A stretch of 37,231 bases of DNA from Fibrobacter sp. (GTDB taxonomy: Bacteria > Fibrobacterota > Fibrobacteria > Fibrobacterales > Fibrobacteraceae), in the NCBI GenBank assembly GCA_017503015.1, contig JAFVTX010000007.1, forward strand, positions 1-37,231. Direction: 5' to 3'. Of this stretch, positions 1-37,231 are shown piece after piece (the stretch's first letter is position 1; the number at the start of each line of letters is the position of its first letter). Both the position numbers and the translations under genes were made by a program. The notes below the pieces were generated by a model. It ran no database searches. It was given only the letters and a program-made list of their open reading frames with translations, and was not told the origin of the DNA.

Positions 1-695
1 GCGACCTCAAGCTCCCGAACCGCTTCCTCGTTCCGCCTCCGGCCATCAAGGAAACCAGCGGCGAATGGCTTTCCGAAACCGGCGTCAAGCAGTTCGCTTG
101 CTCCGAAACGCAGAAGTACGGCCACGTGACCTACTTCTGGAATGGTAACCGTTCCAGCAAGTTCGACGGCGAAACCTACCTGGAAATCGAATCTGACGTT
201 GTTCCGTTCGAACAGCGCCCGTGGATGAAGGCTGCCGAAATCACCGACGCCATGATCGAAGCCTTGAAGAGCGGCAAGTACCAGACGCTCCGCTGCAACT
301 TCCCGAACGGCGACATGGTGGGCCACACAGGTAGCTTCCGCGCTGCTACCATGGCTATCGAAGCGGTGGATATCGGACTTGCACGCCTCCTCCCGGTGAT
401 TGACGCCCTCGGTGGTGTCGCCATCATCACGGCTGACCACGGTAACGCTGACGAAATGTACGAAATCGACAAGAAGACCGGCATGCCGAAGGTCAACAAG
501 GACGGCACCTTCAAGGCAAAGACCAGCCACACCTTGAACAAGGTTCTTTGCATCCTTTACGACAACGTTACGGGCGGCAAGCTTTCCCTCAAGGAAGGCG
601 ACTGGGGTCTGTCGAACATCGCTGCGACGACCGCAAACCTCCTGGGCCTCGAAAAGCACGAAGCGTGGGATGACTCGATGCTCATCATCAAGTAA
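1..695 (+). CDS. gpmI: 2,3-bisphosphoglycerate-independent phosphoglycerate mutase, C-terminal part (5' truncated)
   Basis: Interconverts 3- and 2-phosphoglycerate in glycolysis; cytosolic and Mn-dependent in this family. The frame is open from base 3 to the TAA at 693-695 and lacks the N-terminal half, which lies outside the window. Visible family signatures are FACSETQKYGHVTYFWNG near the start, the GHTG segment, and ADHGNADEM, whose Asp and His belong to the alkaline-phosphatase-type metal site. The C-terminus, with its SHT motif and the final LLGLEKHEAWDDSML region, is typical. A strong Rho-independent terminator follows at 791-819. Identification is secure; only the start is missing. Confidence 0.96.
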   Translation, partial: DLKLPNRFLVPPPAIKETSGEWLSETGVKQFACSETQKYGHVTYFWNGNRSSKFDGETYLEIESDVVPFEQRPWMKAAEITDAMIEALKSGKYQTLRCNFPNGDMVGHTGSFRAATMAIEAVDIGLARLLPVIDALGGVAIITADHGNADEMYEIDKKTGMPKVNKDGTFKAKTSHTLNKVLCILYDNVTGGKLSLKEGDWGLSNIAATTANLLGLEKHEAWDDSMLIIK

Positions 696-702
696 TTCAA
701 AG

Positions 703-778
703 TGTCATCCCCGCTATACGATACTTGGCAACTTGTTGCCTCAGTAGAGTTATCCTCTTTGGGGAGAAGGCGGGGATC
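703..778 (+). repeat. GTCATCCCCGC-type hairpin repeat with an enlarged loop
   Basis: The arms ATCCCCGC (707-714) and GCGGGGAT (770-777) pair perfectly but are separated by 55 nt instead of the usual 4-5 nt. The loop holds its own perfect hairpin, GGCAAC-TT-GTTGCC (727-740). Other members of this family are at 3963-3987 (reverse), 16624-16651, 29625-29650 and 32004-32032. Confidence 0.7.
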
Positions 779-790
779 TCCTTTTGGCGA

Positions 791-819
791 AAAAAGGGAA
801 CCCACGAGGGTTCCTTTTT
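791..819 (+). terminator. Rho-independent terminator of gpmI
   Basis: Stem GGAACCC (797-803) / GGGTTCC (808-814) with loop ACGA. The stem extends through A-T pairs into the flanking A-run and T-run, so it could act in both directions. Confidence 0.85.
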
Positions 820-824
820 CATTC

Positions 825-861
825 GGGGTTTTAGGGGCAGGGCCCCTAGGAGAAGGGGTAG
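825..861 (+). repeat. GGGGTTTTAGGGG...CCCCTAGG hairpin repeat, copy 1
   Basis: TAGGGGC (832-838) pairs with GCCCCTA (842-848). The surrounding bases match, in inverted orientation, a second copy at 17842-17876, including the flanking GGGGTTTT and GAAGGGGT blocks. This looks like a dispersed intergenic repeat and no function is visible. Confidence 0.6.
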
Positions 862-918
862 CTCCGGAACAAGTCCGGGGCGGGCACCTGGCCCGGCTTG
901 GTCTGGAGCAACCTTTGG

Positions 919-979
919 ACACTTAGCGCTTTAGCGCTTAGTGTACATGGCCACCTTTAGGTGGTGCGGAAGGCCTTCC
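919..979. repeat. Cluster of three small palindromes downstream of the glycosidase gene
   Basis: CACTTAGCGC-TTTA-GCGCTTAGTG (920-943, one mismatch), CCACCT-TT-AGGTGG (951-964) and the perfect 12-bp palindrome GGAAGGCCTTCC (968-979). They lie just past the stop of the minus-strand glycosidase gene and could stabilise or end its mRNA, but no T-run follows on that strand. Confidence 0.45.
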
Positions 980-982
980 CCC

Positions 983-3928
983 TTACCGCAAGCGGCGTAA
1001 TCCCTTGGGCATGGGGACTTCGGTGCCGTTCTCTTGCAAGAGGTAGATGTTGTCCAGGCTGATGTAGCCCTTGCCGCTGTAACGGGCCCTGAAGGCGAAG
1101 TTCTTGATTTGCTTCGGGTCCAGCTGCGGGATGGTCTTACCCCAGCCCTCTTGAGCCATGTTTTCCCAGATGAGGGTGTCGCGAACCCAGCTGCCGCGGG
1201 TGTTTTTCAGGCGGACCATGAATTCGTCGTAGTCCTTCACCTGTTCGCTGGCGATTTGCACTTCGAAATAGCCGTCGGGATTGTTGTGGTTGGTAGCGTA
1301 GTCGAACACGATGCCAACGGAATTCTTGACGGCTTCGGGAATCACGTAGTAAGCTCCGGCGAAGTTGGGCCAACCCTGTGCAGGAGGCTGCTCGATGATA
1401 AAGTCGTGACGGATGAACCCACCGTGAGGGGGTGCCCCGTTAAAAACCTTGGCCTCGATACTGGTAGCGTTATCGCCGTTGGCCACCGGGTACCAATCTA
1501 CCGCATCCAGCCCGTTGTCGAAGTTCTGCATGACGCTAGTGGTGCGGTAAGCCCCGCGGATGCGGAAGGGAATCTTGAATTCCGTAATCTTGCCGCCCAG
1601 GCCGCGAATCTTCAGCGTCGCCGTGGCAGGCCCAAGTTTCACATTTGCGGGCATGGGAACCTTCACATGGAAGCTTTCGATGGAGGCGTTCCACAGGCCG
1701 TCATCGGGCTTGAACCATTTGACGATTCCAAGCTCCGGAATTTCAAGTTTGCCTTCTGTCAGCTGGCCGTACTGCTGCACGGCGGTGGCGAACAGGTCCA
1801 GGGTATCGCCTGCCAGCAGGACCTTCTTTTCGAGGGCAGCGGCAATGACCTTGGGGTCAGCCGCGGCTGACTTCGTCGCCGAATCCAGGCCCACGACCTT
1901 CGGGTTGATTTGCACGACGGCAAGTCCAAAGGGCGGTACGGCAATGTCCCTGGACTTGGACGGGTTGATGCGGCGGCCGCTTGGGCCCATTTTCGGGTAG
2001 GGGTAGGCACTTTGGGTCGTGCCGATCCACTTGAACTGTTCTGCGCCAAAAATTTCCACCTGTGTCCTGACCAAATCACCTTTGCCCACTGTCGGCGTTG
2101 CATTGGCAGAATCCGTGCCAACGCTTGCCCGGTCAATCTGCACCAGCTGCGTTATGTCGGAAAGGTTCACCAGCATCACCCGGGCAGAATCCCCCTTGCC
2201 AATGGCGTAGGCCACCACATCGGGGCTGTTGCTCTCTACCGGCAACACCGCGAACCCGCTTTCCAAAAAGTCCATGAAGGTCATGTAAACGCCATAGTAT
2301 TCCGCCGTAGGTTCCAGGGATTTCCAGTGATTCCAGGAGCCTTCCTTGAGGAGCGCCGTCATGCTGATAGTTCCCCAGGTGTCGTCGGGCCCTTTGAACA
2401 AGTTGCCGAAAGCGTCCCAGGGGAGCACCTGCAGGCGGTTGCCAAACCGCATGGCGTGCTGGGCAAAGACGCTGGCCATAGCGGTGGCCTGAGGGTAATC
2501 CATCAGCAGACTGTAGCCCTGCACGCAGGTGCTGAACTCCGAAAGAAACACCCGGCGTTCCCCTTCCAGGTGGCGTTTCATCCACATGTCCAGCGTGTCC
2601 ATGTTGGGGCCCACGTCCAGCATGGACTTGAGCATGTCTGCGGGTTTCGGGTCGTTTGGCGTCCAGTACGGGTAGTTGTGCAGGTCCACTACATCCAAGT
2701 AGCGCTTGCCATCTTTCTTTTCGGCCTCCCCCACAATCCGCAGGAACTCTTCCATCCAGTACTTTCCATCCAGAAGGCCCGCACCCTTCTGCTGCATCTT
2801 GTGGGTGCTGAACAGCGGGCCGTGCAAGATGATGCTGGAATCCACCGCCTTCATGGCGCGGGCGTATTCCAGATAGCGGGCGGCGTACTGCCTTGCCGAA
2901 ATGGGGCCGGACTCTTCCCACTCGCCGTCCAGTTCGTTGCCGATTTGCCACTGCTTGATGTCGTAGCCCTTCACCTTGTTGGCATAACGCACCCAGGCGG
3001 CGGCCTCCTTGGAGGTTCCCGTGCCCGCGTTCACGCAAATGACGGCCCTGGCATTGGGGAGCGTCTTGATGTATTCCATGAAGGTCTCGAAATCCCACTT
3101 GATGTCGGTCCAGTCCGTGCGGGCGATGTCGCCGTTCCTGGTAGACATGGCGTAGAACTTGTAGTTGTTGCCGCCCAGCAAATCCGTCGCGCCGCTGTAG
3201 AGTTTCATCTCACAAATCTGCACGCCCTTTGACGGCAGGTCCGTGGTCTTGAAACGGACGGCCACGTAGCGGGTATTGATTCGCTTGAACTTGTACTTGG
3301 TGGTGGCGGAATTCACCCGCACCGTGGCTTCTACCTTCAGCTTATTTTCAAGAGCCTGATGCACGCCGGGGTATTCGGCGTAGTCTTCCGTCCAGTAGGC
3401 CAGTTCAAAAGCCTTGGGGCGAAGTTTACCCCAATCGATCTGAATGGAATCCAGATTCACCTTTTCAGGGAATTCCACCACAATCCAGGGCGGGTCCACC
3501 GGGTCCAAAATTTCGCCCCACCACATGGTCTCCATCTTGCCGTCGGCCAGGTGGCTCCGGCGGACAAAACCGTAGTTGTCCTTGGTGGTGCCACGGTAAG
3601 CGGTCTCGCCCAAAAAGCCACGGGCCCACTTGGTCTCGTCGGGAGTCCAGAGTCCCGTTTCGTCGTACTTGCCGATGCCGTTCCAGTGGTAATCGTTAGA
3701 GAGGCTTCCATTGGGGAAGCGATACAGGGTGTAGCCGCCGTCCACAAGCGCAGGGGTCATATCGTAATAGCGGCTAGGCGGGTTCCAAATCGCCAGGTCG
3801 GCAGACATCATGTTGTCCCTGTTGATGACAACGCCGGGGTGCAGGTCATCGACCTTGACCACATTCTGGGAAGCAAAGACCGGCAGGGCAAAAAAGGCCG
3901 CAAGGGCAGAAACGACAAAAGTTTTCAT
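983..3928 (-). CDS. Secreted clan GH-A glycoside hydrolase (GH51/CelF-like) with carbohydrate-binding-like domains
   Basis: Probable plant-wall polysaccharide hydrolase of 981 residues. The start at 3928 is chosen because AGAGG lies just upstream and MKTFVVSALAAFFALPVFAS is a clear signal peptide; an in-frame start at 3946 is less likely. GNELDGEWE (around Glu332) matches the acid/base motif of GH51/clan GH-A enzymes, and FLSEF (Glu464) is the likely nucleophile. The first barrel strands (RFPNGSLSNDYHWNG, 70-84) are separated from the rest by residues ~100-250, which look like an F5/8-type (discoidin) domain. Residues ~790-965 resemble a CBM11-type beta-sandwich. A CelF-like (GH51 endoglucanase) role is inference; GH44 or arabinofuranosidase specificity cannot be excluded. 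Confidence 0.8.
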   Translation of the reverse strand: MKTFVVSALAAFFALPVFASQNVVKVDDLHPGVVINRDNMMSADLAIWNPPSRYYDMTPALVDGGYTLYRFPNGSLSNDYHWNGIGKYDETGLWTPDETKWARGFLGETAYRGTTKDNYGFVRRSHLADGKMETMWWGEILDPVDPPWIVVEFPEKVNLDSIQIDWGKLRPKAFELAYWTEDYAEYPGVHQALENKLKVEATVRVNSATTKYKFKRINTRYVAVRFKTTDLPSKGVQICEMKLYSGATDLLGGNNYKFYAMSTRNGDIARTDWTDIKWDFETFMEYIKTLPNARAVICVNAGTGTSKEAAAWVRYANKVKGYDIKQWQIGNELDGEWEESGPISARQYAARYLEYARAMKAVDSSIILHGPLFSTHKMQQKGAGLLDGKYWMEEFLRIVGEAEKKDGKRYLDVVDLHNYPYWTPNDPKPADMLKSMLDVGPNMDTLDMWMKRHLEGERRVFLSEFSTCVQGYSLLMDYPQATAMASVFAQHAMRFGNRLQVLPWDAFGNLFKGPDDTWGTISMTALLKEGSWNHWKSLEPTAEYYGVYMTFMDFLESGFAVLPVESNSPDVVAYAIGKGDSARVMLVNLSDITQLVQIDRASVGTDSANATPTVGKGDLVRTQVEIFGAEQFKWIGTTQSAYPYPKMGPSGRRINPSKSRDIAVPPFGLAVVQINPKVVGLDSATKSAAADPKVIAAALEKKVLLAGDTLDLFATAVQQYGQLTEGKLEIPELGIVKWFKPDDGLWNASIESFHVKVPMPANVKLGPATATLKIRGLGGKITEFKIPFRIRGAYRTTSVMQNFDNGLDAVDWYPVANGDNATSIEAKVFNGAPPHGGFIRHDFIIEQPPAQGWPNFAGAYYVIPEAVKNSVGIVFDYATNHNNPDGYFEVQIASEQVKDYDEFMVRLKNTRGSWVRDTLIWENMAQEGWGKTIPQLDPKQIKNFAFRARYSGKGYISLDNIYLLQENGTEVPMPKGLRRLR

Positions 3929-3942
3929 GAGAACCTCTTGAT

Positions 3943-3950
3943 ACAATATA
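3943..3950 (-). promoter_or_regulatory. Putative -10-like element of the glycosidase gene
   Basis: On the minus strand TATATTGT follows directly after the T-tract of the argBD terminator and lies 14 nt before the start codon. The same octamer precedes the ferredoxin gene (6209-6216). Confidence 0.4.
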
Positions 3951-3954
3951 CATC

Positions 3955-3987
3955 AAAAAAAAGATCCCCGCCTGCGCGGGGATGACA
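3955..3987 (-). terminator. Terminator of argBD, built from a GTCATCCCCGC repeat
   Basis: On the minus strand ATCCCCGC-GCAG-GCGGGGAT (plus 3964-3983) is followed by a run of eight T, read as A in 3955-3962 with one G. The hairpin is a reverse copy of the GTCATCCCCGC repeat family, so the repeat serves as the terminator here. Confidence 0.8.
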
Positions 3988-4015
3988 ATCGTTGGATATG
4001 CGGATAACTTTCGGA

Positions 4016-5218
4016 TTACTTCGCGGCGGCAGCGAAAGCTTTACCCAACTTTTCGAGGGCTTCAGCAACTTCGGCTTCGCTCACGTTCAGCGGCGGCAGC
4101 ATACGCAGCACGTTGCCCTTGGCAGAGAGCACCATGAGATGCTCGGCCCTGGCAGCAGCGATAATGTTACCCACCGGCATGGATTCGTCAAGAGCCACAC
4201 CGAGAATCAGGCCTTCGCCCCGGACTTCCTTGGCAAAGCTGTACTTTTCCACAAGGCTCGCCAAACCGGCCTTCAATTGGGCGGAACGTTCGGCAACATT
4301 CTTGAGCAGCCCCGGAATCTGCTTCACGACAGCGAGACCTGCGGCGCAAGCAATCGGGTTGCCGCCGAATGTGGTACCGTGGTCGCCGGCCTTGAGCTGG
4401 TCGGCAATCTTCTGGCGCAGGAGCACCGCACCCAGCGGGAGTCCGCCACCGATACCCTTAGCCAAAGAAACGAGATCCGGATTCAGACCGTACTTTTCGA
4501 AACCGCAGAAGGTTCCAAGACGACCCACACCCGCCTGCACTTCGTCAACAATCACGAGGCAGCCGAATTCCTTCTGCAGGCTGTTGATGGTCTCGACCAT
4601 CTCCTTCGAAAGCGTCATCACGCCGCCTTCGGCAGCGAGCGATTCCAGCATGATGGCACAGGTATTGCCATCCACCTCGGCCTTCAATGCAGCGCAGTCA
4701 TTCCAAGTCACATGCACGAAGTCACCCGGCATGGAGCCGAAGCCTTCCCTGATAGCCGGCTGGCCCGTTGCAGAAAGAGCTGCGTATGTCCTGCCGTGGA
4801 AGCTGTTCACGAAGGTAATGATTTTCTGCCGGTTCTTTTCACCCTTCCGGTCGAAGTACTTACGTGCGAACTTGATAGCGCCTTCGTTGGCTTCGGTACC
4901 GGAGTTGCAGAAGAAGGCCTTGTCGAACTTGGTGATTTCAAGGAGGGCCTTGCCGAGATTAATCTGCGGGTAGTTCGGGTAAAGGTTGCTGATGTGGTTG
5001 AAGTGGTTCATCTGTTCCACCACCGCATCCTTGATGGCCTGGTTCTGGTGACCGAGCGCGTTCACGGCGATACCCGCGACGAAGTCCAGGTACTGAGTGC
5101 CCTGGTCATCAAAGAGGTAAGAGCCCTCGCCCTTTACGAAGTTAATGTCTGCCTTGCCGTAGAGCGGCGCGATAATTTGTTTGTCCTGTTCGAGCAGGTT
5201 AGCGCAAGATTGTGCCAT
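4016..5218 (-). CDS. argD: Acetylornithine aminotransferase
   Basis: PLP-dependent class III aminotransferase (400 aa) that converts N-acetylglutamate semialdehyde to N-acetylornithine in arginine synthesis; homologues can also serve succinyl-diaminopimelate in lysine synthesis. Seen: NSGTEANEGAIKFARKY (PLP phosphate-binding segment), VIVDEVQAGVGRLG (Asp contacting the pyridine nitrogen), SLAKGIGGGLPLGA (Schiff-base Lys) and HGTTFGGNP. Length is normal for the family. It follows argB and overlaps it by 20 nt, so the pair is translationally coupled. A hairpin terminator lies immediately downstream. Confidence 0.95.
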   Translation of the reverse strand: MAQSCANLLEQDKQIIAPLYGKADINFVKGEGSYLFDDQGTQYLDFVAGIAVNALGHQNQAIKDAVVEQMNHFNHISNLYPNYPQINLGKALLEITKFDKAFFCNSGTEANEGAIKFARKYFDRKGEKNRQKIITFVNSFHGRTYAALSATGQPAIREGFGSMPGDFVHVTWNDCAALKAEVDGNTCAIMLESLAAEGGVMTLSKEMVETINSLQKEFGCLVIVDEVQAGVGRLGTFCGFEKYGLNPDLVSLAKGIGGGLPLGAVLLRQKIADQLKAGDHGTTFGGNPIACAAGLAVVKQIPGLLKNVAERSAQLKAGLASLVEKYSFAKEVRGEGLILGVALDESMPVGNIIAAARAEHLMVLSAKGNVLRMLPPLNVSEAEVAEALEKLGKAFAAAAK

Positions 5219-5990
5219 AGTTTAAATCTCCATTAATTTGTTTGCCAAAGTGTTCCGCGTCCTTCCAACCCACGATGTGGATGCTCTTGAGTCCTCGTCG
5301 GATTGACTTGAAACTCTCGCGGACTTTGGGAATCATACCGCCGGAGATGACGCCAGCTTCAATCAGCTTTTCGGCGTCCGCTTCGCTCAGTTCGGGAATT
5401 ACATTCTTGTTTTCGTCCATCACGCCCGGCACGTCGCTCACCAGCACGAACTGGTCGGCCTCGAGCGCCACAGCCAGTTCAGATGCGGCGGTGTCTGCGT
5501 TCACGTTCCAGCTCACAACCTTGCCGTTAGCATCTGGACCGATTGAAATCGGGCTTACCACGGGAACAAACCCCGCACCCCAGAGCGCGGTCACGATGCC
5601 CGGGTTCACCTTCTTGATTTCGCCCACCAGGCCAAGGTCTACCTTGCCCTGCTTCTTGACCACCTGGAACAGGTTCGCGTCTACGCCCGAAATACCGACG
5701 GCGCCGCAGCCGTTGTTCAGGAGCATGCGCACGAGCTTCTTGTTCACGTGGCCAGAGAGGGTCATCTCCACCATTTTCATGATGCCGGGGGTCGTCACGC
5801 GCAGACCGTCGATGAATGTCGGTTGTTCCTTGAGCAAGGCAATGTTTTCGTTGATGTCCTTGCCACTGCCGTGAACCACGGCCACCTGACAGCCTGCACC
5901 TGGGAGTGTAGAGACTGCCGACACAAAATCAGCGAGCTTAGCTTCGTCGATTGCCAGGCTGCCACCAATTTTTACAACCACTTTTTTCAT
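5199..5990 (-). CDS. argB: Acetylglutamate kinase
   Basis: Phosphorylates N-acetylglutamate, the second step of arginine synthesis; cytosolic amino-acid-kinase fold, 263 aa. Seen: N-terminal KIGGSL (phosphate-binding Lys), VSWNVNADTAASELA (substrate and nucleotide region) and GGMIPKVRES near the C-terminus. The short length without an N-terminal helix resembles the arginine-insensitive E. coli type rather than the hexameric feedback-inhibited type; this is inference. The usual VHGGG turn reads VVHGSGKDIN here. No strong ribosome-binding site is seen near the ATG. It is the first gene of the argB-argD pair. Confidence 0.94.
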   Translation of the reverse strand: MKKVVVKIGGSLAIDEAKLADFVSAVSTLPGAGCQVAVVHGSGKDINENIALLKEQPTFIDGLRVTTPGIMKMVEMTLSGHVNKKLVRMLLNNGCGAVGISGVDANLFQVVKKQGKVDLGLVGEIKKVNPGIVTALWGAGFVPVVSPISIGPDANGKVVSWNVNADTAASELAVALEADQFVLVSDVPGVMDENKNVIPELSEADAEKLIEAGVISGGMIPKVRESFKSIRRGLKSIHIVGWKDAEHFGKQINGDLNYGTILR

Positions 5991-6038
5991 CGCGGGTGCT
6001 GTCCTCTCGATTTGTTCGCCTTAAAAGACGATGAATTT

Positions 6039-6072
6039 CCGCCCGCAAATTTAGAAAAATGCTTGCGGGCGG
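6039..6072 (-). promoter_or_regulatory. Promoter-like element inside a 10-bp inverted repeat upstream of argB
   Basis: The arms CCGCCCGCAA (6039-6048) and TTGCGGGCGG (6063-6072) are perfect inverted repeats around a 14-nt centre. On the minus strand TTTTTCTAAATTTGCGG runs across the centre and one arm, the same string seen before tgt. TAAATTTG occupies 6053 to 6046. This fits a promoter core embedded in an operator, or a leader hairpin. Confidence 0.45.
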
Positions 6073-6208
6073 GGCCCCAGCTCGGAGTTGCGAAGGCCGC
6101 ACGGGCCCCTCCCTGCACCCTCCCCATCCTTGGCCGACGCTTTTTTTCTCACAGCGCCCTTTTTTCTGCATAAATTGATTCTATCTTCTTTTTCACATTC
6201 AATTTTTT

Positions 6209-6229
6209 TATATTGTGCTTATAACACAA
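6209..6229 (+). promoter_or_regulatory. Putative ferredoxin promoter core with overlapping imperfect palindrome
   Basis: A T-tract (6203-6209) runs into TATATTGT (6209-6216). The inverted repeat TTGTG-N7-CACAA (6213-6229) overlaps its end and may be an operator. Confidence 0.4.
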
Positions 6230-6252
6230 ACCAAAGACACAAGAGGTATATT

Positions 6253-6450
6253 ATGGCTATTTCTAAAGTTTGGCTGGACGAATCCAGCGACGAATGCGTA
6301 TCTTGCGGCGCCTGCGAAGCTACTTGCGACGCAGTGTTCAGCGTTCCCGAAAAGATGCAGGTGAAGGAAGGCGTTGATTATTCCGCTTACGAAAGCGAGA
6401 TCAAGGACGCTGCCGACTCCTGCCCCGCCGGCGTCATCAAGTACGAATAG
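6253..6450 (+). CDS. [4Fe-4S] ferredoxin, Thermotoga type
   Basis: Small electron carrier of 65 aa. The start ATG at 6253 has AGAGGT six bases upstream, so longer in-frame extensions are unlikely. The N-terminal CVSCGACEATC supplies the first three cluster cysteines plus an extra Cys, and the C-terminal DSCPAGVI supplies the fourth ligand. Spacing and the AADSCP motif resemble the single-cluster ferredoxins of Thermotoga and Pyrococcus, where the extra Cys pair can form a disulfide. It is acidic and has no signal peptide. It is monocistronic, with its own promoter-like T-tract element and a strong terminator. The redox partner cannot be told from the context. Confidence 0.92.
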   Translation: MAISKVWLDESSDECVSCGACEATCDAVFSVPEKMQVKEGVDYSAYESEIKDAADSCPAGVIKYE

Positions 6451-6486
6451 TGCACAAGGCGACGCCCGTCGCAACAATACCATTGA

Positions 6487-6515
6487 AAAGGGCCTCCCCT
6501 ATGGGAGGTCTTTTT
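6487..6515 (+). terminator. Terminator of the ferredoxin gene
   Basis: Stem CCTCCC (6493-6498) / GGGAGG (6503-6508) with loop CTAT, extended by G-T and A-T pairs into an A-run and a T-run. Confidence 0.85.
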
Positions 6516-6532
6516 GTTATCCGGCAACAACT

Positions 6533-6554
6533 TGTCCCCGGACATCCGGGGGCA
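6533..6554 (-). terminator. GC-rich hairpin after the GH9 gene
   Basis: TGTCCCCGG-ACAT-CCGGGGGCA forms a 9-bp stem nine bases past the GH9 stop on the minus strand. No true T-run follows, so termination is only possible. Confidence 0.35.
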
Positions 6555-6562
6555 GAGGCTAA

Positions 6563-9500
6563 TTACTTGATACGGCGGTAGCCCATGGAAATTCTCTTTT
6601 CCTTGTTCTGCTTTTTCACCGTTCCGGCGCGATGTTTCTTGTTGGCCGTAGGCGCAATAGCCACTTCCTTCGTATGGAAGATAAACTTCGACACGTAGGG
6701 ACCCGTAGCTATCGCCCTGCCGTTTGCTGCAGCGGGGTTACCATCGTGAGGCAGCCACTCAAGCTTCAGGTGGATGGTTCCGTCGGCAGACAACTTGTCA
6801 ATTCCGATTTCATCCAGATCAAATTCGTATTCCGTCTGGGTCACATGGGCACCCATGTTGGTGTAAATGTCCAACGTGAATGCGATATGAGCCTTCCAGG
6901 CGAAATTATCCAACGAATCCTTCTGGAGCAAAATCGGCATCTCCACATCGATGTTAAACACCGGGCCTCCATGCTTGTAAGCGGCAGTGTCGTAAGAGAG
7001 CATGGAACTGTACGGAGTCAACTTCTTCTTGCCATTTGCGATAAGGGTTTCCTCTGAACCGCTCAACACGCTTAGGCGGAAGTCCTCGTCCTTTTCGGGC
7101 ATATTGCCTGCAAACAGGTCGTCACCCTTAGCTGTAGTGCTTACACCCTCGGCCATCTTCACCCTGAATCGGACGTCTTCAATCTCACCCACCACAGGGA
7201 CCCAGGGACTTTCTTCGCCCGGCAACAGGTTTGCCTTATCCTTTGTAATGGAGTTGACCTGTATCGGCAAGCGCAGAGAATCACCGATATGCACATGATT
7301 GTCCGCATCTTCTTCACGGAAAGCGAAAGTCCAATACATCACATCTAGATACTTGTCCAGCTTCGTGTCAGCCGGCTGGTAATAGGACTTCAGGCCTTCG
7401 TGGAACCGTTCAATGAACTGGGCTTTTTCGTTTCCGGAAGCCACCAGAGGCTCCGACAGTTCTACACGAAGAGCGTAAGTCGAGCCATACTTACTAAGCC
7501 TTGCAGCCGTCAGCACCGGCGGGCAATCGTCGTTCAAGGAGTAGCTCTTGTCAAAGAAGCCCCCTTCTTCGCCCTTGCGGGGCATTACGGAGCCCTTTCC
7601 ACCACGGCTACCATAGGTCTTTTTCAAGAATACACCTTCGGGAATCTTGATACGCATAGCCGTATGTTTCTGCAACAACGTGTCATGGCCCGTCGTATCA
7701 ATCACGTAGTTCCAGATGGTGTCGTTCTTCACCGCATTCTGGGTCTTGTCCTTATAGCTGCACGCGTACTTGACCGGCAAGCCTGTTATAGGATCCAAAA
7801 CATCCACCTCCACCATCGTGTGGGTGGTTGTATCTTCCACCATTGTAGTCTGGTTGCACCATACAGTATCCTGTCCAATAACTTCTTTATAAGAGACCTG
7901 CTTTACTTCCATGGAAGAGTCCATCTTCGCCAAAATCGGCTTGATGACCGGATCTCCCTGGATAGTGTCCAAAGACCAGTCTTTCTGATTCTTGAAGGCC
8001 CTGTATATTTCCGGAGAACCCCAATATATATCGAAGCTGTCCAGCATATCCTTGTCACGCAGCAGGGATTCGAATTCCAGATAAATCTCTTCGGGTTGGC
8101 CATCGCCCATCTTGTCGGTGATGCGGGCAAAGGTAACAGGTACAGGACGCACAGATTCCGTGACGGTCACTGGGCCGGCACAATTGCTCAGACTGTTCAT
8201 TCCCAGGTCAGACACGCCAAAGTCTGCAAGAATTTCAGCCTTCTGCCCTGGCTTGAATATTTCTCCATTTGTATTTCCTTCGATAACATAGAGCCAGCTG
8301 CGTCCATTGTCCGAAGTGGTGGCGCTTACCACGGAGATGCCAGCCTGAGAAACTTCGGCAGAACCGTTGGTGACCCGCAGGGGCCAAACGCTATAAGAGG
8401 CTAGCATCACCGGCTCCGTGAAGATAATCTTCAAGGTATCCTGGGCATACTGGTGATTTTCATTTTCCAGAATAGTCACGCCCTTGAGAGTCGGGGCGAT
8501 ACCATCCTTGATGGGGGCCTTTTCCGTAGTGACAACGCCCTTCTCCGTAATGTAGAACGTCACCGTGCCTGCGGGAGCGCCCGTCTGCGGAACCTGGCCC
8601 GCATTCGGCGTAAACACAGCTTCGGCGCCATTGACGCTAGAGGGTTTCAGCAGAACCGTCAAAGGCTTGGTGGTTGCCGTGGAATCAAATTCAAAGAGGG
8701 CGCTGTCCAAGGTTATACCATTACCGAAGGTGCTACCGCTGAAGGTGGCTACAATCTTGTCGCCCCTAGCGTTGCAGTCCGTATCTTGGACCACAACATT
8801 TTGAGGAACCGGGTGCGTGGGATCCGCAAAGAAGTACTGCGTTGCCACATCTTCTTCGTCTTCGGCATCGATGTAGGTAATCGTAATCTCGTCACCACCA
8901 AAGAACGACACCTTGGGGAGTTTCACATCCTTTTCAGCAATAGCGGTAATCAGGTCGCTCTTGAATTCACCAGTCGTCTCGTTCACGCGATTGAGGGTCA
9001 ATGTATCGATAGCACCGGTCCTAGAATTTTCAATCAGAACCTTAATCGTCTTGTTAGAACGATTGTCCTTGTCCTTAACCACCACGTAGAACTTCAAAGA
9101 ACCATCTGTTGCCGCAGGGCTAGAAACAGATGTGCCGTCTTCCCTGACAAGGGTCAAAATGCCCGCAGTGCGGTCCCCCTTACTAAACTGCACATAGTAG
9201 CTGCGGTTTACAAAGGCACAACCGCCGTTTTCTTGGCATTCGGCACATTCGGGATTAGGACCGGCAAATACAGTAACGTCAACCTTATTGGTTCCAATAG
9301 TCATCTTCACTGGGATATCCAAATCAAACTTGCTGGTTTCATAATTATAAACAGCAGCAGTCTTTAATTGGTCCTTGGTAAGAGCCACGCCATTCACCCA
9401 AATGGCATTTACATATCCACTTTCAGAAATCAATGCGGTGCCCTTTAGGTGCATAGTGCTCTTTACCGAGTCAATCTGGATGTAAGAACCGTTAGACACA

Positions 9501-12500
9501 TTGAAAGGAGCATCAAAGGCCACGGTCATGTCGTAATGAGCACGCTTAGTGGTCATTTCCTGATAAGAGGGACTGAATCCCGAAATAAACTCATTCTTGC
9601 GATAAACTACGATGTAGGGGTTTTTCGGAGCCTGCTCTATATCACCCTGGTCTTTATCCCATGCAGGAACACCCGCATAATCGGCACCATCAACGTCACG
9701 CTTGTGCGCAGCCCAAGACCAGTCCGAAGAAGCCCCTCCCGCCACAAAACGTTTCTTGGCAGGCGTACGTAAAGTTTCGCAACCACCGTTCTGGTAAATG
9801 CCACTAGAGAAGCCTATGTCAATACGCATGCGGGAAGACGACTTGATGGTTGTTCCTCCCAGCGGAATAGGAATGTACCAGTCATAGGTTCCCGTGGCTG
9901 GGTCATAGGTATCATCCAGTTTCACAGGCACGGCATGTCGCAGGTAGTAGCGTATGGAATCATCTACACTTTCACCATTCTGATTCACGCAAGGTCTATT
10001 GAATCCCGCCTCGTCATAAGCCTGACAAATATCTTCGTCTGCCAGCAAGGGGCAGGAGCCAGGCTGGTTGTTTACACCAGGTACAGCCTCGATTTCGTCG
10101 GGTCTTGCCGTCACATACATGCGTAATGTCAATTCGTTAAACGCACGGTCTTCGTTATTGATAAGGTTCAAGTTCAAGAAGTCCATGCCGCCAAAATCGT
10201 ACTGATACACACTAACGTCAAAGTCGTAATGCGTCACGGGGGTTGTGAACTTCAGGGGTATTCCGTTGTCATCAGTACAACGTTGCACCCCATTACTTTC
10301 AACACAATAATAATAGGTAGTCTGTTCCTTGAGGCCGCCAATTTTCACATAATGGAAACTGGTAGGGATTCCGCTCACATCTGCATTGGCGTCCCCGGTA
10401 TTCCAGTGCATCTTGTCGTAGGTGGTAAGGACCGTATCCCAGTACATTTTGGATTCGTACTGGCCATTGGGCGTGTACCACATGACCTCGGCACTGTCAG
10501 AACTCAAGTTACACACCTTCACGTTCTGGATATCTGCCGCAGGAGGTTCGCTAGCTAACGTGGTAAAGTAGAACGGCGTAAGGGTGGAATCCACCAGCCA
10601 GCGTGTAGCGTACTTTTCGCTCCTGGCGTTAATGGCCACCACCTTAAAGTAATAGGTGGTCCCGTTCTTCAGGTTCTTCATGTGAATGGTATGCTTGACC
10701 CCGGGAATAGAATCCACCGCCATGTTAGCGAAGGGGCCTGTCTCGCTTTCGCTATAAAGGATCATAGCCTGTCCGCGAATATCTTGGTTTATGTTCACAA
10801 TGGCGGAATCATAGCCTACATAGCGAATTTCTACATCCACCTTGGAAGGGGGTCGGTTGCGGTCTTCTTCGCGAACGGCCACAGCACAAGAGGCCACGAA
10901 CATGGCCGTAGCGTCAATACAAGTTTCCGAAAGGTGGTAATCTTCCCAACTCAGTGTCGAAGGAGACCAAGCATTCTCGGTACCGGGGGTCACACCACCA
11001 AACAATGCACCGGTAGGCGGATTGTACTTGTAGCCTGCACCCGGCATGTTTTTGCCTTCGGGGTTAGAGGCGCGGTGGTGCGGGTGGGCATCGTTCTTGT
11101 CGCCAACACCCAGCAAGAAGGACACATCCCAGGGGTTCACGCCCAGCATGTAGTTCAGCTGGTTTAGGCCCAACTGCTTCATGGCGGCAGAATTCCAATT
11201 CTGCACGCCTTTCTGTGGGAGTTTTACACCATCGAAATCTTTTGCAATGTCCGAATAAGCGAGAACCTCGAAAATGTTGCCAGCCTGGTAACGGTTGTAA
11301 ATCCAGGTCTGATCCGTCTGCATAATGTACCATATATCATCATAACTCAGCGTGAGCGGTGTTTCCGAATTGGGATTCGGCAAGTCAATGGGATTTGAGC
11401 CCGAACCCGACAGGTAAGACACATTAGCGGCCATGGTATAAAGAATCTTTTCAGAATAAAGCAATCGGTCCTGTTCGGAAATGCCGTACTTGGCGGCGGT
11501 TGCCGCATCACGGAGCAACACCTTGTAAAAACCGTAAAGGGCATATGTATAGGCGTTGGCCCAGCTGGTATTCTTGGAAGACTTGGTCATGCCGTTGCTG
11601 GAAGACCCCATCCAGCCACCTTTAAACTTATCTGCACCCGGTCCAGAGGATACCACCATCTCCTGGCTAGAAATCGCCTCCTTCAGGTAATAGTCATCTC
11701 CCGTCTTAGGATAAGTGGCATAGTGCAACGACCAGGCGGCAAGGGCCAAGTCATCATGGTATTCGTTGTTACCGTTATAGGCGGGGCTAGACCAACCCGC
11801 AGGAACGGTGTTATATACATAGGGCAATCCAGTCTTGCCATATTTTTCCATACCATAGGTTGACTTACCAAGAGCCAGATTTTTAGCAAAGTCATAAAGT
11901 TGCTCCGCAACCATCAAGCAGCTATCTGCAAAAGCCTTGTCGTAAACGGCGTAATCAACACTCAGTATAGCAAGGCCCGCCGCAATCTGGCCCGAAATAT
12001 TGGAACCCAATTCGCCCAAACGGACATCACGTTCATGGGGACCACCACGCCCAGTCAAACTTGCAGGGAGCGCATCCTGATTTTCGGGCCTACCCCACCA
12101 GCCGTGGTCCGCACCAAAGTTACCCACAGAAACCGCCATATTGTCAATAACGCCGTCTGCAAAGTTATAGGCCCGCAAAAAGAAATCGGCTCCATGCTTG
12201 GCTTCGCGCAGAATGTCGGGGATACCGTCGGTATTGACCGTTTCGCCCATATTATAGGCATAATGGTCTTCGTCGCGGTCTGGATTAGCAGCTGCCATCA
12301 CAGCAAGCACCATAAACGCGTACGCCTGGGTCTGAGACTCCTTCAAGTGGTCACCGCAGTCGTACCATCCCCCCTGTAAGGCCCCCTCCTTGGGCGTAAA
12401 TCCAGCAACAGCACCCGCCCCCTTCGTAAACGGGCCCGCTCCATCCTTGGTGTGGCTTGGTTTATGGAACCAGGATTCCGAATTGCCGGAACGGTTTATC

Positions 12501-13186
12501 CCATAGAACTTGAGGGTGGCATCACGAACCATGGAGTAAACTTTGTCGCTGATAATAAAAGTCGCCGAATACTGGTTAAGGACCTTAACACGATATCGAG
12601 TGTCTGCATGGAGACCGGTTGCCTGCGCTAAGTTGCCTATACAGATTTCCCCCGTAGGACCTGTAGCACGGGCCGTATAGCGGCCCTGGTTGTTCGTGGC
12701 AGCATCGGTTCCCGCCTTGATATCCCAACTGGACTTGGTCAGCTGGCCAGAGGGCATGAAGGTCCCGCCATCAAACACAGTTTTCCCATCCAAATCCACA
12801 ACGGAAAACTTTTCGCCGCAGGCTCCTGCAGACACATAATAAAATTGCTTTTCTGGATCGTCCGGCAAATAACCAGCCTGGTTAATACGAATTCGGCCAA
12901 TGCGCAAATTCTGGGCGTCACGGAAGGCCTGGTTCAGCGTATCGGGAATAATACCATTGGCGACAAAATCCTGGGGCATGGTGCCCACTGGCGGCACCGT
13001 ATTGTGTTTCTTGGCATTCGGCGTGTACTTGCTGAAACTTTCGACAGTTCCGCCGTCGTCCGTGGCGGACGTATCCCATTTCATGGGCCAAATCGGGCGG
13101 ATAAGGTCGTAGGGTGTAGGCTGTTCTTGCTCAACAGCCAAAGCCAGAGCACTGAGGGCACATAACAAAACGGCAAAGAATCGCAC
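6563..13186 (-). CDS. Giant secreted GH9 cellulase with FnIII, CBM-like and Ig-like modules
   Basis: Endo- or processive beta-1,4-glucanase of 2,207 residues. GTG at 13186 is preferred because AAAGGAG precedes it and it yields the signal peptide MRFFAVLLCALSALALA; GTG at 13204 would place that ribosome-binding site inside the gene. Order: cellulase N-terminal Ig domain (~97-215, from RIRINQAGYLP), GH9 catalytic domain (~220-775) with YDCGDHLK (Asp276, Asp279), HPHHR (701-705) and WEDYHLSET (catalytic acid Glu754), two fibronectin-III-like domains (~780-985), a CBM-like region (~990-1220), then ~900 residues of Ig/adhesin-like beta modules. The tail contains GPYVSKFIFHTKE and ends RISMGYRRIK, a FlgD-like or sorting-signal-like end. 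Ala of the common DAGDH motif is Cys here. GH9 assignment is firm; module names after 990 are tentative. Confidence 0.93.
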   Translation of the reverse strand: MRFFAVLLCALSALALAVEQEQPTPYDLIRPIWPMKWDTSATDDGGTVESFSKYTPNAKKHNTVPPVGTMPQDFVANGIIPDTLNQAFRDAQNLRIGRIRINQAGYLPDDPEKQFYYVSAGACGEKFSVVDLDGKTVFDGGTFMPSGQLTKSSWDIKAGTDAATNNQGRYTARATGPTGEICIGNLAQATGLHADTRYRVKVLNQYSATFIISDKVYSMVRDATLKFYGINRSGNSESWFHKPSHTKDGAGPFTKGAGAVAGFTPKEGALQGGWYDCGDHLKESQTQAYAFMVLAVMAAANPDRDEDHYAYNMGETVNTDGIPDILREAKHGADFFLRAYNFADGVIDNMAVSVGNFGADHGWWGRPENQDALPASLTGRGGPHERDVRLGELGSNISGQIAAGLAILSVDYAVYDKAFADSCLMVAEQLYDFAKNLALGKSTYGMEKYGKTGLPYVYNTVPAGWSSPAYNGNNEYHDDLALAAWSLHYATYPKTGDDYYLKEAISSQEMVVSSGPGADKFKGGWMGSSSNGMTKSSKNTSWANAYTYALYGFYKVLLRDAATAAKYGISEQDRLLYSEKILYTMAANVSYLSGSGSNPIDLPNPNSETPLTLSYDDIWYIMQTDQTWIYNRYQAGNIFEVLAYSDIAKDFDGVKLPQKGVQNWNSAAMKQLGLNQLNYMLGVNPWDVSFLLGVGDKNDAHPHHRASNPEGKNMPGAGYKYNPPTGALFGGVTPGTENAWSPSTLSWEDYHLSETCIDATAMFVASCAVAVREEDRNRPPSKVDVEIRYVGYDSAIVNINQDIRGQAMILYSESETGPFANMAVDSIPGVKHTIHMKNLKNGTTYYFKVVAINARSEKYATRWLVDSTLTPFYFTTLASEPPAADIQNVKVCNLSSDSAEVMWYTPNGQYESKMYWDTVLTTYDKMHWNTGDANADVSGIPTSFHYVKIGGLKEQTTYYYCVESNGVQRCTDDNGIPLKFTTPVTHYDFDVSVYQYDFGGMDFLNLNLINNEDRAFNELTLRMYVTARPDEIEAVPGVNNQPGSCPLLADEDICQAYDEAGFNRPCVNQNGESVDDSIRYYLRHAVPVKLDDTYDPATGTYDWYIPIPLGGTTIKSSSRMRIDIGFSSGIYQNGGCETLRTPAKKRFVAGGASSDWSWAAHKRDVDGADYAGVPAWDKDQGDIEQAPKNPYIVVYRKNEFISGFSPSYQEMTTKRAHYDMTVAFDAPFNVSNGSYIQIDSVKSTMHLKGTALISESGYVNAIWVNGVALTKDQLKTAAVYNYETSKFDLDIPVKMTIGTNKVDVTVFAGPNPECAECQENGGCAFVNRSYYVQFSKGDRTAGILTLVREDGTSVSSPAATDGSLKFYVVVKDKDNRSNKTIKVLIENSRTGAIDTLTLNRVNETTGEFKSDLITAIAEKDVKLPKVSFFGGDEITITYIDAEDEEDVATQYFFADPTHPVPQNVVVQDTDCNARGDKIVATFSGSTFGNGITLDSALFEFDSTATTKPLTVLLKPSSVNGAEAVFTPNAGQVPQTGAPAGTVTFYITEKGVVTTEKAPIKDGIAPTLKGVTILENENHQYAQDTLKIIFTEPVMLASYSVWPLRVTNGSAEVSQAGISVVSATTSDNGRSWLYVIEGNTNGEIFKPGQKAEILADFGVSDLGMNSLSNCAGPVTVTESVRPVPVTFARITDKMGDGQPEEIYLEFESLLRDKDMLDSFDIYWGSPEIYRAFKNQKDWSLDTIQGDPVIKPILAKMDSSMEVKQVSYKEVIGQDTVWCNQTTMVEDTTTHTMVEVDVLDPITGLPVKYACSYKDKTQNAVKNDTIWNYVIDTTGHDTLLQKHTAMRIKIPEGVFLKKTYGSRGGKGSVMPRKGEEGGFFDKSYSLNDDCPPVLTAARLSKYGSTYALRVELSEPLVASGNEKAQFIERFHEGLKSYYQPADTKLDKYLDVMYWTFAFREEDADNHVHIGDSLRLPIQVNSITKDKANLLPGEESPWVPVVGEIEDVRFRVKMAEGVSTTAKGDDLFAGNMPEKDEDFRLSVLSGSEETLIANGKKKLTPYSSMLSYDTAAYKHGGPVFNIDVEMPILLQKDSLDNFAWKAHIAFTLDIYTNMGAHVTQTEYEFDLDEIGIDKLSADGTIHLKLEWLPHDGNPAAANGRAIATGPYVSKFIFHTKEVAIAPTANKKHRAGTVKKQNKEKRISMGYRRIK

Positions 13187-13223
13187 GACAACTCCTTTTA
13201 GCACCCGAATCCCAAACGTGCTA

Positions 13224-13229
13224 ATTATA
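13224..13229 (-). promoter_or_regulatory. Putative -10 box of the GH9 gene
   Basis: TATAAT on the minus strand, about 38 nt upstream of the GTG start at 13186. No convincing -35 element is visible. Confidence 0.35.
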
Positions 13230-13307
13230 GTATCTTTTTTATTAAAATCGGCAATGTAGCAAAAAAATTACACCTGACACCATTACATTTTGACTATATT
13301 CTACCCC

Positions 13308-14414
13308 ATGACTGATAAAAACTTGCTCAGGATTGGGTTTTTTGGGGTCTTTTTGGGGTGTTTGATTTCTTTTTCGGCCTGCGGGTCGGATTCGTCTTCG
13401 TCATCCGGCGACGACCTTCCTTCTATTGAGTCCAGCGAAAGCAATGGCGACGGTTCCGCCGATTCCGGCAATGACGGGTCGTCGCCGTCCGGAAAGACTG
13501 AGGGCAGTTCCACCAGTGCGGCGACTTCCGGCGGCTCTGCAGCCCAAAAGTCCGAGACCGTCAGTGGCAAAGAGACCCTGATGGAAGCTCAAAAAATCGT
13601 GAACGGAACCTGTGGCCCCTCCCCCGCCAAGATTAACAAGGGCGAAATTGCCACCTGGGAATTCTACCGCAGCGCAGGCGAAGTCTACAACCAGATCATG
13701 GCTCCATTCGTATGGACTTTGAAAGGTGCAAAAAACGAATCCTTGCAAGGGAACGGTCTAAATTCCGTAAATGTCCGCTATGCGGACGCCGGCACATACA
13801 CCGCAAAACTAAATGTTGACGGTAACGAAATCACTTGCAGCGAACTACAAGTCCAAGGGGTTCCTATCACCGTCGAATATTGTAAACCTGTGGGCGGTAA
13901 AGAAACAGCCAATGCAGGCGAAACCGTAACGTGGGAAGTAAAGGCGTCTTCGGATTCCGAGATTACCGGTTATGTCTGGAGCTACGAGGGTGAAAATATT
14001 CCTGGCGACAAAACAAAAACCTTCACTCTAGGATCCGACCTACACAAGGTAAATGTGGCCCCCACGGTAACAGTAACGAACAAGGACAAAACTTCAGAAA
14101 AGTACGTTTGTGCGTCCACCTATGTAATCAACCCCAACAAGGTGGACTACACATTTGTCAAGGGCGGCGAGGCCATAGCAATTCCTACCGGCGAAGTCTG
14201 GGTTGTTCAAATTCCTGAAGGAGCAAACACTCTGGTTTGCCAAGGCCCTCCAGGAGGTGGTGCGACTATGAGTGTATTCATTAACGACGAAGCACTAAGT
14301 GAACCCAAAACAGATTATTTTGACGCCAAGATTGGTTCTTTTAGCGGACAGAAGGTTCAATTCAAGATTGAAACAAACGCAAGTACAATCGATTGTAACA
14401 TTCCCTCATGGTAA
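13308..14414 (+). CDS. Surface lipoprotein with Ser/Gly-rich linker and PKD-like segments
   Basis: The start ATG at 13308 gives MTDKNLLRIGFFGVFLGC followed by LISFSAC, a lipoprotein signal with acylated Cys25; an upstream in-frame ATG at 13290 would only lengthen the signal. Residues ~26-85 are a low-complexity Ser/Gly/Asp linker, typical of surface-displayed proteins. Two segments with WTLKGA...AGTYTAKLNVDG and VTWEVKASSD...YVWSYEGE look like PKD/Ig-like beta domains, followed by a beta-rich C-terminal domain. No catalytic motif is seen. No Shine-Dalgarno is present, and TATATTCT ends five bases before the ATG, suggesting a leaderless mRNA. It is divergent from the GH9 gene and may work with it at the cell surface; that is inference. 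Confidence 0.8.
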   Translation: MTDKNLLRIGFFGVFLGCLISFSACGSDSSSSSGDDLPSIESSESNGDGSADSGNDGSSPSGKTEGSSTSAATSGGSAAQKSETVSGKETLMEAQKIVNGTCGPSPAKINKGEIATWEFYRSAGEVYNQIMAPFVWTLKGAKNESLQGNGLNSVNVRYADAGTYTAKLNVDGNEITCSELQVQGVPITVEYCKPVGGKETANAGETVTWEVKASSDSEITGYVWSYEGENIPGDKTKTFTLGSDLHKVNVAPTVTVTNKDKTSEKYVCASTYVINPNKVDYTFVKGGEAIAIPTGEVWVVQIPEGANTLVCQGPPGGGATMSVFINDEALSEPKTDYFDAKIGSFSGQKVQFKIETNASTIDCNIPSW

Positions 14415-14447
14415 TACCCGTTTGCTATTCATAAACAAATGAAATTC

Positions 14448-14480
14448 AAAACGCAGGCTCGACCGAGTCTGCGTTTTAAT
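14448..14480. terminator. Bidirectional terminator between the lipoprotein gene and thrS
   Basis: The 13-bp stem AAAACGCAGGCTC / GAGTCTGCGTTTT (one G-T pair) has loop GACC. An A-rich left flank and T-rich right flank allow it to end both convergent genes. Confidence 0.85.
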
Positions 14481-14543
14481 TTTACCGAATGTCACCCTGG
14501 AGGAAGCCCACAGGGCGACCGATAGGGTCCAGGATTGCGATGA

Positions 14544-16481
14544 TTACCGCACAACCTTGCGGTCGTCTTCCGTCATCTTGAGGAAGTCGGCAACCTTCAT
14601 GCTGCCCTTGTCGCCGTCCTTACGCTTACGCACGGACACGACGCCATCGGCAACTTCTTTCTCGCCAACGATGAGGAGATACGGCACCTTCTGCAATTCG
14701 CACTGGCGGATCTTGTAGCCGAGCTTCTCATTCGACTCATCAACTTCGACGCGGACGCCGGCGTTCACGAGTTCCTTCTCGACCTTCTTCGCGTAGTCGA
14801 CGAACTTCTCGGAAATCGGGAGCACGCGGGCCTGCACCGGAGCGAGCCACAGCGGGAAATCGCCCATGAATTCTTCAATCAAAATGCCGAGGAAGCGTTC
14901 GATGGAACCCACGGCCGCACGGTGCAACATCACCGGAATGTGCTTCTGGTTGTCCTTGCCGACATACTCGGCACCCAGACGCTGCGGGAGGTTGAAGTCC
15001 ACCTGGATCGTACCGCACTGCCAGTCACGACCGAGGCTGTCCTTCAGCGTGAATTCGAGCTTCGGGCCGTAGAAGGCGCCTTCGCCCGGGTTCAAGATGT
15101 AGTCGAGGCCAGCGAGCTTGGTGGCTTCGGCAAGGGCGGCTTCAGCCTTGTCCCAGATTTCGTCGGAACCCACGCGCTTTTCCGGGCGGGTGGAGAACTT
15201 CACCACGATATCGTCGAAACCGAAGTCGTGGTAGATTTCTTTGACGAGGGCGCAGAAGTCGGCCACTTCGCTTGCAATCTGGTCTTCGGTACAGAAGATG
15301 TGAGCGTCGTCCTGCACAAAGCCGCGCACGCGCATCAGGCCGTGCATGGTACCGGCAGGTTCGTAACGGTGGCACTTACCGAATTCGGCAAGACGCATCG
15401 GCAGGTCGTGCCAGCTGCGCAGACCCGTGTTGAAAATCTGAATGTGGCAGGGGCAGTTCATCGGCTTCACGGCCATTTCCACGTCGCCAGCCAGCGTCTT
15501 GAACATGTTCTCGTTGTACTTGTCGGCGTGACCGGACTTGATCCACAAAGTCTTGTTCACGATTTCCGGCGTGATCACTTCAAGGTAGCCGCGACGGTCA
15601 ATCTTTCCGCGGATGTAGTCCTTCAGGGCATTCACCATCTTGGTGCCCTTCGGGTGCCAGAACACCATGCCCGGAGAATGGTCTTCGATGTGGTAGAGGT
15701 CCATTTCCTTGCCGATCTTGCGGTGGTCGCGCTTTTCGGCCTCTTCTAGGAACTTCAGGTAAGTTTCGAGACCTTCCTTGTCGGCAAAGCAGGTGCCGTA
15801 CACGCGGGTCAGCTGGTCGCTGTTCTGGTCGCCATGCCAGTAGGCACCGGACATGGAGAGCACCTTGAAATTCTTGAGCTTGCCAGTAGAAGGCACGTGG
15901 GGGCCGGCACAGAGGTCTTCAAAGTTCTTGCCCGGTTCGCCAGTCACGTAGAAGCTGAGCGTACCGTCGCTACCCTCGCGGGCGAGAGCGCGCTGCGCGT
16001 TATCCGTCTTGTACTTGTCGCCTTCGGTGCGCTTCAGGCCATCGGCGGCGCTGACTTCGCAACGGGTAAACGGACGGTCTTCCTTGATGATTTCCTTCAT
16101 GCGCTTTTCGATGCGCTCGAAATCCGACTGCTGGATCGGGGTCGGTGTCATCAAATCGTAGTAGAAACCCTTTTCGATAGCCGGACCGTAGGCGAGCTTG
16201 GTGCCCGGGAACAGGTCGCAGATGGCTTCGGCGAGCACGTGGCTGCAGCTGTGACGCAGGAGCATCAGAGCATCCGGGTCGTCGTTGCTCGGCGTGATAA
16301 TCTTGATGGTGCCGCTCTCGGTGAGCGGGCGCGTGAGGTCGAGGACCTTATCGCCGAGTTTGACGCCAAGCGCCTTGCGTGCAAGACCTTCGGAAATGCC
16401 CTTCGCAATTTCGAGGCCGGTGGTGCCCGATGCTACGGAACGTACGGAGCCATCGGGGAAGGTGAGTTCGATTTGAGACAT
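14544..16481 (-). CDS. thrS: Threonine--tRNA ligase
   Basis: Charges tRNA-Thr and edits Ser-tRNA-Thr; 645 aa, full length for the bacterial enzyme. Order: TGS domain (1-63), editing domain with the HxxxH pair in RHSCSHVLAEA (His77, His81) and the LCAGPHV motif, class II catalytic core with MNCPCH (Zn ligand Cys), RYEPAGTMHGLMRVRGF (motif 2) and the motif 3 region HRAAVGSIERFLGIL, then the anticodon-binding domain (~540-645). AAAAAGGA lies nine bases before the ATG. TATCTTTG on the minus strand (16554 to 16547) is a plausible promoter core, giving a ~60-nt leader. No T-box-like structure was recognised. Confidence 0.97.
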   Translation of the reverse strand: MSQIELTFPDGSVRSVASGTTGLEIAKGISEGLARKALGVKLGDKVLDLTRPLTESGTIKIITPSNDDPDALMLLRHSCSHVLAEAICDLFPGTKLAYGPAIEKGFYYDLMTPTPIQQSDFERIEKRMKEIIKEDRPFTRCEVSAADGLKRTEGDKYKTDNAQRALAREGSDGTLSFYVTGEPGKNFEDLCAGPHVPSTGKLKNFKVLSMSGAYWHGDQNSDQLTRVYGTCFADKEGLETYLKFLEEAEKRDHRKIGKEMDLYHIEDHSPGMVFWHPKGTKMVNALKDYIRGKIDRRGYLEVITPEIVNKTLWIKSGHADKYNENMFKTLAGDVEMAVKPMNCPCHIQIFNTGLRSWHDLPMRLAEFGKCHRYEPAGTMHGLMRVRGFVQDDAHIFCTEDQIASEVADFCALVKEIYHDFGFDDIVVKFSTRPEKRVGSDEIWDKAEAALAEATKLAGLDYILNPGEGAFYGPKLEFTLKDSLGRDWQCGTIQVDFNLPQRLGAEYVGKDNQKHIPVMLHRAAVGSIERFLGILIEEFMGDFPLWLAPVQARVLPISEKFVDYAKKVEKELVNAGVRVEVDESNEKLGYKIRQCELQKVPYLLIVGEKEVADGVVSVRKRKDGDKGSMKVADFLKMTEDDRKVVR

Positions 16482-16546
16482 AATTAATCCTTTTTGTGGG
16501 CGGTTCTCGCCCGGTTCCCCAGAAATACGACATCTGGCGGTGCGCG

Positions 16547-16554
16547 CAAAGATA
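16547..16554 (-). promoter_or_regulatory. Putative thrS promoter core (TAnnTTTG type)
   Basis: TATCTTTG on the minus strand, ~65 nt before the thrS start; matches the TAnnTTTG pattern shared by other genes in this window. Confidence 0.4.
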
Positions 16555-16607
16555 GAATTTAGACGAGAGACGAGAGACGAGAGGCGAGAGAAAAGTACGG
16601 GAAAATG
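16550..16607 (+). repeat. Heptad-bearing direct repeat, copy A (four units)
   Basis: Four consecutive heptanucleotides, GACGAGA three times and GGCGAGA once (16562-16589), flanked by ATAGAATTTA on the left and GAAAAGTACGGGAAAATGG on the right. The same flanks occur at 17465-17505 with only two heptads, so the copies differ by exactly two units. Confidence 0.85.
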
Positions 16608-16623
16608 GACGAAATTCCTTAAT

Positions 16624-16658
16624 TGTCCTCCCCGCGTAGGCGGGGACCTCCTTTTTTA
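16624..16658 (+). terminator. Hairpin repeat with T-run (GTCATCCCCGC family)
   Basis: TCCCCGC-GTAG-GCGGGGA (16629-16646) is followed by CCTCC and a T-run. It belongs to the dispersed hairpin family. It could insulate the downstream gene, but no plus-strand gene lies directly upstream. Confidence 0.5.
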
Positions 16659-16691
16659 TAGGAACGGGGATGCTATATTTAAAAACGATTT

Positions 16692-17438
16692 ATGGATTTC
16701 TTCTGCGAACAAATTCCCTCCTATTTGCGAAAACTCTTTTGTGTTTTGCTTATTGCTTCTTGCTGTAATGCTTTTGGAGAGGAATCAGATGTTGAAGCTG
16801 AAAATTCGACAGTGAATGACAGTTATATCCCTTTAGGATTCACTTTTCATGCATCTTATGTGTCCCCGAAAACGGCTGAAGTTTCATTATTTGATATTCG
16901 TCCTTTTGCCGATGGCGATGCTTTCCATATAACAGAATGGCTGAGTTTATATTTTGGTTTTGATCCTGTGCATGTTAGTATAGGGCCTTCTGGCATTTCT
17001 GATGAAACTTTGCTTTCTATAGGGGCTTATGTTGTCGCAATGCCAATATTTCTGTTATTTGAAGACTCTGTGGCTCCAGATACAATTCATCGTGAAGATG
17101 GAACAAGTGCTAAAGACGTTCTTGCGATGATTTTTTTGGGGATCCCCCTTTATTTGTGGTGTGGCAATTTATACATCCCGCTTGTTCCAAAGGCATGGTT
17201 AGGGTTGACAGATCAAAGTCACCTGCTTACCTATGTTCTGACCGAAAAAGGATTCTATAGGCGTAGCTTTACATACGTAAACGATGTTGGTTTTCGCTTT
17301 TCTCCCATACGTTATGGGAATGGCGATTATCATGTGTATTTGGAAGGGGGTGTTCGGTTCGAAAAGAACTTTGCAGACGATTTTAAAACCCGATACTATT
17401 TTCAGCTAGGGTTCTCGAGTACACGCGGTACCAAATAA
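16692..17438 (+). CDS. Exported hypothetical protein
   Basis: 248 aa, not recognised. The N-terminus has a charged start and a hydrophobic stretch (LRKLFCVLLIASCCNAFGEE) consistent with a signal peptide or lipoprotein-like export signal. A central hydrophobic stretch (ETLLSIGAYVVAMPIFLLF and VLAMIFLGIPLYLWCG) may form membrane segments, and the C-terminal part with alternating aromatic residues (YHVYLEGGVRFEKNF) looks beta-rich, as in outer-membrane proteins. The gene is more AT-rich than its neighbours. It is flanked on both sides by copies of the same heptad-bearing direct repeat. TATATTTA lies ten bases before the ATG, with no clear ribosome-binding site. Confidence 0.65.
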   Translation: MDFFCEQIPSYLRKLFCVLLIASCCNAFGEESDVEAENSTVNDSYIPLGFTFHASYVSPKTAEVSLFDIRPFADGDAFHITEWLSLYFGFDPVHVSIGPSGISDETLLSIGAYVVAMPIFLLFEDSVAPDTIHREDGTSAKDVLAMIFLGIPLYLWCGNLYIPLVPKAWLGLTDQSHLLTYVLTEKGFYRRSFTYVNDVGFRFSPIRYGNGDYHVYLEGGVRFEKNFADDFKTRYYFQLGFSSTRGTK

Positions 17439-17464
17439 CGGGAATCTTATAAAAAGGCCAAAAA

Positions 17465-17505
17465 TAGAATTTAGACGAGAGGCGAGAGAAAAGTACGGGA
17501 AAATG
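17465..17505 (+). repeat. Heptad-bearing direct repeat, copy B (two units)
   Basis: ATAGAATTTA, then GACGAGA and GGCGAGA (17474-17487), then GAAAAGTACGGGAAAATGG. Identical to copy A at 16550-16607 except for two missing heptads. The two copies bracket the hypothetical gene at 16692-17438. Confidence 0.85.
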
Positions 17506-17516
17506 GGCTGAAAAAT

Positions 17517-17593
17517 GTCATTGCGAGCGTTGCGGCAACCGTGCTTGCACGAGTTGACATAACCGAGCCGCGCTAAAAGCACGCGAAGCGTGC
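17517..17593 (+). repeat. GTCATTGCGAG repeat start with small triloop hairpins
   Basis: GTCATTGCGAG is the start of a widespread intergenic repeat type. GTTG-CGG-CAAC (17529-17539) and GCACGC-GAA-GCGTGC (17579-17593) are triloop hairpins. No gene is seen in 17439-17916; it is a mosaic of repeats. Confidence 0.5.
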
Positions 17594-17615
17594 CAAGTAG
17601 AAAAAGACTATAAGT

Positions 17616-17643
17616 GTGGCTAGTGGTTGGTGATTGGTGGTTA
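17616..17643 (+). repeat. Heptanucleotide tandem repeat, GTGGTTG type
   Basis: Four in-register heptads: GTGGCTA, GTGGTTG, GTGATTG, GTGGTTA. Same 7-nt period as the repeats at 16562, 29576, 29717, 35064 and 37173, with a different sequence. Confidence 0.75.
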
Positions 17644-17666
17644 GGGAAACAACCCTTTCAAGCGAG

Positions 17667-17780
17667 TCATTCTGACGCCGAAGGCGGTATAGAATTGTTG
17701 CCAATTCATTGGCTTACAATTCTTAAGCTCTTGCGGGCTAAGAATCCAGTCCTGATAATACAAAGGGGGAAGAATCCCCC
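17667..17780 (+). repeat. Nested hairpins in intergenic repeat mosaic
   Basis: Starts with a GTCATTCTGAC repeat and GACGCC/GGCG hairpin. AGAATTGT-T-GCCAAT-TC-ATTGGC-TT-ACAATTCT (17691-17723) is a long near-perfect hairpin. GGGGGA-AGAA-TCCCCC (17765-17780) follows. No coding content is credible here. Confidence 0.5.
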
Positions 17781-17790
17781 TGATTGCTGT

Positions 17791-17833
17791 TTCGACAGGC
17801 ATTGCGTAAAACAAGGTTGGTGAGCCTGTCGAA
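17791..17833 (+). repeat. TTCGACAGGC inverted repeat
   Basis: TTCGACAGGC (17791-17800) and GCCTGTCGAA (17824-17833) form a perfect 10-bp stem with a 23-nt loop; a common type of dispersed bacterial intergenic repeat. Confidence 0.6.
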
Positions 17834-17841
17834 CCATCCAT

Positions 17842-17876
17842 CACCCCTTCGCCTAGGGGACACCCCTAAAACCCCC
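17842..17876 (-). repeat. GGGGTTTTAGGGG...CCCCTAGG hairpin repeat, copy 2
   Basis: Inverted relative to the copy at 825-861. TAGGGG-ACA-CCCCTA (17854-17868) forms the hairpin. It lies just past the 3' end of the ORF6N gene. Confidence 0.6.
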
Positions 17877-17916
17877 TCCCCGCAGAAACCTAATCTGCAT
17901 TGTCACCTTGTAATGC

Positions 17917-18900
17917 CTAGCTTTCTTTTTCTGCCTGAATTTTCTGCGATTCCTTCAACACTTCGTCCAACGTGAAATCTTCCTGCGTAAAGAAAAACGT
18001 ATTCTTGCCCAAATCCTTGAGCGAAGCCCCAAAGTGGTAAGCCGTATCGTCTATGAATAGGAATCGGTCGTGCATTCCGTAACTTGGCAAGACTTGCATC
18101 GGACTGTCGGGATATTGTTCGTTGTAAGTGGCTAGGTCCATTTCAAGGACTTTGCTTTTGTCATAGGTGTAGATTGTCACGGAAACGCCTTTTTCCCGCT
18201 TGAGCATCATGGCCAGAGTCTTCTCGGTCACGTACCTGTCGACAAGTACGATTCTTTTCTTTGCCTGACGAATCAGGTCACAGACAAATACATAGGCATC
18301 GAACTCCTGGTTGTTGTAAAATAAACCCTTGGATTTGAGTTCGCCACGGTCCATCGCCTCGAAAAGTTCGTCAAATTTTCGGTCATGGTCAAGCAGATGC
18401 TCGTCATGACCAGTCAAGCGGCAGTCCTGTTCCAAATCCTTTGCTTCCACGTTTGAAAGCCGATTGACGAGGCCTCCGTTACCCATCATAAGGTGACGCA
18501 GTTGCACGAAAGCCCGCATAATGGCGATGTTGACCTTGATTGCAGACTCACTTTTTAGAACCGAAGATAGCATCGCTACGCCTTGTTCGGTGAAAGCTAA
18601 AGAACGGTATTTTGTGTGTTTTCCCTTTAAATTTTGCCCCTTTTTTTCTAAGGTCGCATTTTGCGACCTTAGAAGTTGCGATTCCTCTAAAGAGAGTTGT
18701 ATGCAAAAATCTTCGGGAAAACGCTCAATATTGCGCTTTACCTGCTCATTTATACGCTTCGTTTCCACCCCGTAAAGCGTCGCCAAATCGCGGTCAAGCA
18801 GCACCTGCTTGCCACGAACAACTTGAATCATCTTTCCGATGCCCGACTCCATAAGCGGGTTAGGTGCGATACCATCCGTTTCTTCGGTCTTTCTAGCCAT
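17917..18900 (-). CDS. ORF6N-domain DNA-binding protein with PLD-like C-terminal segment
   Basis: 327 aa. The N-terminal ~120 residues (VVRGKQVLLDRDLATLYG, KRNIERFPEDFCIQL, TEQGVAMLSSVL) match the ORF6N domain of phage antirepressor-like proteins, widespread in bacterial accessory regions. A polar linker follows. The C-terminal part (~190-310) has IVLVDRYVTEKTLAMM and HDRFLFIDD, where His277-x-Arg279-x4-Asp284 resembles a single HKD-like motif of the phospholipase D superfamily, then YHFGASLKDLGK. GGAG stands before the ATG. A role as a DNA-binding regulator or nuclease-linked factor is inference. It lies directly upstream of, and divergent from, the defence-like operon region. Confidence 0.8.
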   Translation of the reverse strand: MARKTEETDGIAPNPLMESGIGKMIQVVRGKQVLLDRDLATLYGVETKRINEQVKRNIERFPEDFCIQLSLEESQLLRSQNATLEKKGQNLKGKHTKYRSLAFTEQGVAMLSSVLKSESAIKVNIAIMRAFVQLRHLMMGNGGLVNRLSNVEAKDLEQDCRLTGHDEHLLDHDRKFDELFEAMDRGELKSKGLFYNNQEFDAYVFVCDLIRQAKKRIVLVDRYVTEKTLAMMLKREKGVSVTIYTYDKSKVLEMDLATYNEQYPDSPMQVLPSYGMHDRFLFIDDTAYHFGASLKDLGKNTFFFTQEDFTLDEVLKESQKIQAEKES

Positions 18901-19099
18901 CTTCTACTCCTTCCGCCTACAAGCAAAAAAGGCGGGGCAAAGTGTTCTCGATGCAAATATACATTCCTCGTATGTCATATTATGACAGTTGGCGATTTTC
19001 GCGGAAATTTTGGCATTTTTGGGGAAATTCGACCCCTGCAGGCGGTTGAATTCTGCGTTTTTACGCTTTTTTCTCGCCTTCCGGGCGTGGCGTCACCTT

Positions 19100-19122
19100 T
19101 TGACACCGGAATAATTTATATT
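19100..19122 (+). promoter_or_regulatory. Promoter-like elements upstream of the repeated leader units
   Basis: TTGACA (19100-19105) and TATATT (19117-19122) are good boxes but are only 11 nt apart, too close for a standard sigma-70 promoter. TATATTTT also fits the -7-type element found elsewhere here. Confidence 0.3.
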
Positions 19123-19124
19123 TT

Positions 19125-19370
19125 GGGTGAAAATAGAGTTTTTGCTCTTGTTCTCCATCTGGAAACTAGACACTTTCATGAATACGGAGAATAAGGCGAA
19201 CGCTCACGTCTGCGACCGGCTTAGGCCTGCCGCATCGTTTTGGTACATGCATATTTGATAAATCTGCCTGTAGGCAAGCGGCCATTATGGGGCGTGAGTT
19301 GTTTGCGCTTGTTGTATTCGGGCAGTCTAGGCCTCCAGATGATAGGTGCATTCAACTCCACGCCTTTTTT
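19125..19370 (+). ncRNA. Candidate structured RNA, unit 1 (shared leader, terminator-like end)
   Basis: Begins after a promoter-like stretch and contains a ~55-nt leader (from 19144) that recurs at 19430. It ends with GGCGTGAGTTG (19291-19301) pairing, with one bulge, to CAACTCCACGCC (19353-19364), followed by six T. Internal GCCT-GT-AGGC adds structure. A 26-codon reading frame (19178-19258) lies inside. No known RNA family was recognised; the call rests on structure and duplication only. Confidence 0.3.
19178..19258 (+). other. Small reading frame inside unit 1
   Basis: ATG at 19178 opens 26 codons, beginning MNTENKANAHVC and ending FWYMHI. No ribosome-binding site is evident. In the duplicate unit the ATG is ACG and the frame shifts by one base, so a coding role is doubtful. 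Confidence 0.2.
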
Positions 19371-19402
19371 GTTTCCAGAAAATGCTTGGAATAGTCTGCA
19401 AG

Positions 19403-19422
19403 AACGAGGGTGAACGCTCGTT
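19403..19422 (+). other. Hairpin before unit 2
   Basis: AACGAG-N8-CTCGTT, immediately upstream of the second leader copy. Confidence 0.35.
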
Positions 19423-19429
19423 GAGTATC

Positions 19430-19558
19430 GCTCTTGTTCTTCATCTGGAAACTAGACACTTTCACGAATACAAGAATAAGACAATGACTCGCCATCGTCC
19501 GTGGATTGCACGGGCGTAGTGTACCCTGGGCGTGCCGTATACGCCCGGGATTGTTTTG
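19430..19558 (+). ncRNA. Candidate structured RNA, unit 2 (same leader, different body)
   Basis: The leader from 19430 to about 19484 matches unit 1 with two substitutions in the first 42 nt. The body then differs: CCGTG-GATTG-CACGG (19499-19513) and a terminator-like CCTGGGCGT / ACGCCCGGG stem (19525-19549) followed by ATTGTTTTG. An 11-codon frame MTRHRPWIARA lies at 19484-19519. Confidence 0.3.
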
Positions 19559-19562
19559 CAAC

Positions 19563-19595
19563 GTCATTGCGAACCCTGAAAGGGTGAAGCAATCC
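19563..19595 (+). repeat. GTCATTGCGA...GCAATCC intergenic repeat
   Basis: ATTGC (19566-19570) pairs with GCAAT (19589-19593), and ACCCT with AGGGT inside. A full copy of the type begun at 17517. Confidence 0.6.
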
Positions 19596-19646
19596 ATTGC
19601 AAGATTATGCGGGTGTATTGTATTCTTTGAAAATGTCGCGCTTTTA

Positions 19647-19680
19647 GGCGAGGAGTGAGTCGGCTCCTCGCCGTTCTTTT
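19647..19680 (+). terminator. Strong terminator upstream of the methyltransferase operon
   Basis: GGCGAGGAG (19647-19655) / CTCCTCGCC (19664-19672), 8-nt loop, then TTCTTTTT. It insulates the operon from upstream transcription, so the operon promoter should lie between 19681 and 19757. Confidence 0.75.
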
Positions 19681-19727
19681 TGCCCGCACCCCGGTCAAGC
19701 GAATCGGCCAGAACCGCTCCCGCGAGA

Positions 19728-19741
19728 GTGAACTCGTTCAC
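19728..19741 (+). promoter_or_regulatory. Palindrome upstream of the methyltransferase gene
   Basis: GTGAAC-TC-GTTCAC, perfect 6-bp arms, 17 nt before the ATG. It is a possible operator for control of the methyltransferase operon; no controller gene is seen nearby. Confidence 0.35.
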
Positions 19742-19757
19742 TTTCAACACGGAGCGA

Positions 19758-21113
19758 ATGGTGGCTCAGAATAAAGTCGGCAAAAACGACGAAGGAAAGA
19801 AATCTTTCAAATTCATAGATTTGTTTGCTGGACTGGGTGGTTTTCATCTGGCGTTGTCTTCCATAGGTGGGGAATGTGTTTTTGCTTCTGAATTGAAAGA
19901 AGATCTTCGAAAAATTTATAAACAGAATTTCGGCATGGAAATACAGGGCGATATTACAAAAATCGACCCAAAGAAAGATATTCCTCCACACAACGTATTA
20001 TGCGGTGGCTTTCCCTGTCAACCATTCAGTCAGGCCGGAAAAAGAGAAGGTTTTAATGATGTTCGTGGAACAATGTTTGATTATATCTGCAAGATTATTG
20101 AAGTCCACAAGCCAGAGTATCTTTTTTTAGAAAATGTTGCGAATTTGAAGGGGCATGATAAAGGAAATACCTGGAAAGTTATCCAAGATAAATTGGATAA
20201 TCTTGGATACAATGTGACTGCAGAAATATTATCACCTCATCAGTTTGGCATACCACAGCATAGGAAACGTATATACATCGTTGCACAACGAAAAGATTTT
20301 GGTGATTTTAGTGAATTTTCTTTTCCCAAGCCAACAAATTTGGAATGTGACATTAAAAGTGTAATAGATGAAAGTGATTCAGATGTAACCCTATTGCGAT
20401 ACGACACAAAGAATCAATTAAATGTGTGGCAAGAGTTTCTTGATAAAGCTTCAAGTCGCGGTGGTAAAATACCTGGCTTTCCTATTTGGGCAATGGAGTT
20501 TGGAGCGGATTACGATTTTGAAGATATCGCCCCCGCTTATCAAGAATTAAAAAAACTTGTTGGGAAAAGAGGACGATTGGGGTGTCGGGTTTTTGGAAAA
20601 ACTGTTGCGGACTGCTTGAAACTATTGCCGAATTATGCTCAAACAGCTAAGAATAAAACATTCCCATCATGGAAAATACGATACATAAGCCAGAATCGCG
20701 AGTTTTACGAAAATAATAAGGATTGGTTAAGAGAGTGGATGGAAAAGATTCGATACTTTGATAATAGCCACTTGAAATTAGAGTGGAACTGTGGTAATGT
20801 TGCGCCGATAATTTCGGATAAGATTGTTCAATTTAGAGCGTCTGGCATCCGCATTAAAAATCCCACTTTTTCTCCGGCGTTAAATCTTGTTGGTACGCAA
20901 ATACCGATTTTCTCTTGGGTTGCAATTCCGGGTAAAGATGATTATGGTCGGTATATGTCTGTACAAGAAGCGGCCAAATTGCAAGGGATGCAAAAACTGA
21001 AATTTGGCAACAAAGAATTCGAATTGTCTAAAACTCGAATATACGAAGCTTTGGGCAATGCAGTCAATGTTCAGTTGGTAAAAAAGATTGCAAAGAGGTT
21101 GATAAGACTATGA
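19758..21113 (+). CDS. DNA (cytosine-5)-methyltransferase
   Basis: 451 aa from the ATG at 19758, chosen because GGAG lies just upstream and homology-like sequence starts soon after; a start at 19680 would add 26 unlikely residues. Motif I FIDLFAGLGGF (19-29), motif IV GGFPCQPFSQAG with catalytic Cys87, motif VI ENV (125-127), motif VIII QHRKR (167-171), and motif X EALGNAVN near the C-terminus are all present, so the enzyme should be active. The region between VIII and X (~190-400) is the target-recognition part; the target site cannot be read. It is AT-rich, unlike core genes here. Its stop overlaps the next start by 4 nt (ATGA). Confidence 0.95.
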   Translation: MVAQNKVGKNDEGKKSFKFIDLFAGLGGFHLALSSIGGECVFASELKEDLRKIYKQNFGMEIQGDITKIDPKKDIPPHNVLCGGFPCQPFSQAGKREGFNDVRGTMFDYICKIIEVHKPEYLFLENVANLKGHDKGNTWKVIQDKLDNLGYNVTAEILSPHQFGIPQHRKRIYIVAQRKDFGDFSEFSFPKPTNLECDIKSVIDESDSDVTLLRYDTKNQLNVWQEFLDKASSRGGKIPGFPIWAMEFGADYDFEDIAPAYQELKKLVGKRGRLGCRVFGKTVADCLKLLPNYAQTAKNKTFPSWKIRYISQNREFYENNKDWLREWMEKIRYFDNSHLKLEWNCGNVAPIISDKIVQFRASGIRIKNPTFSPALNLVGTQIPIFSWVAIPGKDDYGRYMSVQEAAKLQGMQKLKFGNKEFELSKTRIYEALGNAVNVQLVKKIAKRLIRL

Positions 21114-22633
21114 TAAAAGAAAAAGTATCCATCGCAACAAAGCCTCTTGTTTATCAAGTTTTCAGGCATATATCAAATAAAGCTCACAATGCTCTTGCAG
21201 AGTATGTTGATAATTCAATATCAAGTTTCGAAAGGCATGCTGATATTTTAAAGCCTTTAAATCCTAATGGAAAACTAAAAGTAGAAATTACAATAACGGA
21301 TGATTATATACGCATAGAAGATAATGCTTTCGGAATAGAAGAAGAAAACTATCAAAGAGCTTTTGAACTTGCAAGAATTCCTTTGGATGCGACAGGGTTA
21401 AACGAATTCGGAATGGGAATGAAAGTATCTTCAATATGGTTGTCAAATCATTGGACTGTAGAATCAAAAGCGTGGGGCGAAGATTTAAAGAAGACTTTCG
21501 TGTTTGATTTAAAAGAGGTGTTGGATGAAGAAAAAACGGCAGTTGATGTAGAGGAAGTGCCTGCAAATGCTGATGAACACTATACAATAATCACGCTGAC
21601 AGATTTATCCCAATTTAAACCGACATCTAGACAAATTTCTGGTATAAAGAAGCATCTAAGCAGCATATATTCACATTTTATTAGGAGTAATGTTGTAGAT
21701 ATTTACGTCAATGGTGAATTGCTCGCTTATCATGAGCCTAAAATTCTTAATGCTCCTCATTATAAAAATGGGGGAGAAGCAATTGAATGGCGATTGAATA
21801 TAGATTATTCATTTCAAGGCGGAAAACAGAAAGTAAAGGGTTTTATTGCGGTCTTGGATCAGATGAGTACATCTGAAAACAACGGATTTCTCCTATTCCG
21901 TCGTGGAAGAACCATTGGAACGAGTTCCGACGAAAAATATCGGCCCAAGGCTCTTTGCGGGGATATTGGCTCGCCGCAATATAAAAGAATTTTCGGCGAA
22001 CTTGAAGTTGAAGGCTTTGATGTAAGTTTTACAAAAAATGCTTTTAATGAAGATGATCAGTTCCAGGCATTTATTGATGAGTTACGTAATGAAATAAAAT
22101 CTGATAAAACTCTTGATATTTTTGGTCAGGCGCAAAATTATAGAAAAGTTGAAGATCCTAAAAAAGCCGAGAAAAAAGCAGTTTCTGCGATGGCTCAGGC
22201 TTTATCTAAGCCAGTTGTGGTTTCTGCCACGGTGCCGCCGACTCCATCAGAAGGGCTGATTGTTGACGAAACTAAAGAAGATGTGCCAAATGAAAAAGTG
22301 GAATTGCTGATAGCACCTGTAAATAAGGTGATGAATATCGGAGAATCTACGTATAGTATTGAAATTCGATTCGAAAAAATTGCAGGGATATCCAAGTTTT
22401 ACTCAGTAGAAAAGTCTGCAGAGAATGATAAAAACTACGTCGTTCGTTTGTTTATGGATAATCCTTTTTTTGAAAGGTATAATGAAATATTAAAGGACGA
22501 AGAATGTACTGGTCCAATGCTCCATTTGGTTCAATCAATTGTTGGAGCAGAATTATTGATGAATGACAGCGGGTACGCTACGTATGCAAAGGCTTTCAGG
22601 AATAAATTGAATAGCCTGATTGGGAGATTCTAA
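21110..22633 (+). CDS. MORC/MutL-type GHKL ATPase of a restriction-like operon
   Basis: 507 aa. Bergerat-fold motifs are clear: N-box ALAEYVDNSIS (Glu31, Asp34, Asn35), G1 as IEDNAFGI (Asp71, Gly75) and G2 as GLNEFGMGMK (96-105). These match the prokaryotic MORC/MutL-like ATPases described in restriction-modification neighbourhoods, rather than MutL mismatch-repair proteins (no endonuclease motif) or histidine kinases. A second domain (~180-330) fits the S5-like transducer position; a linker at ~365-400 leads to a C-terminal ~130-residue domain I do not recognise. It is translationally coupled to the methyltransferase. ATP-driven clamp or DNA-loop activity is inference from the family. Confidence 0.88.
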   Translation: MIKEKVSIATKPLVYQVFRHISNKAHNALAEYVDNSISSFERHADILKPLNPNGKLKVEITITDDYIRIEDNAFGIEEENYQRAFELARIPLDATGLNEFGMGMKVSSIWLSNHWTVESKAWGEDLKKTFVFDLKEVLDEEKTAVDVEEVPANADEHYTIITLTDLSQFKPTSRQISGIKKHLSSIYSHFIRSNVVDIYVNGELLAYHEPKILNAPHYKNGGEAIEWRLNIDYSFQGGKQKVKGFIAVLDQMSTSENNGFLLFRRGRTIGTSSDEKYRPKALCGDIGSPQYKRIFGELEVEGFDVSFTKNAFNEDDQFQAFIDELRNEIKSDKTLDIFGQAQNYRKVEDPKKAEKKAVSAMAQALSKPVVVSATVPPTPSEGLIVDETKEDVPNEKVELLIAPVNKVMNIGESTYSIEIRFEKIAGISKFYSVEKSAENDKNYVVRLFMDNPFFERYNEILKDEECTGPMLHLVQSIVGAELLMNDSGYATYAKAFRNKLNSLIGRF

Positions 22634-22635
22634 AA

Positions 22636-24819
22636 ATGAGTGAAGAATACATTAAGGTCCTATTAGATGATGAAAAGATTTTTTTGACTAAACCCAAGGT
22701 TGGACCGAAAACTATAAGTTTAGTAAACTCTTTCGAGAATATTGACGATGATGGTAAGGCAATCCTTATTTCTGAGGCTCAGGACATTCTTAGCCACTGC
22801 ATTTTTTCTGGGAAGAATGATTGCATTACAAATATCGCTGTTGGTTACGTTCAAAGCGGAAAAACAATGTCGTTTACGGTTTTGACCGCCCTTGCTGCCG
22901 ATAACGGGTTTAAAATGGTTATTTATCTTACGGGAACTAAAACAAACCTGCAAGATCAGACCTACAAAAGATTGTGCTCTGATATCAGAATGATCGAAGA
23001 TAGTAGTGACTATTTTAAAATTATTCCTGACGGTAAGTGTTCTGTTTCTGTAATCAAAGACTATGTCCAAGAAGAAGATTATACTCTTTTGTTGCCTATT
23101 TTAAAACATTACAAGCATATAAATGCGTTGTCTGATGTTTTAAGAAATGTAGAGGTTGAACATCTCTTGGATAAAAAAGCTGTGTTGATTATTGATGACG
23201 AGGCAGACCAATCAAGTTTTAATACATATGCAAGGCAGAATTCGACAAAAGAAGATTGGGAAGACGATGAATACAGTAAAACCTACACTAGTATAAACAA
23301 TTTAAAAAATGCCCTACCTTGCCACTCTTATGTTCAGTATACAGCCACCCCTCAAGCTGCGTTTTTGATTGATAATAATGACATCCTTTCTCCACAATAC
23401 CATACAGTTTTAACGGAAGGGAAAGGATATACTGGAGGAAAATATTTCTTTAAAAGTAATGATCGGCAGTATGTGATAGAAATCCCTGATGACGAAATCT
23501 ATCATAGCAGAAGAAATCCATTGCCTGATAAGCCAGAATCATTTGATAAAGCGTTAATGCAATTTTTTGTGAGTGTTGCAATTGTTGTGAGAATTCAGAA
23601 AAGATTGGATTACTTGTCGATGATGGTTCATATAGATGGTAATACCAAATCAAATGAAAAATTTAAACAATGGACGGACGATACCATTAGTGAATGGATT
23701 CAAATGTTTCGCGATGGACCTTCTGATATTGCGTGGCCGGCATTTCAGTTGAAAATCCGTGCTGCATATGAAGAAATGTCAAAGTATGTCGAAAATAAGC
23801 CTTCTTTTGAAGATGTCTTAGATAAAATGCCCAAAGTATTGAAAAATAGGCAGACCTATTTGATACAGGGAAATTCTAACGAAGAAATTGATTGGAAATC
23901 TTCTTGCGCACATATTCTTGTCGGTGCAGATATGTTGAATCGTGGTTTTACGGTTGAGCATTTGTCAATGACTTATATGCCTAGATCTCCGGTTGGAAGG
24001 GCCACTGCCGACACTATTGAACAGCGTTGTCGATTCTTTGGGTATAAAGAGAAATATTCTGATATTATTCGCATATATCTTTCCCGAAAGAGCATTGGAG
24101 AGTTTAATGCATATGTTGACCATGAAGAGATGCTGAGGACAAATTTAAAGCAATGTAAGACTTTAAAAGAATTTGCAAAACAATACAAAACAATGGTCAT
24201 GAGCCCCTTGTTGAAACCCACGAGAGCAAATATCCTGTCTTCTAGGTTGATACGAAGCAAGATGAATGGGTGGCGGCAACTTCGCTCTTTGTATAAATGT
24301 AATGAAAATAAGGAAAGGTTTGAAACCTTTAGAAATCGCATAGATAATTGGGTATTGGATTTTGACTATAAAAATCCTATGAGAAACCATAATGTTGCGA
24401 AAGTCTCTATTGAAAATTTTATTTCCTTCTTCAAAGGAATTGTTTATTCTGATTTGCCGAATATAGCTCGTAAAATAGCAACAATCCAATACTTAAACTA
24501 TTTGGCGGAAAACGGGAAAATCTCATATGTGAATGTATATGACATTGCTTGCGGCAATACGCGCGAGCGTAAATTAGATGGTGACATCCCGAATAACTTA
24601 CAAGAAGGTCGTGCGGCAAATGGTAGCTACCCTGGCGACAAGGCTGTAAAAACCGATGATACGATTTGTGTTCAATTACATCATATTTTAATTAAGAATA
24701 AAGATATATCATCTGTAAAATACAGAGATGTGACTGACTTGTATAACATTGCAATATATTATCCAGAGAAAATTGGAGAAGATTATATATCGCTCGACGA
24801 AGAAGATGAGGATGCGTAA
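22636..24819 (+). CDS. Z1-domain superfamily II helicase/ATPase
   Basis: 727 aa. Walker A GYVQSGKT (70-77), Walker B VLIIDDEAD (183-191), motif III-like QYTATPQAA (~234-242) and the Z1 signature GADMLNRGFTVEHLS followed by EQRCRFFGYKEKY (~420-465) identify an endonuclease-associated Z1 helicase. In known operons such proteins accompany MORC/MutL ATPases, cytosine methylases and PD-(D/E)XK proteins, presumably translocating on DNA. The C-terminal ~250 residues are helical and charged and end with an acidic tail (SLDEEDEDA). It begins 2 nt after the ATPase stop and is followed after 3 nt by the nuclease-like gene. AT-rich. Confidence 0.9.
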   Translation: MSEEYIKVLLDDEKIFLTKPKVGPKTISLVNSFENIDDDGKAILISEAQDILSHCIFSGKNDCITNIAVGYVQSGKTMSFTVLTALAADNGFKMVIYLTGTKTNLQDQTYKRLCSDIRMIEDSSDYFKIIPDGKCSVSVIKDYVQEEDYTLLLPILKHYKHINALSDVLRNVEVEHLLDKKAVLIIDDEADQSSFNTYARQNSTKEDWEDDEYSKTYTSINNLKNALPCHSYVQYTATPQAAFLIDNNDILSPQYHTVLTEGKGYTGGKYFFKSNDRQYVIEIPDDEIYHSRRNPLPDKPESFDKALMQFFVSVAIVVRIQKRLDYLSMMVHIDGNTKSNEKFKQWTDDTISEWIQMFRDGPSDIAWPAFQLKIRAAYEEMSKYVENKPSFEDVLDKMPKVLKNRQTYLIQGNSNEEIDWKSSCAHILVGADMLNRGFTVEHLSMTYMPRSPVGRATADTIEQRCRFFGYKEKYSDIIRIYLSRKSIGEFNAYVDHEEMLRTNLKQCKTLKEFAKQYKTMVMSPLLKPTRANILSSRLIRSKMNGWRQLRSLYKCNENKERFETFRNRIDNWVLDFDYKNPMRNHNVAKVSIENFISFFKGIVYSDLPNIARKIATIQYLNYLAENGKISYVNVYDIACGNTRERKLDGDIPNNLQEGRAANGSYPGDKAVKTDDTICVQLHHILIKNKDISSVKYRDVTDLYNIAIYYPEKIGEDYISLDEEDEDA

Positions 24820-24822
24820 TTT

Positions 24823-25800
24823 ATGAAATTGGCTAACCTATTCCAAAAATTTGAAGAACTAAGAAACTCTATAGTAGAAGTTGCAGATGCTTATAAGGTA
24901 GCGCCAGTTTCAAAAAATAATGGACATAAATTAGGGTGTTCTGAAAATGGCTCTCCCGTTTTTTTCATTGAATGCTCGGATGCTCCAAATGTAGCAAACA
25001 TACATCTTCGAATTATTGACGTACTTTTTAACCAAAAATGCAATCTTTCTGTAAATAACAAACTGATTGCCGATAAAAAATATTGTATGGTTATAATGAA
25101 GGATTCAGAAGATGATTTAATAAAATATTTTCTTGATGTGATTGCCCTCATTCTAGAACAACTTCCGAAACAACCGACAACGAGGCAGTTGGCAATAGAA
25201 CTCGCTAAAATAACACGTTTGTTTACAAATATCCCGACAATATCTGCCGAAACAATTCAAGGACTGTGGGCAGAAATGCTTCTAATTGAACAATCAAGTA
25301 ATCCTGATTATTTGATAAAGTCTTGGCATATTAGCCCAATGGATAAATACGATTTTAATGATGGTTCCGATAAAATAGAGGTTAAGTCAACAACCAAACA
25401 GATTCGTTCGCATCTGTTCGCTATAGAGCAGTTGAATCCAAATATAAAGTCTCAGTTAATTATAGCCTCGATTCAGATGACAAAAACTGGAGCCGGATGT
25501 TCTTTGTTTGATTTAGAAGAAAAAATCATAAATAAGATAAAAGATAGAGATTCTGCAATCAGATTAAAAGAGGTGATCGTTTCTACGATTGGAACGCATT
25601 TAAGCGAAATTAGCTCCATATGCTATGATTATATGCAATCTGTAGATTCACTTAAATTTTATGATTACAAAGATGTTCCCTCGATTTCGCCGGATTGCAT
25701 TCCACAAGGTGTGTCTAATGTGCATTTTTCAGTAGATTTTTCAAATGTTATAGATGTTGAACGAAATTCGATGAAAGGCTTGCTACATGGGAGTTTGTGA
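24823..25800 (+). CDS. PD-(D/E)XK motif protein (DUF4420 type), probable restriction nuclease
   Basis: 325 aa. GLWAEMLLIE (Glu151), YDFND (Asp177/Asp180) and KIEVKST (Glu186, Lys188) form the E...D...ExK core of a PD-(D/E)XK nuclease, in the arrangement of the DUF4420 family, which is typically next to Z1 helicases and MORC/MutL ATPases. The N-terminal ~130 residues are beta-rich, then helical. It would be the cutting subunit acting on unmodified or aberrantly modified DNA; that is inference from the family. The stop overlaps the region before the next gene, whose likely ATG is 2 nt downstream. Confidence 0.83.
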   Translation: MKLANLFQKFEELRNSIVEVADAYKVAPVSKNNGHKLGCSENGSPVFFIECSDAPNVANIHLRIIDVLFNQKCNLSVNNKLIADKKYCMVIMKDSEDDLIKYFLDVIALILEQLPKQPTTRQLAIELAKITRLFTNIPTISAETIQGLWAEMLLIEQSSNPDYLIKSWHISPMDKYDFNDGSDKIEVKSTTKQIRSHLFAIEQLNPNIKSQLIIASIQMTKTGAGCSLFDLEEKIINKIKDRDSAIRLKEVIVSTIGTHLSEISSICYDYMQSVDSLKFYDYKDVPSISPDCIPQGVSNVHFSVDFSNVIDVERNSMKGLLHGSL

Positions 25801-25802
25801 TT

Positions 25803-26519
25803 ATGACTAAATATCCTAAAAGCAAAGAATTGATTGACATTTTTATATCTGCATTGAACGAAAGTTTTTCGTCTATAGAAAAAACAGAAGTTCTTCGTTT
25901 TGAGTTTAATGGTTTAAAATATGTAGCTTGTTTCAAATGTGTGAGCTATGCTGGAACGCCCTATCCTTTGAATACTACGCGAGCTCAACTTCCTCAGCGA
26001 GAAGAATTTGAAAAAATAGAAGCCGATGAAAGATTTCTGTTTATAGGATATGATGTTGGCAACGATGTTTTTGTTTGTTGGGACCCAATAAAAGCGAAGT
26101 CAAGACTGAACAAAAAAACGTATGTATCGTTTTTCTGTCGACAAAATATTCAAGATTCTGTTACTGCAGGAAATGTCGTTGAGGCTCGCTTGACAAATGG
26201 TGATGTGTATGTACTTTTCAAAAGGTGCGATATTCCGCGATTCTTTGAAATGATTGAAATTCACTTTCCCAATTTACTCGAAGTTGAAAATAACAAGGAT
26301 GAAAGTGACGAAGATGTTTCCAATTCTGAAATTGAAGGCAGGTTAGGAAATGTTAATGATGATGAAATGGTAAAAGCTCTCGTTGATGAAATGCTAGTTG
26401 CACAAAAAAGTCATTTGACAATTGTGTCGGAATGTTCCAATGCTTTTGGATCGGCTTATCCTGGAATGTTGTTTAAGGAATGGAACGATATTGTCAAAAA
26501 GTATTGTTTGTCAAAATAG
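25803..26519 (+). CDS. Unrecognised last gene of the defence-like operon
   Basis: 238 aa from ATG 25803 (GGGAG nine bases upstream); GTG at 25797 overlapping the previous stop is possible. No family was recognised. An N-terminal alpha/beta region (~1-155) has conserved-looking blocks: YPLNTTRAQLPQREEFEKI, FLFIGYDVGNDVFVCWDP and NKKTYVSFFCRQN, which suggest a compact nucleic-acid or modified-base reader fold; that is a guess. An acidic linker (NNKDESDEDVSNSEIE) leads to a ~65-residue helical tail. In MZA-type operons a much larger AIPR protein would be expected; this one lacks AIPR length. AT-rich like the rest of the operon. Confidence 0.75.
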   Translation: MTKYPKSKELIDIFISALNESFSSIEKTEVLRFEFNGLKYVACFKCVSYAGTPYPLNTTRAQLPQREEFEKIEADERFLFIGYDVGNDVFVCWDPIKAKSRLNKKTYVSFFCRQNIQDSVTAGNVVEARLTNGDVYVLFKRCDIPRFFEMIEIHFPNLLEVENNKDESDEDVSNSEIEGRLGNVNDDEMVKALVDEMLVAQKSHLTIVSECSNAFGSAYPGMLFKEWNDIVKKYCLSK

Positions 26520-26639
26520 CATTTGGGTACTGAAGTTCACAAAATTCACTGCATTCTCCTCGACATGAAATCCGTCATGCGGAACTACGCAAACAACCCC
26601 GCTGCGCAAAACGAACTTGCAGAACTAATTCCTCATTAG
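26520..26639 (+). pseudogene. Probable C-terminal gene remnant after the operon
   Basis: Directly after the TAG at 26517-26519, in the same frame, 39 sense codons run to the TAG at 26637-26639. They include KIHCILLDMKSVMRNYAN and NELAELIPH, with GC-richer codons like core genes here rather than the AT-rich operon. It has no start of its own apart from an internal ATG. Best read as the tail of a chromosomal or mobile gene left at the operon edge; the family is unknown. Confidence 0.4.
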
Positions 26640-26666
26640 AAAATTTCTTTTTTTTTCAAAAAAATA

Positions 26667-26698
26667 TTGACTAATATATAGCAAATATGCTATATTTA
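26667..26698 (+). promoter_or_regulatory. Promoter and palindromic operator of the toxin-antitoxin pair
   Basis: TTGACT (26667-26672), 18-nt spacer, then TATATT (26691-26696). The inverted repeat ATATAGCA-AATA-TGCTATAT (26676-26695) fills the spacer and covers most of the -10 box, as expected for autorepression by an antitoxin. The toxin ATG follows only 4 nt after TATATTTA, so the mRNA may be leaderless. Confidence 0.7.
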
Positions 26699-26702
26699 GT
26701 AT

Positions 26703-27125
26703 ATGAAGTTCAAGTTCTTTCCGAATGTGCAATTTTTTGAGACAGAAAAAGCAGAACCCAAAGACGAAGTAGGAGATGTCGGCAAAGAAATAAAGGATTT
26801 GTCCAGGCACCGCCCCGACCTATATCTACGGGTCAAGAGTTTTCTGAAGGTCCTTTCTGCTGTTATGGATTTGTCGCCTTTTTTGCTGAATGAACAAATT
26901 TACAAGTTTCCGAAGGAATATGATGGCTTGTACGAGATGCGAATTCCAAAGCAGGCGAAAGGCGGAGTTTTTAGAATATATTTCTGTACGGCAATAAACG
27001 AAATCAGCACGCTCATTTTGTTATGCGCGGAATTGAAACACAAAAAGGAACCGATGAAACTCGGGACAGCATTTGCAAAACTGAAGCAATACAGAGAACT
27101 TGTCAAACAGGGAGTTATGCAATGA
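26703..27125 (+). CDS. HigB/RelE-like toxin (Gp49-like family)
   Basis: 140 aa. The C-terminal ~90 residues (LYEMRIPKQAKGGVFRIYF, LILLCAELKHKKEP, AFAKLKQYRELVKQG) match the phage-derived Gp49-like/HigB branch of RelE-type toxins, ribosome-dependent mRNA interferases in this family. The N-terminal ~45 residues are an acidic and basic extension. The toxin gene comes first and overlaps the antitoxin start by 4 nt (ATGA), the usual HigBA order. No ribosome-binding site is seen. Two genes of this kind beside a restriction-like operon suggest a stabilisation module or an independent defence element. Confidence 0.85.
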   Translation: MKFKFFPNVQFFETEKAEPKDEVGDVGKEIKDLSRHRPDLYLRVKSFLKVLSAVMDLSPFLLNEQIYKFPKEYDGLYEMRIPKQAKGGVFRIYFCTAINEISTLILLCAELKHKKEPMKLGTAFAKLKQYRELVKQGVMQ

Positions 27126-27616
27126 AAAAGAATCAAGTCATCGATTTTATGTCTTCGCTCGAAAAAGAAGACGATGGTCTGGATTTGTACTCCAAGACAT
27201 ACGAGGCGCTGTCGGCCTTCCTGACGGATTTTGATTTCCTGAAAGATTCCTTGGGGCTCACGCAGCAAGATGTCGCCGACAAGATGGGCACGACGCAAAG
27301 CGCTATCTCGCGTATTGCATCCTTGAAAACGAACCCTTCGTACAAGCAGTTGCTGAAGATGTCGGAGGCCGTCGGTGGCGAACTGTACATAACTCCAATG
27401 AAGAGCATGACCGTCCAAGTTCCTTACGACTTGCAAGAAACAGTACGAAAGTTGGCGACCGAGGCCGGCTCAAGTCCTAACGATTTTCTTACAAGCATTC
27501 TGCGCAACGCAATAGAACTAGAACGCGCGAACTACATGAACAAAACGCTGGCCTTGAACTGCGTTGGCGAACGCAAGGTCGCATATAGGGCAAAAAAGAA
27601 GAACTCGCGGGGTTGA
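27122..27616 (+). CDS. XRE-family antitoxin (HigA-like)
   Basis: 164 aa from the ATG at 27122; a longer frame opening at 27023 overlaps the toxin and is rejected. Helix-turn-helix at about residues 40-70: LGLTQQDVADKMGTTQSAISRI. The C-terminal part (VQVPYDLQETVRKLATEAGSSPNDFLTSILRNAIE) looks like a ribbon-helix-helix or Arc-like segment, an unusual second DNA-binding-like module for a HigA protein. It should bind the palindrome at 26676-26695 and neutralise the toxin; that is inference from the gene order. Confidence 0.85.
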   Translation: MKKNQVIDFMSSLEKEDDGLDLYSKTYEALSAFLTDFDFLKDSLGLTQQDVADKMGTTQSAISRIASLKTNPSYKQLLKMSEAVGGELYITPMKSMTVQVPYDLQETVRKLATEAGSSPNDFLTSILRNAIELERANYMNKTLALNCVGERKVAYRAKKKNSRG

Positions 27617-27715
27617 CAGCATTGTGATTCTGAAATTCAATGTACGCGTCCCGTGTCTTTTGACAAGGATTCCAACCGTATCCTTTTCGTCATGATGCAG
27701 TAGAAAACAGGCGAC

Positions 27716-27745
27716 GGGCAAAAAAGTTTTTGCCCCGCTTTTTCT
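27716..27745 (+). terminator. Hairpin after the toxin-antitoxin pair
   Basis: GGGCAAAAA (27716-27724) / TTTTTGCCC (27728-27736), triloop AAG, followed by CGCTTTTTC. Its T-rich end merges with the promoter-like element of the next gene. Confidence 0.55.
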
Positions 27746-27753
27746 AACTTTTT
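27746..27753 (+). promoter_or_regulatory. Promoter-like element just before the M23 peptidase start
   Basis: TTTTTCTAACTTTTTT; TAACTTTT ends 3 nt before the ATG at 27757. Same T-tract-CTAACTTT string as upstream of tpiA. Confidence 0.4.
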
Positions 27754-27756
27754 TAC

Positions 27757-29577
27757 ATGCGCTTATCCAAGAACATTTTCCAAGCCCTGTGCCTTGCGGG
27801 CGCCACTTCTGCAAGCCTCGCTACTGCCGCAGAGCCCGTCTATTCCCCCTTCCAGAAAGACGCCTACCTCACCTCCTCCTTCGGCGAGAACCGCGGCACC
27901 CGCTACCACGCCGGCGTGGACTACTCCACCCTTATGGAAGAGGGCTGGGTCGTCTACGCTCCCGAAAACGGCAAGGTCGAAGAAATCCGGGTCTCCCCCT
28001 TCTTTTACGGCAAGGTGATGTTCTTCAAGGGCGAAAGCGGCAAGACCTGGGTCTTTGCCCACCAGAGCAGTTTCGGCAAGCTGGACAGCCTCTATATCGC
28101 AGAGCAGTTCAGCAAAAAGAGCAACAACGTCACCCTGAAACCGAACGCTCCCTACAAGAAGGGCGACACCCTGACATTTTCCGGTAGTACCGGCATCGGT
28201 AACCCCCACCTGCACCTGGAAATCCGCCAGGGCAAGAACAACGTGATTTCTCCCTGCAGAAACGGAGTCTATTGCGGCGACACCCTGGACCCGCAAATTT
28301 TCGGCATGGCCGTGTGGCAAAAAGACGACATGACCGTCACCGGCCCGGAGGCCCTGGACAAGGGTTGTGTGGAATACCCCGGCTGGAAAAAGGAAAAGGC
28401 CTACCTGGCGATAAAAATTGCCGACTACAGCCGCCACCCCAAGGAGAATCCCATGTCTATCCGCAGGCTCACCCTGTGGGAGGGCAAAAAGAAGGCCTAC
28501 GAAAAAATCCAGGACACCCTGACCTACGGCAACATGCTGAAAATCCGAACGGAACTGCTGTGGGCCGAAGAGGCGGACACCGCCGGGGACTGGCACTTTG
28601 TAGATGCCGCCCTGAAGGCTGGCTCCAAGTACCGAGTAGAAGTAGAAGACATGGTGGGCCGAAAAACTTCACGGGAATTCACCTTCCAGGATTCCTGTGT
28701 GGCTAACTCCCCCATATTGCAAAAGCAGGTGCAGGAATCTCCCCTGTACAGTTTCATGAGCCGAAGCATGCTGGACCTCGCCCTCTGCGACAAGGGCCAA
28801 AAGTTCTCGGTGATGGACAGCTCCAAGAACATCCTCGACGAGGACCTGTGCAAAGCGTTCCCCCACCGGGGAACCACTCTCGGGAAAATCGTCCAGAAGT
28901 TCCCCAAGGCCAGGTTCATCGGGCATAAGGCAGGGACCATCGCCATGCACGCCGTGCACCAAAACGAAAAGACCGTGCAGTGGAACACGACCCTGGACAG
29001 CATCGCCATTTCCCAGAAGATTACCAAGCTCCGCAGCGCCTTCGGTAACGAAACCCAGGTGCTGGCCGTCACCAAGACCCACACCGACAGCCTGGATTTT
29101 TACGAGTTCCACCCCAAGGGTCTCCACTTTACGGGCAGCTGGGAAGTCTGCCTGGACCCCGGCAAGGAATCCGCACCGCTCTACTGGCTGGGCGAGACCA
29201 GCCGCCGCTGGTTTATCTTTAGCAAGCAGGAGGGCACAAGCAAGCGCTGCGCCCAGGTGAACGAACTCCGGGACCTTGCAAACATCCTGAACAAGACCGC
29301 ACCCACCCTGGGCACGCCCTACTGGGGCAAGTCCTTTATCTTGGGCAAGGAACAGGACGTGCTGCGCATCCCGACCCTGTTCCGCTACGACGGATTCGAG
29401 AACGGCAACTCCATACAGACCACCGTGAACGGCAACTGGATTCCTACCGAATACGATTCCGAACCCCGTGAAATCGTGCTGGACGGGCGCCGCCTCAAAA
29501 AAGGTGACAAGCTCCACATCCAGCTGGAAGACGAAGCCCACAACAAGGCCGAGTTCGACGTGGTAGTGCCGAGGTAG
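27757..29577 (+). CDS. Exported M23-family metallopeptidase
   Basis: 606 aa with signal peptide (MRLSKNIFQALCLAGATSA, cleavage near AAEP). The LytM/M23 core is complete: RYHAGVDYS (His51, Asp55), FAHQ (His102) and HLHLE (His151, His153), so zinc-dependent cleavage of peptidoglycan cross-bridges is likely in the periplasm. The ~430 residues after the peptidase domain are unusual in length; the part at ~220-310 looks like an Ig-type beta domain and the rest is unrecognised. No Shine-Dalgarno precedes the ATG and a promoter-like motif lies 3 nt upstream. A heptad repeat begins at the stop codon. Confidence 0.88.
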   Translation: MRLSKNIFQALCLAGATSASLATAAEPVYSPFQKDAYLTSSFGENRGTRYHAGVDYSTLMEEGWVVYAPENGKVEEIRVSPFFYGKVMFFKGESGKTWVFAHQSSFGKLDSLYIAEQFSKKSNNVTLKPNAPYKKGDTLTFSGSTGIGNPHLHLEIRQGKNNVISPCRNGVYCGDTLDPQIFGMAVWQKDDMTVTGPEALDKGCVEYPGWKKEKAYLAIKIADYSRHPKENPMSIRRLTLWEGKKKAYEKIQDTLTYGNMLKIRTELLWAEEADTAGDWHFVDAALKAGSKYRVEVEDMVGRKTSREFTFQDSCVANSPILQKQVQESPLYSFMSRSMLDLALCDKGQKFSVMDSSKNILDEDLCKAFPHRGTTLGKIVQKFPKARFIGHKAGTIAMHAVHQNEKTVQWNTTLDSIAISQKITKLRSAFGNETQVLAVTKTHTDSLDFYEFHPKGLHFTGSWEVCLDPGKESAPLYWLGETSRRWFIFSKQEGTSKRCAQVNELRDLANILNKTAPTLGTPYWGKSFILGKEQDVLRIPTLFRYDGFENGNSIQTTVNGNWIPTEYDSEPREIVLDGRRLKKGDKLHIQLEDEAHNKAEFDVVVPR

Positions 29578-29603
29578 TTGTGAGTTGTGAGTTATGAGGT
29601 AGT
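29576..29603 (+). repeat. Heptanucleotide tandem repeat, AGTTGTG type
   Basis: AGTTGTG, AGTTGTG, AGTTATG, AGGTAGT in register; the first unit overlaps the stop codon of the M23 gene. Very like the GAGTTATG short tandem repeats known from cyanobacterial intergenic DNA. Confidence 0.75.
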
Positions 29604-29624
29604 AGTGCCGCTGGGGACAAGAGG

Positions 29625-29650
29625 TGTCATCCTCACGAAGGTGAGGATCC
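29625..29650 (+). repeat. GTCATCCTCAC hairpin repeat
   Basis: ATCCTCAC-GAAG-GTGAGGAT, 8-bp stem. The stem sequence differs from the CCCCGC members while the GTCATCC frame is kept, so both arms have changed together. Confidence 0.65.
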
Positions 29651-29716
29651 GCTTGCGGAAAAACAGAATAGGTTTTAGAGGCTAGAAAAACAATAAAACG
29701 TCTTCTTTATTTCTAT

Positions 29717-29751
29717 ACTAGTAACTAGAAACTATCAACTAGTAACTACAT
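29717..29751 (+). repeat. Heptanucleotide tandem repeat, ACTAGTA type
   Basis: ACTAGTA, ACTAGAA, ACTATCA, ACTAGTA, ACTACAT in register, ending 9 nt before the next gene's ATG. The last unit contributes TACATTTG, a promoter-like octamer. Confidence 0.8.
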
Positions 29752-29760
29752 TTGCACTTC

Positions 29761-30519
29761 ATGCGTCTCTCGTTTACAAAATTCATCTTCGCAGTGGCCC
29801 TGGCCTGTTCCGGAGCCTTTGCCCAGGAGCTTTGCCCGCATTTCCTTTTGGACAAGGACCTGGTGGTAAACGTAGAAGGCCGGTTCGTAAACGAGGCCAA
29901 GAGCCGCACCAGCATGGACATCCAGTGGCGGCACCATCCGGAGGCCCTGGACACTTTCTACGTGAGTTTCCCAAACGCCAAGCCCTTCCGTTTTATTACC
30001 GCGGGGTCCTACCGCTACATGGAATTCGAGAACCCGAAAATCAAGCGACAGCTGGGGCTGCACCACCTGCGGGAAACCATCGGCAACACCCCCCTCAGGC
30101 TAGACGACCTGGAGCTCCTCGCCAACGGGGCGTTCCTCTGCAAGGACACTACGGAGCAGCCCGCCACCGTCCTCTCGACCGCACTTTCCAACATGTGGTG
30201 GTCCATGTCCGTCAACCGGCTAGAAGAACCGGACAGCGTCTCCATGAGGGGCGCCTACAAAGAAAGCAGGCTTTTTAGAATCGGGCAATGGAAGGACTTT
30301 TCGGGAACGAGGCTTCCGACCTTGATCAAGCTTACAAGCGAAAAATACCGGGGAGATCTCTGGGTGCGTTCCGCCTACACCGCCGAGGCCCTGAAAGAAG
30401 ACCCCATAAAGTCCCGCTACAAGAACGGGTTCAACGGTTTATTCCGAAAAGTTCCGGGAGAGGGGAAACGGAAAATACCCCTCATACTCAAGCTGAACCA
30501 GGAACTCCTGCGCAACTGA
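29761..30519 (+). CDS. Exported hypothetical protein
   Basis: 252 aa; the ATG at 29761 gives the signal peptide MRLSFTKFIFAVALACSGAFAQ, while TTG at 29752 would only add three residues. Not recognised. The mature part is beta-rich with many aromatic and basic residues (MDIQWRHHPEALDTFYVSF, SYRYMEFENPKIKRQL), compatible with a periplasmic or outer-membrane-attached protein. No catalytic motif seen. No ribosome-binding site; TACATTTG ends 6 nt upstream of the ATG, so a leaderless mRNA is possible. Its 3' end overlaps the convergent gene by 81 nt. Confidence 0.78.
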   Translation: MRLSFTKFIFAVALACSGAFAQELCPHFLLDKDLVVNVEGRFVNEAKSRTSMDIQWRHHPEALDTFYVSFPNAKPFRFITAGSYRYMEFENPKIKRQLGLHHLRETIGNTPLRLDDLELLANGAFLCKDTTEQPATVLSTALSNMWWSMSVNRLEEPDSVSMRGAYKESRLFRIGQWKDFSGTRLPTLIKLTSEKYRGDLWVRSAYTAEALKEDPIKSRYKNGFNGLFRKVPGEGKRKIPLILKLNQELLRN

Positions 30520-31407
30520 GCCGTCGTAGAACCTGGACTTGTGCCGTTTCCAACCGCCGAACTGCAGCGTGACGCTGTTCAGCCCACTGTTCCAGGACAG
30601 TTGCGGACCAGCCTTGATTATCCCGTAACCCAGGGATTCCTTTTCTACGGAGCCACCCTTGCGCAGATAACCTGTGCGTAGGTAGTTCGTCTCGAAAACG
30701 CCCGCAAAGTATTCGTTGAAGGCCAGGCGACCGTAGAACTGCAATTCCATCAAGAAATCCCTGTTGAATATGGGCATGTTTCGCTTGTAGTCGTAGCTCT
30801 TGGCCTCAAAGTCCGTAGTGATGTCCGACAGCACGTAATGGATGCCAACTCCCAGCAGGGAACCTGCCTTGAAAAAGTATTCCACCGAAGCGCCAAAGTC
30901 GAACAGCTGGGAGTAGTCCCAGGCCGCAGAATCGTTTTGCCGCACATTGTCGGAGATGTAGTCGGCATTCCAGGTTTCCGCAATTTTGCCGGAACCTTCC
31001 ACATCAGATGTCACCATTTCCAGGTTGGAATTGAAGTAGAGGTAGCTCTCGTACATGAACGACACCTCCAGCTGGGGGTTCGTCCTGAGCGGCCTAAGGC
31101 CGAGACCTGCAGTATAACCGCCATAAAAAGGAGATACTTCCAAGGAGGCCGCCATTTTCAGGTAGGTGGGCGTAACGCCCAAGGCATCGCCGTAATTCAA
31201 GCTATCCAGGGGTTCAAGCCAAGTGTAGCGTAGCGAACCTTCGGCCTGGGGCAGCCACTGCCCCCACACGAAGGGGGTGTTGCCCATGAGCCGCCACGAC
31301 AGGTTGGGGCCATACCTGAAGCCGTTCTGGGCACTCTGGTTGAAGTCGCTGGCCAAGGCCGGTGCGGCAAACACCGCAAGCGCCATGAGAAAACGGGCCA
31401 ATGTCAT
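30439..31407 (-). CDS. Outer-membrane beta-barrel-like protein
   Basis: 322 aa from the ATG at 31407, which gives the signal peptide MTLARFLMALAVFAAPALAS; an ATG at 31422 is also possible, and the longer frame to 31548 reads into the divergent promoter region. The mature protein has alternating hydrophobic and aromatic strands throughout (GYTAGLGLRPLRTNPQLEV, LEVSFMYESYLYFNSNLEM, GVFETNYLRTGYL) and a C-terminal strand FLVQLEYEGYFPF, the pattern of a membrane barrel of about 10-14 strands. No specific family recognised. Convergent with the exported hypothetical; the last 81 nt overlap antisense. Confidence 0.75.
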   Translation of the reverse strand: MTLARFLMALAVFAAPALASDFNQSAQNGFRYGPNLSWRLMGNTPFVWGQWLPQAEGSLRYTWLEPLDSLNYGDALGVTPTYLKMAASLEVSPFYGGYTAGLGLRPLRTNPQLEVSFMYESYLYFNSNLEMVTSDVEGSGKIAETWNADYISDNVRQNDSAAWDYSQLFDFGASVEYFFKAGSLLGVGIHYVLSDITTDFEAKSYDYKRNMPIFNRDFLMELQFYGRLAFNEYFAGVFETNYLRTGYLRKGGSVEKESLGYGIIKAGPQLSWNSGLNSVTLQFGGWKRHKSRFYDGSVAQEFLVQLEYEGYFPFPLSRNFSE

Positions 31408-31507
31408 GCGAATCGCAATCATTTCAGCAAAAAAAATAAAAATAATTGCCACTTTTGCTCCACAAATTCTTATTATTAGGGGCAAATAAATCTTTATAGG
31501 AGAATCT

Positions 31508-31948
31508 ATGAAACTCGCACATATTTGCCTCCTGGGGCTCTCCGCCATGCTGTTCTGGAGCTGCGCCAGCCGCTATTCCTCTCCGGTCCTTATCGAACGT
31601 GGCGAGGGCCGCAAGGAATACGAACGTGAATATTTCGCCATCAAGGAAAGCATGGGCATCGACAAGCGCCTGAAAGACGTGTTCAAGCAGGGCTATATCG
31701 AAGAAGGCATGACCAACGACATGGTGAACCTTTTGTGGGGACCTCCTGACCACGAAAAGACCGACGATTCCACCAGCGTGTGGGAATACTACACCCGCGA
31801 AGGGAACCTGATTACCCGCCTTTTCTGGAAGCACCCCGACGAAGCCCGCCTCAAGGGCTACGAAGAGGAATGGATCCTGGTGAAGATCGAGGGCGACCGC
31901 TACGGCGGCTCCCCGGCTCCCACTTCCAGCAAGTCCAGCAACTACTAA
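31508..31948 (+). CDS. BamE/SmpA-like lipoprotein
   Basis: 146 aa. AGGAG stands seven bases before the ATG. Lipobox MLFWSC gives a lipidated Cys19. The segment IEEGMTNDMVNLLWGPPDHEK with VWEYY resembles the BamE/SmpA-type fold (start of helix GMT, then GxP, then WxY), often found in small outer-membrane lipoproteins that assist barrel assembly. The C-terminus is a Ser/Pro-rich tail. Divergent from a barrel-like gene. A BamE role is inference from pattern; many unrelated lipoproteins share this fold. Confidence 0.78.
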   Translation: MKLAHICLLGLSAMLFWSCASRYSSPVLIERGEGRKEYEREYFAIKESMGIDKRLKDVFKQGYIEEGMTNDMVNLLWGPPDHEKTDDSTSVWEYYTREGNLITRLFWKHPDEARLKGYEEEWILVKIEGDRYGGSPAPTSSKSSNY

Positions 31949-31960
31949 TTTGAGCAATCG

Positions 31961-31985
31961 TCCCGGCCTAGAGGCCGGGATTTTT
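31961..31985 (+). terminator. Terminator of the BamE-like gene
   Basis: TCCCGGCC-TAGA-GGCCGGGA, 8-bp stem, followed by TTTTTG. Confidence 0.88.
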
Positions 31986-32003
31986 GCACCCTCCGGCTAT
32001 ATT

Positions 32004-32038
32004 TGTCATGCCCGCCTTGAGCGGGCATCGCCTTTTTT
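32004..32038 (+). terminator. GTCATGCCCGC hairpin repeat with T-run
   Basis: ATGCCCGC-CTTGA-GCGGGCAT (32008-32028), then CGCC and TTTTTT. A member of the GTCATCC hairpin family used as a second terminator. Confidence 0.65.
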
Positions 32039-32083
32039 ACAGCCAAATGCCACGCCGGACTACCCCTTGCGGTCATTTTTTTC

Positions 32084-32091
32084 TAACTTTA
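32084..32091 (+). promoter_or_regulatory. Putative tpiA promoter core
   Basis: TTTTTTTCTAACTTTACG; TAACTTTA fits the TAnnTTTG-type motif. It would give a leader of ~30 nt containing AAGGAG. Confidence 0.45.
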
Positions 32092-32125
32092 CGCCCGTTA
32101 AATTTAAACCCTCCAAGGAGTATCT

Positions 32126-32887
32126 ATGCGTCAGTATATCATCGCTGGTAACTGGAAAATGAACAAGACCGTGAGCGAATCTGTTGAACTCGCCAAGGCC
32201 ATCGTTGAAGCCGTCAAGGACGTGAAGAAGACCGAAGTGGTCATCGGACCCACCTACCTCGCCGCCGCCAAGGTCGCCGACGTGATCAAGGGCACCAACG
32301 TGAAGCTCGCCATCCAGGACATCCACTGGCAGGACCAGGGCGCATTCACCGGTAAGGTTTCCGTGGACATGGTCAAGGAAATCGGCGCCGACTACATCAT
32401 CATCGGCCACTCCGAACAGCGCCAGTATTTCCACGAAACTGACGAAACCGTGAACCTGAAGGTCAAGAAGACCCTCGCCGCCGGCATCAAGCCCATCATC
32501 TGCATCGGCGAAACCCTCGACGAACGCAACGGCGGCAAGCTGGAATCCGTTCTCAGCACCCAGGTCAAGGGCGCTTTCAAGGACGTTTCCGCCGAAGACG
32601 CCGCTAAGTGCGTGTTGGCCTACGAACCCGTGTGGGCAATCGGTACCGGCGTGGTCGCTACCGACGAACAGGCCCAGGACACCCAGGCTTTCGTCCGCTC
32701 CGTGGTCAAGGAAATCTACGGCGAAGCCGTTGCCGAAGGCATGCGCATCCAGTACGGTGGCTCCATGAAGCCGGGTAACGCTGCCGGCCTTTTGGCCCAG
32801 AAGGACATCGACGGTGGCCTCATCGGCGGTGCAGCCCTCAAGGCCGACACCTTCAAGGGTATCATCGACGCTGCCGAAGCCCGCTAA
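32126..32887 (+). CDS. tpiA: Triosephosphate isomerase
   Basis: Interconverts dihydroxyacetone phosphate and glyceraldehyde-3-phosphate; 253 aa TIM barrel of normal length. Catalytic residues are in place: AGNWKMN (Lys), IIIGHSEQR (His), AYEPVWAIGTG (Glu), plus the phosphate-binding YGGSMKPGN and GGLIGGAALK. AAGGAG lies seven bases before the ATG. Codon use is strongly biased toward GC-ending codons, as in highly expressed genes. secG follows after 45 nt, the tpiA-secG order seen in many bacteria. Confidence 0.98.
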   Translation: MRQYIIAGNWKMNKTVSESVELAKAIVEAVKDVKKTEVVIGPTYLAAAKVADVIKGTNVKLAIQDIHWQDQGAFTGKVSVDMVKEIGADYIIIGHSEQRQYFHETDETVNLKVKKTLAAGIKPIICIGETLDERNGGKLESVLSTQVKGAFKDVSAEDAAKCVLAYEPVWAIGTGVVATDEQAQDTQAFVRSVVKEIYGEAVAEGMRIQYGGSMKPGNAAGLLAQKDIDGGLIGGAALKADTFKGIIDAAEAR

Positions 32888-32932
32888 GACGCTGCGGCAA
32901 AGCCACAAACATTTAACCTAAGGTAAAAGACT

Positions 32933-33349
32933 ATGACAACACTCTTTTGGATTGGTATCGTCCTCCACGTGTTCCTCTGCCTGTTCCTCATGCTGCTCGT
33001 GCTCGTGCAGAACGACAAGATGGGAGGCCTTGCAGGTCTCGGCGGAATGACTTCTCAGTCTGCATTCTCCACTGCAGGTGCTGCCACCTTCATCCAGAAG
33101 CTCACCCGCGGCGTGGCCGTGCTGTTCTTTATCGTGGTGTTCGCCCTCGGCCTGATTACTGCCAAGCAGGACCAGGCTGTGGAAGAATCTTCGATGCAGA
33201 AGGCGACCCGCGAAAACGCCGCCCAGCAGGCTCCCACCATTCCGGCCCTGCCCGGTGACTTTGCGGCTCCTGCCGCCGAGGCTCCTGCTGCCGACGTCGC
33301 TCCCGCCACCCCGGCTGAAGCGCCTGCCGCTGCACCCGCCGCAGAGTAA
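32933..33349 (+). CDS. secG: SecG preprotein translocase subunit with long Ala/Pro tail
   Basis: Part of the SecYEG inner-membrane channel. 138 aa. Two membrane segments: FWIGIVLHVFLCLFLMLLVL (5-24) and VAVLFFIVVFALGLI (~61-75), joined by the typical Gly-rich loop GGLAGLGGMTSQSAFSTAGA. The ~60-residue C-terminal tail is Ala/Pro/Glu-rich (PAAEAPAADVAPATPAEAP), longer than in E. coli SecG and low-complexity, probably unstructured. AAGGT lies before the ATG. Second gene of the tpiA-secG unit, ended by a strong terminator. Confidence 0.94.
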   Translation: MTTLFWIGIVLHVFLCLFLMLLVLVQNDKMGGLAGLGGMTSQSAFSTAGAATFIQKLTRGVAVLFFIVVFALGLITAKQDQAVEESSMQKATRENAAQQAPTIPALPGDFAAPAAEAPAADVAPATPAEAPAAAPAAE

Positions 33350-33392
33350 GTGTTTGCGGGAGCAATCCCGACAGTCCAACCGCTTATGGAAG

Positions 33393-33423
33393 TCCGCCCT
33401 GCTCTTGCGGGGTGGATTTTTTT
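33393..33423 (+). terminator. Terminator of tpiA-secG
   Basis: TCCGCCCTGC-TCTT-GCGGGGTGGA, 10-bp stem with two G-T pairs, followed by seven T. Confidence 0.88.
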
Positions 33424-33600
33424 GCGGCAAAGCCGCAGTGTATGAGGTCGGGCCTTCGGCCCTCTGAGGAGTGAGTGCGGCGCTTCGCGCCTTTGTGGTT
33501 TTATGGTCGCGCCGTTGGCGCCATATTTTAACTCAAAGCACTACAAGTGCGACCTCACAGCTCAAAGGCTTGCAAAGCAAGCCGACCTCATACCTCTTTT
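33423..33600. repeat. Inverted array of six triloop hairpins with ~29-nt period
   Basis: Hairpins at 33423-33437, 33450-33462, 33479-33491, 33509-33521, 33538-33550 and 33567-33583, each a perfect 5-7 bp stem with a 3-nt loop (AAA, TTC, TTC, GTT, ACA, AAA). Spacers are mostly 16 nt. Those on the left read near TTTGAGNNNTGAGGTC, and those on the right read as its complement, so the array is inverted about its middle. No gene is credible here. Confidence 0.8.
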
Positions 33601-33626
33601 CTACCTTTCTCCCCAGAGGTTTTGAT

Positions 33627-35006
33627 ATGCAGAATACATTGGTCGCTCCCGTTGGCATTTTAGGTTTTGGCGTCGAAGGCCAGAGCACCTTCAACTACCT
33701 GGTCCGCACGGGCATCAAGGACATCGTAGTCATGGACAAGAACCCGGTGAACCTGCCTGCCGTGCCCGAGGGCGTAAACGTGAAGACCTTCAGCGGAGAG
33801 GGCTACCTGGACGGGCTCAAGGACTGCGTGACCGTGGTGCGCTCCGCTGGGGTTTACCCCATGAGCCAGGAACTGTTCAAGTTCCAGATGAACGGCGGTC
33901 TCATGACCAGCCAGATCCAGCTGTTTTTAGAACAAACTAAGTCCAAGAAGACGGTAGGCGTCACCGGGACCCTCGGCAAAGGTTCTACCGTAAGCATGAT
34001 CAGCCACATCCTGACCAAGTGCGGCGTGAGCAACGAGATTGGCGGAAACTTCGGCGTGCCCGCCCTGGACCTGCTGGAAACAGAAACCGCCGACCGGGTG
34101 AGCATTCTGGAGCTTTCCAGTTTCCAGCTCATGACCCTGTCCGTTTCGCCGGACGTGGCCGTAGTGCTCCGGGTCTCTACCGAACACCTGGACTGGCACA
34201 AGACCGTAGAGGAATACCGCGACGCCAAGGCGAACCTGGTCCGCTGGCAAAAGCGGGACGGGGCCTGCGTGTACCTGAAGGACGCAGCCCCCACCGCCAA
34301 AATCGCTTCTGAGAGCCCTGCCAGAACAAAGTACGCCGTCGCCCTGGCCGACGGCCCGAGTGCAGGCCAAGGCGACGCCGTCATCGAAGGCGCCACCCTG
34401 ACTATCGACGGCGAAAAACTGTTCCTCTCCGACTGCAAGGTGCGGGGAATCTACCAGCTAGAAAACATGGCGGCGGCGACGCTTGCCTGTAAGGCCCTGG
34501 GAATCCGGGTGGCGGACGCCCTCGAGGCCCTCAAGACCTACGAGACCCTCCCCTTCCGCATGGAATTCAAGGGCGAAAAAGGTGGCATCGAGTTCTTCAA
34601 CGACAGCTACGCCACCCGCCCCGACGCAACCATCGCCGCCACCGCCAGCATGGACCGCCCCTTCGCGCTGATCCTCGGCGGCTCTGAAAAGAACGCGGAC
34701 TTTACCGAACTATCGAACATCCTCGTAAAAGAGCGCCCGAACCTACGGCGCATCGCCCTCATCGGAGCCACCGCCGAACGCATGCTGGAATCCCTGTCGC
34801 AGGCCGGCCTCGATACGGCAGGCGAAAACGGGAGCGGCATCCAGGCCGCCATCTTCCCCACCCTGGAAGAGGCCTTCCAGGACAGCCTGTCCATCGGCAA
34901 GGGCGGCATCGTCATCATGAGCCCCGCCTGCGCCAGTTTCGGCCTGTTCAAGAACTACAAGGAACGGGGAAAGGCCTTCGACAGGCTGGTGGAAAAATAT
35001 GGCTAA
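33627..35006 (+). CDS. murD: UDP-N-acetylmuramoyl-L-alanine--D-glutamate ligase
   Basis: Adds D-Glu to UDP-MurNAc-L-Ala in peptidoglycan synthesis; cytosolic, 459 aa. The ATG at 33627 has AGAGGT six bases upstream; the longer frame from 33471 runs through the hairpin array and is rejected. N-terminal Rossmann motif GILGFGVEGQST, ATP loop GVTGTLGKGST, ELSSFQL, EHLDWH (Mg/carbamyl-Lys region), NDSYATRPDA and the C-terminal SPACASFGLFKNYKERG. The ATP loop reads GTLGKGS instead of the usual MurD GTNGKTT, closer to folylpolyglutamate synthase. TTTTCTACCTTTC (33597-33609) is a plausible promoter core. It stands alone rather than in a division cluster. Confidence 0.95.
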   Translation: MQNTLVAPVGILGFGVEGQSTFNYLVRTGIKDIVVMDKNPVNLPAVPEGVNVKTFSGEGYLDGLKDCVTVVRSAGVYPMSQELFKFQMNGGLMTSQIQLFLEQTKSKKTVGVTGTLGKGSTVSMISHILTKCGVSNEIGGNFGVPALDLLETETADRVSILELSSFQLMTLSVSPDVAVVLRVSTEHLDWHKTVEEYRDAKANLVRWQKRDGACVYLKDAAPTAKIASESPARTKYAVALADGPSAGQGDAVIEGATLTIDGEKLFLSDCKVRGIYQLENMAAATLACKALGIRVADALEALKTYETLPFRMEFKGEKGGIEFFNDSYATRPDATIAATASMDRPFALILGGSEKNADFTELSNILVKERPNLRRIALIGATAERMLESLSQAGLDTAGENGSGIQAAIFPTLEEAFQDSLSIGKGGIVIMSPACASFGLFKNYKERGKAFDRLVEKYG

Positions 35007-35063
35007 GCCGTAGTCTTAGTTACTAGATTGTCTTATATCAAGAAACTTCTTGAAAAACGCAAC

Positions 35064-35135
35064 ACTAGTAACTCAGAACTCGTAACTGCCGCGTAGCGGC
35101 CCCAGTAACTGCGTAAAAATTTTCAATTTTTACGC
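35064..35135 (+). repeat. Heptad repeat with two triloop hairpins
   Basis: Heptads ACTAGTA, ACTCAGA, ACTCGTA (35064-35084) lead into GCCGC-GTA-GCGGC (35088-35100), then CAGTAACT, then the perfect 11-bp hairpin GCGTAAAAATT-TTC-AATTTTTACGC (35111-35135). Heptads and triloop hairpins are combined here as in the murD upstream array. Confidence 0.75.
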
Positions 35136-35143
35136 CCTCCCCC

Positions 35144-35174
35144 TTTACAAGCGGGTCACTTTAATCTAAATTTG
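35144..35174 (+). promoter_or_regulatory. Promoter of tRNA-Leu
   Basis: TTTACA (35144-35149), 17-nt spacer, TAAATTTG (35167-35174), 21 nt before the tRNA. It satisfies both a sigma-70-like layout and the TAnnTTTG pattern. Confidence 0.55.
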
Positions 35175-35195
35175 ACCCGTTCCATTAAGGACCAC

Positions 35196-35279
35196 GCGGT
35201 CGTGGTGGAATTGGTAGACACGCTAGCTTGAGGTGCTAGTGGGAGCAATCTCATGACAGTTCAAGTCTGTCCGACCGCA
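35196..35279 (+). tRNA. tRNA-Leu (anticodon GAG)
   Basis: Acceptor arms GCGGTCG / CGACCGC (35272-35278) with discriminator A, D-loop TGGTAGA, anticodon stem CTAGC / GCTAG with loop TTGAGGT (anticodon GAG, for CUC/CUU codons), a long variable arm (GGGAGCAATCTCAT) as expected for leucine, and T-arm GACAG-TTCAAGT-CTGTC. CCA is not encoded. A terminator follows within 7 nt. Confidence 0.96.
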
Positions 35280-35285
35280 GAAGAG

Positions 35286-36466
<1,181 letters not shown>

Positions 36467-36485
36467 CCACCAGCCAGGCCCAGTC

Positions 36486-37231
36486 TTGCTCAACTCCATC
36501 TACATCGAGATTACCGACGCCTGCAACCTGAACTGCAGTTTTTGCCCCTGCGGAAAATCGGCTCATTCGTCGTGTGACAAAACTGTCGCAAAAAATGCGC
36601 CAACAAGTTCTGGCGCCCACCGCACCTTCATGGATTCCGCCCTTTTCGAACGGTGTATCCAGCAGGCGGCCCTCCATGCCGAAAACGTCTATTTCCACAT
36701 TTTGGGAGAGCCCACGCTCCACCCCGGATTCGTACACTACCTGAAGGCGCTGGAATCTACGCCGCTGAAGCTGAACCTGACCACCAACGGCTCCACAATC
36801 GCCCGGGTGGGCAAGCACCTGCTGCAAAGCGGGGCACTCCGGCAGGTGAACTTTTCCACCCACGCCTACGGGGAACTCGGGCCAGACCAGGCTCAGCCCT
36901 ACCTTCAAGACGTGCTGGACTTTTGCCGGATGGCCCTTGCAGAGCGCCCCGACCTGTACCTCAATCTAAGGCTCTGGAACGCGGGAGACTTTCCCGACGC
37001 AGACCGCCAGCGGGGCTGGAACCGCCTGATGGTTGCCCGGGTCGCACAGACATTCGGCCTCGACAGCAAAGACGTTCTGGACCCGGAACATTTCTGTAGC
37101 CGTCACAAGAGCTTTCCCGTCCAGGGCAGGCTCTACCTGCACCAAGACTCCCGCTTTGAATGGCCCGGGTTAGACGAGAGACGAGAGGCGAGAGACGAGA
37201 GATATGTACAGGGAACCTGCCACGGGTTAGA
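36486..37231 (+). CDS. Radical SAM/SPASM-type protein, 3' end beyond the window
   Basis: The frame from TTG 36486 (MLNSIYIEITDACNLNC) is open to the window edge, at least 248 codons. The cluster motif CNLNCSFC (CxxxCxxC) comes at once, then HILGEPTLHPGF and LTTNGS, the usual radical SAM strand motifs. FEWP...GTCHGL near the edge fits the start of an auxiliary-cluster (SPASM-like) region. Two stretches look like in-frame insertions: about 20 residues after the CxxxCxxC motif, whose DNA forms two hairpins, and DERREARDER, encoded by four GACGAGA-type heptads. The substrate is unknown; some relatives mature peptides or modify nucleosides. The start codon choice is tentative. Confidence 0.82.
   Translation, partial: MLNSIYIEITDACNLNCSFCPCGKSAHSSCDKTVAKNAPTSSGAHRTFMDSALFERCIQQAALHAENVYFHILGEPTLHPGFVHYLKALESTPLKLNLTTNGSTIARVGKHLLQSGALRQVNFSTHAYGELGPDQAQPYLQDVLDFCRMALAERPDLYLNLRLWNAGDFPDADRQRGWNRLMVARVAQTFGLDSKDVLDPEHFCSRHKSFPVQGRLYLHQDSRFEWPGLDERREARDERYVQGTCHGL
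36574..36616. repeat. Two adjacent hairpins inside the radical SAM gene
   Basis: GTGACA-AAAC-TGTCGC (36574-36589) and GCGCCA-N8-TGGCGC (36597-36616), separated by an A-run. They coincide with a poorly conserved-looking insertion between CxxxCxxC and the next motif. Confidence 0.45.
37173..37200 (+). repeat. Heptanucleotide repeat inside a coding region
   Basis: GACGAGA, GACGAGA, GGCGAGA, GACGAGA in register, preceded by TTA as in the intergenic copies at 16562 and 17474. It lies within the open radical SAM frame and encodes DERREARDER. Confidence 0.8.

Follow-up and report, generated by a model that had tools for sequence, protein, structure and literature searches.

The third class of MORC operons, predicted in 2008 by Iyer, Abhiman and Aravind, combines a MORC ATPase with a distinct SF2 helicase carrying the motif DThhQXuRhFG and an E-D-ExK protein of the restriction-endonuclease (RE) fold, frequently together with cytosine methylases (PMC2292703). 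No experimental report on this MORC-Z1 class, or on any member of its methylase-MORC-Z1-nuclease quartet, was found in the searchable literature. In the CglI and NgoAVII systems, a methyltransferase (M) is accompanied by a PLD-B3 restriction subunit (R) and a DEAD-Z1 protein (N), and the Z1 (N) proteins were shown experimentally to be site-dependent ATPases that are required for cleavage (PMC4267653). LlaJI consists of two Dcm enzymes, a McrB-like R1 and a PD-(D/E)XK R2; specificity is determined by R1 alone, whose N-terminal half is unique to it and is held by the authors to bind the DNA (PMC1459862). A restriction-modification (RM) island of C. diphtheriae BH8 contains Dcm, Z1, DUF4420 and an EcoRII-like enzyme (PMC5379612), and MZA is built from MzaB (MutL), MzaC (Z1), MzaD (DUF4420) and MzaE (AIPR). 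The MORC-Z1 class was therefore known already as a prediction, and what is new in the locus described here is a fifth protein, MTaX1, as the likely specificity subunit.

The window, by which we mean the whole 37,231-nt stretch of Fibrobacter sp. DNA that was analysed, contains five co-directional genes on the forward strand at 19758-26519. The operon starts with dcm (19758..21113, 451 aa), which encodes a DNA cytosine-5 methyltransferase (Dcm/M.) as the modification subunit. It is followed by genes for a MORC-type GHKL (MutL-like) ATPase with an S5 domain (21110..22633, 507 aa), an SF2 helicase/translocase with a Z1 domain (22636..24819, 727 aa), a PD-(D/E)XK nuclease (DUF4420/NRE; 24823..25800, 325 aa) whose nuclease fold lies in the C-terminal half, and the proposed DNA-site/methylation reader MTaX1 (Methylase-associated X1; 25797..26519, 240 aa). 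Adjacent genes overlap by 4 nt (dcm/ATPase and DUF4420/fifth gene) or are separated by 2 nt (ATPase/Z1) and 3 nt (Z1/DUF4420), and the GC content of the operon is 0.36, compared with 0.52 in the left flank and 0.57 in the right flank. These results confirmed the five genes, the tight spacing and the AT-richness reported in a first-pass annotation of the window, and every gene had a Pfam match. A longer dcm starting from TTG at 19680 was rejected, since the ATG at 19758 has GGAG upstream. The surrounding chromosome otherwise carries housekeeping and plant-cell-wall-degrading genes.

The active-site motifs, which the same annotation had called intact, consist of residues that are almost invariant across 69-83 homologues. 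The dcm product matched Pfam PF00145 (DNA_methylase, E = 3.5e-77) and TIGR00675 (dcm, 1.2e-75), and its PCQP cysteine, ENV glutamate and QxRxR motif are invariant in 76 homologues. The ATPase matched Pfam HATPase_c_3 (3.3e-12), with E31/N35, D71/G75, G101/G103 and K105 invariant in 83 homologues. The MORC S5 motif GhXhhpXXRhl is strict in 76 of the 83, and the version in the window, GFLLFRRGRTI, differs from it by one change at a hydrophobic position. The helicase matched Pfam Z1 (8.6e-36) and PADLOC Helicase_II (4.9e-48); its Walker A GKT, Walker B DDEAD, R436 and DTxxQRxRFFG motif are invariant in 80 homologues, including Q463 and R466 of the window's DTIEQRCRFFG. The nuclease matched Pfam DUF4420 (5.4e-30), and its E-D-ExK residues E151, D177, E186 and K188 are conserved in 69 homologues, E186 being present in 63 and replaced by Asp in the others. 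With the S5 motif, DTxxQxxRFFG and the E-D-ExK residues all found, judged by sequence the operon corresponds to the MORC-Z1 class, and the first-pass annotation was right in calling it a methylase/MORC/Z1/PD-(D/E)XK operon of the kind known from Iyer, Abhiman and Aravind. It shares with their type 3 MORC operons the four core genes, these motifs and lateral mobility, while MTaX1 is added as a fifth subunit. MTaX1 is unnamed in the text of that paper, where a figure has domains X1-X3 (PMC2292703).

Relatives were collected with an ATPase alignment from 84,980 species, each represented by a single genome; the scan gave 271 relatives, and the best 80 of these were examined. They are mostly from Bacteroidota and also from Acidobacteria, Planctomycetes, Chloroflexi and others, and the closest among them lies in a Paludibacteraceae genome from horse faeces, with identities of 76% for dcm, 76% for the ATPase, 74% for Z1, 55% for the nuclease and 68% for MTaX1. 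Including the window and two plasmids, 83 loci were counted, gathered almost entirely via the ATPase. All 83 have Z1 in the operon, 79 have dcm and 70 have the nuclease, with the genes overlapping or almost so; some of the absent parts coincide with contig ends. Chance co-occurrence was rejected on these counts of adjacent genes, and the dcm-MORC-Z1-nuclease quartet is a compact, widespread unit distinct from MZA. No relatives were found when viral contigs were scanned with Z1. When 79 further genomes from this genus were compared, none held a close relative of the ATPase; the matches were weak and partial (27-29% identity), which makes horizontal acquisition of the operon probable.

For the Z1 proteins, a tree with 99 sequences was built by a quick method with SH-aLRT support only. 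The quartet rows formed a single group of 80 (SH-aLRT 100), apart from the CglI-type Z1 proteins and from a separate group of AIPR-type/MZA Z1 proteins (SH-aLRT 99). Besides this position of its Z1 protein outside the CglI-type rows, the operon differs from CglI and NgoAVII in that the nuclease is a DUF4420 PD-(D/E)XK protein rather than PLD, B3 is missing and a MORC ATPase is added; no gene for a PLD-B3 restriction subunit is present in the operon. It resembles them in having Dcm, a Z1 helicase, a separate nuclease subunit and a predicted ATP dependence. The C. diphtheriae BH8 island is similar in that Dcm, Z1 and DUF4420 were gained as an RM island, but an EcoRII-like enzyme is present and neither MORC nor MTaX1 is named there.

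The fifth protein, left as unknown in the first-pass annotation, proved to be a member of the Pfam family MTaX1 (PF20296, E = 1.9e-20, 73.9 bits against a curated cut-off of 25), which Aravind's group predicts to discriminate modified DNA (PMC10853773). Its linkage to such operons in other genomes, on which that annotation had staked its reading, was found throughout the window's Z1 subclade. This subclade has 34 rows (SH-aLRT 100), 31 of them labelled with MTaX1; L060 has two MTaX1 by Pfam, and because L015 and L023 stop at a contig edge before the expected place of the gene, MTaX1 was counted in 32 of 32 assessable members. The gene usually lies right behind the nuclease gene, either overlapping it by 4 nt or a few bases away, and is essentially absent outside this subclade. 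Of the 99 rows in the tree, 47 are quartets labelled as lacking MTaX1. Almost all of them belong to the other subclade, and there another protein or the nuclease's own N-terminal domain must therefore do the reading. The gene after the quartet varies in other subclades (RhuM family, an AspBHI/Mrr-like nuclease in L046, Vsr in L053), and in several loci outside the window's subclade a pair of genes weakly similar to PD-Lambda-5_A lies alongside. MTaX1 also occurs in other RM contexts: it is fused to HNH_2 beside an N6/N4 methylase in L001, forms the N-terminal part of a protein matching PADLOC REase_II over its full length beside Dcm in L002, and in L060 lies N-terminal to a LlaJI-type McrB AAA domain followed by RE_LlaJI. 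A tblastn search of plasmids with the MTaX1 protein gave no match.

Sequence comparison of DUF4420, Z1, the MORC ATPase and MTaX1 with the PDB gave nothing usable, and Foldseek returned nothing under 1e-3 for the AlphaFold models of MTaX1 (pLDDT 90; best E 0.0045) or DUF4420 (pLDDT 93). VIA-align was used with caution as a second look after Foldseek. The leading matches of MTaX1 were PD-(D/E)XK enzymes from different families, namely RecU (Z 8.0), I-Ssp6803I (7.8) and an Hjc-type resolvase (7.6), followed by SPARDA (6.8), SwaI (5.0) and DpnI (4.4). The best row covered 121 residues at 3.3 A, and its Z of 8.0 is middling. As a yardstick, DUF4420, a true PD-(D/E)XK protein with NhoI, DpnI, Hjc and EcoRV as its best matches, reached a top Z of 7.2, so the matches of MTaX1 are equally strong. 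At the positions of PD...(D/E)XK, placed by topology, MTaX1 has Pro-Phe/Leu and Tyr/Phe-x-Lys; only Lys47 is kept, both catalytic acids appear to be lost, and the 29 sequences compared show no conserved acidic set that would fit. From the model we infer a nuclease-like fold that would have lost catalysis and may serve as a reader, and on balance we favour MTaX1 as the DNA-site reader subunit of the operon. A wider proposal is put forward more tentatively, that MTaX1 is a retired PD-(D/E)XK domain which possibly became a portable DNA-site/methylation reader and would supply target specificity in several restriction systems that are not related in other respects (MORC-Z1, LlaJI/McrBC-like, type II enzymes with HNH and further type II enzymes). 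Divergence of the Dcm target-recognition region over 25 loci correlated with that of MTaX1 (partial r 0.36) and of the nuclease (0.29). The result was suggestive overall, but for MTaX1 the signal was gone or reversed inside both subclades, and as it was not robust it was dropped as evidence.

These results suggested that the operon very probably encodes an RM-type defence. Taken as a whole, an ATP-dependent cytosine RM system of the MORC-Z1 class, with MTaX1 as the reading part and a CglI/NgoAVII-like way of working, is probably the best explanation. Gene content, intact motifs, conserved linkage, a clade of its own and cassette replacement at the site are its sequence-based parts, and we infer the order of events, the reader and the restriction activity. 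Dcm would methylate the target sequence in host DNA as self protection, while MTaX1 would read the Dcm site or its methylation state and keep the restriction complex on the unmethylated target. The Z1 SF2 motor may then translocate along DNA, the MORC ATPase may close as a clamp or loop DNA, looping being the proposal of Iyer et al. (PMC2292703), and the DUF4420 PD-(D/E)XK subunit would cut. The order of these events is held with less confidence than the role of MTaX1 as reader. Such a scheme would resemble CglI/NgoAVII in its reader, nuclease, Z1 motor and Dcm, except that reader and nuclease would be two different proteins and a MORC ATPase is added. Like LlaJI, the operon is proposed to keep site reading and the PD-(D/E)XK nuclease in different subunits; in LlaJI a McrB-type AAA subunit stands in place of Z1 and MORC. 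The five-gene version provides a complete set for cloning, in which MTaX1 stands out as the subunit likely to confer specificity. Eukaryotic MORCs are believed to descend from systems of this kind, and a bacterial set that can be reconstituted would show the role of the ATPase.

The first-pass annotation had read the operon as an MZA-related system in which AIPR is missing and the fifth protein takes its place. In that case the locus would be a divergent MZA system of the abortive-infection type with MTaX1 as the effector, and it is true that the ATPase, Z1 and DUF4420 genes are homologous to those of MZA and in identical order, and that MZA-like loci of the same genus and order (L106-L111) even have dcm near AIPR. 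The likeness to MZA stands, also in weak matches to the MzaB, MzaC and MzaD profiles; descent from MZA does not, in view of the separate Z1 clades. The profile scores were 21.7, 110 and 35.1 bits, far below the NCBIfam equivalog cut-offs of 850, 1500 and 420, and identities to the MZA-like locus L107 were low (ATPase 27%, Z1 28%, nuclease 26%). AIPR was indeed absent from the operon, as annotated, but it was absent from all 83 quartet loci as well, and, scored by Pfam AIPR, from the entire genome in 67 of 78 quartet hosts, so that an MZA which lost AIPR is unsupported. Unlike MZA, the quartet has an almost fixed Dcm, and the operon adds MTaX1, which occurs with other RM enzymes and showed no link to AIPR. 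A divergent MZA system is thus quite improbable. AIPR acting in trans was rejected on the same host genomes and on the window's own genome, where the one AIPR gene lies on another contig beside a leucine-rich-repeat (LRR) gene, with no Z1 adjoining. Some of the MZA-like loci L106-L111 carry AIPR and come from the same genus as the window, so both kinds coexist in it.

Another reading is that MTaX1, instead of being a reader, is a toxin or an active nuclease in addition to DUF4420. The predicted fold would fit a nuclease, and the equivalent gene slot elsewhere is sometimes filled by one (L046, L053) or by a RhuM-family protein. However, the four positions that are mostly acidic in the 29 sequences (72, 86, 90 and 136) do not fit PD...(D/E)XK, the catalytic positions are Phe/Leu and Tyr/Phe with Lys47 alone retained, and in L001, L002 and L060 MTaX1 comes together with a distinct nuclease or motor domain, which makes an active MTaX1 unlikely. 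Modification-dependent (type IV-like) restriction or epigenetic regulation, in which methylated DNA would be attacked or remodelled and dcm would have another role, would agree with the suggested discrimination of modified DNA by MTaX1 (PMC10853773) and with eukaryotic MORC ATPases, for which a response to methylated DNA and chromatin has been suggested (PMC2292703). We consider it very unlikely: the Dcm co-encoded in 79 of the 83 loci is catalytically intact by its motifs, which argues for self protection and not attack, and the cassette appears to have been exchanged with one of LlaJI type, and systems of that type act against unmethylated DNA (PMC1459862).

This swap was seen in the sister genome G016, in which the M23 peptidase protein beside the site is 97% identical to that of the window. 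At the identical site, which is flanked by the genes for ORF6N and the peptidase, G016 carries a LlaJI-type cassette of Dcm, McrB and RE_LlaJI; L060, with MTaX1 fused to a LlaJI-type R1, is a further tie to that system. On the right side, a 70-nt forward-strand relic at 26551..26620 appears to stem from the 3'-terminal part of a LlaJI-type restriction gene that belonged to the earlier occupant of the site, with 88.6% identity to L136:13901-13970, which lies within the RE_LlaJI gene of the sister genome (L136:12640-13989). Thus one cytosine RM cassette probably replaced another here, and this supports an RM role of the operon. On the left side, homology with G016 extends to 19794, about 12 codons into dcm, and because it ends there, the opening codons of the present dcm seem to have been taken over from the methylase gene that occupied the site before. 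The N-terminus of the window's dcm differs from those of its relatives.

At the chromosomal site shared by the window and the sister genome, RM cassettes appear to have been swapped. At the position matching window 19758-26620, the sister genome carries a cassette of Dcm, the AAA motor McrB and the LlaJI-type restriction gene RE_LlaJI (L136:10178-13989), and a 70-nt remnant of a LlaJI-type cassette is retained in the window. The first codons of the window dcm are possibly left over from such an earlier cassette. A 42-bp direct repeat pair (95% identity) lies upstream of dcm at 19144-19185 and 19430-19471, with two weaker copies and one 21-nt match elsewhere in the genome.

Further upstream, an ORF6N and PLD-like protein encoded at 17917-18900 (minus strand) matched PADLOC candidate defence family PDC-S05 (1.2e-107), and two matching copies were found in L136. 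In L036, L039, L041, L043, L045 and L049, the quartet (dcm, MORC-type ATPase, Z1 helicase and DUF4420 nuclease) is directly followed by relatives of RhuM that belong to this PADLOC group. Directly after the operon, a small Gp49/HigB-like gene and then an HTH (HigA-like) gene (26703-27616) probably form a toxin-antitoxin pair, which is not present at the sister genome's corresponding site; the GC content of 26621-27600 is 43%.

In the own genome, a 630-aa AIPR gene (L105, contig C31) adjoins a leucine-rich-repeat gene, and no Z1 system is next to it.

In the Pontibacter locus L060 (8983-17748), MTaX1 occurs twice: a first protein is encoded between dcm and the MORC gene, and a second, fused to a LlaJI-type McrB, follows the quartet. 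Beside quartets of another subclade (L064 6670-8665, L069, L077 and similar loci) stands a two-gene pair (about 384 and 277 aa) with weak PD-Lambda-5_A/PDC-M38A similarity, which may be the reader or effector in that subclade. Dcm of L016 (8113-10002) and L021 (8149-10002) is extended at its N-terminus by about 170 additional residues.
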